A stretch of DNA of 41,639 nt from an uncultured Bacilli bacterium. GTDB taxonomy: Bacteria; Bacillota_I; Bacilli_A; RF39; UBA660. Of the stretch, positions 1 to 41,639 are shown in pieces (the stretch's first letter is position 1; each line of letters starts with the position of its first letter). The stretch is from contig CANPYM010000008.1 in NCBI GenBank assembly GCA_947588685.1, positions 1-41,639 of the forward strand. Reading direction: 5' to 3'. Under the pieces are notes generated by a model that was not told the origin of the DNA, did not search any database, and saw only the letters and a program-made list of their open reading frames with translations. A program made the translations under genes and the position numbers.

Positions 1-34
1 TGTATCAAACTTATGTCTTTTTATAAAATAAAAC

Positions 35-61
35 AGTGTCAGTGATTTTCTCACCAACACT
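35..61 (-). terminator. second stem-loop downstream of the cohesin-like gene
   Basis: On the leftward RNA the arms (51-61 and 35-45) pair over 11 positions, two of them G-U wobbles, around a 5-nt loop. A U-rich tract interrupted by an A follows. On the other strand the wobbles become CA/CA mismatches, so the fold favours leftward RNA. It sits just beyond a stronger terminator and may act as a backup. Confidence 0.55.
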
Positions 62-76
62 ATTTATAATACAACC

Positions 77-105
77 AAAAAAAATAGGAATAATCCTATT
101 TTTTC
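77..105 (-). terminator. rho-independent terminator of the glucosaminidase-cohesin operon
   Basis: A 7-bp perfect stem (83-89 with 94-100) has a 4-nt loop and is followed on the leftward RNA by a run of eight U. The stem overlaps the stop codon of the cohesin-like gene. Confidence 0.85.
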
Positions 106-1418
106 TTTGGCACTAAACGAATTAAAGCAACAAATAAGAACACAAATAATATTGATGCTATCCCCCCTAGAATATAGGAAAGATTCTTATATTTATCGTT
201 ATTTGCATCACCTTTAGTTACGGGTTTAACATCTTCTTTTTCTTCTGGCGCCTTTCCTTCAGCATATTTTTGAAGAGTACCCTCTTCACTATCGAAGGTG
301 TACCAATTTTCTTTACCTGTTTCAACATTTAAGGCATAGACTAATGGATATTTAACACCATCAACTGTATACCCTATTATTTTATCTTCACCAATCGTAA
401 TTTCGGTTTCTTTCGCTCCTACAAAAAGATTTTCCTCGGCTGGTGTAAATGGATATATACGGATACCACTGAATGAATATTCATTATAGACAGTATACGT
501 ATTATCAATATCATTATATATATATAAATTAACAACCCCATTTTTATCAGTTAAGCCAACAAGATTATAACCTGTAATATCACTATGAAAAGCTGGAATA
601 TCTTCATTATTTATCTTAACTGTTGTATCCTCATAAGCTAGTGGCGCTTTTAGGTCAGCTCTTTTACGGATAATGGTATGTTCTTCCCCATCAACTTCAA
701 CTTTGATGGGGTCTTTTTCTTGAACAGTAACATTAATCGTATAAGTTTTTTTGCCACCTCGCTCACTAGTCACCACAACATTTACTCTATTAAGGCCTTC
801 ATTTAAATTAACTTTACCAGTACCTGTTACTTTGGCTTTACTATCACTCTTAGTCGCATTAACAGTAATTTGTCTTACATTATTAGGTACCGTTAAACTA
901 TAACTTGTTTTATTCTTATCAAAACTTGGACTAATATTATAACCACTAACACTTAAAGCTTTTAAGTTATTATCATTTGATAATGATGCCTCATCAATAA
1001 TATTAATAGTCGCTTTATTAGTTGATGGATTAAGCTTAGAATTATCATAATAATAAGCATCAATCGCACTAAAAGAAATGGATGTATTTGAACATACTTT
1101 TTTGGCTTTAAAAGTCACACTATACGTTTTACTTTTCGTTTTGTCATTAGTAACAGCCGCAACTGCTTGATCTCCTCCTTCAAGATTGGAAGAAGTAATG
1201 CTCAAGCATTTCGTATCATAATCAAGGACAAACTCCCAAGCCCCAAGATTGGCCGTTGCTGATAGCGTAATTGTAAACTTCTGTGTACCTCCAACATACA
1301 TCTTCTTAGAGGTCGGGCTAATTTTTAAAGAGGCACTAGCCGCATTAGCCCGCATCAAGAATAAACCATTTAGAAAAATTATTAAAGCACATATAATTAG
1401 TTTTTTTACTCTCTTCAT
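96..1418 (-). CDS. membrane-anchored surface protein with cohesin-like and cadherin-like domains
   Basis: 440 aa. Visible parts are a signal peptide (about 1-26), a cohesin-like beta-sandwich (about 28-142, with the typical VGGTQKFTITL start and an LGAWEFVLDYD strand), a cadherin-like beta-sandwich (about 150-233, ending KKTYTINV), an unassigned region (about 235-390), a charged linker, and a transmembrane helix (about 415-436) with a KKK tail. The protein should sit on the outer face of the membrane with the cohesin exposed. The start has a clean AGGAGG that overlaps the stop of the upstream glucosaminidase gene 8 bp away, so the two are co-transcribed and probably coupled. The upstream protein ends in a dockerin, the natural partner of a cohesin. 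The linker before the helix has a PVT core (398-402, KPVTK) resembling a sorting signal but not matching LPxTG. The cohesin call rests on pattern recognition; another Ig-like fold is possible. Confidence 0.75.
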   Translation of the reverse strand: MKRVKKLIICALIIFLNGLFLMRANAASASLKISPTSKKMYVGGTQKFTITLSATANLGAWEFVLDYDTKCLSITSSNLEGGDQAVAAVTNDKTKSKTYSVTFKAKKVCSNTSISFSAIDAYYYDNSKLNPSTNKATINIIDEASLSNDNNLKALSVSGYNISPSFDKNKTSYSLTVPNNVRQITVNATKSDSKAKVTGTGKVNLNEGLNRVNVVVTSERGGKKTYTINVTVQEKDPIKVEVDGEEHTIIRKRADLKAPLAYEDTTVKINNEDIPAFHSDITGYNLVGLTDKNGVVNLYIYNDIDNTYTVYNEYSFSGIRIYPFTPAEENLFVGAKETEITIGEDKIIGYTVDGVKYPLVYALNVETGKENWYTFDSEEGTLQKYAEGKAPEEKEDVKPVTKGDANNDKYKNLSYILGGIASILFVFLFVALIRLVPKKK

Positions 1419-1426
1419 AAAACCTC

Positions 1427-3535
1427 CTATAATTGACTGATGGTCGTATCACCTAAAATATGTTTTTGAACTTGTAATAAGTCAAAAGCAGTTACCCTAC
1501 CATCTTTATTTACATCACAAGCTTTAAGATAAGCACCACTTAATTTAGCATCTCCTAAAATATATTTTTGAACTTGTAATAAATCAAGGGCATTTATTTT
1601 ACTATCGCCACTAGCATCACCATAGATTAAAGCTGTATATGTATAGGCGTCACTTCCACTTGTAATAGTAATAGCGTCTCCTGTTGCTAAATATTCACTT
1701 GTTAAGACTTTAGAGCCACGTTTAATCGTTACGGTAGCTTGTGGTTCATATGCTTTGATTTTATTTATAAAATCAGATGCTTTTGTTGTAAGTGTTAAAC
1801 CATTAACGTAATCACCATCTAAGTTGATATTCGTATTTTTAACAATATCACTGATAGCTTTAGATGGACCCGTTGGGGCTTCTCTTTTAACATTAATAGT
1901 ATATGTCTTCTTAGCACCATTTTGAGCTGTTACAACAATTGATACTTGATTATCACCGACATTTAAGCTTTTAGCACCAACACCACTTACTTTAGCATTA
2001 GCATTAATCGTTGTAGCAGCAAATGTTACTGAGCTAACGCTATTTAAAACACTAAATGAATAACTTGTTTTATCACCACTAAAGCCAACGACTGTTTTAG
2101 CTCCACTACCATCATTATATGTTAAAGTTTTTAAATAATTATTAGGGTTACCCGTTTTAGGTAAAGCTGTTGCTGTTGGCATACTTGAATAAACAGGAAT
2201 ATTAAAGGTAAATGGGGCATCTATTAGATTAGCTTTTTTGTATGAAGTGTGACTTTTAACAGCTTCACTTGATGGTGCACCAATATTTTGCATATATTGA
2301 TGCGTATAATTACTATTAGCAGTCTTACCTAAGCCTGTTAAATATTTTTCAATCGTATTCCATTTTTTAAAATAACTAGTATCTTGACCTGCTTTAATAT
2401 AGCCATCAGTTATCCATTTAGCACCACCAATTATAGCTTTTTCTGGTGAAGTCCATGGTCTACCACTACTAGTATCCTTGCCATCCTCACCACCATAAGC
2501 ATAAACTAAAGCTCTCGTTGCTGATTCACCATCAGAACCACTATTAGCGCCAATATTAAAGAAATTATAATAACCAGCTGGATAGTTTTTATTTTTATAG
2601 GTAAAAGCATTACCAGATACGGTCTTATTAGGCGTTGTTCCTGCTCCTACTTCTTGAATAGATAAAGCTGCTAAATAAACGGGATTAATGTTTTCTTGGC
2701 TAGCTGCTGTCATAAAATGATCGGCATACTGGCTAATATAAGCACTACCTAAAACATTTTTAACGGCTTCTAGTGTTTGGAAAGTAGGATTATAAGATAA
2801 AGTTTCAAATTGGAAGATATAAGTATCTGATAAGAAATTACGAGGATCCATATAATAAGCAATGGTATCATAGTTAGCAGCAAACCATGTTGATCCATCC
2901 CAAGGTGTAAACTTATCAGTTTGCCAATTATAATTAGTTTCCGATGTTGATAAATACCCTTGAGTTGAAGCACTAGTTGATTGTATTAAACTTTTCTTAC
3001 CTTTATTTTCGCCTTTAACAGCTGCATCAAAAGTAAGACCCGTATTAATAGCAACAAAGTTCCAGCTAGGATGAATCTCTTTCATTACCGCTAAATGAGG
3101 CCAGTAACTATCTGGAAATCCTTGAGTTTTAAAAGTATTTTTTAAATCCGCTGGAATCCAATCAGTTGTTGTAATATTACGGATATTAGCCGTACATGCC
3201 CATCCTTTGAATGTTTTACCATTATAAATAATGCTAAAATAGCTATAAGTCGTTTTACATTCACTACCGTTACCCGATGTTGGCGCTTTTACTGGCGCTT
3301 TACTTTCAATAACCGTTATATCATCACCATCATCAAGCCAGTACGTTCCTCCTAATTCCTTATAATTTGGCTTACCGCCATTATCAGCATAATAACAATC
3401 ACCGGTTGCAGATGATTTTAATTTACATTTACCTTGCGCAATATATTTAGCTTTATAATCAGCATTTACTTGATAATTAAAGGCGAAAAAAGACGCCATC
3501 AAAATAGCTATTAACAATATATATTTCTTATGCAT
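1427..3535 (-). CDS. secreted N-acetylglucosaminidase with C-terminal dockerin
   Basis: 702 aa from the chosen start. The frame is open further upstream, but this ATG has AGGTGAT three bases before it and avoids overlap with rsmD. A signal peptide (about 1-25) precedes a Cys-containing SH3-like N-terminal region (about 26-120). Next is a long glucosaminidase domain of the LytB/Clostridium type (about 140-400), with the probable catalytic Glu at about 295 in SIQEVG and a YNFFNIGA motif. A cadherin-like beta-sandwich (about 467-562) and a type I dockerin (639-702) follow. The dockerin has two calcium loops, DASGDSKINALD and DVNKDGRVTAFD, each followed by LLQVQK-ILGD. It should cleave GlcNAc-MurNAc bonds in peptidoglycan outside the cell. 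The dockerin suggests it is held by the cohesin-like protein encoded next. An internal LPKTG (about 458-462) is not a sorting signal, because no helix follows. Confidence 0.9.
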   Translation of the reverse strand: MHKKYILLIAILMASFFAFNYQVNADYKAKYIAQGKCKLKSSATGDCYYADNGGKPNYKELGGTYWLDDGDDITVIESKAPVKAPTSGNGSECKTTYSYFSIIYNGKTFKGWACTANIRNITTTDWIPADLKNTFKTQGFPDSYWPHLAVMKEIHPSWNFVAINTGLTFDAAVKGENKGKKSLIQSTSASTQGYLSTSETNYNWQTDKFTPWDGSTWFAANYDTIAYYMDPRNFLSDTYIFQFETLSYNPTFQTLEAVKNVLGSAYISQYADHFMTAASQENINPVYLAALSIQEVGAGTTPNKTVSGNAFTYKNKNYPAGYYNFFNIGANSGSDGESATRALVYAYGGEDGKDTSSGRPWTSPEKAIIGGAKWITDGYIKAGQDTSYFKKWNTIEKYLTGLGKTANSNYTHQYMQNIGAPSSEAVKSHTSYKKANLIDAPFTFNIPVYSSMPTATALPKTGNPNNYLKTLTYNDGSGAKTVVGFSGDKTSYSFSVLNSVSSVTFAATTINANAKVSGVGAKSLNVGDNQVSIVVTAQNGAKKTYTINVKREAPTGPSKAISDIVKNTNINLDGDYVNGLTLTTKASDFINKIKAYEPQATVTIKRGSKVLTSEYLATGDAITITSGSDAYTYTALIYGDASGDSKINALDLLQVQKYILGDAKLSGAYLKACDVNKDGRVTAFDLLQVQKHILGDTTISQL

Positions 3536-3557
3536 CTTATCACCTACCATTAAAAAT

Positions 3558-3566
3558 ATTATAACA
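3558..3566 (-). promoter_or_regulatory. extended -10 promoter of the glucosaminidase gene
   Basis: TGTTATAAT on the minus strand (-10 hexamer at 3558-3563). There is no good -35, as its place is taken by the rsmD terminator. The gene's AGGTGAT ribosome binding site lies at 3539-3545. Confidence 0.6.
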
Positions 3567-3602
3567 AAAAAGAGCAAAGACTTAAACATTACTTTACTCT
3601 TT
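3566..3602 (-). terminator. rsmD terminator
   Basis: The arms at 3592-3602 and 3569-3579 pair over 11 positions with one G-U wobble and a 12-nt loop. A U run follows. The 5' arm begins in the last rsmD codons, and the U run touches the next promoter. Confidence 0.75.
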
Positions 3603-4125
3603 TGTACACAACTAGACACTTATTAGCTAATTTTTTACACTTTATTTGTTCATATTTATCGGTTTTAACGTCTTCCGTCTCATATTCACAGACGATAATT
3701 CCACCACTTGCTAGTAAATCATATTGATAAATTAGATCAATAACACCATTTATAAGATTTAAATGGTATGGTGGATCTAATAAAATTAAATCAAATTGTT
3801 CCTTCTTTTGATGACACTTAATTAAGGCATCAGTATAATTAGACATCATAATTGTAACATCATCCATATTAAGGGTATTCTTTTTTAAAATGTTGATAAC
3901 TTTGGGGTTAACATCGACAAAAAGGCAACTTTTAGCGCCATTTGATAAAGCTTCAATGCCAAGAGCACCACTACCAGCAAATAAATCTAGGACACGTGAT
4001 TCTTTAACATAATTTTGAATTGTCGCAAACATCGACTCTTTAACTCGGTCCATCGTTGGTCGTGTACCATCAATATCAAAGCCTTCTAATTTACGACCTT
4101 TGTATTTACCACTGATAACCCGCAT
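3589..4125 (-). CDS. rsmD: 16S rRNA (guanine966-N2)-methyltransferase RsmD
   Basis: 178 aa, normal family length. It methylates G966 (E. coli numbering) of 16S rRNA using SAM. Visible motifs are MRVISGKYKGRKL at the N-terminus, the SAM-binding LDLFAGSGALGIEAL and the catalytic LLDPPY. It lies beside ylbD and ylbE as in B. subtilis, where rsmD is ylbH. The usual next gene, coaD, is absent and the space is taken by the wall hydrolase. It has its own compact promoter and its own terminator. Confidence 0.95.
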   Translation of the reverse strand: MRVISGKYKGRKLEGFDIDGTRPTMDRVKESMFATIQNYVKESRVLDLFAGSGALGIEALSNGAKSCLFVDVNPKVINILKKNTLNMDDVTIMMSNYTDALIKCHQKKEQFDLILLDPPYHLNLINGVIDLIYQYDLLASGGIIVCEYETEDVKTDKYEQIKCKKLANKCLVVYKRVK

Positions 4126-4149
4126 AAAATCACCATCATCATTATACCA
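4126..4149 (-). promoter_or_regulatory. compact promoter plus ribosome binding site of rsmD
   Basis: TGGTATAAT (extended -10, hexamer 4141-4146) is followed six bases later by GGTGAT (4129-4134), then three bases, then ATG. A start point 7 nt after the -10 would put the mRNA 5' end on the first G of the ribosome binding site. No consensus -35 is visible. Confidence 0.6.
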
Positions 4150-4363
4150 TAGAGCTTAACAAATTACTAATGACATTAAGGGTATCAACCATCTTATTAA
4201 ACTTATCACTAGGTCTTAATTGGTAAGCAGCACGCATTTCTTCTTTAAACTGTTTAAAAGAACTCGGATCTCTAATTAGACGTTTATACCAGATATTATG
4301 TTCTCTTAAATATTTGATATATAAAGGGTCTTGTTTTAAATTAAATTGAACTTCTAACGGCAT
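4142..4363 (-). CDS. ylbE: YlbE-like protein
   Basis: 73 aa, similar in size and composition to B. subtilis YlbE: an LKQDP-YIKYLREH-WYK-L-R-P start and a helical C-terminus. Its function is unknown; the B. subtilis ylb region contains several sporulation-related genes. The start codon overlaps the ylbD stop by one base (TAATG), so the two are translationally coupled. The rsmD promoter lies over the end of this gene. Confidence 0.75.
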   Translation of the reverse strand: MPLEVQFNLKQDPLYIKYLREHNIWYKRLIRDPSSFKQFKEEMRAAYQLRPSDKFNKMVDTLNVISNLLSSMV

Positions 4364-4710
4364 TAATCATCTAAGTGTTGATAGATTGGTCTTGCTTCAT
4401 AAGATTCGTTATTATTACTAGCTGCACTACCAATCGTAAGATCACTTACAACTCCTAAAACTCTTTGAATACTATTAATTGATTCTTGAACAGCATCAAG
4501 ATCAATATTTTTTAAATACCCCATTATATCAATATTATTTGATTTAACATCTTTTTTATCATCTTTTAAATAAGGATCCCAAGCTTTAGTATCATCGCCA
4601 TATAAATCATATATTTCATAAAATCCTTGCCATGTCATCTCCCCTTTTTTAACATAACTAATTAGATGGGGATGACTTTTTACAAAAGCTTTAAAATCTT
4701 CCTTTGCCAT
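4363..4710 (-). CDS. ylbD: YlbD-like putative coat protein family
   Basis: 115 aa, cytoplasmic, with no signal peptide or membrane segment. The N-terminal FKAFVKSHPHL and the TWQGFYEIYDLYGDD segment are typical of YlbD, annotated in Bacillus as a putative spore coat protein. The function here is unknown. It is first gene of a ylbD-ylbE pair with its own compact promoter. The order ylbD-ylbE-rsmD matches B. subtilis and supports the call. Confidence 0.75.
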   Translation of the reverse strand: MAKEDFKAFVKSHPHLISYVKKGEMTWQGFYEIYDLYGDDTKAWDPYLKDDKKDVKSNNIDIMGYLKNIDLDAVQESINSIQRVLGVVSDLTIGSAASNNNESYEARPIYQHLDD

Positions 4711-4731
4711 TATATCACCTATACTATTATA
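4711..4731 (-). promoter_or_regulatory. compact promoter plus ribosome binding site of ylbD
   Basis: TATAAT (4726-4731), six bases, GGTGAT (4714-4719), three bases, ATG. This is the same spacing as for rsmD, parE, pbp and recX. The -10 directly follows the U run of the preceding terminator. Confidence 0.6.
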
Positions 4732-4733
4732 TG

Positions 4734-4759
4734 AAAAAAGGATAGTTAAATAACTATCC
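4734..4759 (-). terminator. terminator after the GH25 muramidase
   Basis: A 9-bp perfect stem (4740-4748 with 4751-4759) is followed by six U on the leftward RNA. It overlaps the stop codon of the muramidase. Confidence 0.85.
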
Positions 4760-5956
4760 CGTGTACATTATATCGATATCGACATCACCATTAATGCCAT
4801 CAATCTGTCCATTACTACACATCTGCCATAATAGATAATCACCTTTATAATTTGTTTTAGATGTATAGTGAGCAAGCCAAGTTGGATATGATGTTTTCAT
4901 CCACATACTTTCTAGGTAGACTTTACTACCGTATAGCATAGCGTCATAGCCTTCTTCTTTTAAGCGGTCCATGAATGCTACTCCAACACTAGTTAGGCCG
5001 TAAAAACTTAATTCATATTCATTAAAATAATTCCATTGTTCCCAGTCAAAGGCAATTGGTAAGTCAATATCATAGCCTTTAATTTGATCGATGACCCATT
5101 CCGCGTCAGCTATGGCCATCTCTTTGCTATCGGCATAAGAATAAAAATATAAACCAACCGGTATCCCATATTTCTTAGCTTCCGTTATATTTCTTTTAAA
5201 CTTACTATCCAAAGCATAATCGCCGTCGGTTCCAATTTTCGTACCAACTCTAATGATGACAAACTCGGCTCCGGCATCTTTTATCTTTTTAAAATCGATA
5301 TCGCCTTGCCATCTTGATACATCAAGGCCAATCTTCGTTTGATCATTTTTATATTCTTTAATAACATCACTAAACTTTGTATGAACTTTAGGAGATGTAC
5401 TATCACTACCAGAAGACGATGTAGGTTCATAGACATTAAGCGTGAAAGGATGGGTAGCGACATTACCACTCTTATCGACCGCTTTAAAAGTTACTTTATA
5501 CTTTCCTACTTTATTGACGTCATACTCTCCTTCAATATAACAATTAGGTTTATTATCAGCATTATCGCCACATAATATTTTATCAATAAAGTTCTTATTC
5601 CCTTTTTTAACATTATATGAACTACTTAGCCAAATTAATGGTTCCACATTATCAACGACATTAATATCAAACGTATGCGTTTTTTTCTTACCCTTTTTAT
5701 CTAAGTAATTTAAAGTTAGCGTTTTAGGTCCAACTTCGGTTGTATCAACAACTTCATCATCGATGATTTCACCATCAATCTCACTAATAAAATCAGATAC
5801 TTTAACATCTTCTAAGAAGGCAACTTCAAGATTTTCTTTAAAGACAATCCGAGTTGGTTCTTCCTTTTTTGAAGTATGCTTAATGGCCACAAAAACACCA
5901 ATTAAAATAGCAATAGCAACAAGAATAGTAACCACAATAATTATTTTCTTTTTCAT
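4754..5956 (-). CDS. membrane-anchored GH25 muramidase (lysozyme)
   Basis: 400 aa. An uncleaved-looking N-terminal membrane helix (about 5-27) is followed by two Ig-like wall or surface domains (about 35-105 and 108-180), a Ser/Thr linker and a GH25 domain (about 205-400). The catalytic domain starts at GLDVSRWQGDIDF, has the acidic active-site strand IAFDWEQW and ends near DGINGDVDIDIMY. It should hydrolyse MurNAc-GlcNAc bonds at the outer membrane face. The start has AAGGAT formed by the end of the upstream gene, 3 bp away. It is the last gene of a run that starts at 10767 and is closed by a terminator. Confidence 0.92.
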   Translation of the reverse strand: MKKKIIIVVTILVAIAILIGVFVAIKHTSKKEEPTRIVFKENLEVAFLEDVKVSDFISEIDGEIIDDEVVDTTEVGPKTLTLNYLDKKGKKKTHTFDINVVDNVEPLIWLSSSYNVKKGNKNFIDKILCGDNADNKPNCYIEGEYDVNKVGKYKVTFKAVDKSGNVATHPFTLNVYEPTSSSGSDSTSPKVHTKFSDVIKEYKNDQTKIGLDVSRWQGDIDFKKIKDAGAEFVIIRVGTKIGTDGDYALDSKFKRNITEAKKYGIPVGLYFYSYADSKEMAIADAEWVIDQIKGYDIDLPIAFDWEQWNYFNEYELSFYGLTSVGVAFMDRLKEEGYDAMLYGSKVYLESMWMKTSYPTWLAHYTSKTNYKGDYLLWQMCSNGQIDGINGDVDIDIMYTG

Positions 5957-5959
5957 TAC

Positions 5960-7552
5960 TTATCCTTCTTTCTTAAAAGGAGCATAACTTTTAGCAATAA
6001 GTTCAGCTACTTTAACGCCATCGACACTAGCACTAGTAATACCACCCGCGTAGCCTGCTCCCTCACCGCAAGGATATATGCCTTTAATATTACTTAATCC
6101 TTCTCCATCACGAAGGATCCTAACGGGAGAAGAAGTCCTACTTTCAATACCCGCTAAAATAGCATCACTTCTAGCATATCCTTTTATTTGATGATCAAAA
6201 TAAGCGATAGCTTCCTTCAAAGCATCATTCATATAATTAGGTAATAATTCATTTAAGTTAGCAAATTGATAAGCTCCTTTAAATAAAGGTTTAACTTCAC
6301 CAAAAGCCTTAGATAAGTTTCCTTTTACATAATCTTCATATAGCTGAACAGGGATTTTCCCGTTACCTAAAAGGTACGCTTTATGTTCAAGTTCTCTTTG
6401 AAGATTTATACCACCTAAAACTTTGTTATCAAAGTCTTCGGGATTAATTGTTACAACAAGCGCACTATTAGCGTTTAAGGCATCTCTTTTACTATAACTC
6501 ATTCCGTTAATCGCAAGGCATTCATTTTCAGATGATGCGTTAATAACATAGCCACCGGGACACATACAAAAGCTATACACCCCCCGATTATTAGAAGCCT
6601 TATAAGTTAGCTTATAACTAGCTGGTGGTAAAGACGGGTTATCGATACCATACTGATTTTTATTGATAAGAGCTTGGGGATGTTCAATACGGACACCCAT
6701 CGCAAAAGGTTTAGCTTCCATATGAAGATAATTATATAGCATTTTAATTGTATCTCTAGCGCTATGGCCTAAAGCTAAAACTAAAATATCCGTAGCAATC
6801 CATTCGTTATGATTTACTTCTATCTCCTTTATTTTACCATCAATTACTTTAATATCGGTAAGACAAGTATTATATCTTATCTCACCACCATTTTTAATAA
6901 TCTCTTCCCTGATACCTTTTACAATTTCACATAGCTTATCCGTTCCAATATGAGGTTTATTTTGATAGGCAATTTTAGCGTCAGCGCCATATTTAATAAA
7001 GGTATCAAAAATGAGATTACGTCTAAAATGACTATCTTTAATTCTAGAAAGAAGTTTACCATCAGAAAATGTTCCAGCTCCCCCTTCACCAAATTGAACA
7101 TTAGATTCGGTATTTAATGTGCCGTTATTCCAGAAGTTAGTAACGTCGATAAGGCGTTCTTCAACTTTCTTACCGCGTTCGATAACGAGTGGGTTGTAAC
7201 CATATTTTGAAAGAAGATAAGCACAAAATAATCCCGCTGGGCCCATTCCGACAATAACCGGACGGTAGGTTAAAGTTTTCTTACCCACGACACTAAATAC
7301 ATATTCTTCTTTAGGCGCTAAAAGAACACTCGCGCTTTTACTTCTTTTAAGTATTTCTTTTTCATTAGTAACTTCAACATCAACGGTATAGACATAAACT
7401 AGTTTAGGTTTATGCCTAGCATCTAAAGATTCATTTTTTATTTCATATCTTATAATATCTTCTTCTTTAATCTTAAGTAGCTGGACTAGATGCTTTTTAA
7501 TAGAACGAGTACCTTCTTCATAAGGTATTTTAATATCTTTTACTCTAATCAT
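5960..7552 (-). CDS. FAD-dependent oxidoreductase, COG2509 type
   Basis: 530 aa. An N-terminal region of about 80 residues precedes an FAD-binding Rossmann motif (VIVGMGPAGLFCAYLL, about 100-115). QFGEGGAGTFSDGKL and the C-terminal GEGAGYAGGITSASVDG are typical of the uncharacterised dehydrogenase family COG2509. The substrate is unknown. It overlaps the 3' end of the second FAD gene by 8 bp and has AAGGGGAT as ribosome binding site, so the two are co-translated. Confidence 0.85.
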   Translation of the reverse strand: MIRVKDIKIPYEEGTRSIKKHLVQLLKIKEEDIIRYEIKNESLDARHKPKLVYVYTVDVEVTNEKEILKRSKSASVLLAPKEEYVFSVVGKKTLTYRPVIVGMGPAGLFCAYLLSKYGYNPLVIERGKKVEERLIDVTNFWNNGTLNTESNVQFGEGGAGTFSDGKLLSRIKDSHFRRNLIFDTFIKYGADAKIAYQNKPHIGTDKLCEIVKGIREEIIKNGGEIRYNTCLTDIKVIDGKIKEIEVNHNEWIATDILVLALGHSARDTIKMLYNYLHMEAKPFAMGVRIEHPQALINKNQYGIDNPSLPPASYKLTYKASNNRGVYSFCMCPGGYVINASSENECLAINGMSYSKRDALNANSALVVTINPEDFDNKVLGGINLQRELEHKAYLLGNGKIPVQLYEDYVKGNLSKAFGEVKPLFKGAYQFANLNELLPNYMNDALKEAIAYFDHQIKGYARSDAILAGIESRTSSPVRILRDGEGLSNIKGIYPCGEGAGYAGGITSASVDGVKVAELIAKSYAPFKKEG

Positions 7553-8756
7553 TGTATCCCCTTATACTTTTAGCAGCTAAGATAGCGCTAAGCCATGCGA
7601 AGCCTAAATTATAGCCACCACACACGCCATCGACATCTAACATTTCCCCAATTATATATAAGTCTTTTTGGTTTAAAGATTCCATTGTTAAAATGTTGAT
7701 TTCATCTAAACTAACCCCACCGGAGCATACCTGAGCCGTATTAAAATCAGCATAGCCGGTAATTGGAACTTCAAAGCTTGTTAAATCATCGATGAGGCTA
7801 TTTTTCTGAGAAGACGTTAAAGTTGCATAAAAGCTATCATAACTAATCTTATTCTTCTTTAATATGATATTACTAAGTTTATAATTGATTAGACTATCAA
7901 AGAAAGAAGAAATATTAAGATATGGTAGTTTATCACTTCTTTCATCAAGATAAGTTTTAGCGTCATTAATAAAAGGTAGAAAATTAAGAATAACTTTAAC
8001 ATCTTTTTTATTAGTTAACTCTCTAATAGCTACACTACTTAAATTAAAAATAGGAATACCACTAATGCCATTATCCGTAAGTTGTACTTCGCCACTTTCT
8101 TCTTGAAGTAAATTGTTACCGACATATAAGCTTGCTTTGACATCAAGACGCACTCCAGCCCAATCTCTTAAATAAGGTAAGTTTGTAAAAAGAGGTGTCA
8201 AAGCTGGTAAAGGATTAATAAGGTGATGAAAAGGCTTAACTAAATTATAGCCATCACCATTAGATCCTGTTTTAGGATAAGCTTTAGAACCGGTAGCAAT
8301 AACAACCTTATCGGCTTCATACACGCCATCAGAGGTTTCTACATAAAACTTATCTTCATAGCGAATATTTAAAACGGCAACGTCAGTTTTGATAACAACG
8401 CCACATGATATAGCTGCATTTAATAACGATTCTAAAACACTGACGGCTTGATTTGATCTAGGGTAATAATAACCCTTTTGAATTTTAGGGACAAGACCGA
8501 TATCATCTAGAAAAGTTAAAACTTCTGCTTTATTTTTTTCTGTAATTATATCACCTAATAATTCTTTCTTTTTCGCGTGATAATAATTTACATCAAAATC
8601 TTCATTGAAGTAGTTGCACCTGCCATTACCGGTTAATAATAATTTTTTCCCACAACGCGCATTTTTTTCTAAAATAGTAACTTCATTAGTATTATCTTTA
8701 GCCTTTATAGCGCAAGCAAGACCACTAGCTCCCCCACCAATAATAATTATTTTCAT
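7545..8756 (-). CDS. BaiN/HI0933-family flavoprotein
   Basis: 403 aa from the chosen start, which has AGGAGG; the open frame extends upstream but would overlap the previous gene. The FAD motif IIIIGGGASGLACAIKA is at the N-terminus, and CGKKLLLTGNGRCN and the C-terminal GEMLDVDGVCGGYNLGFAW are diagnostic of the HI0933/BaiN (aminoacetone oxidase-like) family. The physiological reaction is not settled. BaiN itself acts on bile-acid intermediates in clostridia, but the family is broad and no bai cluster is present, so that role should not be assumed. Confidence 0.88.
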   Translation of the reverse strand: MKIIIIGGGASGLACAIKAKDNTNEVTILEKNARCGKKLLLTGNGRCNYFNEDFDVNYYHAKKKELLGDIITEKNKAEVLTFLDDIGLVPKIQKGYYYPRSNQAVSVLESLLNAAISCGVVIKTDVAVLNIRYEDKFYVETSDGVYEADKVVIATGSKAYPKTGSNGDGYNLVKPFHHLINPLPALTPLFTNLPYLRDWAGVRLDVKASLYVGNNLLQEESGEVQLTDNGISGIPIFNLSSVAIRELTNKKDVKVILNFLPFINDAKTYLDERSDKLPYLNISSFFDSLINYKLSNIILKKNKISYDSFYATLTSSQKNSLIDDLTSFEVPITGYADFNTAQVCSGGVSLDEINILTMESLNQKDLYIIGEMLDVDGVCGGYNLGFAWLSAILAAKSIRGYND

Positions 8757-8769
8757 TTTATCCTCCTTT

Positions 8770-10767
8770 TTATTCATAAATATATTGTTTTGAAGTATCG
8801 CCATAATTATGTAGGTATTCATTATCATAATTATAATCATTATACTCTTCATCTTCCATTTGATAAAACTTCGTATGAACTAAGACAATTGGTAAAGATA
8901 ACTTTTTAGCCATCATTAAATCAAATGGGGTAATAACATCATAACAATATAGACACGATGGCTCTAAAAATGGATATCTCTTATAGACCGCTTGATCAAA
9001 GATACTATCATTTACTTCCTGATATAAAATCTCATTATATCTTCTTGTATGTTCGATTAGGTGTGCGGCCAAATAGATATCATTTATTTTATAAGTGCCC
9101 GTACTATGATGCGAATATATTGAATAAGAATCAGCGTGATAAATATGAGCAATTCTCTTAGAATCAAGATAATTGAATCCATAAGCGACATATTTTCTAA
9201 CTGGTCGAATGGTTGTTAATTTTTTACTGCTCACTAAAGATAGTGAATGTCCCGGTGGGATATGAGCGTCTATCGCATCATTAAAAAAGCGATGTGACTG
9301 GTTAAAAGGATGAAGAGCATCCTCGTCCCCTCTTTCTTCCCGCGTGACATGAACATAAAGATAAAACTCTTCACCTTTAAGATCGTAAATAGGAACATCT
9401 CCTTCAATGCGAGGTGTTAATAAATCTAGTCTTAACGTTTTTTGATTCATATCTTGATAAGCTAACTCTTTAGCCATTTGATAATCATCATAAAAGCTTA
9501 AAACTAAATCTGGCTCTAATGCAAGAGAATGATAGAAGCTAATTTGATCTTCTTTTTTCATATGCGGTAAATTGATAATATGATAATAAATCTCTAAACG
9601 TTTTTTAAAAGATGTTAAATCTTCTTTAGAAAGTGGAATACCATCAAAAGAATAGACATCATAAAACTGCATCATCATTTTTAAATTAGCTAAAAAATTA
9701 TAGGGAATATCTTTAAAATAACGATCAATTAAAATGGGGCCAAGTATTTGCGCTAAAGCGACTTGACTAAAAGAAGATAATTCTAATGCATCAACACAAG
9801 TATCATCATACCTATCTCTTTTTTGTTCTAACTTTTCCGGATTAAAAGTTGGGGGTATCTCGTTTAAAGCATCTTTTACCTTTAATAGTTCATCATACGT
9901 GTCATATCCGTTATCACTTAAATATACTAAAGCATTATATCTATGTGTTAAATTAATATATGATGATTGCTCATAAGGAGATGTTAACACCCGCTCTAAC
10001 ACCATCCGGTATTTATTAATATCTGGAATTGTACTAATCTTTTCAATAAATAAAGAGTTAAAAGATAAACTATCAGGAATAATTACAGAACTATCTATTA
10101 ATCTTAAAATATCATTTAAAGGTAAATTAGCAAAATAACTTGTAAAAGGCTCTTTCCTAATTAAAAAGGAAATGGCCGTATTGGATAAATAATCAAAAAT
10201 GTTAAGGTCTTGAGTTAGCCTGTAAAATTCATATATACCAATATTTTTAATTACTTCTATTTGAGCTTGCTCACCTAAATATTTAATTTTAATTATCTCT
10301 TTAGGAGATGATGATGAAATATAATCAAACAAGTTTTTTGCCCAAGTAAAAGACATATCATCAATAAGACCATTTACCTCATCTAAATGGTTAACAATAT
10401 AAGGTAAATAATCCGTATCTTTTAAAGATATACTTAAAGAATCATTATGACTTAATAAAATATTTGTTAAAATAACCCGGCGATACGGATGTTTATCGAT
10501 ACATTCTAAAAAAGATGCATTGAAAAAAAGAGCAATATCTTCTACCATCATATTATCTAGTAACAAGCTTAATAAAGATGATGGATTATAAAGAGCAACT
10601 TTCAAATTTAAAGCCTCTTCTTTAACACTTAAACTTGTAAAAAAGCGCTGACGCTCTGATAGCGATAAAGAAGATAAAAAAGCTTTAGGATCTTTTTTAA
10701 AAGTTTCTAAAGAAGATATATTTATATCCTGTTTTGGTTTTGTTTCTAAAGTTGTATTCGTTTTCAT
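8770..10767 (-). CDS. large cytoplasmic protein of unknown function
   Basis: 665 aa from a start with AAGGAG; I do not recognise the family. There is no signal peptide or membrane segment. About residues 20-400 are helical and leucine/serine-rich with a repeat-like feel. A distinct C-terminal module (about 450-640) contains LYVHVTREERGDED, PPGHSLSLVSSKKL, VAYGFNYLDSKRIAHIY, TRRYNEILYQ and ITPFDLMMAKKLSLPIVLVHT. The last 25 residues are rich in Tyr, Asn, Asp and Glu. The conserved-looking His/Ser/Tyr-rich C-terminus could be enzymatic, but no catalytic residues can be assigned. It has its own promoter after the parC terminator and leads into the BaiN-like gene 13 bp later. Confidence 0.8.
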   Translation of the reverse strand: MKTNTTLETKPKQDINISSLETFKKDPKAFLSSLSLSERQRFFTSLSVKEEALNLKVALYNPSSLLSLLLDNMMVEDIALFFNASFLECIDKHPYRRVILTNILLSHNDSLSISLKDTDYLPYIVNHLDEVNGLIDDMSFTWAKNLFDYISSSSPKEIIKIKYLGEQAQIEVIKNIGIYEFYRLTQDLNIFDYLSNTAISFLIRKEPFTSYFANLPLNDILRLIDSSVIIPDSLSFNSLFIEKISTIPDINKYRMVLERVLTSPYEQSSYINLTHRYNALVYLSDNGYDTYDELLKVKDALNEIPPTFNPEKLEQKRDRYDDTCVDALELSSFSQVALAQILGPILIDRYFKDIPYNFLANLKMMMQFYDVYSFDGIPLSKEDLTSFKKRLEIYYHIINLPHMKKEDQISFYHSLALEPDLVLSFYDDYQMAKELAYQDMNQKTLRLDLLTPRIEGDVPIYDLKGEEFYLYVHVTREERGDEDALHPFNQSHRFFNDAIDAHIPPGHSLSLVSSKKLTTIRPVRKYVAYGFNYLDSKRIAHIYHADSYSIYSHHSTGTYKINDIYLAAHLIEHTRRYNEILYQEVNDSIFDQAVYKRYPFLEPSCLYCYDVITPFDLMMAKKLSLPIVLVHTKFYQMEDEEYNDYNYDNEYLHNYGDTSKQYIYE

Positions 10768-10783
10768 AGTTTCTCCTTTTTGT

Positions 10784-10792
10784 AGTATAACA
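10784..10792 (-). promoter_or_regulatory. extended -10 promoter of the unknown 665-aa gene
   Basis: TGTTATACT on the minus strand (hexamer 10784-10789), 16 bp upstream of the start codon. AAGGAG lies between them. The -35 position falls in the parC terminator and shows no consensus. Confidence 0.55.
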
Positions 10793-10800
10793 CAAAAAGT

Positions 10801-10825
10801 AAAAAAGTGATATAAAATCACTTTT
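10801..10825 (-). terminator. parC terminator
   Basis: An 8-bp perfect stem (10803-10810 with 10818-10825) has a 7-nt loop. The second arm ends in UUUU and continues into a U-rich tract. It overlaps the parC stop codon. Confidence 0.8.
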
Positions 10826-13379
10826 AGATGTTGAAATTATCAAGGAAATCATCAATCGTCATAATTCTTTCATCAACACTTTTTAAAGATACTTCTTTAG
10901 GTGCCTCTTCTTTTACTTCTTCTAAAGGTTCTTTCACCTTTTCTTTTTTGACATTAGGATTTTCTAATTCCCGAGCAATAAAGACATCTAATAAAGCCTG
11001 TTTTGTAAATTGTGTTCCGGTACTATAACGATCAGCAATTGGTAATTCCGTTATCTTTAATTCTTTAAAGTCATCTTTCGTCTTATAAACTAACAGTTGA
11101 TGATGATTAATAATAAAGGCTTTAAAAATATAGTATGGGTTAGTCTTAACATCCCGAACGACTAATACACCTTTACGACCTCTACTCGTTTGTTCAAACT
11201 CACTTAGTTTAACTCTTTTACCTGTTCCTTTAGAAGTTATAATGGTAAGCATATCTTCATCAGTATACGTACTAGCACTAACGACAGCATCATTTTTTAA
11301 ACCGATAGCTTTAACGCCCGCACTTCTTAAACCGGTTATAGGTACTTCACTTAATTTATATTTCAAGCCATAACCATTATGGGTTGTAATAAAGACGTCA
11401 TCACCATCATTAGGATCAACACTAATAACATAATCACCATCTTTTAATTTCATACACGTAATTGGTTTTGTATAGCGTTGAACTTTAAACTCAGCTAATG
11501 ATGTTCTTTTAACCATACCATTAGCAGTAAAGATTGTAATCGTCTTCTTTTCATCAAACTTAACAACTGGATAAGCAAAGATAATTTCTTCATCCGCGCT
11601 TAGTTTAATAATATTACTGATATGTTTACCTAAATCTTTCCATTTTAAATCAGGAATCTCATAGACAGGGACATACAAATAATTACCTAAATTAGTAAAT
11701 AGTAAGATTGTATCCATTGTATTTAATTGATATAACCCTAGTAAATAATCGCCTTCTTTTAGCGTTGTTCTTTCATCCGAAGCCGAATAACTTCTTAAAG
11801 AAACTCTTTTAACATAGCCTTCCCTACTAACAGCAACAACACAATCTTCTTTTGGAATCATTTGGGTAGCATCAATTTTAATCTCGGTTATTTCATCTTT
11901 TATTTCTGTTAAACGTGGTGTGGCATACTCTTGTTTAATCTTTCTTAATTCTTCTTTCATAACACTCTTTAAGCGTTCTTCATTAGATAAGATTTCTTCT
12001 AAACCTTTGATAATTAATTGAAGATTTTTATATTCTTCTTCTAAGACGGTAACATCCGTATTGGTTAAACGATATAATTGTAAGTTAACAATAGCTTCAG
12101 CTTGCTCTTTAGTAAAAGCATATTCTTTAACTAAATTATCAACAGCGTCACCTTTGTTTTTACTTTTACGAATCGTTTTAATAACTTCATCTAATATATC
12201 TAAAGCTTTAATCAAACCTTCAACGATATGCATTCTAGCTTTAGCATGTTCTAAATCAAAGCGTGTTCTTCTTGTTATAACCTCTTTTTGATGCCGAATA
12301 TAAGCATCTAAAATATCTAGGACTCCTACAACCATCGGACGACGATTAACAATCGCAATCGCGTTATAAGAATAATTAATTTGTAATTCCGTATTCTTAA
12401 AAAGATAATTTAGAATGGTATCAACTTTCGCATCTTTTTTAAGATCTAAGACGATTCTAACTGCTTCCTCACGGTCAGACTCATCACGAACTTCAATTAA
12501 ACCATCGATTTTTTTATCATAGATAAAATCAGCTATCTTTTTAACTAAATCTCTTTTATTTACTTCAAAAGGAATATTGTGGATAATAACTTGTTTTTTA
12601 CCCTTATCTTCAACAACTTCATATTTAGAACGAACAACGATTCGTCCGCGACCAGAAGCTAAGGCCTCTCTTATTTCTTTTACCCCTTCAACAATACCAC
12701 CAGTTGGAAAATCAGGTCCTTTAATGATATCTAAAATTGTTTCAAGGTGACAATTTGGTGAATCAATCCGTTTAATGGTCGCATCGATTACTTCCCCTAG
12801 ATTATGGGGAGGAATCTCTGTTGCATATCCGGCGCTGATACCTTTAGCGCCATTAACTAATAGATTAGGATATTTTGCTGGTAAGACCGTTGGTTCATAC
12901 AAAGTATCATCGAAGTTAGGGGCCCACTCAATCGTATCTTTATCGATATCTTTTAATAGTTCACCACTAATTTTTGATAACCGAGCTTCCGTATAACGAT
13001 AAGCAGCCGGACCATCACCATCCATGGAACCATTATTACCATGCATATCGATGTAGCAAACATTTTGCTTCCACCACTGACTCATATGAACTAAGGCTTC
13101 ATAAATACTAGAGTCCCCATGAGGATGATAATGACCCATAACATTACCAACAGCGGTTGCTGACTTTTTATGAGGACGATCATAAGTATTATGATCTCTA
13201 AACATCGCATATAAAATACGCCGTTGAACGGGTTTTAAACCATCACGAACATCAGGGATAGCGCGGTTTTGAATAATGTCTTTAGCGTATTGACCAAAGC
13301 GTTCACCCATAATCTCTTCTAAAGTATAATCATAAATTTTGCCTAGTACTACTTCGGTTTCATCTTGTTTCTTCTTCAT
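10824..13379 (-). CDS. parC: DNA topoisomerase IV subunit A
   Basis: 851 aa. This is the DNA-cutting subunit that decatenates chromosomes together with ParE. Visible are IPDVRDGLKPVQRRILYAM, the quinolone-region HPHGDSSIYEALVHMSQ (Ser and Glu intact), MHGNNGSMDGDGPAAYRYTEARLS with the catalytic Tyr, and a C-terminal beta-propeller. The GNNGS signature and a degenerate GyrA box (TSRGRKG rather than QRRGGKG) favour ParC over GyrA. A basic then acidic tail follows the propeller. It starts 8 bp after parE with the ribosome binding site in the gap, so they are one operon. Confidence 0.93.
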   Translation of the reverse strand: MKKKQDETEVVLGKIYDYTLEEIMGERFGQYAKDIIQNRAIPDVRDGLKPVQRRILYAMFRDHNTYDRPHKKSATAVGNVMGHYHPHGDSSIYEALVHMSQWWKQNVCYIDMHGNNGSMDGDGPAAYRYTEARLSKISGELLKDIDKDTIEWAPNFDDTLYEPTVLPAKYPNLLVNGAKGISAGYATEIPPHNLGEVIDATIKRIDSPNCHLETILDIIKGPDFPTGGIVEGVKEIREALASGRGRIVVRSKYEVVEDKGKKQVIIHNIPFEVNKRDLVKKIADFIYDKKIDGLIEVRDESDREEAVRIVLDLKKDAKVDTILNYLFKNTELQINYSYNAIAIVNRRPMVVGVLDILDAYIRHQKEVITRRTRFDLEHAKARMHIVEGLIKALDILDEVIKTIRKSKNKGDAVDNLVKEYAFTKEQAEAIVNLQLYRLTNTDVTVLEEEYKNLQLIIKGLEEILSNEERLKSVMKEELRKIKQEYATPRLTEIKDEITEIKIDATQMIPKEDCVVAVSREGYVKRVSLRSYSASDERTTLKEGDYLLGLYQLNTMDTILLFTNLGNYLYVPVYEIPDLKWKDLGKHISNIIKLSADEEIIFAYPVVKFDEKKTITIFTANGMVKRTSLAEFKVQRYTKPITCMKLKDGDYVISVDPNDGDDVFITTHNGYGLKYKLSEVPITGLRSAGVKAIGLKNDAVVSASTYTDEDMLTIITSKGTGKRVKLSEFEQTSRGRKGVLVVRDVKTNPYYIFKAFIINHHQLLVYKTKDDFKELKITELPIADRYSTGTQFTKQALLDVFIARELENPNVKKEKVKEPLEEVKEEAPKEVSLKSVDERIMTIDDFLDNFNI

Positions 13380-13387
13380 AGTTCCTC

Positions 13388-15298
13388 CTAATCAATTTTA
13401 TAATTATCCTCTAAAGAGAACTCGACATTCTCTTCAATCCAAGCCTTTCTTGGGTCAACTTTATCACCCATTAAAACGGATACTCTTTTCTCAGCTAAAG
13501 CAGCATCATTGATACTTACTTTAATTAGACTACGGGTTTTAGGATCCATTGTTGTCTCCCATAGTTGAACGGCATCCATCTCACCTAAACCTTTATAACG
13601 CTGTGTTTTTGTAGGCTTGCCTTTATATTTTTCTAATAATAGGCGTCTATCTTCTTCCGTCCAAGCATACTCGCCTTCTTTACCACATTCAATCTTGTAT
13701 AATGGTGGCATCGCTATATAAAGATGTCCGGTTTCAATAAGTGGCTTCATATAGCGATAAAAGAAAGTAAGCAATAAAATTTGAATATGTGATCCATCGA
13801 CATCGGCATCGGTCATAATAATGATTTTATCATAATTGCTATCTTTAATATCAAAATCACTTCCGGCGCCAGCCCCAATCGCATGAATCATCGTATTGAT
13901 TTCTTCATTTTTATAAGCTTCTTCTAAACTAGCTTTTTCTGTATTTAAAACTTTACCACGTAAAGGTAAAATAGCTTGATATTTACGATCACGTCCTGTT
14001 TTCGCACTACCGCCAGCGGAATCTCCCTCAACTAAGAATAATTCGTTAATAGCGGGATTCTTTGATTGAGCCGGTGTTAATTTACCACTAATAAGACGTT
14101 CTTTTTTACCCTTATCTTTGCCATTACGAGCTTCGTCACGAGCCTTCCTTGCAGCCTCCCTAACATTTTTGCTTTTAACAATTTTCTCCAAAATCTTTGT
14201 TGCAACTTCCTTATTCTCTTCAAGGAAAAATTGCAATTTCTCAGTCACAATACTTTCAACGACGGTTCTTGCACTTGGAGTACCTAACTTTGATTTTGTT
14301 TGGCCTTCAAATTGTAAAAGGTTTTCGGGTATTTTTAAACTGATAACAGCTGTTAAGCCCTCTCTTGTATCCGGTCCTTCTAAGTTTTTATCCTTGGCCT
14401 TTAAAAAGCCATTACTTCTAGCATAGTCATTAAAAACTTTCGTAAGAGCCGTTTTAAAACCAACTTCATGGGAACCACCATCAATCGTTTTAACATTGTT
14501 AACAAAAGAGACAATATTCTCATTATAAGTTTGCGTATATTGAAAAGCAATAGCTACTTCAATCTTATCTTTAAGGCCATTAAAAGTTACAACTTTATGA
14601 AGACAATCACGATCATCATTAATATATTCAACAAAAGATTGTAAGCCATTATCATAGTGAAAGGTCTCACTCTTTTTATCTTCTTCATCAATAATTTCAA
14701 CCGTTAATCCCTTAAGCAAAAAGGCACTTTCTTGCATTCTTTCACAAATGGTTGTAAAAGAAAAATTCGTTGTTGAAAAGATTTCATCATCAGGCATAAA
14801 ACGGACTTTCGTTCCTGTTTTACTCGTTTTATCACCACGAGTTAATTTCTTATCAACCTTGCCACCATCTTTAAAAGAGATAAACCATTCATAACCATCT
14901 CTTTTAATGGTAACTTCCATCCATTTAGATAAAGCATTAACAACCGATGCACCAACACCGTGTAAACCACCGGAAACGGAATAACCGCTACTTTCAAATT
15001 TACCACCAGCATGAAGCATCGTATAGATTACCTCTGGGGTATCTTTTCCCGTCGCATGTTTACCAACTGGCACACCACGGCCTTCATCTTCAACACTGAC
15101 ACTATGATCAGCATGTAAGATTATTCTAATTCTATTACCATAACCATTAATAACTTCATCGATAGAGTTATCAACAATCTCCCAAACTAAATGGTGTAAA
15201 CCCTTCTTATCGGTCGAACCGATATACATACCAGGTCTTTTTCTTACGGCTTCTAAGCCCTCTAATACTTTAATTGATGATTCATCATATTTTGCCAT
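13388..15298 (-). CDS. parE: DNA topoisomerase IV subunit B
   Basis: 636 aa, normal length. This is the GHKL ATPase subunit of topoisomerase IV. Motifs are EAVRKRPGMYIGS, the ATP-site EIVDNSIDE, VEDEGRGVPV, the GGLHGVGASVVNALS lid, and the TOPRIM motifs LVEGDSAGGSA and TDADVDGSHI. LRGKVLNTEKASLEE near the TOPRIM domain and linkage to a ParC-type subunit favour ParE over GyrB. It is the first gene of parE-parC, with a strong compact promoter. Confidence 0.93.
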   Translation of the reverse strand: MAKYDESSIKVLEGLEAVRKRPGMYIGSTDKKGLHHLVWEIVDNSIDEVINGYGNRIRIILHADHSVSVEDEGRGVPVGKHATGKDTPEVIYTMLHAGGKFESSGYSVSGGLHGVGASVVNALSKWMEVTIKRDGYEWFISFKDGGKVDKKLTRGDKTSKTGTKVRFMPDDEIFSTTNFSFTTICERMQESAFLLKGLTVEIIDEEDKKSETFHYDNGLQSFVEYINDDRDCLHKVVTFNGLKDKIEVAIAFQYTQTYNENIVSFVNNVKTIDGGSHEVGFKTALTKVFNDYARSNGFLKAKDKNLEGPDTREGLTAVISLKIPENLLQFEGQTKSKLGTPSARTVVESIVTEKLQFFLEENKEVATKILEKIVKSKNVREAARKARDEARNGKDKGKKERLISGKLTPAQSKNPAINELFLVEGDSAGGSAKTGRDRKYQAILPLRGKVLNTEKASLEEAYKNEEINTMIHAIGAGAGSDFDIKDSNYDKIIIMTDADVDGSHIQILLLTFFYRYMKPLIETGHLYIAMPPLYKIECGKEGEYAWTEEDRRLLLEKYKGKPTKTQRYKGLGEMDAVQLWETTMDPKTRSLIKVSINDAALAEKRVSVLMGDKVDPRKAWIEENVEFSLEDNYKID

Positions 15299-15342
15299 AT
15301 TACCACCTTAAACATTATATCAAAAAAAAGACTTCTTGACAA
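15299..15342 (-). promoter_or_regulatory. parE promoter with compact leader
   Basis: TTGTCA (15337-15342), 17 bp, TATAAT (15314-15319, preceded by TGA, so extended), six bases, GGTGGT (15302-15307), three bases, ATG. It is a near-consensus housekeeping promoter with a predicted leader of only about 9 nt. Confidence 0.75.
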
Positions 15343-15370
15343 ACAATTAGCCTTTTTTCCTTATTTTTCC

Positions 15371-15392
15371 TTACCAAAAACTACTTTGGTAA
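15371..15392 (-). other. hairpin at the mutS stop codon
   Basis: An 8-bp perfect inverted repeat (15371-15378 with 15385-15392) overlaps the mutS stop. No U run follows on the leftward RNA, so it is a weak or non-canonical terminator or an mRNA 3'-end stabiliser. Confidence 0.4.
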
Positions 15393-17918
15393 CAAATCTT
15401 TTAACTCGGTTAAGAGACTTAGTGCTTCCATTGGGGTCGTATTCATCGGATCAATTTCTTTAAGACGTTCTTCAACTTTAGATGATGTGTTTAAAATAAG
15501 ATCATCAAGTGGTAGAGCCTCTTGAACTTTAATATCTCTTTTGGCTTCTTTAGCCTCATATACTTTTAAAATAGTTGAAGCTCGGTTAATAAGCTTGGAT
15601 GGTAAAGATGCTAATTTAGCAACATGAATACCATAACTCTTATCAACACTACCCTCTTCAATCTTATGAAGGAAAGTAATCTCACCATTCTCTTCATGAG
15701 CTGCGACATGAATATTTTTAAGATTTTCTAAAGTATCTTCCAAATCCGTTAATTCATGATAGTGAGTTGAAAACAAAGTCTTACATTTGATATGGTCATG
15801 AATATATTCAATGATAGCTTGCGCTAAAGCCATACCATCAAAAGTAGCTGTACCTCTTCCTAATTCATCAAATAAAACTAAACTATTACTTGTAGCATTA
15901 CTAATAGCATAGTTAGCTTCTTTCATCTCCACCATAAAGGTTGACTCGCCACTAACCAAGTCATCACTAGCGCCAATTCTTGTATATATCGCATCAAAGA
16001 TAGGTAAAATAGCTTCTTTAGCAGGAACGAAACAACCGATTTGGGCCATAATAACCGTTATTGCTAGTTGCCGCATATAAGTACTTTTACCAGCCATATT
16101 AGGTCCCGTAATAAGTTCGATATTGGTCTTTTTATCCATAATGATATCATTACATACATATTCACTATCTAAGACTTTTTCCACAACCGCATGGCGATTA
16201 GCGGTTAAATAGATTTCTCTTTCGTCTGTTATCGTTGGCCTTATGTAATTATTTTCTTCACTGACGGTTGCAAAAGACTGTAAGACATCAATCTCACTAA
16301 TCGTTCTAGATATCGCTTGAAGTCTTGGTATATATGCTTTTACCTTTTCTCTAATATCTGTAAATAAATTATATTCTAATTCAATAATGCGTTCTTCCGC
16401 ATTAAGAATTAAAGCTTCCTTTTCTTTTAAAATCGGACTGATATAACGTTCACAGTTACTTAAGGTTTGTTTTCTTTCATAACCATATTCTTCTTTAACT
16501 TGACTAGTAGCGCCTTTGGATACTTCAATATAATAGCCAAAAACTTTATTGTAGCCAACTCTTAAGTTTTTTATTCCTGTTCTTTCCCTTTCGGAAGCTT
16601 CAAACTTAGCAACAAAGTCTTTACCACCCTTACGAAGTGATTTTAATTCATCAAGTTCACTATTATATCCTTCTTTAATTAAGTATCCTTCTTTTAAACC
16701 AACGGGAGGATTTTCGTAGATACTTTGTTCTAATAAGTTATACAAATCATCAAGCGTTTCGATATTTTGATATTTTAAGGCTGATAAAATAACGCTAATA
16801 TCAGGTAAAACCTTAAGACTTGATTTTAACTGTAGTAAGTCTCTAGCATTCGCATTACCAAAAGCAACCCGACCTGATAATCTTTCTAAATCATATACTT
16901 CATATAAAAGATTTTTTAAGTCTTCTCTTAAGATAAACTCTTTCATTAAAGATTCGACAATGTCATAACGAGCATTAATTTCATCTTTATTGATAAGCGG
17001 ATTTTCAATATAGCTTTTAAGCATTCTCGCACCCATTGCCGTTTTGGTTTTATCTAAAACCCAAATAAGCGAATAGTTACGTTGCTTTAATCTTAAGGTT
17101 TCGGTAAGTTCAAGATTTCTTTTGGTATGAATATCCATCTTTAAAACATTTTTATTTTCTTTAACAATTGCCTTTTGAATGTGTGATAAAGAACGCATTT
17201 GTGTTTCCGTTATATAAGCTAGTAGATGTTTAATAACTCTTACTAAGCGTTCATCTTGAATATCCTCGTAGACATAAGGATATGATGTTTCTTCTTCATC
17301 GGTACTGATACTGATGACAATCTTAAATTGATTTTTTAAAATATTGGTAATACTACTATCTAACTTCGTATCGGTAACAATTTCTTTTAAATCTAAAGAG
17401 ACAATTTCACTTACTAAGTTACTAGCATTATGACTTAGTAAAGTAGCATAAAGAATACCTGTCGTTATATCCATATAACTTAAGGCATAAGCATTGCCAA
17501 CATCGATAACACTACCAATATAGTTGAAATCATTTTCTGGTAAAGATTCACCTAACGTCATCGTCCCTTTACTGATAATTTGAATAAGGCCACGATCAAC
17601 AAGGCCCTTAGCTAAAGCGGGATCTTCTAATTGTTCACATATTCCTACCTTATATCCTTTGTCAACTAATTTTTCGATATAGACATTAACAGCATGATGT
17701 GGCACACCACACATTGGTACTCTTTCTTCTAACCCGGCACTTCTTCCTGTTAAAGTAAGTTCAAGTTCTCTTGATACCATAACGGCATCTTCAAAGAAAA
17801 CTTCATAGAAGTCACCTAAACGGAACAAAATAATAACATCAGGATTAGCCTTTTTAATATCAATATATTGTCGCATCATCGGCGTAATTTTATTTAAATC
17901 AACATCCGCCATCTTCAT
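15381..17918 (-). CDS. mutS: DNA mismatch repair protein MutS
   Basis: 845 aa from the ATG preceded by GGTGGT. It recognises mismatches and small loops and signals repair by ATP-driven clamp movement. The N-terminal mismatch-binding domain carries RLGDFYEVFFEDA (Phe-x-Glu present). The clamp and lever are followed by the ATPase, with GPNMAGKST (Walker A), LFDELGRGTATFDG (Walker B and signature) and STHYHEL. mutL, often directly downstream in Bacilli, is not here; parE-parC follows instead. Its own promoter follows the sepM terminator. Confidence 0.97.
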   Translation of the reverse strand: MKMADVDLNKITPMMRQYIDIKKANPDVIILFRLGDFYEVFFEDAVMVSRELELTLTGRSAGLEERVPMCGVPHHAVNVYIEKLVDKGYKVGICEQLEDPALAKGLVDRGLIQIISKGTMTLGESLPENDFNYIGSVIDVGNAYALSYMDITTGILYATLLSHNASNLVSEIVSLDLKEIVTDTKLDSSITNILKNQFKIVISISTDEEETSYPYVYEDIQDERLVRVIKHLLAYITETQMRSLSHIQKAIVKENKNVLKMDIHTKRNLELTETLRLKQRNYSLIWVLDKTKTAMGARMLKSYIENPLINKDEINARYDIVESLMKEFILREDLKNLLYEVYDLERLSGRVAFGNANARDLLQLKSSLKVLPDISVILSALKYQNIETLDDLYNLLEQSIYENPPVGLKEGYLIKEGYNSELDELKSLRKGGKDFVAKFEASERERTGIKNLRVGYNKVFGYYIEVSKGATSQVKEEYGYERKQTLSNCERYISPILKEKEALILNAEERIIELEYNLFTDIREKVKAYIPRLQAISRTISEIDVLQSFATVSEENNYIRPTITDEREIYLTANRHAVVEKVLDSEYVCNDIIMDKKTNIELITGPNMAGKSTYMRQLAITVIMAQIGCFVPAKEAILPIFDAIYTRIGASDDLVSGESTFMVEMKEANYAISNATSNSLVLFDELGRGTATFDGMALAQAIIEYIHDHIKCKTLFSTHYHELTDLEDTLENLKNIHVAAHEENGEITFLHKIEEGSVDKSYGIHVAKLASLPSKLINRASTILKVYEAKEAKRDIKVQEALPLDDLILNTSSKVEERLKEIDPMNTTPMEALSLLTELKDLLPK

Positions 17919-17943
17919 ACTACCACCAATGTTTATTTTAACA
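17919..17943 (-). promoter_or_regulatory. mutS promoter with compact leader
   Basis: TGTTAAAAT (extended -10, hexamer 17935-17940), seven bases, GGTGGT (17922-17927), three bases, ATG. It differs from the parE-type module by one base of spacing and a TAAAAT hexamer. No -35 is visible; the terminator occupies that place. Confidence 0.5.
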
Positions 17944-17944
17944 C

Positions 17945-17970
17945 AAAAAATAGACAAAAGTCTATTTTTT
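17945..17970 (-). terminator. terminator of the SepM-like gene
   Basis: An 11-bp perfect stem (17945-17955 with 17960-17970) has a 4-nt loop and ends in six U on the leftward RNA. It overlaps the stop codon and lies directly upstream of the mutS -10. Confidence 0.85.
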
Positions 17971-18993
17971 CATTATCTTATCCTCAAGATACTTTAGGGC
18001 ATCTTCAAATGTTTCAACCTTAACAATATCGATATCGTAGCCTTTTTCTTTCTTTAACTTCATTGCTTCATCATAGTTTTCCAAAGATGGAGCAAAAAAG
18101 ACATCGGCTTTATCTTTAACGGCACCTTTTAATTTGTATTCAATGCCTCCAACAGGTCCAACATTACCATCAATATCAAGGGTTCCCGTTCCCGCAATTG
18201 TTTTTCCACCTGTTATATCATCTTTAACAAGACTATTATAAACAGCTAAAGAAACCATCAAACCACCACTTGGGCCATATTCGGAATTATTAAAAGAAAA
18301 TTCATACTTAGGATCTGTTTCTAATTCATATTCAACGCCGATTTGAACACCAATCACAGGTTGGTCATCCTCACCCGTATAAACAATTTTTCTAGTGTAT
18401 TCTTTGCCATCATTAATAACCTGAACTGTTGAAGTATCACCAATTTTCTTCTTGGCAATAAACGTTCCTAATTCTTCATAACTATTTACTTCAAAGTCAT
18501 CAATCTTAACTATTTGATCTCCCACTTCAAGATCACTATCACTATCTTCTAACTTATAGATGACATAACATTTTTCACTTTTAATATCAACTTTCTTGTT
18601 AGCTTTTTGATAAGCATACATAATCGCTGTTGTGTAAGATTGATGCATCAAAATACTTTGTCTTATTAAATCAGTTTCGTAAGTTAAAGTACCAACATTC
18701 GCATCAGATTTAGGAATAATCGTCCAATCGGGGTGCAAATAGGCCATAATAAGCGCAGGTATGGTTCCCCTTAATTCACTAACATAAGTTAAATTCATCG
18801 TCCCTTTAACTTTATATGCACCATCAACTTGAACTTTATCATTAATATTATCTAGCCCACCCGGTCTATCAATATAATATGGTAATTCATAAAAGCAAAC
18901 AAAAAAAACAACGACCAAAACAATGAAGTTAATAACTACAACTTTAATTGATATATATTTTTCTTTTTCTTCTATTTTATCATCAATATCCAT
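17962..18993 (-). CDS. PDZ and Lon-type serine protease, SepM/YlbL family
   Basis: 343 aa. One N-terminal membrane helix (about 17-38) is followed by a region of about 110 residues, a PDZ domain (about 140-210, with LEVGDQIVKIDDFEV) and a Lon-type proteolytic domain (about 225-343). The catalytic Ser is in GPSGGLMVSLAVY and the Lys in VGPVGGIEYKLKGA. Family members cleave secreted or membrane substrates at the cell surface. In B. subtilis ylbL follows rsmD and coaD; here it is detached from rsmD by about 14 kb. The start has GGTAAT and its own promoter. Confidence 0.9.
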   Translation of the reverse strand: MDIDDKIEEKEKYISIKVVVINFIVLVVVFFVCFYELPYYIDRPGGLDNINDKVQVDGAYKVKGTMNLTYVSELRGTIPALIMAYLHPDWTIIPKSDANVGTLTYETDLIRQSILMHQSYTTAIMYAYQKANKKVDIKSEKCYVIYKLEDSDSDLEVGDQIVKIDDFEVNSYEELGTFIAKKKIGDTSTVQVINDGKEYTRKIVYTGEDDQPVIGVQIGVEYELETDPKYEFSFNNSEYGPSGGLMVSLAVYNSLVKDDITGGKTIAGTGTLDIDGNVGPVGGIEYKLKGAVKDKADVFFAPSLENYDEAMKLKKEKGYDIDIVKVETFEDALKYLEDKIMKK

Positions 18994-18999
18994 AAAACA

Positions 19000-19019
19000 T
19001 TACCATTTAAATAATAGCA
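19000..19019 (-). promoter_or_regulatory. promoter of the SepM-like gene
   Basis: TGCTATTAT on the minus strand (hexamer 19011-19016) is followed six bases later by GGTAAT. The layout resembles that of parE and rsmD but the ribosome binding site is poorer. No -35 is visible. Confidence 0.45.
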
Positions 19020-19026
19020 TATTTCT

Positions 19027-19060
19027 AAAAAAAAATATAGCCATCAAAAGGCTATATTTT
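19027..19060 (-). terminator. terminator of the acidic lipoprotein gene
   Basis: An 11-bp perfect stem (19032-19042 with 19050-19060) has a 7-nt loop and an uninterrupted U run on the leftward RNA. Confidence 0.88.
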
Positions 19061-19063
19061 CAA

Positions 19064-20611
19064 TTATAATGTTTTTTGGAATCCCATATCAGCTGAATCT
19101 TCAATTACAGGTTCTTCATATGTTTCTGCTGGAGGTTCAGGAGCTGGTGCAGGTTCTACATATACTGGCGCTGCTGGAGCTTCTACTACAGGTGCTGGAG
19201 CAGGTTCAACATACACTGGTTCTGCTGGAGCTTCAACAACTGGTGCAGGTTCTGAATAAGTTTCGACTGGAGCAGCTTCTTCAATAGTAGCAGAAATACT
19301 ATCAGATGATGTCGTAACAGAATCTGCTGTTACTACAACCTCACCGGCAGATGGAAGGATAACCTCTGGTTCAGAATATTCTTCCTCTATAACTACAGGT
19401 TCTGATTGAACTTCTTCATTAGCTACTTCTGGTTCAGCAATAACCTCTTCCTCTACTGGAGCAGCTTCTTCAACAGAAACTTCCTCCTCTACTGGAGCAT
19501 CTACTGATTGAGCAGTTACTTCAGCTTGAGCTTCAGCTTCTTGAGCTAAACTATTTTCATATTCAATTAAATCAAGATAATCTTGTTCAGTTTCAAATAT
19601 TTGTCCCTCATATTTTAAACCACTTGGTACTACATAATATGATGGTTCTTCTTCAACTGATGGTTCTTCTGGTTGTTGTGGTTGAACTTCTGGAACTTCA
19701 GTTTGGTTATTATCAGCTTCTGGAGTTGCCTCTGGTTCTTCAACAACAGCATCATTAGTTGTTATTAATTCAGGATGTTCAGCATACCAAGCATCATGTT
19801 CTTCTTTAGTTACCCAAAGAGATCCATCATATGGACTAAGATAATAATCATCTGGAGTATTATCTTGTTGCTCAGCATCTTCCCAATCTTGTACATCTTG
19901 TTCAGTCTCGTAATAGTCGCCATTTTCATCTTGTGGTAAATCAGGTTGTTCTGGAATTTGTTCATCAGGTGCTGGAGTAACTTCTGGTTCTGGAGTTACT
20001 ACAACTTCATCATCACCAGTACCTAAATCATCATCTGGGGTATCTACATTATCACCAATAGATTGTATCCATTGTTGATAAGATTCTTCACTATCCCAAA
20101 CATTACCTTCAGGATCAACATATCCACCATTTTCAGCAACATATTCATCTGGTGTCCATTCATCAGTGACAACTTCATCAATATAATTGGTGCCACCACC
20201 ATCTGTCCAACCATCTGACCATCCGCCTGTATAACCAGATTCGCCATCATAACCATAAGTTGTATCGCCTAAATAATTTCCGTATTCATCATAATAAGCA
20301 CGATCATCAGCCTCACTGACAAGATCTAAATTAATAGCATTTAAATCATCAGATAAGAATGAATGCTCATCTACTTCCTCTGGAACTGGTGGTTCTTCTG
20401 GAATGACATCCTCAACCGGAGCTGGTGGCGTTAATTGTGAAGCTTCTTCTTTAACTTCTTCCTTATTACCACAACCACCCAATAACGTTAAAAGAATGGC
20501 AACAGAAGCTGTTCCCTTGATAACTTTAGATTTAACTTCACCTGATTGTAGGCTCCATTTTCTACCTAAAGTTCTCTTTAATGCTTTCATATTTCTAAAG
20601 AAAATTTTCAT
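19064..20611 (-). CDS. acidic, proline-rich repeat lipoprotein of unknown function
   Basis: 515 aa; family not recognised. A long, basic N-terminal segment ends in LLTLLGGC, a lipobox with Cys47, so it is probably a lipoprotein. The mature part is extremely acidic and low in complexity. Four related segments, at about 163-183, 228-244, 256-276 and 329-350, share G-x-(aromatic)-x-(T/S)-(E/K)-x-(acidic), for example GNVWDSEESYQQW and GSLWVTKEEHDAW. Residues 456-489 are two copies of a 17-residue Pro/Val/Glu repeat. It looks like a surface stalk with small repeated modules. It is a single-gene unit with the best consensus promoter in the window, so expression may be high. The start at 20611 has a GGGGGGAT site; Met8 is an alternative. 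Confidence 0.8.
   Translation of the reverse strand: MKIFFRNMKALKRTLGRKWSLQSGEVKSKVIKGTASVAILLTLLGGCGNKEEVKEEASQLTPPAPVEDVIPEEPPVPEEVDEHSFLSDDLNAINLDLVSEADDRAYYDEYGNYLGDTTYGYDGESGYTGGWSDGWTDGGGTNYIDEVVTDEWTPDEYVAENGGYVDPEGNVWDSEESYQQWIQSIGDNVDTPDDDLGTGDDEVVVTPEPEVTPAPDEQIPEQPDLPQDENGDYYETEQDVQDWEDAEQQDNTPDDYYLSPYDGSLWVTKEEHDAWYAEHPELITTNDAVVEEPEATPEADNNQTEVPEVQPQQPEEPSVEEEPSYYVVPSGLKYEGQIFETEQDYLDLIEYENSLAQEAEAQAEVTAQSVDAPVEEEVSVEEAAPVEEEVIAEPEVANEEVQSEPVVIEEEYSEPEVILPSAGEVVVTADSVTTSSDSISATIEEAAPVETYSEPAPVVEAPAEPVYVEPAPAPVVEAPAAPVYVEPAPAPEPPAETYEEPVIEDSADMGFQKTL
19145..19246 (-). repeat. tandem 51-bp coding repeat, two copies
   Basis: Two adjacent copies encode APVVEAPAxPVYVEPAP (x is Glu then Ala) near the C-terminus of the acidic lipoprotein. 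Copy number may vary between strains. Confidence 0.8.
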
Positions 20612-20642
20612 AATAATCCCCCTTCTTTATGAGATGTTGCTT

Positions 20643-20671
20643 ATATTAGCACTTTTTTTGGGTTTTGTCAA
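20643..20671 (-). promoter_or_regulatory. strong promoter of the acidic lipoprotein
   Basis: TTGACA (20666-20671), 17 bp, TAATAT (20643-20648) on the minus strand. This leaves a leader of about 25 nt containing the ribosome binding site. Its -35 overlaps the -35 of the opposite promoter. Confidence 0.8.
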
Positions 20672-20695
20672 TTTCAAAATTCATTCAAATATAAT
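20665..20695 (+). promoter_or_regulatory. promoter of the YlbJ-like gene, probably leaderless
   Basis: TTGTCA (20665-20670) and a perfect TATAAT (20690-20695), spaced 19 bp. Only five bases separate the -10 from the ATG at 20701 and there is no ribosome binding site, so transcription should start at or next to the start codon. Confidence 0.55.
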
Positions 20696-20700
20696 TAACT

Positions 20701-21567
20701 ATGATACGTAAAATAAGTATAGTTGTTGTCATCTTCTTCACCATTCTTATTTTTAGAAATTATCCTATCGTTAGAGATAACATCATTTTATCATGTGAAC
20801 TATTTTTAAATCGAATTTTTCCTTCCCTCTTTCCTATGTTTATTATATCATCTATTTTAATAAATCTCAATTTTATTTTATATATTAATTTAATTTTTAA
20901 GGATTTTCTAGCTAAATTGTTTAAAATTAATGCAAATTGTGGTTATATTTTCCTCATGAGCATCATATCGGGATGTCCCAGTAATGCCAAAATAGCTAAA
21001 GAAATGTATGACGATGGATTAATTAGCGAAAGTGACGTTCAAAAGATTATTCTTTTTACGCATTTTGCTAACCCCCTTTTCATCATCAGTATGGTTAAAA
21101 ATTATCCCTATCTCGTTCTTTTAGCGCATTATCTTAGTAATGTAATTATTGGAATCATCATTCGAAATAAATATCCCACTTCTTCCATAAAAGCTTCAAA
21201 AGTAAATAAATCAGTTCCTTTAGGAGAAATACTAACCTCAGCCATTAATTCCGCTATGTCAACCCTTATGTTTATTTTAGGAACAATCGTTACTTTTTAT
21301 ATCATTACATCGATAATTAATACTCCTTTTACTAATCTTATTATGGAAATGTCCCAAGGACTAAAATATTTAGAAACGATAACTTTAAGTATTAAAGCCA
21401 AAACAATTTTAGCTGGATGTTTATTATCTTTTGGTGGCATATGTATTCATTTTCAAGTATATGGTATTTTAAATAAATTAAAAATAAGATACTTACCATA
21501 TCTTCTTTGCCGTTTGTTGCACGCCTTTCTAACCGCTACCATCCTTTTTATAATCATTCCTAAATAA
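20701..21567 (+). CDS. YlbJ-like membrane protein (nucleoside-recognition/gate family)
   Basis: 288 aa with about seven or eight hydrophobic segments. Family features are the FPSLFPMFIISSIL helix near the N-terminus, the conserved SIISGCPSNAKIAKEMYDDGLIS loop region, the FTHFANPLFI helix and a second gate-like half (about 175-285). In Bacillus YlbJ is an integral membrane protein needed for sporulation; it is longer (about 400 aa), so this is a short version. The transported compound, if any, is unknown. It is the first of two rightward genes, diverging from the acidic lipoprotein. Confidence 0.7.
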   Translation: MIRKISIVVVIFFTILIFRNYPIVRDNIILSCELFLNRIFPSLFPMFIISSILINLNFILYINLIFKDFLAKLFKINANCGYIFLMSIISGCPSNAKIAKEMYDDGLISESDVQKIILFTHFANPLFIISMVKNYPYLVLLAHYLSNVIIGIIIRNKYPTSSIKASKVNKSVPLGEILTSAINSAMSTLMFILGTIVTFYIITSIINTPFTNLIMEMSQGLKYLETITLSIKAKTILAGCLLSFGGICIHFQVYGILNKLKIRYLPYLLCRLLHAFLTATILFIIIPK

Positions 21568-21586
21568 ACATTTTAGATGATTGTCA

Positions 21587-21592
21587 TATAAT
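21587..21592 (+). promoter_or_regulatory. possible promoter of the YqfQ-like gene
   Basis: TATAAT 19 bp upstream of the start codon, with AAGGAGG in between. The -35 candidate, TAAACA, has a 16-bp spacer and is weak. Read-through from the YlbJ-like gene is also possible. Confidence 0.4.
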
Positions 21593-21611
21593 ATTTTAGT
21601 AAGGAGGATGT

Positions 21612-21905
21612 ATGAATTTTTATAACCCTTATCTATATTCCATACCCGTTGAAACAGCCGCGCCAAGTTTGTTAAGCCGCTTTAGTTTTTCATCTCTTAT
21701 AAGTGGCGCTTCTAAAACATTAAATCTTGTCAATCAAGCCATCCCCGTTGTTAAACAGATGTCGCCGATGATGAAAAACTTAAAAACAATGTTTAATGTT
21801 ATGAATGAATTTAAAAAGGCCGACATTGAAAACAGTATTCAAAGTATTGAAGAAGCTAATAACATTGTAAGAACATCTAATGAAGGTCCTACTTTCTTCA
21901 TCTAA
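21612..21905 (+). CDS. YqfQ/VrrA-like small protein
   Basis: 97 aa, rich in Ser, Asn and Met. The pattern LLSRFSFSSLISGASKTLNLVNQAIPVVKQMSPMMKNLKTM is like the YqfQ (VrrA) family, annotated in Bacillus as a spore coat-associated protein. In B. subtilis yqfQ lies close to sigA and trmK (yqfN), and here trmK-sigA-dnaG is directly adjacent, which supports the call. It has a strong AGGAGG site. Function not known. Confidence 0.65.
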   Translation: MNFYNPYLYSIPVETAAPSLLSRFSFSSLISGASKTLNLVNQAIPVVKQMSPMMKNLKTMFNVMNEFKKADIENSIQSIEEANNIVRTSNEGPTFFI

Positions 21906-21939
21906 AAAGGAAAAGATATATATTTAATCTTTTCCTTTT
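21904..21939. terminator. bidirectional terminator between yqfQ-like gene and trmK
   Basis: A 13-bp perfect stem (21905-21917 with 21927-21939) has a 9-nt loop, with U-rich flanks on both strands. It serves the converging genes on both sides. Confidence 0.88.
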
Positions 21940-22568
21940 AAAATTAATTTTTTTAACTTATTAATTTCCATTTGATTTTTTAAACGGACTTTAAACGAAC
22001 TATTATCTAAATCTTTTTTGATATTAATAAGTTTTTCTAATTCATAAAGTAAATAATTGTTATCATAGCGGGCCATAGGTCCATACGCATAATCTAATTT
22101 TGAATACTTTTTCTTACCGCGTTTGAAAAGAATAATGACATAGCCTTTATCATAGTCGATTACAAACTTTTCAGAAGCAATAACAAATCCTAAAGAAACG
22201 ACAAAGCGTCTTAACTCTTCTAAATGATTATGGGTAGCAATAAGAAGATAATCACTTAATTTCTTATCAGATAAAATTTTTTTAATCGTTGCCGTACCCA
22301 TACCCGCTAAAACGATATAGTCATCTTTAGTAATGGTAAGGCCATCTAAACCATTAGTAACAATAGTTTTGACATTGGCATTATACTTTTCAATATTTAC
22401 CTGAGCCCCTAAGATAGCTTTTTCATTTACATCACTAGCTAGACAAGTACAATCTTTTTCATTTGCAAGATAAATGGATAAAAGCGCATGATCACAACCG
22501 ACATCAATGACTTTACTACCTGGCGGAATCATATCAGCAAGAGCTTTTAATCTTTTAGAGATATGCAT
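21924..22568 (-). CDS. trmK: tRNA (adenine22-N1)-methyltransferase TrmK
   Basis: 214 aa, family-typical length. It methylates A22 of tRNAs with SAM. Visible motifs are ISKRLKALADMIPPGSKVIDVGCDHALLSIYL at the N-terminus, the LAGMGTATIKKIL loop, and a helical C-terminal tail. It overlaps the sigA stop by one base (TAATG). sigA-trmK is the same order as in Bacillus. Confidence 0.93.
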   Translation of the reverse strand: MHISKRLKALADMIPPGSKVIDVGCDHALLSIYLANEKDCTCLASDVNEKAILGAQVNIEKYNANVKTIVTNGLDGLTITKDDYIVLAGMGTATIKKILSDKKLSDYLLIATHNHLEELRRFVVSLGFVIASEKFVIDYDKGYVIILFKRGKKKYSKLDYAYGPMARYDNNYLLYELEKLINIKKDLDNSSFKVRLKNQMEINKLKKLILKGKD

Positions 22569-23647
22569 TATTCACCTATATAATCACGCAATTTACGACT
22601 TCTGGATGGATGACGTAACTTACGCAAAGCTTTAGCTTCAATTTGACGAATCCGTTCACGGGTTACCCCAAACATTTGACCAACTTCTTCAAGGGTTCTT
22701 GGTTTACCATCTTCAAGGCCAAAACGTAAGCGAACAACTTTTTCTTCTCTTTCTGTTAAAGTTTCAAGAACTTGACTTATCTCATCTTTTAACATTTCAT
22801 TAGTAGCGTATTCTTCAGGGCTTAAACTACGTTCGTCCTTAATAAAATCACCTAGATGTGAATCATCTTCTTCACCAATTGGTGTTTCTAAGCTAACTGG
22901 ATCTTGACTAATTTTATAAATCTCCCGAATTTTATCAACACTCGTATTCATCTTTTTAGCTAACTCTTCTTCCGTTGGTTCGCGGTTTAGTTCAAGAGTT
23001 AATTGACGTTGAACACGCGCTAACTTGTTAATTGTTTCAACCATATGAACAGGGACACGAATCGTTCTTGCTTGATCAGCAATCGCTCTTGTGATTGCTT
23101 GACGTATCCACCAAGTCGCATAAGTAGAAAACTTATAACCTTTAGATACGTCGAACTTATCAACGGCTTTCATAAGACCGATATTACCTTCTTGAATTAA
23201 GTCTAAGAAAAGCATACCACGACCAACATATCTTTTAGCAATACTAACAACTAGACGAAGATTAGCTTCCGCCAAAGTGTTTTTAGCTTCCGTATCACCA
23301 GCCATAATCCGGTCAGCTAAGGCTGATTCTTCTTCAAGCGTTAATAACTTAATTTGGCCTATTTCTTTTAGATACATCCGAACAGGGTCATTAATAGTTA
23401 AATCTTTCGTTAAAGTTGAATCATCAAGCAATAATTTATCGCCTTCACCAGCAGTATCATCTTCTTCAGAAACAATCGCAATATTATTTTGACTGAAGGT
23501 ATTATATAAATCATCTAATGAATCAGAATCAAGTTCCAATCCTTTTAAAGACTTAGCTAGTTCTTCATAGGTAATAAATCCTTTTTCTTTACCTTGTTTT
23601 ACTAATTCTTCTTTTCTTTCATCAAATGTTTTAATTTCATCAATCAT
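22568..23647 (-). CDS. sigA: housekeeping sigma factor SigA/RpoD
   Basis: 359 aa from the ATG with AAGGAGT seven bases upstream; a GTG three codons earlier is too close to that site. Region 1.1 is followed by 1.2 ([11 protein letters not shown]), 2 ([34 protein letters not shown], then [15 protein letters not shown]), 3.0 (VPVHMVETI) and 4 ([20 protein letters not shown]). The His and Glu of region 3.0, which contact the TG of extended -10 promoters in this family, are present. This fits the many TGnTATAAT promoters here. It overlaps dnaG by 8 bp. Confidence 0.97.
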
Positions 23648-25379
23648 TTTCTTCACTCCTTAATTTATCGGCAATTAATTTATTACCTATCGCTAATTTA
23701 GCATCATAATCATCAGCTTGATGTAATTGTTGCTGATACTTTTTTCGTTCTTCAAGTCGATTTTGTTCAACAATATTTTTTATATAATCATCAATAGCGT
23801 CGGACGATAATGAGGTGGTGTCCATCGTTTCAATCATACCAAGGACTTTTAGCATTTCCTCATCATCACGTAATTCTGTCATTAGATCAGCTTCATCAAT
23901 ATAGCCATATTTTTTATAAAAAGCACTTATTTGAAAAGCTAGACTTCGATAATTTTTATCCGGAATATAGATATGGCTTTTATCATACTTTTTAATAATA
24001 TCCGGATCATTTAACATATAATAAATTAGACCATTTAACGATTCTGTGTAACGTCTATTTTCTTTTTTTATCTTTTTAGGAACCGGTACTTTAACTTCTT
24101 CGGTAGGTGTCAGTTTAGCCAAAATAGTTTCTTTGTCAAGGCCGGATTCTTTAACTAATTTATTAATGGTTACTTCTCTTAAGATGTCATCATTGATGCC
24201 ATTAATTTCCGTAATCATCGCATTAACATAATTAGCTAGGCCTTCAGCTGTATTTAAATTGCTCTCTTTTTTTAGGAGAAGAGCTTTAAACTCCATTACA
24301 TCGTAGGCTTTTGTTAATAATTCTTGGAAAGCTTCCTTACCTTTGGAAGAGATAAACTCATCGGGATCAGCATCATCAGGTATTCTAACAATTTTAGGAT
24401 TAATACCGACCTTTTGAAGTTCTACTATCGCTAACTTAGTAGCCTTTAACCCGGCCGCATCACCATCAAAACATAAGATAACATTTGAAGATAAACGTTT
24501 AATAAGATTACTTTGTGATGAGCCAAAAGCTGTCCCTAAGGTCGCTACAACATTATCAATACCGACGGTATATGCTCTTATGACATCCATCGGCCCTTCC
24601 ATAATAATAATTTCTTTTTTAGCACGCGCACTATCTTTAGCGCGATGATAATTATATAGAAAATCACGTTTTTTAAATATATCGGTCTCTTTAGAATTGA
24701 CATATTTATTCGTCATATCGCCATCATAGGCTCGTCCATTATAACCAATTACGTGCCCATAAATGTCGTGTAAAGGAAACATAATCCGGTGACGATATAT
24801 ATCATATAGTCCATCATCATTAGCATTAGCTAAACCACTTTTTAATATTTCTTTATCAGTATAACCCTTTTTCTCTAAAAGCTTGACTAACGTATCATAA
24901 CCATCTAATGAAAGACCAATATCAAAAGCTTTAATCTCCCGTTCCGATAAGTTACGTTTAGTTAAATAATCACGAGCTAATTTACCTTCTTTAGCATTTA
25001 AGTTATTTTGATAAAGTTTTTGACTAAGTTCATACATCTCATACAAAGCTTTATTTTTATTATTTGCTAAATAATCTGTAGTTGGCTTGATATCAATATT
25101 AACCCCACACATATCCGCACATTTTTTAACGGCTTCTAAAAAAGATATATGATCAAAGTTTTGAATAAAGTTAAAAACATTACCCGTCGCTCCACATGAA
25201 AAGCAAGTATATATTTGTTTTTCTTTAGAGACACTCATACTTGGTGAATGATCATCATGAAAAGGACAGACACCAAAATAATTCTTACCACGCATAGAAA
25301 GTGTTACATAACTTGAAATGACTTCAACAATATCAACTTTATTTTTAATTTCATTAATTAAAGCATTATCAAGTCGCAT
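23640..25379 (-). CDS. dnaG: DNA primase
   Basis: 579 aa. It makes RNA primers at the replication fork. It has the N-terminal zinc ribbon ([13 protein letters not shown] then TCFSCGATG, about 38-65), the RNA polymerase domain with TOPRIM ([22 protein letters not shown], about 255-320) and a C-terminal helicase-binding domain (about 440-579). It is first in dnaG-sigA-trmK, the conserved macromolecular synthesis operon. The stop is TGA, evidence for the standard genetic code. Confidence 0.97.
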
Positions 25380-25506
25380 AACATCACTTCCTAAAATAAC
25401 ATTTCCAATAATAATATACGATGAAAAAAGACCATTTCCTTTTTTTAAACGCTATTTTTTTACATTTTTTGAATTATAGACGAATATTTTTCCCAAATTA
25501 GTCCAT

Positions 25507-25515
25507 ATTATAACA
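25507..25515 (-). promoter_or_regulatory. candidate extended -10 promoter of dnaG-sigA-trmK
   Basis: TGTTATAAT on the minus strand (hexamer 25507-25512), directly after the comEC terminator. It would give a leader of about 120 nt. A second TATAAT at 25473-25478 lacks a -35 but could also be used. Confidence 0.45.
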
Positions 25516-25523
25516 CATTTTTT

Positions 25524-25550
25524 AAAAAAAAGAGAACTATAAAAGTTCTC
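25524..25550 (-). terminator. comEC terminator
   Basis: A 6-bp perfect stem (25532-25537 with 25545-25550) has a 7-nt loop and is followed by eight U on the leftward RNA. Confidence 0.85.
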
Positions 25551-25563
25551 CATCTATATAAAA

Positions 25564-25584
25564 ACGCTAATACGCGATTAGCGT
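25564..25584. repeat. perfect 8-bp inverted repeat in the comEC-dnaG gap
   Basis: ACGCTAAT (25564-25571), five bases, ATTAGCGT (25577-25584). On the leftward RNA it is followed by UUUU, so it may be a weak first terminator; a protein-binding palindrome is also possible. The rest of the 296-bp gap (25380-25675) shows a terminator, candidate -10 elements and no open frame. Confidence 0.5.
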
Positions 25585-25675
25585 ACGAAAAAAGCAATAT
25601 GCAAAAGATAACTATTATCTATTTTTAATATATCCTAATCTTTCATATTATATGCATCATTCTTATTTTCGTTAC

Positions 25676-27742
25676 TTAGTTAGTCAAACTTGTCTTAATA
25701 TAAATTTTTCCATCTTTGATAGAAATGTTAATGCCACCTTGCAGATCTGTCCTAAAAATAATCTTTTTCTTTAAACGATTTAAAATAACTTCTTTAGGAT
25801 GTCCATAGCGATTATCCTTTCCAACACTAATAAGAGCATACTTAGGATTTAAAAAGTTAAGGAAAGAAGAACTACTACTAGTATCTGATCCGTGATGACC
25901 AACTTTTAAGAAGGTTATGTTTTCTAAATGATATTTTTCCATAATATCTTTTTCTTTAATAGTTCCAGCATCACCCATAAATAAAAAAGAATAGTGGCCT
26001 ACTTTAAAATAAACGACATTAGAGTTATCATTCTCATTATCATACAATTTTGTATTTAAAAAGATAAACGAATATGATCCCTTCTTAAGCGTTTTCGCAC
26101 CCTTAAAATAATTTATTTTAGCGTCCTTTAATTTAGAGATTAAGCTTTGTTCTAATGCGTTATCTTCGCCTTGATTAAAAATGACATTAGTAACCTTAAA
26201 ATGCTTAACTAAATATTCCATACCGCCAATATGATCATAATCCCCATGCGTTAAGATAACATAATCTAATTTATGAACCCCCAAAGCTTTTAAAGTAGGT
26301 ATCGTAATATCTTCACTAACATTATAATTATTATCACGTGATAATTTGTTAGCGCAATCAATTAAAATGTTACCACCGTTATGTGGTAGTCTAATTAAAG
26401 TTGTATCGCCCTGCCCCACATTTAAAATATTAATCATAACTTGGTTACTTAGATAGTTAAAATGATAATGTATAAAAACTAATAAAATAAGAATTAATAA
26501 AGTATGATATTTTTTTCTAATAATACCTTGGATAACCAAATAAATAACTATATAGTAAATTAACAGCGCCCATACCGGTAGATGGCCTAAGGGTATATTT
26601 ATAGCATATCTACTAGTTAAAAGTGACAGCTTTTCCATAAAAGTAATTACAAAATTGAAAAGTCCTGCTAGTGGAGGAAAACAAAAATATAAAAGAGTTA
26701 AAGGAAAGACAACAAAAGAAATGAGCGGAATAAAAATAATATTTAAAAATGGTGTTAAAAGATTAAGAGAAAAATAGCTATTCACAACTAAAGGTATACT
26801 TGCAAGAAATGAGATTAAAGATGTCATCAAAACTTTAAGAAAATAGTTATGGTACTGATTAGCAATATAACCAAAACGAATTAGACTATATGATATCGTA
26901 TAACTAAAAAGAAAACCATTATTGTAAATAAAATAAGGATTATAAATAATATTAATACTAAAAAGATATAATAAAAGATAATCTGTTTTGATACCTAATT
27001 TAAATTGTCTATTCAAAAGACATAATGTAAATAATAAAACAGCTCTAATAATAGATGGATTATAACTAGTTAAATCCATATAACCAAGAAGAAAAAGAAT
27101 AGTTATAACATTAATAATATTATCCTTTTTAAAAAACTTATGTAAGATAAAATAAATAATGGCCACAAGAAGAGTAACATGCATACCGGATGTAGCAAAT
27201 AAATGGCTAATACCATTTACCTTATAACTATTTTTAACTTCATCAGATATTGAGCTGTTCTCACCTAAAACAAAAGTTTTTAAATAAGCAACTTGGTCTT
27301 TATCTTTTAAATAGTTAATAATTTTATTTTTTATTTTATAACGTAACGATGTATTCTTCTTAACTACTTCGATTTGAAGTGGTTCCATTAAATAATTTAC
27401 TTTCTGACTTCGAAGATAATTTTGATAATTAAATAAGTAAAAATTCTCTTGACCTGGCGGATAAGTTAAAACACCATTAGCCCTAATAGTATCCCCTACT
27501 TCAAACGTTGGAAAAGATGAAGTATTTACATAATAACGTATTAGAACATCATCGACGATGAGTGTTATACAATCATCATTACTAGTCATTTTTCTAATTG
27601 TTCCGGTTACGGAAGTATCAGATAATTGATAATCCGTTTTAAAAAAATTATTACAAACGATAATAATAGTATAAATAATGGCTAAAGTAAGAAAAGAATA
27701 GACAAAGTATTTAGACGCTAAGACGGTTTTTAATTTTCTCAT
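25676..27742 (-). CDS. comEC: competence DNA channel ComEC/Rec2
   Basis: 688 aa from the chosen ATG; a GTG 7 codons upstream is possible, and neither has a strong ribosome binding site. Two N-terminal helices enclose an extracellular OB-like domain (about 40-150). A polytopic Competence domain (about 150-420) and a metallo-beta-lactamase-type domain (about 430-688) follow, with GQGDTTLI, THGDYDHIGG, FMGDAG and GHHGSDTSS. It imports single-stranded DNA across the membrane. The start lies inside the comEA 3' end (32-bp overlap). The metal ligands look intact, so it is probably functional. Confidence 0.93.
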   Translation of the reverse strand: MRKLKTVLASKYFVYSFLTLAIIYTIIIVCNNFFKTDYQLSDTSVTGTIRKMTSNDDCITLIVDDVLIRYYVNTSSFPTFEVGDTIRANGVLTYPPGQENFYLFNYQNYLRSQKVNYLMEPLQIEVVKKNTSLRYKIKNKIINYLKDKDQVAYLKTFVLGENSSISDEVKNSYKVNGISHLFATSGMHVTLLVAIIYFILHKFFKKDNIINVITILFLLGYMDLTSYNPSIIRAVLLFTLCLLNRQFKLGIKTDYLLLYLFSINIIYNPYFIYNNGFLFSYTISYSLIRFGYIANQYHNYFLKVLMTSLISFLASIPLVVNSYFSLNLLTPFLNIIFIPLISFVVFPLTLLYFCFPPLAGLFNFVITFMEKLSLLTSRYAINIPLGHLPVWALLIYYIVIYLVIQGIIRKKYHTLLILILLVFIHYHFNYLSNQVMINILNVGQGDTTLIRLPHNGGNILIDCANKLSRDNNYNVSEDITIPTLKALGVHKLDYVILTHGDYDHIGGMEYLVKHFKVTNVIFNQGEDNALEQSLISKLKDAKINYFKGAKTLKKGSYSFIFLNTKLYDNENDNSNVVYFKVGHYSFLFMGDAGTIKEKDIMEKYHLENITFLKVGHHGSDTSSSSSFLNFLNPKYALISVGKDNRYGHPKEVILNRLKKKIIFRTDLQGGINISIKDGKIYIKTSLTN

Positions 27743-28370
27743 ACACAGATGATCCAATACCACTTACATTCATAATATCTTCAGGTGTTTTAAAATTACC
27801 ATTCGTCTTTCGATATTCAATGATACTCTTTGCTTTACTCTCACCAATACCATCTAAAGTCATCAATTCATCAAGCGTGGCCGTATTGATATTAACCATA
27901 CCATTTCCCGTATTCGTTTTATCACTAGCATTATTATTAGAACTATTTAGACAGGTCGTATTGTCGACGGTTGGACAATTACATGAAGTAATCATATATT
28001 TAGAAGATGTCTGTTCTAATTTAAACTCCTTAATCTCATCTTTGGTATAAACCCAAATAACCATCTCGTCAGTTACTTTCGCACTTAGATTAATATAATT
28101 AGTATTAGCCGTTTTCTTTAACCCACCAGCTAAGGCAATAACGTCATTAACTCTTAAAGTACTATCCACTTCATAAACACCCGGTTTATTAACCGCCCCT
28201 TTAATATCAACTTTATACTTACTAGTCTCTTTCACATCTTCTTGAATATCTTCTTCTGTGACCTCTTCTAAAGGTTCTAATTCTTTAGCAGCTTCAGGTT
28301 TACCATTAAAAAGAAAAACCATTGCAATTGCAATCACCACTAACACACCAACAATAATTTTATTTTTCAT
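27711..28370 (-). CDS. comEA: competence DNA receptor ComEA
   Basis: 219 aa. An N-terminal membrane anchor (about 5-22) is followed by an acidic linker, a SLBB domain (about 52-115) and a C-terminal helix-hairpin-helix pair (about 158-219, VNINTATLDELMTLDGIGESKAKSIIEYR). It binds incoming double-stranded DNA outside the membrane and hands it to ComEC. Unusual is a Cys-bearing linker between SLBB and HhH (Cys130, 132, 140). The ribosome binding site is GGGGGTG. Confidence 0.93.
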   Translation of the reverse strand: MKNKIIVGVLVVIAIAMVFLFNGKPEAAKELEPLEEVTEEDIQEDVKETSKYKVDIKGAVNKPGVYEVDSTLRVNDVIALAGGLKKTANTNYINLSAKVTDEMVIWVYTKDEIKEFKLEQTSSKYMITSCNCPTVDNTTCLNSSNNNASDKTNTGNGMVNINTATLDELMTLDGIGESKAKSIIEYRKTNGNFKTPEDIMNVSGIGSSVYEKIKNRLSV

Positions 28371-28439
28371 ATCGCACCCCCTATTAAATTATTATTGATT
28401 CCTTTAAGTTTTCCTTTTTCTTTTTTATATAAAATGCGA

Positions 28440-28445
28440 TATAAT
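28440..28445 (+). promoter_or_regulatory. probable glmS -10 element
   Basis: TATAAT 25 bp upstream of the ATG, with AAGGAGG between. No convincing -35. The predicted leader is far too short to hold a glmS ribozyme. Confidence 0.45.
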
Positions 28446-28470
28446 TAAATTAGAAGCTAAGGAGGATTTT

Positions 28471-30243
28471 ATGTGTGGAATAGTTGGCGTACTTAGTAAA
28501 GATAAAGATGCCATTAAAAAAGTAATTAGTTGTCTTAAACATTTAGAATACCGAGGATATGATTCGGCCGGGGTAGCTTATCCCTATAATAATGAAATAA
28601 AAATTATTAAAAAACAGGGTCGCATTAGCGAATTAGAAAAAATGCTTGATTTTAACGTTGAAACTAACTGTGCGATTGCGCATACTAGATGGGCAACCAA
28701 TGGTAAAGCTAGTGATACTAATGCTCATCCACATCAAGTTGGTAAAGTTACGATTGTTCATAATGGCATTATTGAAAATGCTGATGAGTTAAAAAAAGAA
28801 TTGGAAAAACTAAACTATCATTTTAAGTCTGAGACCGACACGGAGGTTATTGCGGCTTTATTAGATAATCTATGTCAAAATGATAATGATAAAATTAGTG
28901 TTTTACAGAAATTAGAACAAAAACTAAAAGGTAGTTATGCTCTAGGTATTCTTTTTAGTGATGATGATGCTTTATATGCTGTTAAAAAAGATAGTCCATT
29001 AATCTTAGGAATTAGTGACGATGATTATTTTATTGCTTCCGATGTTCCGGCTATTTTAGATTACACTAATAAATATATTGTTTTAGAAGATAATGATATT
29101 GTTAAAATTAATACAGATTATCATATCTATAATAATGATGCAAAAAGAGAAATTCATCATTTCGCCTATACTTATGATTTAAATAGTAAAGCTGAGTTTC
29201 CGCACTATATGTTAAAGGAAATCAACGAGCAACCTCTTGTCATTTATAATCTTTTAGATAAATATTTAAAAGACGACCTTATCAAGCTACCGGATTTAAG
29301 TAAATATGATCAAATTGATATTGTCGGTTGTGGTTCCGCTTATCATACAGCGCTCGTAGCCAAGACGCTTTTTGAAGAATATAGTGATACCAAAGTTTCA
29401 GCTTATGTTGCCAGTGAATATCGCTATCAGAAAAACTTCTTTAGTCCTCATAGTATTGCTATTTTTATCTCGCAATCAGGTGAAACAGCAGATACTCTTG
29501 CCTGTGCTAGACAGGTAAAAGAAAAAGGGGTAGCTACTTTAGCCATCGTTAATGCTAATCTTTCTAGTATCGCTAGAGAATGTGATGACGTCATCTACAT
29601 CGAAGCTGGTCCCGAAATCGCTGTCGCTACAACCAAAGCCTATACGGCTCAAATAACGATACTATCACTTTTAGCGTTAAAGGTAGCATATCAAAAAGGG
29701 CTTGTTCAAAGTCTTGATGATATCAAACAAGATATAACACATATTAAGGAAATAATCGTTCATTTAATTAACGATATTAATTATATTAAAATTGCTAAAA
29801 AAATCTATCAAAGACGGGACATCTTCTTTATCGGCCGTCTTATCGATTATGCTATTGCTCTTGAAGGCTCTTTAAAATTAAAAGAGATATCCTATATTCA
29901 TAGTGAAACATATCCGGCTGGAGAATTAAAACATGGAACAATTTCTTTAATAGAAGAAAATAGTCCAGTTATAGCTGTCATAACGTATGATAAAACCATT
30001 GATAAAACCATTAGTAATATCAAAGAAGTTAAAGCTAGAGGAGCTTATAATATTATTTTGACTAATCAAGATTTAGATAATGAAGCTTTTGATTATGTTA
30101 TTAAAATACCAAAGGTTAATGCTTTTCTAGATCCTATTATTAGTATTATTCCTCTTCAATTACTAGCATATTATGTTGCTAGACTAAATGGTTGTGATAT
30201 CGATAAACCTCGTAATCTAGCTAAATCGGTTACCGTTGAATAA
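28471..30243 (+). CDS. glmS: glutamine-fructose-6-phosphate aminotransferase (isomerizing)
   Basis: 590 aa, normal length. It makes glucosamine-6-phosphate from fructose-6-phosphate and glutamine, the first step to UDP-GlcNAc and peptidoglycan. The catalytic Cys2 of the glutaminase domain is in MCGIVGVLS, with HTRWATNGKASDTNAHPH. Two SIS domains follow (about 270-400 and 440-580), with GCGSAYHTAL, SQSGETADTLA, AVATTKAYT and YPAGELKHG; the end is AKSVTVE. It is a single-gene unit with AAGGAGG. Confidence 0.97.
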   Translation: MCGIVGVLSKDKDAIKKVISCLKHLEYRGYDSAGVAYPYNNEIKIIKKQGRISELEKMLDFNVETNCAIAHTRWATNGKASDTNAHPHQVGKVTIVHNGIIENADELKKELEKLNYHFKSETDTEVIAALLDNLCQNDNDKISVLQKLEQKLKGSYALGILFSDDDALYAVKKDSPLILGISDDDYFIASDVPAILDYTNKYIVLEDNDIVKINTDYHIYNNDAKREIHHFAYTYDLNSKAEFPHYMLKEINEQPLVIYNLLDKYLKDDLIKLPDLSKYDQIDIVGCGSAYHTALVAKTLFEEYSDTKVSAYVASEYRYQKNFFSPHSIAIFISQSGETADTLACARQVKEKGVATLAIVNANLSSIARECDDVIYIEAGPEIAVATTKAYTAQITILSLLALKVAYQKGLVQSLDDIKQDITHIKEIIVHLINDINYIKIAKKIYQRRDIFFIGRLIDYAIALEGSLKLKEISYIHSETYPAGELKHGTISLIEENSPVIAVITYDKTIDKTISNIKEVKARGAYNIILTNQDLDNEAFDYVIKIPKVNAFLDPIISIIPLQLLAYYVARLNGCDIDKPRNLAKSVTVE

Positions 30244-30280
30244 AAAAAGAAATACCAAAATGTATTTCTTTTATTTTTTC
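30243..30280. terminator. bidirectional terminator between glmS and srtB
   Basis: A 10-bp perfect stem (30246-30255 with 30262-30271) has a 6-nt loop, flanked by A runs on one side and T runs on the other. It serves glmS and the converging mraZ-to-sortase operon. Confidence 0.85.
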
Positions 30281-31080
30281 TCACGCTTAATTAATTTAGC
30301 ATGTAAAACAATTTTATCGGTATCATTATGGCAAGTTGATAATGTAATAATTTTATCATTAGCTGTTAAATTAACTTTGTAATTATAGACACTTCGCTTT
30401 TTTAATTTATTTAGGAAAGCTAAATATTCTTCATCATCACTAAAATCAATTTGTAAATAATCGTTTGTCGTCTTAATGCGATAAGTACTAAAGACTTGCC
30501 ATAAGGTGTTTTCCGTTTCGGTTGATATTTTAACAATATGATTATCTTTGTTAGAATACCAACTCTTTTTAATAGTCTCTCTTAAAGAACCAAACATTGT
30601 CTTATTAACTCTACCATGACCATATAGAATGGTATTCTTATCATAATCTTTTTTATTATTTCGATAATCCATAAAGATCCAGCCGGCTGTATTATACTTA
30701 CGATCAAACTGATGCGATAAATAATACTTGTTATCTTTCGTTTGAACAAAAGGATAATTGACATTCGTACCAGTTACTTGAATCCAACCGACCACTTCTT
30801 TGTTCGTTTTTTTAAGATTGCTGAAATCGACATCAATTAAGTTAACCTTAATGTAGTCCCAATAAGGATCAGCTTTATCTTTAACGGGATTAACTACTTC
30901 CGTTGCTGGCGTATCCTCTTTTTCATAAACTTCCGTTTCTTGTTCAATCTCTTCGGTTTGATCTTCAATCTTTTGATTTTCTTTTTCCCACGTTAGAATA
31001 TGCCACCCCGAATAGATTAAAAGAAATAGACAAGCACATATATCAAAGAAAAAGACGATTTTAGCTATTTTCTTTTTCAT
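30271..31080 (-). CDS. srtB: class B sortase
   Basis: 269 aa from the ATG preceded by AGAGGTG. An N-terminal membrane helix (about 7-27) and an acidic linker precede a sortase B domain (about 75-269), with VGWIQVTGTNVNYPFVQ, ILYGHGRVNKTMFGSL (His155) and TLSTC (Cys250). The usual catalytic Arg, located just before the last IVV strand in SrtB enzymes, appears to be Lys256 (DKIVLHAKL). It should attach surface proteins to the wall. It is the last gene after pbp, 14 bp downstream, in the mraZ operon. Confidence 0.9.
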   Translation of the reverse strand: MKKKIAKIVFFFDICACLFLLIYSGWHILTWEKENQKIEDQTEEIEQETEVYEKEDTPATEVVNPVKDKADPYWDYIKVNLIDVDFSNLKKTNKEVVGWIQVTGTNVNYPFVQTKDNKYYLSHQFDRKYNTAGWIFMDYRNNKKDYDKNTILYGHGRVNKTMFGSLRETIKKSWYSNKDNHIVKISTETENTLWQVFSTYRIKTTNDYLQIDFSDDEEYLAFLNKLKKRSVYNYKVNLTANDKIITLSTCHNDTDKIVLHAKLIKREKK

Positions 31081-31094
31081 AGACACCTCTTTAG

Positions 31095-33497
31095 TTATTT
31101 TTTATTATCAGTAGTCGTTTTATGCGTTTTATTTTCTAAATTGACAACTAACTCGCCATCAACGACTTCGCCACTTTTAATACTTTGACTGACAACATAG
31201 CCATACCCATTAATAGTAAGTGGAATGTTCGCCATTTCGGCATACTTAATAACTTCACTTCGCGCCCAATTTTTCATATTAGGCATTAAATTATTTTCAC
31301 CATTAGTTAATAGGAAAACTTTATCACCCGTTAAAACCGTCGCCGTCGCTTTCGGATATTGGTCAATTACTTTATCGCCATCTCCGATTAAAATAACCTT
31401 TAAGCCATCTTTTTCTAATTCATTTTTGACACTTATCGTATTAGAACTTGTATAAGAAGCTAAAGAATATTTTTGAAGTTTAACATCTTCATCGGTATCA
31501 GTAAACATATTACGATATTTAGCAACATTTTTTAGAACATCAACAACATAAGGATAAGTTACATAAGATAAGTATGTTCTTGGTTTTTTAATCGCTGTAT
31601 ATATGATAATTTCTGGGTCTTCAAATGGGAACATTCCGGCAAAAGATACAATGTAATTACCATTACCAGTTAAATATTTACCATTTTCCGCAATTTGAGC
31701 GGTACCCGTTTTACCGATAACATGGAAATTTTTAATATTGTAATAACGACCAGTGGCATGTTTAAAATTGACATTATCATACATCAATTGTTTAACTGTT
31801 GCAACCGCCTCACTACTAGCAACCCGGTCCGTTACTTCAGTTTTCGTTTCGGTGACCTCACCCGTATTACGATCAACAACCTTTTTAATGATGTGCGGTT
31901 TTACAATATGACCATCATTCGCAATAATGCTTAAAGCTTGAAGTTGTTGAATAGCTGTCGTCGTTAGGCCTTGACCAAAACTAACACTTAGCCAATCGAC
32001 ATCGACGTTTTCATTAAAATTAACCGTACCAGTTAATTCTTGGCTAAGTTCAATACCAGTTTTAGCTCCAAAGCCATAAGATTTAAGACAAGCTTTTAAT
32101 TTTGATGGGGTTAAATAATCCCTAGCAACATGAATAGCTCCAACGTTACTAGAGTAAGTAAAACCTAGATTGTAAGAAATATCACCCCAACCATTTTTAT
32201 TCCAATCATTAACTTTTGTATCACCAATTTTAATAGAACCAGATCTATACTTTTTCTCACCATCATAATTGCCTGTATCAGCTGCACATAAATAAGTATA
32301 AATCTTCATAACACTACCAGGCTCATAACCATAGGAAACAAGTGGATTTTGATAACTCATATCACTAGATAAACTGTTAGGATCAAAACTAGGACTAGTG
32401 GCGCTACCTAAAATCTCTCCTGTTTTGGCATCCATAACCGCCATAATCATCCATTCTGATCCCCAGTCTTTAACTTCTTCTTTAACAGCTGTTTCAAGGA
32501 AACGTTGAATATTTGAATTAATCGTTAGATAGACATCCTTGCCATCAATAGGTTCAACTCTTTCTTCCGGGGTATCGGGAATACGATAACCAGATGGATC
32601 TCTTTGATAAGTTAAGCTACCATTCGTACCACGTAACTCCGAATTGAACTTACTTTCAATTCCTAACTCCCCTTCCGTTACAATATCAGTTCTAGTGGAT
32701 ACATCATTTTTAATAACATTTAAAATACCTCTAACTAAAGGCGCACCCGTTTCAGCTACTGAAAGTTGATAAAAAGTACTACCAACTTTAATGGCCTTAA
32801 TCGTCGCACCATTATCCGCAACAATATCTTCGTTATAGATAGTTAGTTTAACATCTTTATAACGACTATAATAACTAGAATAATAGTCTTTTAAGTCAAA
32901 ATCTTCTTTTAACTTAAGATTGATTCTTGGATATTCTCTTGCATAACCAATAATATATGAAGCAAATTGACCATTAGGATAAAAACGTTTCGTCGATTCA
33001 ATAAAATCAATACCTGGTAAATCTAAGTTTTCAATTTCAATTTTCTTTAATTCTGTTAATTTTGAGCCATAAATACCAAACTCAACTTGGTATAAGTTTT
33101 GGTTTAAACGTTCTAAGATATAATCATAAGGAGCATCTAAAACTTCAGATAGCTTTTGGGCCGTCATCTCTTTGTTGACAACGTGATGCGGATTATTTAT
33201 ATTCGTCGTTTTAGATGGACTTAAATAAGCGATTAACGTATAAGATGTAACAGTCGTCGCTAAAATATTTTCTTCACTATCATAGATGGTTCCACGATTA
33301 GCAATTAAATCAGTTGAGACCGTCGTTCGATTAGCTGCAATTTGTTTTAAATCATCGCCATATACCTTTGGTGATAAACTGATATAGGCGAATTGAACTA
33401 AAAGCGCAAATAAAAAAAACAAATAAAGAAGAAGTACGCGCTTTGGTACTATCCAGTTACGAGTAACCGTCATACTTTTCTTCCTTATTCGTTTCAT
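31095..33497 (-). CDS. division-type class B penicillin-binding protein with PASTA domains
   Basis: 800 aa. It has a membrane helix (about 20-40), an N-terminal dimerisation region, a transpeptidase (about 325-650) with the active-site Ser395 in PGSVMK, SSN (449-451) and KTG (596-598), and then two PASTA domains (about 682-737 and 739-789). It cross-links septal peptidoglycan, most like PBP2B/FtsI from its place after ftsL. About 85 residues (188-275) lie between YIIGYA and the GELGIESKFNSELRG motif that usually follows closely. Besides the mraZ promoter, it has an internal compact promoter. Confidence 0.92.
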   Translation of the reverse strand: MKRIRKKSMTVTRNWIVPKRVLLLYLFFLFALLVQFAYISLSPKVYGDDLKQIAANRTTVSTDLIANRGTIYDSEENILATTVTSYTLIAYLSPSKTTNINNPHHVVNKEMTAQKLSEVLDAPYDYILERLNQNLYQVEFGIYGSKLTELKKIEIENLDLPGIDFIESTKRFYPNGQFASYIIGYAREYPRINLKLKEDFDLKDYYSSYYSRYKDVKLTIYNEDIVADNGATIKAIKVGSTFYQLSVAETGAPLVRGILNVIKNDVSTRTDIVTEGELGIESKFNSELRGTNGSLTYQRDPSGYRIPDTPEERVEPIDGKDVYLTINSNIQRFLETAVKEEVKDWGSEWMIMAVMDAKTGEILGSATSPSFDPNSLSSDMSYQNPLVSYGYEPGSVMKIYTYLCAADTGNYDGEKKYRSGSIKIGDTKVNDWNKNGWGDISYNLGFTYSSNVGAIHVARDYLTPSKLKACLKSYGFGAKTGIELSQELTGTVNFNENVDVDWLSVSFGQGLTTTAIQQLQALSIIANDGHIVKPHIIKKVVDRNTGEVTETKTEVTDRVASSEAVATVKQLMYDNVNFKHATGRYYNIKNFHVIGKTGTAQIAENGKYLTGNGNYIVSFAGMFPFEDPEIIIYTAIKKPRTYLSYVTYPYVVDVLKNVAKYRNMFTDTDEDVKLQKYSLASYTSSNTISVKNELEKDGLKVILIGDGDKVIDQYPKATATVLTGDKVFLLTNGENNLMPNMKNWARSEVIKYAEMANIPLTINGYGYVVSQSIKSGEVVDGELVVNLENKTHKTTTDNKK

Positions 33498-33542
33498 ATT
33501 ATCACCATTTTAATTATAACATAGTTTATTTATTAATAACAA
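33498..33542 (-). promoter_or_regulatory. internal compact promoter of the PBP gene
   Basis: TTGTTA (33537-33542), 18 bp, TGTTATAAT (hexamer 33513-33518), six bases, GGTGAT (33501-33506), three bases, ATG. It would allow the PBP and the sortase to be made separately from mraZ, rsmH and ftsL. Confidence 0.6.
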
Positions 33543-33819
33543 CAATATTTTTATTGTTATAAGCTAGTCCCATATCGGCAATCGCAGCACTAACATTATT
33601 GTAAGAAGTAAGCTCATTTAACTGCATTGTCAGTGATTCATTTTTCTTCTCTTGATTTTCAATACGATATTCTATCTTTTCAATATTCATCTTTGTATTA
33701 CTTATTTGCGCGCCAAAGAAGATCTGAACAGCGAATAAACCTACGACACACATGATCATAATAAACATTAGGAATTTTTCTTCACGATTAAACTTTGGTT
33801 TTCTTTTAGGTTTCTTCAT
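33526..33819 (-). CDS. ftsL: FtsL-like division protein
   Basis: 97 aa. A basic cytoplasmic head (KKPKRKPKF) is followed by one membrane helix (about 15-35) and a short extracellular coiled coil (about 38-75). This is the standard FtsL/DivIC layout, and the position between rsmH and the PBP supports it. It should scaffold the septal PBP complex. The sequence itself is poorly conserved, so the call rests on topology and context. It starts one base after the rsmH stop codon. Confidence 0.82.
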   Translation of the reverse strand: MKKPKRKPKFNREEKFLMFIMIMCVVGLFAVQIFFGAQISNTKMNIEKIEYRIENQEKKNESLTMQLNELTSYNNVSAAIADMGLAYNNKNIVVINK

Positions 33820-33820
33820 C

Positions 33821-34729
33821 CTATCTAATCCTCTCTATAACTCTTAACTTCGCACTTCGCGCTCTTGGATTCTTACTTACTTCTTCTAAAGAAGGTTCTA
33901 ACACCTTAACCATTTTATATTTACTTTGATATTCTAATGGTACAACTGGTAAATCCTTTAATTCGGGATTTACTTTTGTAACTTTATTAAAGACGTCTTT
34001 GCATACTTTATCTTCAAGTGAATGAAAACTTATGACGCATATTCTTCCACCAACTTTAAGGAGGTCTAAAGCATCCGTCAAGCTTTTTTCCAAGACATTT
34101 AACTCATCATTAACTTCAATTCTAATAGCTTGAAAAACTTTTCGAGCCGGATGCTTCTCACGACGATATTTTAGTGGAACATTATTTTTGATGACTTCGG
34201 CAAGTTCCAAAGTCGTCGTTATGGGACGAGATGCGATAATGCCTTTTGCAATCATCGGTGCAAATTTCTCCTCCCCATATTTATAAAAAATATTAACTAA
34301 CTCTTCATATGTATAATTATTAACGACCTCATAGGCACTCAACGGATTATCCTGATTCATCCGCATATCTAATTTCGCATCCCGATGAAAACTAAATCCT
34401 CTTTCATCTTCATCAAGTTGCGGACTAGAAACACCTAGGTCATATAAGATGCCATCAACTTCGCTAATACCACGGCTAGTTAATTCATCTTTTAAATAAC
34501 AAAAATTATTATTGATAATTTCATAATTAGAAGCAATTGCATCTAAACGCTTTAAACTATAATTGATAGCCTCTTTATCTTGATCAAACGCATATAAGTG
34601 TCCCTTGGGAATACGTTTTAATATTTCACTACTATGACCACCATAGCCTAAAGTACAATCGACAATAAGACTATCTTCTTTAAGATTTAAGTATTTTAAA
34701 CATTCCTCTAATAGAACACTGATGTGCAT
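33821..34729 (-). CDS. rsmH: 16S rRNA (cytosine1402-N4)-methyltransferase
   Basis: 302 aa, normal length. It N4-methylates C1402 of 16S rRNA with SAM. Visible motifs are HISVLLEECLKYL, DCTLGYGGHSSEIL, YDLGVSSPQLDEDERGFSF, RMNQ and the C-terminal PRARSAKLRVIER. It has AGGGGGAT, overlapping the mraZ stop. mraZ-rsmH-ftsL-pbp is the conserved start of the division and cell wall cluster. Confidence 0.96.
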   Translation of the reverse strand: MHISVLLEECLKYLNLKEDSLIVDCTLGYGGHSSEILKRIPKGHLYAFDQDKEAINYSLKRLDAIASNYEIINNNFCYLKDELTSRGISEVDGILYDLGVSSPQLDEDERGFSFHRDAKLDMRMNQDNPLSAYEVVNNYTYEELVNIFYKYGEEKFAPMIAKGIIASRPITTTLELAEVIKNNVPLKYRREKHPARKVFQAIRIEVNDELNVLEKSLTDALDLLKVGGRICVISFHSLEDKVCKDVFNKVTKVNPELKDLPVVPLEYQSKYKMVKVLEPSLEEVSKNPRARSAKLRVIERIR

Positions 34730-34737
34730 ATATCCCC

Positions 34738-35160
34738 CTAAATCGTAAATAGTGTATCAGCGATATCTGATAATTTATTCTCGTTTTCATTGATAAAGAT
34801 ATTCCATTCTTCTTTACTCCATATTTCCAAACGTTCATCAACACCAATGATTAAACAATCTTTTTCTAATTTAGCATATTCTACTAATGGCGATGGAATA
34901 TTGACTCTTCCTTGGGTATCAATCTCGCAATTGATTGCACCTGATAAGAAGATACGCATAAAATAACGTTTATCGCGCGTATCCGGAATATCTTTATATT
35001 TAGCGATAATCAATTCCCAGTTCTTTTTTGGATAGACATAAAGGCACCCTTCTAGGCCTCTTGTCATATAAAAATCACTACCTAATTCATCGCGGAGTTT
35101 AGAAGGAATAATGATTCTACCCTTACTATCGATTGTATGTCGATACTCACCCATAAACAT
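34738..35160 (-). CDS. mraZ: transcriptional regulator MraZ
   Basis: 140 aa from the ATG giving MFMGEYRHTID, preceded by GGTGAT; a GTG three codons earlier is less likely. It has two SpoVT/AbrB-like halves, with SKGRIIIPSKLRDELG and TQGRVNIPSPLVEYA. MraZ is a ring-forming DNA-binding protein that controls its own operon by binding short repeats near the promoter. Four such repeats lie directly upstream. Confidence 0.96.
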   Translation of the reverse strand: MFMGEYRHTIDSKGRIIIPSKLRDELGSDFYMTRGLEGCLYVYPKKNWELIIAKYKDIPDTRDKRYFMRIFLSGAINCEIDTQGRVNIPSPLVEYAKLEKDCLIIGVDERLEIWSKEEWNIFINENENKLSDIADTLFTI

Positions 35161-35169
35161 AGAAATCAC

Positions 35170-35203
35170 CCACTTTGCTCCACTTTATTCCACCTATCAC
35201 CAC
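35170..35203 (-). promoter_or_regulatory. MraZ operator: four direct repeats, 10-bp period
   Basis: GTGG occurs on the minus strand at 35170-35173, 35180-35183, 35190-35193 and 35200-35203, exactly 10 bp apart. Two copies have the full AAAGTGG context. MraZ boxes in E. coli and Mycoplasma are of this type. They lie between the -10 and the start codon, as expected for autoregulation. Confidence 0.8.
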
Positions 35204-35204
35204 T

Positions 35205-35234
35205 ATTGTATACTAAAAAGTCCATTCTTGTAAA
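35205..35234 (-). promoter_or_regulatory. mraZ operon promoter
   Basis: TTTACA (35229-35234), 18 bp, TACAAT (35205-35210) on the minus strand; TATACA two bases upstream is an alternative -10. The MraZ repeats start one base downstream, over the start point. Confidence 0.6.
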
Positions 35235-35274
35235 TAGTTTTTCACATCTTTTTTAAATTTTGTGTCAAATATGT

Positions 35275-35295
35275 AAAAAAAGAGGTCGCCCTCTT
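35275..35295 (-). terminator. terminator of the tiny membrane gene pair
   Basis: A 6-bp perfect stem (35280-35285 with 35290-35295) has a 4-nt loop and is followed by U on the leftward RNA. It touches the stop codon of the 50-codon gene. Confidence 0.8.
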
Positions 35296-35447
35296 TATAT
35301 AATATATGACCCAACAATGATTGCTAAAAGAATGTATAGAACGATAACAAGAACGAAACTAGATACACCCCCATTATAGTTACTACCCTTCTTTGCACAA
35401 TTGGTTTCGGTCACTTCTCTTTTTTTGGTGCATTCGTTGCAAGACAT
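35295..35447 (-). CDS. tiny membrane protein, YjcZ-like
   Basis: 50 aa. A hydrophilic N-terminus with three Cys (MSCNECTKK, NCAKKG) is followed by GGVSSF and one membrane helix (FVLVIVLYILLAIIVG). The helix and its preceding Gly/Ser stretch match the YjcZ-type tiny membrane family (typical FALIVVLFILLIIVG), most members of which come from sporulating Bacilli. An excellent AAGGAGG site overlaps the stop of the 28-codon gene, so the two are coupled. Function unknown. Confidence 0.78.
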   Translation of the reverse strand: MSCNECTKKREVTETNCAKKGSNYNGGVSSFVLVIVLYILLAIIVGSYII

Positions 35448-35458
35448 ATGCTACCTCC

Positions 35459-35545
35459 TTAAATCCAAGCTCCAAGTATAATTATTAAAAGAATAAATAA
35501 TACTAAAACGATTGCTGCTGAAGATACTGAAGAATTACAATTCAT
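35459..35545 (-). CDS. tiny membrane protein, YjcZ-like, 28 residues
   Basis: The protein is MNCNSSVSSAAIVLV plus a helix ending LLIIILGAWI. It has the same helix type as its 50-residue neighbour and is clearly in the YjcZ tiny membrane family. AGGAGG lies about 10 bases before the ATG; an in-frame ATG nearer that site is too close to it. It is the first gene of the pair. Confidence 0.75.
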   Translation of the reverse strand: MNCNSSVSSAAIVLVLFILLIIILGAWI

Positions 35546-35578
35546 AAAAAACATTCCTCCTTTTTGTCTTTTCAAAAC

Positions 35579-35605
35579 TATTTTATGAAGTTTTGATGAA
35601 TATGT
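35579..35605 (-). promoter_or_regulatory. possible sigma-K-type promoter of the tiny gene pair
   Basis: CATAAAATA (35579-35587) fits the Bacillus SigK -10 pattern CATAnnnTA, and AC (35604-35605) lies 16 bp upstream as that pattern asks. No good SigA promoter is visible. The motif has little information in AT-rich DNA. Confidence 0.3.
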
Positions 35606-35615
35606 GATTAAATGA

Positions 35616-35644
35616 TTGAATTTTGTTTAAATATTTGCTATTAT
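35616..35644 (+). promoter_or_regulatory. promoter of the PrsA-like gene
   Basis: TTGAAT (35616-35621), 17 bp, TATTAT (35639-35644), giving a leader of about 16 nt with AAAGGA. Confidence 0.7.
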
Positions 35645-35666
35645 AACTTTAGAAAGGATTGATATA

Positions 35667-36659
35667 GTGAAAAGAGCATTATGCGCATTAGCTGTACTTA
35701 CAACTTTACTTGCGACGGCTTGTGGTAATCCTAAAATCAAGAATGGTGAAGAGATTATCGCTCAAATCAATGGTAAAAAATATACAGCCGATGAACTATA
35801 CGAAGAATTAAAAGGGCAATATGGCTATAATACAGTAATTAACTGGATTGATAAAGAAATAGCTGATAGTGAAGTAGAAACGACTGAGGAAGCAGAACAA
35901 TATGCTGAAGAAGGACTTGAGTTTTACTCACAATATGCATCAATGTATGGAATGAGTCTTATCGAGTTTGTTACATCTCAAGTTGGTATGACAGGTGTAG
36001 CTAACGAAGAAGACGTTAAAAATGCCATCATTAATCAATACAAAATGAATCAAGCTATTGAAAATGTCGTTGCTAGCAAAGTATCAAAGAAAGAAGTTCA
36101 AGATTATTATGATGAGAACTATAAAACAGTTTATACTTATCATGAAATCTTAATTACTGATGATGACGATGCAGATGATAAAATCGATAGTATCAAAAAA
36201 GAGCTTAAAGGTAAAAAAGGCGATGAATTAGTTGAAGCTTTCAAAGAGCAAGCCAAGAAAAACTCTGTTGCCACTGACGCAGCTGATGGCGGACTTGTTT
36301 CTAAAGCTACCAAAAATAACGTTCCTGATAAAGTATGGAGCGAATTAAAAGATATGGATGATAATGAATATACAACGACGCCAATTGAGACTGATAGTGG
36401 TATTTATTTCATCTTAAGAATATCTAAAGCTAAAGGTCAAGATCTTGAAAAAGTTGATGACGAAATTAGACATCTAATCGCTAATGATAAGTTAAATGCT
36501 GATGAGTTCTTACGTTATGACATCTTAACGGAATTACGTAACAAATATAAAATTGTTTTCATTGATAATGATATGAAAACTTCATATAATAATTTCTTAA
36601 ATGATATTGATAACGCTAAAAAAGAAGCTAGTAATTCTAACTCAAATAGTGAAGAATAA
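35667..36659 (+). CDS. prsA: PrsA-like extracytoplasmic foldase lipoprotein
   Basis: 330 aa, GTG start with AGAAAGGA. The signal peptide ends in a lipobox (LLATAC, Cys19). A SurA-like helical N-domain (about 25-140) precedes a parvulin-type peptidyl-prolyl isomerase domain (about 155-265, YHEILIT ... DGGLVS ... PIETDSGIYFILRI). A C-terminal helix and a Ser/Asn tail follow. It should help secreted proteins, such as the wall hydrolases and PBP, to fold outside the membrane. It is a single-gene unit with a clear promoter and terminator. The isomerase core is rather divergent, so it may be mainly a chaperone. Confidence 0.88.
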   Translation: MKRALCALAVLTTLLATACGNPKIKNGEEIIAQINGKKYTADELYEELKGQYGYNTVINWIDKEIADSEVETTEEAEQYAEEGLEFYSQYASMYGMSLIEFVTSQVGMTGVANEEDVKNAIINQYKMNQAIENVVASKVSKKEVQDYYDENYKTVYTYHEILITDDDDADDKIDSIKKELKGKKGDELVEAFKEQAKKNSVATDAADGGLVSKATKNNVPDKVWSELKDMDDNEYTTTPIETDSGIYFILRISKAKGQDLEKVDDEIRHLIANDKLNADEFLRYDILTELRNKYKIVFIDNDMKTSYNNFLNDIDNAKKEASNSNSNSEE

Positions 36660-36683
36660 AGAGAGTTTAAAACTCTCTTTTTT
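36658..36683. terminator. bidirectional terminator between prsA and recX
   Basis: An 8-bp stem (36658-36665 with 36673-36680) has a 7-nt loop, with A on one side and T on the other. It overlaps the end of recX and serves both converging genes. Confidence 0.87.
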
Positions 36684-37440
36684 GATTGACATAATTATTA
36701 ATAGCGTTGATATCAAATCCTTTAGCATATAACTTTTGTTTAATTTTATTATATAAATCATTCCCTTGATGCTTATGTGATAACTTGGCATATAATTTAT
36801 CATATTCTAAAGCTAAAGTGTCCATATCGGAAATATCAATATTATCTAAAATACTTAAGACTAAGTCCCGACTATATCCAAGATTAACCATATCTAAAAC
36901 AATTTTTTGTTTTAATTGATAAGCTGATGTATGATGATTCCCCTTTACTTTTTTATTAATTAATTTTTCAGCATTTTCTTTAACAACGTCGTCATCAATC
37001 TTCGCTACTTCTTCTTCAATAATATCCTCTGGTATCTCTTCACTACGAAGAGAACTCTTAATTTTATCTGGTCCTTCACTTCTTAAGTAAATAGCATCGG
37101 AAATATAAGCTCTAGCATAATTTTGATTATTTAGAAGGCCAATCTCTTTTAAGTGGGCTATGATTTTATCTTTTTCATGTTGACTTAGATCAAAACGTTC
37201 TAGATATTCTTTCATTTCACGCACACTACGATTACGCCTTAAAAGATGATTTAATGCTTTATTATAAGCATCATAGTAGGCATTATCTTCCATAATTTGT
37301 TTATAGACATTATCATCAATGTCTTTTTTATATAACAAATTATTCTTAAGTAAGACATCATCATAAGTCGTTATAACTTCATCATCGATGGTTATTTTAT
37401 ATTTGCCACTATTTGTTTTTTTTATCTCATTTATATGCAT
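36667..37440 (-). CDS. recX: RecA regulator RecX
   Basis: 257 aa. It is helical, with three-helix RecX repeats; the first core is ALNHLLRRNRSVREMKEYLERF, followed by LKEIGLLNNQNYARAYISDAI. Bacillus-type length with the N-terminal extension (NEIKKTNSGKYKITID). It modulates RecA filaments. It is a single-gene unit with a near-consensus promoter. Confidence 0.9.
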   Translation of the reverse strand: MHINEIKKTNSGKYKITIDDEVITTYDDVLLKNNLLYKKDIDDNVYKQIMEDNAYYDAYNKALNHLLRRNRSVREMKEYLERFDLSQHEKDKIIAHLKEIGLLNNQNYARAYISDAIYLRSEGPDKIKSSLRSEEIPEDIIEEEVAKIDDDVVKENAEKLINKKVKGNHHTSAYQLKQKIVLDMVNLGYSRDLVLSILDNIDISDMDTLALEYDKLYAKLSHKHQGNDLYNKIKQKLYAKGFDINAINNYVNQKREF

Positions 37441-37484
37441 ACCATCACCATCATCATTATATCAAACATTAGTTTGCTTATCAA
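37441..37484 (-). promoter_or_regulatory. recX promoter with compact leader
   Basis: TTGATA (37479-37484), 17 bp, TGATATAAT (hexamer 37456-37461), six bases, GGTGAT (37444-37449), three bases, ATG. The 18 bases at 37444-37461 are identical to the rsmD start region. Confidence 0.75.
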
Positions 37485-37488
37485 GCCT

Positions 37489-37515
37489 AAAAAAGAAGAG
37501 ATTACTTCTCTTCTT
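37489..37515 (-). terminator. terminator of the GGDEF gene
   Basis: An 8-bp perfect stem (37493-37500 with 37508-37515) has a 7-nt loop and a U run on the leftward RNA. It overlaps the last codons of the gene. Confidence 0.82.
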
Positions 37516-39541
37516 CATTCATTAATTCTTTATTAGTCCGCATATCTAGAGTTGCTTCATTAATTGCGTCATCAATTGTCTTAATCGCATCACTTATAAT
37601 ACTATAACCGATAGCTGCACCAAAACCATGACTCAAATTTTTAAACTCACGATTTAACTTACGAATGTAACTAACAGCTTGTTTTTCATCATATTCAACC
37701 ATATAGATTAAGAACTCATTACCATCAGTTCTGATAATCTCCGTATTAGCCATTTGGGTTTGAATTAAAATGTTAGCTGCTTCTGTGATAACTTTATCCC
37801 CTTCCTCACGGCCAAAGGAATCGTTAATATAAGCAATATTATTTAAATCAACAACAATGATAATTTGTGGATAGATTTCCGAATCATCCCATTTTTCAAC
37901 ATTATCATTTAAATAAGTCCTGTTCTTTAAAGAAGTTAAGCTATCAATATATTTTAATTTTTCATCTTTACTTAAAGCTTTCTTTTTATGTTTAAAGATA
38001 TACTTAAAGAATTTTTTAATACGGCCCAAGAATTGGAAAATAATAATTAAAGATAAAATGATAACAGCAATAAACAAGAATACGTTTAAGCCTTCATATT
38101 CGTAGGCATTGGCATAGCCCATATCAATGACATCATTAGGATTAATATATTCTAAATAGAAATTAAATAAATCCATAAATGTCTTATTATCCTTATTGAC
38201 AACAAAGCCATAATTTAAAACGTCATCAGCAATATATGTGATATGGAAATTATTTAACTTTCTTGTCTTATAGTATTCATAACTACCTAATTCCATAGCA
38301 ATAATCTTCTTTTTACCAAGTTTACCTTTGTCAAATAAATCTTGATAATTGTCAAAGCTTTTAACTTTTAATTTATTATCTAACAACCATTTTTCAATCT
38401 TACTATCTTTAATTGTTAAAATCTCTTTATCCTTTAAAGAGTTAAGACTATTAATTGTTAAATGTCCACTATTATGAGTTAAAAAGACAATTTGCGTTTG
38501 AATTGGTTTAACTGTTACAGAATCATCTTCACTATGGAAAGACGTACTGTCAAAGTAAAAATCAATTTTCTTATTTTTTAAAGCTTCTTCGAGATCGCTT
38601 AAACTATGATAGAAAGAAGCATACTCCATATCAATATTAGCAAAAGATGCAAAATCTTTAATAATAAAATAATTTGTACCTGTTAAAACACGGTGAGAGG
38701 TATTATCATATATACCTAAATTAGTATAACCATAACGATATATTTTAGAATTTAAATTACTTAATTCTTTTTCAGAGATATTTAGCGCTGTTACATAAGC
38801 ATTTAAAAGATTAGCATAATACTTCTTCGTAAGTTCTGTGTTACTAAACTTATGATACTCCTTAATAATAATCTTTTTTAGCTCTTCATCACCTTTTAAA
38901 CGAAGAGCATAATACCTTTTCATATCACACATTTGGTATGAAAAATGATACTTATTAGTTAAAACATCATTAAGATAAATAGATTTTAAACCGATGAAAG
39001 CATCAATCGTACCAGCACTCATCGCCTCTAACATAGTCTCTTTATTATCAAACTTTATATAGACTAAACCATCACTACCAAGACTATTAATAATCTCATC
39101 AGCATCATCTGGTAGATAACCAATTTTTAAATCTTTTAAGTCTAAAGCTGATGAATAAACATTATTATCCTTAGTAATAACAGCATAATTATCCTCTAAA
39201 ATAGTTGTATCATCATCAGTCAGTTTATCAGTTAAAACAATCCCATAATCACCAGTATAATCGCTATCTAAAGTATAAGCAATCGGATTAATAGTAATTT
39301 TGGTATTATCAGTGAAATAGTCGATGAAATCAAAGAATAAGCCCTTACCTGTTAGGGTCAAAGAAGCAATGTCACTCGGCATATACAAGTCGACATTCAT
39401 ATTCTTATTTTCATTTAAATAACGTTGCTCCGAAGGTGTATAGGCATAATCATCTTTGGAACTAGAAAAATAATAGATTGAACCACCAATGAGTGCGGCC
39501 AGTAAAACAACGCCAATTATTATTAATATTCTTCTTTTCAT
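37502..39541 (-). CDS. membrane sensor with two solute-binding-like domains and a degenerate GGDEF domain
   Basis: 679 aa from the ATG with TAGGAG five bases upstream. An N-terminal membrane helix (about 5-25) is followed by two successive type II solute-binding-like domains outside the cell (about 50-265 and 275-490). A second helix (about 495-520) leads to a cytoplasmic GGDEF domain (about 535-679). The GGDEF fold is clear (DSLTSLKNR, VVDLNNIAYINDSFGREEGD), but the signature is DGNEF (606-610). The first Gly and the metal-binding Asp/Glu are replaced, and no upstream RxxD inhibitory site is seen. It is probably not an active cyclase; it may bind nucleotide or signal by contact. The short gap to the upstream 160-aa gene suggests co-transcription. 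Confidence 0.85.
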   Translation of the reverse strand: MKRRILIIIGVVLLAALIGGSIYYFSSSKDDYAYTPSEQRYLNENKNMNVDLYMPSDIASLTLTGKGLFFDFIDYFTDNTKITINPIAYTLDSDYTGDYGIVLTDKLTDDDTTILEDNYAVITKDNNVYSSALDLKDLKIGYLPDDADEIINSLGSDGLVYIKFDNKETMLEAMSAGTIDAFIGLKSIYLNDVLTNKYHFSYQMCDMKRYYALRLKGDEELKKIIIKEYHKFSNTELTKKYYANLLNAYVTALNISEKELSNLNSKIYRYGYTNLGIYDNTSHRVLTGTNYFIIKDFASFANIDMEYASFYHSLSDLEEALKNKKIDFYFDSTSFHSEDDSVTVKPIQTQIVFLTHNSGHLTINSLNSLKDKEILTIKDSKIEKWLLDNKLKVKSFDNYQDLFDKGKLGKKKIIAMELGSYEYYKTRKLNNFHITYIADDVLNYGFVVNKDNKTFMDLFNFYLEYINPNDVIDMGYANAYEYEGLNVFLFIAVIILSLIIIFQFLGRIKKFFKYIFKHKKKALSKDEKLKYIDSLTSLKNRTYLNDNVEKWDDSEIYPQIIIVVDLNNIAYINDSFGREEGDKVITEAANILIQTQMANTEIIRTDGNEFLIYMVEYDEKQAVSYIRKLNREFKNLSHGFGAAIGYSIISDAIKTIDDAINEATLDMRTNKELMNEEEK

Positions 39542-39552
39542 ATAACTCCTAA

Positions 39553-40035
39553 CTACCAAACAAAGTCTTCATTTGTCTTGCCATCAATTTCCTTATGATG
39601 GGTTCCGATTTGTGGATAACTTTCGCTTTCTTTCTTATCAGATTTAACCATTAGTTGAAGGTCATAATATTTCTTTTCTTCGTCAGTGAAAACGGCAAGT
39701 ATCTCTTTACCCATTTTTTTAACGTCAGAAAAATTGGTAGTATCAGCTACTTCGACAATAATATCAACTAAATTACATTTAACTTCAAAAGTTTTAAACT
39801 TATAACCATCATATTTTTTAACTACTTCTTTGATAGTATCTTTGCGGTCTTCGGCAATTGGATGATTAACCGTTGTCTCGCATCGATCACCATAAACACT
39901 TTCCTTAGTATTAGGTATTAAATAAGTAATAATACGATATGAAAATATTATTAAGGCAATTAAAATAACTAAAACGATGCCCAAAATAATACATTTCTTT
40001 TTATGTTTTTTAAAAAAATTTTTAACTTTGTCCAT
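39553..40035 (-). CDS. small membrane-anchored protein of unknown function
   Basis: 160 aa; not recognised. A Lys-rich cytoplasmic start (DKVKNFFKKHKKK) and one membrane helix (about 15-40) precede an extracellular domain of about 105 residues. That domain has two Cys (CETTVNH and FEVKCNL) and a strand-rich core (FKTFEVKCNLVDIIVEVAD), and the C-terminus is YPQIGTHHKEIDG. It sits between the CamS-like gene and the GGDEF sensor with its own likely promoter (TATAAT at 40053-40058, then GAGGTGC). It may be an accessory part of the sensor, by position only. Confidence 0.75.
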   Translation of the reverse strand: MDKVKNFFKKHKKKCIILGIVLVILIALIIFSYRIITYLIPNTKESVYGDRCETTVNHPIAEDRKDTIKEVVKKYDGYKFKTFEVKCNLVDIIVEVADTTNFSDVKKMGKEILAVFTDEEKKYYDLQLMVKSDKKESESYPQIGTHHKEIDGKTNEDFVW

Positions 40036-40039
40036 AAAA

Positions 40040-40058
40040 GCACCTCACTAACATTATA
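40040..40058 (-). promoter_or_regulatory. promoter and ribosome binding site of the 160-aa gene
   Basis: TATAAT (40053-40058) lies 17 bp upstream of the ATG, with GAGGTGC at 40040-40046 between. The leader would be about 10 nt. Confidence 0.5.
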
Positions 40059-40069
40059 CAATATTTTGG

Positions 40070-41107
40070 TTAGTAAATAAATATGTCAGTTGATGTTTCT
40101 CCCTCTTCCTTTACAATATAAGCCTTTACTTCATTGATGGCTTTTACTTCCGTAACAACTTTAACATCTTTAAAATAACTAGCCATGTTTTCACTTAAAA
40201 ATTGACTAATGTATAAAAGTTCACCATAGCTATAATAACTTTTAGTGATAGTGATGTCAAGTTTCGATAAATGATTACCACTATAGTAGCCTAATCCTGA
40301 TACGTACATTGTTTTATCATAATTGTACATTTTCGTTGTAAAGTTTTTAAAACTGTTATAATTTTTGGTATCTAATTTCTTGACACTATCATTATTCATA
40401 TAATAATTTTTTTGATCAAGATACGAAAACGCAATATTAGTCTCGTTAGTAACACCATAATATAGGTAGTTACCACTCGTATTAGATTCAGGACTAGCTT
40501 CTACATATAAAGCAACCATAATCGGAATATTATCTAAAGAAAAGTTCTCCCTTAAATATTTAACTAATTCCGTCGCTTTCGTTTTACCAATATCTATAAC
40601 TTTATTTTGGTTGATGGTAACGTAGTTGCCATCAGAACCATATCCTTGATAAGGATTTAGGATTAAACCCAAACTTAAACCTTTTATTTGGCCTTCTTTA
40701 TCTAGGAAGTTTTTTTCATAAACGCCAACAACGACTGTCGGCTTAATCTTTTTACCACTGATTGTCATATCAGCAATATTATTTAAATTATCACGATTAA
40801 GAAGTGTCCGCAAACGGCTTTCCGATAAATATTGTCCTTCTTGGTAATAATAATCCGTAATAGCGAAGACATTAGAAGAAATTTGAATTAAGTCTTTTTC
40901 AACTTTATTAATGTCATAATCAACGACATTACTACTAACCACGTAATTATTGCCAACCCCTTTTTTATATGGCATATAAATTGTATAATAGTCATCATTA
41001 TACTTAAAAGAATAAGTCGTATCTGATGGCTCTTCTACTTCTTTTTTAGAACAACCAGCAATGGCAATAATTGATAGTAACAAAAATAATATTTTTATTT
41101 TCTTCAT
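40070..41107 (-). CDS. CamS-family lipoprotein
   Basis: 345 aa. The signal peptide ends in a lipobox (IAIAGC, Cys19). The body carries CamS-like features: YLSESRLRTLLNRDN, then a region with LSLGLILNPYQGY, a K-ATELVKYLRENF helix and IPIMVALYVEASPESNTSGNYLYYG, and two halves of similar fold. CamS proteins are surface lipoproteins whose signal peptides yield pheromone peptides in staphylococci and enterococci. The function of the mature protein is unclear, and pheromone activity here is not implied. Confidence 0.8.
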   Translation of the reverse strand: MKKIKILFLLLSIIAIAGCSKKEVEEPSDTTYSFKYNDDYYTIYMPYKKGVGNNYVVSSNVVDYDINKVEKDLIQISSNVFAITDYYYQEGQYLSESRLRTLLNRDNLNNIADMTISGKKIKPTVVVGVYEKNFLDKEGQIKGLSLGLILNPYQGYGSDGNYVTINQNKVIDIGKTKATELVKYLRENFSLDNIPIMVALYVEASPESNTSGNYLYYGVTNETNIAFSYLDQKNYYMNNDSVKKLDTKNYNSFKNFTTKMYNYDKTMYVSGLGYYSGNHLSKLDITITKSYYSYGELLYISQFLSENMASYFKDVKVVTEVKAINEVKAYIVKEEGETSTDIFIY

Positions 41108-41116
41108 ACATCAACA

Positions 41117-41136
41117 AAAAGGAAGTTTACACTTCC
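41117..41136 (-). terminator. terminator of the YtxH gene
   Basis: GGAAGT/ACTTCC stem (41121-41126 with 41131-41136) has a 4-nt loop and five U on the leftward RNA. Confidence 0.75.
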
Positions 41137-41144
41137 CCTTTTAT

Positions 41145-41585
41145 TTACCCTTCTTTAGTTTCGATAGCCTTTTCTTCTTTTTCTAAACGATTAAGAACAT
41201 CTCTTGTTACCATTGCTGCTTTTTCTTTAATAGCCGCTACTGTGTTTTCCATAACTGGTGTACCTTTACTAACGACATATTTCATCAATTCATCTGCCTT
41301 ATCATTAACTAATTTAGCTTTTTCTTTCGCATATTTTAAAACTTTTTCTTTATCTAAATCAGCTAATGCTTCTTTTATTTCTTCAACTTTATCTTCGATG
41401 TATTTTTTAACATCGTCAGCTTTAAGATTTTTAGCTTTATCTAACAATTCCTCAAACTTAGCTTTTAATTCAGCTCTTGTTTCTTCACCGGCTTTAGGAG
41501 CGAATAAAACACCTAAACCTGCACCAATAGCTGCACCGGCGATAAATGCACCTACTCTTTTTCCTTTTCCTTCACTTTTACTCAT
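41145..41585 (-). CDS. YtxH-domain protein
   Basis: 146 aa from MSKSEGK; an ATG three codons upstream is possible, but its spacing to GAGAGG is very short. A basic start precedes a Gly/Ala-rich membrane segment (VGAFIAGAAIGAGLGVLFAPKAG, about 10-33), the hallmark of the YtxH family. A long charged amphipathic helix or coiled coil (about 35-140) follows. YtxH proteins are small, stress-associated envelope proteins of unknown mechanism. The window ends just upstream, so its promoter and any partner gene are not visible. Confidence 0.85.
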   Translation of the reverse strand: MSKSEGKGKRVGAFIAGAAIGAGLGVLFAPKAGEETRAELKAKFEELLDKAKNLKADDVKKYIEDKVEEIKEALADLDKEKVLKYAKEKAKLVNDKADELMKYVVSKGTPVMENTVAAIKEKAAMVTRDVLNRLEKEEKAIETKEG

Positions 41586-41639
41586 CGTCTTCATTACCTC
41601 TCTTTCTTCTAAATACAAAATTAATAGCGTTACTTATAC

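Follow-up and report, generated by a model that had tools for sequence, protein, structure and literature searches.

Among described systems, the nearest comparison for the protein considered here is CdgH of Vibrio cholerae, a cyclase of the c-di-GMP system with tandem periplasmic solute-binding domains. The CdgH report describes an outer part that is dimeric and changes shape with ligand, and a first outer domain that binds L-arginine, with an Arg holding the carboxylate (PMC5431781). GdpS of the staphylococci provides another point of reference, being the sole GGDEF protein in bacteria with no EAL, HD-GYP or PilZ proteins. It carries a conserved GGDEF domain, and its function was reported to be independent of c-di-GMP, the recombinant protein was without cyclase activity, and the regulation seemed independent of protein-coding function (PMC9714401). 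GdpS thus illustrates how a GGDEF gene that stands alone in its genome can be of consequence in the absence of c-di-GMP. The GGDEF domain of PA0285 is described as binding GTP without cyclase activity in vitro (PMC10874727), and a further source describes GGDEF proteins that act as c-di-GMP receptors (PMC7996900).

The locus to be compared with these systems comes from an uncultured Bacilli bacterium and lies in a stretch of 41,639 nucleotides (contig CANPYM010000008.1 of assembly GCA_947588685.1), referred to here as the window. The open reading frame of the sensor runs on the minus strand and spans 37502-39559; translation more probably begins at the ATG at 39541, which is preceded by AGGAG and gives 679 codons (Table 1). 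A sequence-only reading of this DNA had proposed two tandem extracellular solute-binding-like domains, fused through one helix to a GGDEF domain with the broken signature DGNEF at 37712-37726. The signature was confirmed at that position, and the two outer domains were borne out by profile matches among the orthologues, by the AlphaFold2 model and by Foldseek. The single helix held up in part: the second helix does join the outside to the GGDEF domain, but the protein has two membrane helices in total.

Table 1. Features of the sensor locus, with positions in the window
Feature	Coordinates	Strand	Evidence or conservation
Sensor gene (TM, two Venus-flytrap domains, TM, degenerate GGDEF; 679 codons + stop)	37502..39541	minus	ORF, Pfam, AlphaFold2 model
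N-terminal membrane anchor helix, residues 2-32	39446..39538	minus	AlphaFold2 helix and hydrophobic sequence
Outer solute-binding-like domain 1, residues ~36-252	38786..39436	minus	AlphaFold2 model; matches to BvgS 4q0c and EvgS 9ilw together with domain 2
Outer solute-binding-like domain 2, residues ~266-480	38102..38746	minus	VIA-align to 7ejg; profile matches to SBP structures
Second membrane helix, residues 485-517	37991..38089	minus	AlphaFold2 model
GGDEF domain, residues 531-673	37523..37951	minus	PF00990
D565 = PleD D327 (other metal-binding acid)	37847..37849	minus	D in 127/137 orthologues
N573 = PleD N335 (guanine contact)	37823..37825	minus	kept in 137/137
D582 = PleD D344 (guanine contact)	37796..37798	minus	kept in 136/137
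Signature DGNEF, residues 606-610; third residue Asn replaces metal-binding Asp/Glu	37712..37726	minus	ORF translation, orthologue alignment
K671 = PleD K442 (phosphate contact)	37529..37531	minus	K in 135/137, R in 2
Small single-pass membrane protein, 160 aa, constant upstream partner	39553..40035	minus	133/133 adjacency; model
CamS-family lipoprotein, next upstream in window; not assigned to the unit	40070..41107	minus	PF07537, E 9.3e-49

Membership of the GGDEF superfamily follows from the match to PF00990 (residues 531-673, E 2.6e-17, 63.5 bits against a cut-off of 23.8). None of the solute-binding Pfam models reaches E 1 against the window protein alone, and SBP_bac_3 is matched at E<=0.1 by 27 of the 57 orthologues in the alignment, the strongest match having E 4.9e-7. 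The AlphaFold2 model, made from a 57-sequence alignment (mean pLDDT 85.1, pTM 0.68), has two clam-shell outer domains; its pLDDT falls below 50 near the beginning of the GGDEF domain (residues 519-542 and 544-546). Against the PDB, Foldseek places the tandem flytrap domains of BvgS (4q0c, E 1.9e-21, aligned over sensor residues 31-480) and EvgS (9ilw, E 8e-21) at the top, followed by SBD1-SBD2 of GlnPQ (6h30) and then by 5gzs (E 4.4e-17), and domain 2 aligns with 7ejg over 224 residues (VIA-align Z 22.3, rmsd 2.8). The sensor kinases BvgS and EvgS, the best structural matches of the outer part, share the tandem domains, whereas their output is a histidine kinase and that of the sensor is a GGDEF domain. 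The entry 5gzs is titled 'Structure of VC protein', and our guess is that it is CdgH. The tandem-PBPb architecture of the CdgH type is present, with two outer solute-binding domains and a transmembrane helix ahead of one GGDEF domain; CdgH is described as a cyclase, whereas the metal ligand of the sensor is lost. In amino-acid-binding solute-binding proteins of family 3, a conserved Arg is expected to hold the carboxylate of the ligand. At positions 328-351 of domain 2, mapped by eye in 134 rows, Arg is outside the four commonest residues at each position, in contrast to the carboxylate-holding Arg described for domain 1 of CdgH.

The order that was sampled, through 146 genomes, is presumably RF39 of the GTDB. 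One study places RF39 in the Bacilli as an uncultivated order whose genome is highly reduced and lacks fatty-acid synthesis (PMC6784871). Matches to the sensor were found in 139 of the 146 genomes, and since the match in G001 belongs to another GGDEF protein, whose signature is intact, a full-length orthologue is present in 138; one of these (in G018) ends before the signature, leaving 137 signatures that can be read. DGNEF accounts for 104 of them, and the others are NGNEF (11), SGNEF (7), NGDEF (6), DGTEF (4), DGNEY (3), SGDEF (1) and GGDEF (1). The first residue is thus D in 111, N in 17, S in 8 and G in 1, while the third is N in 125, T in 4 and D in 8. The acidic third residue expected of an active diguanylate cyclase is therefore absent from the window protein and present in 8 of 137 orthologues; both metal acids occur as Asp in four, and D327 is combined with Asn at position 3 in 119. 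With N or T at the third position in 129 of 137, the DGNEF of the window protein is not a case of one-off decay, and on this alignment the loss of the metal site is a conserved trait of the orthologues, larger than an observation on a single protein. The sequence-only reading had counted both the first Gly and the metal-binding residue as losses that argue against cyclase activity. The second of these gains weight from its conservation, but the loss of the first Gly argues little by itself; there are active cyclases with A or S at that position.

In the sensor tree (134 rows, four of the 138 having been dropped as cut or short; SH-aLRT only and no outgroup), the Asp bearers at position 3 fall in several places among the Asn bearers. 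The single orthologue that reads GGDEF (L069, from genome G136, 2995-5004), in which D327 is kept, sits on the longest end branch, of length 1.02. Given this scatter, and the position of the GGDEF-reading protein, Asn at position 3 looks ancestral. An orthologue with an intact signature had been named as something that would refute the sequence-only reading, and one does occur among the 137; because it exists, and because four of 137 carry both metal-binding acids, some of these family members may be active. L069 itself could represent a return to activity.

Residue correspondences are given in what we take to be PleD numbering, which the aligned range 282-381 of 2wb4 fits. The first metal Asp and the guanine contacts expected of an active cyclase are present in the window protein (D565, N573, D582), and the equivalents of PleD R366, G369 and E371 are each kept in all 137 orthologues. 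The position of the phosphate-contacting K332 varies, with K in 66 of 137 and A in the window protein. The I-site motif RxxD, the site of product inhibition, expected five residues before the signature, is absent: all 137 orthologues have S or T in place of D362, and only five have R at the R359 position. The GGDEF domain is also the most constrained part of the protein, with a mean entropy of 1.21 bits and at least 95% identity at 39 of 147 positions, compared to 2.24-2.30 bits and 9 of 432 positions (5/217 and 4/215) in the two outer domains (134 rows throughout). With pocket residues conserved and conservation concentrated in this domain, the sequence pattern argues that selection is maintaining the nucleotide pocket minus one metal ligand. 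By eye, residues 645-647 read G-x-S where the usual GGDEF core motif is S-x-G; identity across the family is >=95% at both G645 and S647.

The genome that contains the window (1.157 Mb in 30 contigs, 88.7% complete) has one GGDEF match, which is the sensor, and no EAL or PilZ match, a domain count that the sequence-only reading had called for. Across the 146 genomes, GGDEF is found in 139, EAL in 12 and PilZ in none, with at least two GGDEF matches in 30 genomes, one in 109 and none in seven. The sensor is the sole match in 108 genomes (108 of the 109 with a single match), and in 107 of them EAL is lacking as well, the exception being G083 with one EAL. As a separate observation, G006, G012, G036 and G081 encode proteins of ~410-440 aa in which a GGDEF match is followed by a weak EAL match; these may be degenerate GGDEF-EAL proteins. 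The window sensor resembles GdpS in being the only GGDEF protein of a genome with neither EAL nor PilZ, but GdpS is said to have a conserved GGDEF domain where the sensor has DGNEF. To our knowledge, GdpS has no tandem flytrap domains. A likeness to the PA0285 GGDEF domain would lie in binding GTP without cyclising it, which for the sensor is proposed from its residues; the PA0285 domain is attached to an EAL phosphodiesterase, whereas the sensor has no EAL.

These data bear on several alternative explanations. One might suppose that the sensor still works as a diguanylate cyclase despite its unusual signature and supplies a c-di-GMP pathway that has been reduced, because D327, N335, D344, R366 and E371 are kept, eight of 137 orthologues have Asp at position 3 (one of them reading GGDEF), and 30 genomes have at least two GGDEF matches. 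This seems quite unlikely to us, given N or T at the metal-binding position in 129 of 137, the missing inhibition site, and the scarcity of EAL (12/146) and PilZ (0/146). The absence of RxxD also bears on the idea of a degenerate GGDEF domain that binds c-di-GMP through the I-site. Although such receptors are described, as cited above, the motif is missing here (S or T at the D362 position in every orthologue, R at the R359 position in five), and the 107 genomes in which the sensor is the only GGDEF match and EAL is absent have no obvious source of c-di-GMP; we regard this explanation as very unlikely indeed.

An enzyme of the cyclase fold with new chemistry, in which position 1 has taken over the acid of position 3 (DGN for GGD) and GTP is converted to another product or hydrolysed, would fit Asp at position 1 in 111 and Asn at position 3 in 125 of 137 orthologues, along with the strong constraint and the retention of D327 and the pocket. 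However, an acid at position 1 is not required, since 17 orthologues have N there, eight have S and one has G. We know of no precedent for such a shift and consider it unlikely. The GGDEF domain could instead be a structural remnant, either serving only to dimerise the receptor or on its way to being lost as the genome shrinks, as the small genomes (1.16 Mb for that of the window) and the drift at K332 might suggest. Decay would strike the GGDEF domain first, whereas this is the best conserved domain by far, with nucleotide-pocket residues among the invariant ones, and a remnant of this kind is rather improbable.

The comparison of gene neighbours covers 136 loci out of 138, L138 and L139 being left out as cut. 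A same-strand protein of ~157 aa lies directly upstream of the sensor in all 133 loci with sequence there (the other three, L024, L126 and L137, begin at contig edges on the upstream side), and in 124 of these 133 no more than 30 nt separate its stop from the sensor ATG. The model of this small protein (pLDDT 93.9) consists of one N-terminal helix and an outer alpha/beta domain, and a Foldseek search with it returned nothing under E 0.001. The outer domain is similar to CamS structures over their C-terminal half (Z 8.4-8.5), but an identity as a CamS paralogue is not proposed, since the likeness is one of fold only, with a probability of 0.6% in a profile comparison with the CamS of the window. 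Weak small-protein matches in G029 and G043 were dismissed as chance; no small-protein, YihY or sensor profile match occurs there.

On the downstream side, 135 loci have sequence to compare (L025, with only 125 nt, was left out); a YihY/BrkB membrane protein (PF03631, TIGR00765) directly follows the sensor in 127 of them, and starts <=30 nt from the sensor stop in 106 of the 127. The eight remaining loci include the window and its three genus mates, and in all eight genomes YihY is on another contig; YihY is therefore not an obligate operon partner of the sensor. In four of five stretches examined (L293:1755-5918 on contig C1 of G000, L294, L295 and L297), the displaced YihY stands beside apparent nucleoside phosphorylase genes, which look like pyrimidine- and/or purine-nucleoside phosphorylases. 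In the genome of the window, the phosphorylase genes next to YihY were named by family search, with an adenosine deaminase also there, and a nucleoside-related role for YihY could be envisaged. We take YhjD to be a member of the YihY/BrkB family. YhjD has been linked to LPS transport in E. coli (PMC3219608), whereas the sensor-bearing bacteria are Bacilli. In the window itself, RecX follows the sensor and the CamS lipoprotein precedes the small protein; an LtaS-like protein is found downstream in 40 of 94 loci that have at least 2.5 kb of downstream sequence. The gatB gene was rejected as a flank marker, being single copy and adjoining the sensor in only some genomes. Loci L233-L242, with one match per genome searched, point to two diverged GatB types in the order, one beside the sensor and one elsewhere. 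Searches of the window found no Rfam families, no defence families were found, and a promoter/terminator scan gave no terminator-like site on the minus strand of the stretch.

The 80 named loci are mostly from uncultured Bacilli, with Mollicutes, Firmicutes, Erysipelotrichaceae, Ca. Coprosoma and Ca. Pelethosoma as other labels; the patterns used to scan them contained the signature, which makes them unusable for signature counts. In-frame stops or a changed code were considered for named loci with short ORFs and rejected for the seven that were read through; the truncated ones among them are open upstream and fit GTG/TTG starts. In a class-wide search of 395 genomes, the GGDEF end alone aligned outside the sensor family among the matches listed, in some cases with a short stretch before it. 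Eight GGDEF proteins outside the family (from 18 stretches) have other N termini, and seven of them have an intact signature; in the eighth the motif pattern matched a different stretch. YihY (PF03631) is missing from ten of the 146 genomes, namely the eight without the sensor plus G018 and G069, where the sensor gene is cut by or at a contig end. Joint loss of the sensor, the small protein and YihY was nonetheless rejected as a sign of functional linkage, because 8/146 is about what chance misses would give at ~90-97% completeness and neighbouring genes vanish together in gaps. In an RpoB tree of 24 genomes, the seven placed genomes that lack the sensor need seven separate losses, and a masked stretch is present in G001. 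In full-text literature, which subscription papers mostly lie outside, no paper on RF39 and GGDEF was found, nor was a degenerate GGDEF in reduced-genome uncultured Bacilli seen among the matches listed.

The interpretation that we favour, with a probability of roughly 0.6, is that the sensor is a transmembrane receptor whose catalytically silent, probably GTP-binding pseudo-diguanylate cyclase domain relays an outside signal by protein contact. Because the metal residue is lost as a conserved trait while the pocket residues are kept, the earlier suggestion of ligand sensing followed by GTP binding or protein contact appears the best available, and is partly supported. In this mechanism, the two tandem Venus-flytrap domains, along with the small membrane protein, would detect an extracellular or envelope cue. 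By extension from what is described for CdgH (PMC5431781), the outer domains would dimerise and move on ligand binding, and the second helix would transmit the change to the GGDEF domain. That domain, with its GTP pocket but lacking the metal ligand needed for c-di-GMP synthesis, would, probably with GTP bound, switch a partner protein by dimerisation or docking. Gene order suggests the usually adjacent YihY/BrkB membrane protein as the best candidate. This interpretation is favoured by the nesting of Asp bearers among Asn bearers, by pocket residues kept in 135-137 of 137 orthologues without RxxD, by the strong constraint on the GGDEF domain, by a receptor present in 138 of 146 genomes while EAL is rare and PilZ absent, and by the constant small protein and the short spacings to it and to YihY. 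On the other side, four orthologues keep both metal acids and one reads GGDEF, D327 persists in 127 of 137 orthologues although a purely structural role would demand less, K332 is variable, and YihY is displaced in eight genomes, that of the window included.

Since nearly every genome sampled retains this receptor, its broken enzyme domain probably has some other function in signalling. A wider proposal is arguable but doubtful: that these proteins form an order-wide receptor class, in which the cyclase domain has become a relay that reads GTP and controls, by direct contact, an envelope transporter of the YihY type (with an LtaS-like polymerase encoded nearby in some loci), c-di-GMP having otherwise been mostly given up. 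Degenerate GGDEF domains are usually met singly, beside working cyclases, and judged inactive protein by protein. Here, the loss of the metal site looks fixed across an order of small-genome bacteria, in what is usually the only GGDEF domain, which is strongly constrained and has an unvarying gene neighbour, so that a GGDEF role without c-di-GMP could be tested on a clean case. The sensor also offers a way into the roles of YihY, an envelope gene yet to be characterised, and of a small membrane protein without a family.
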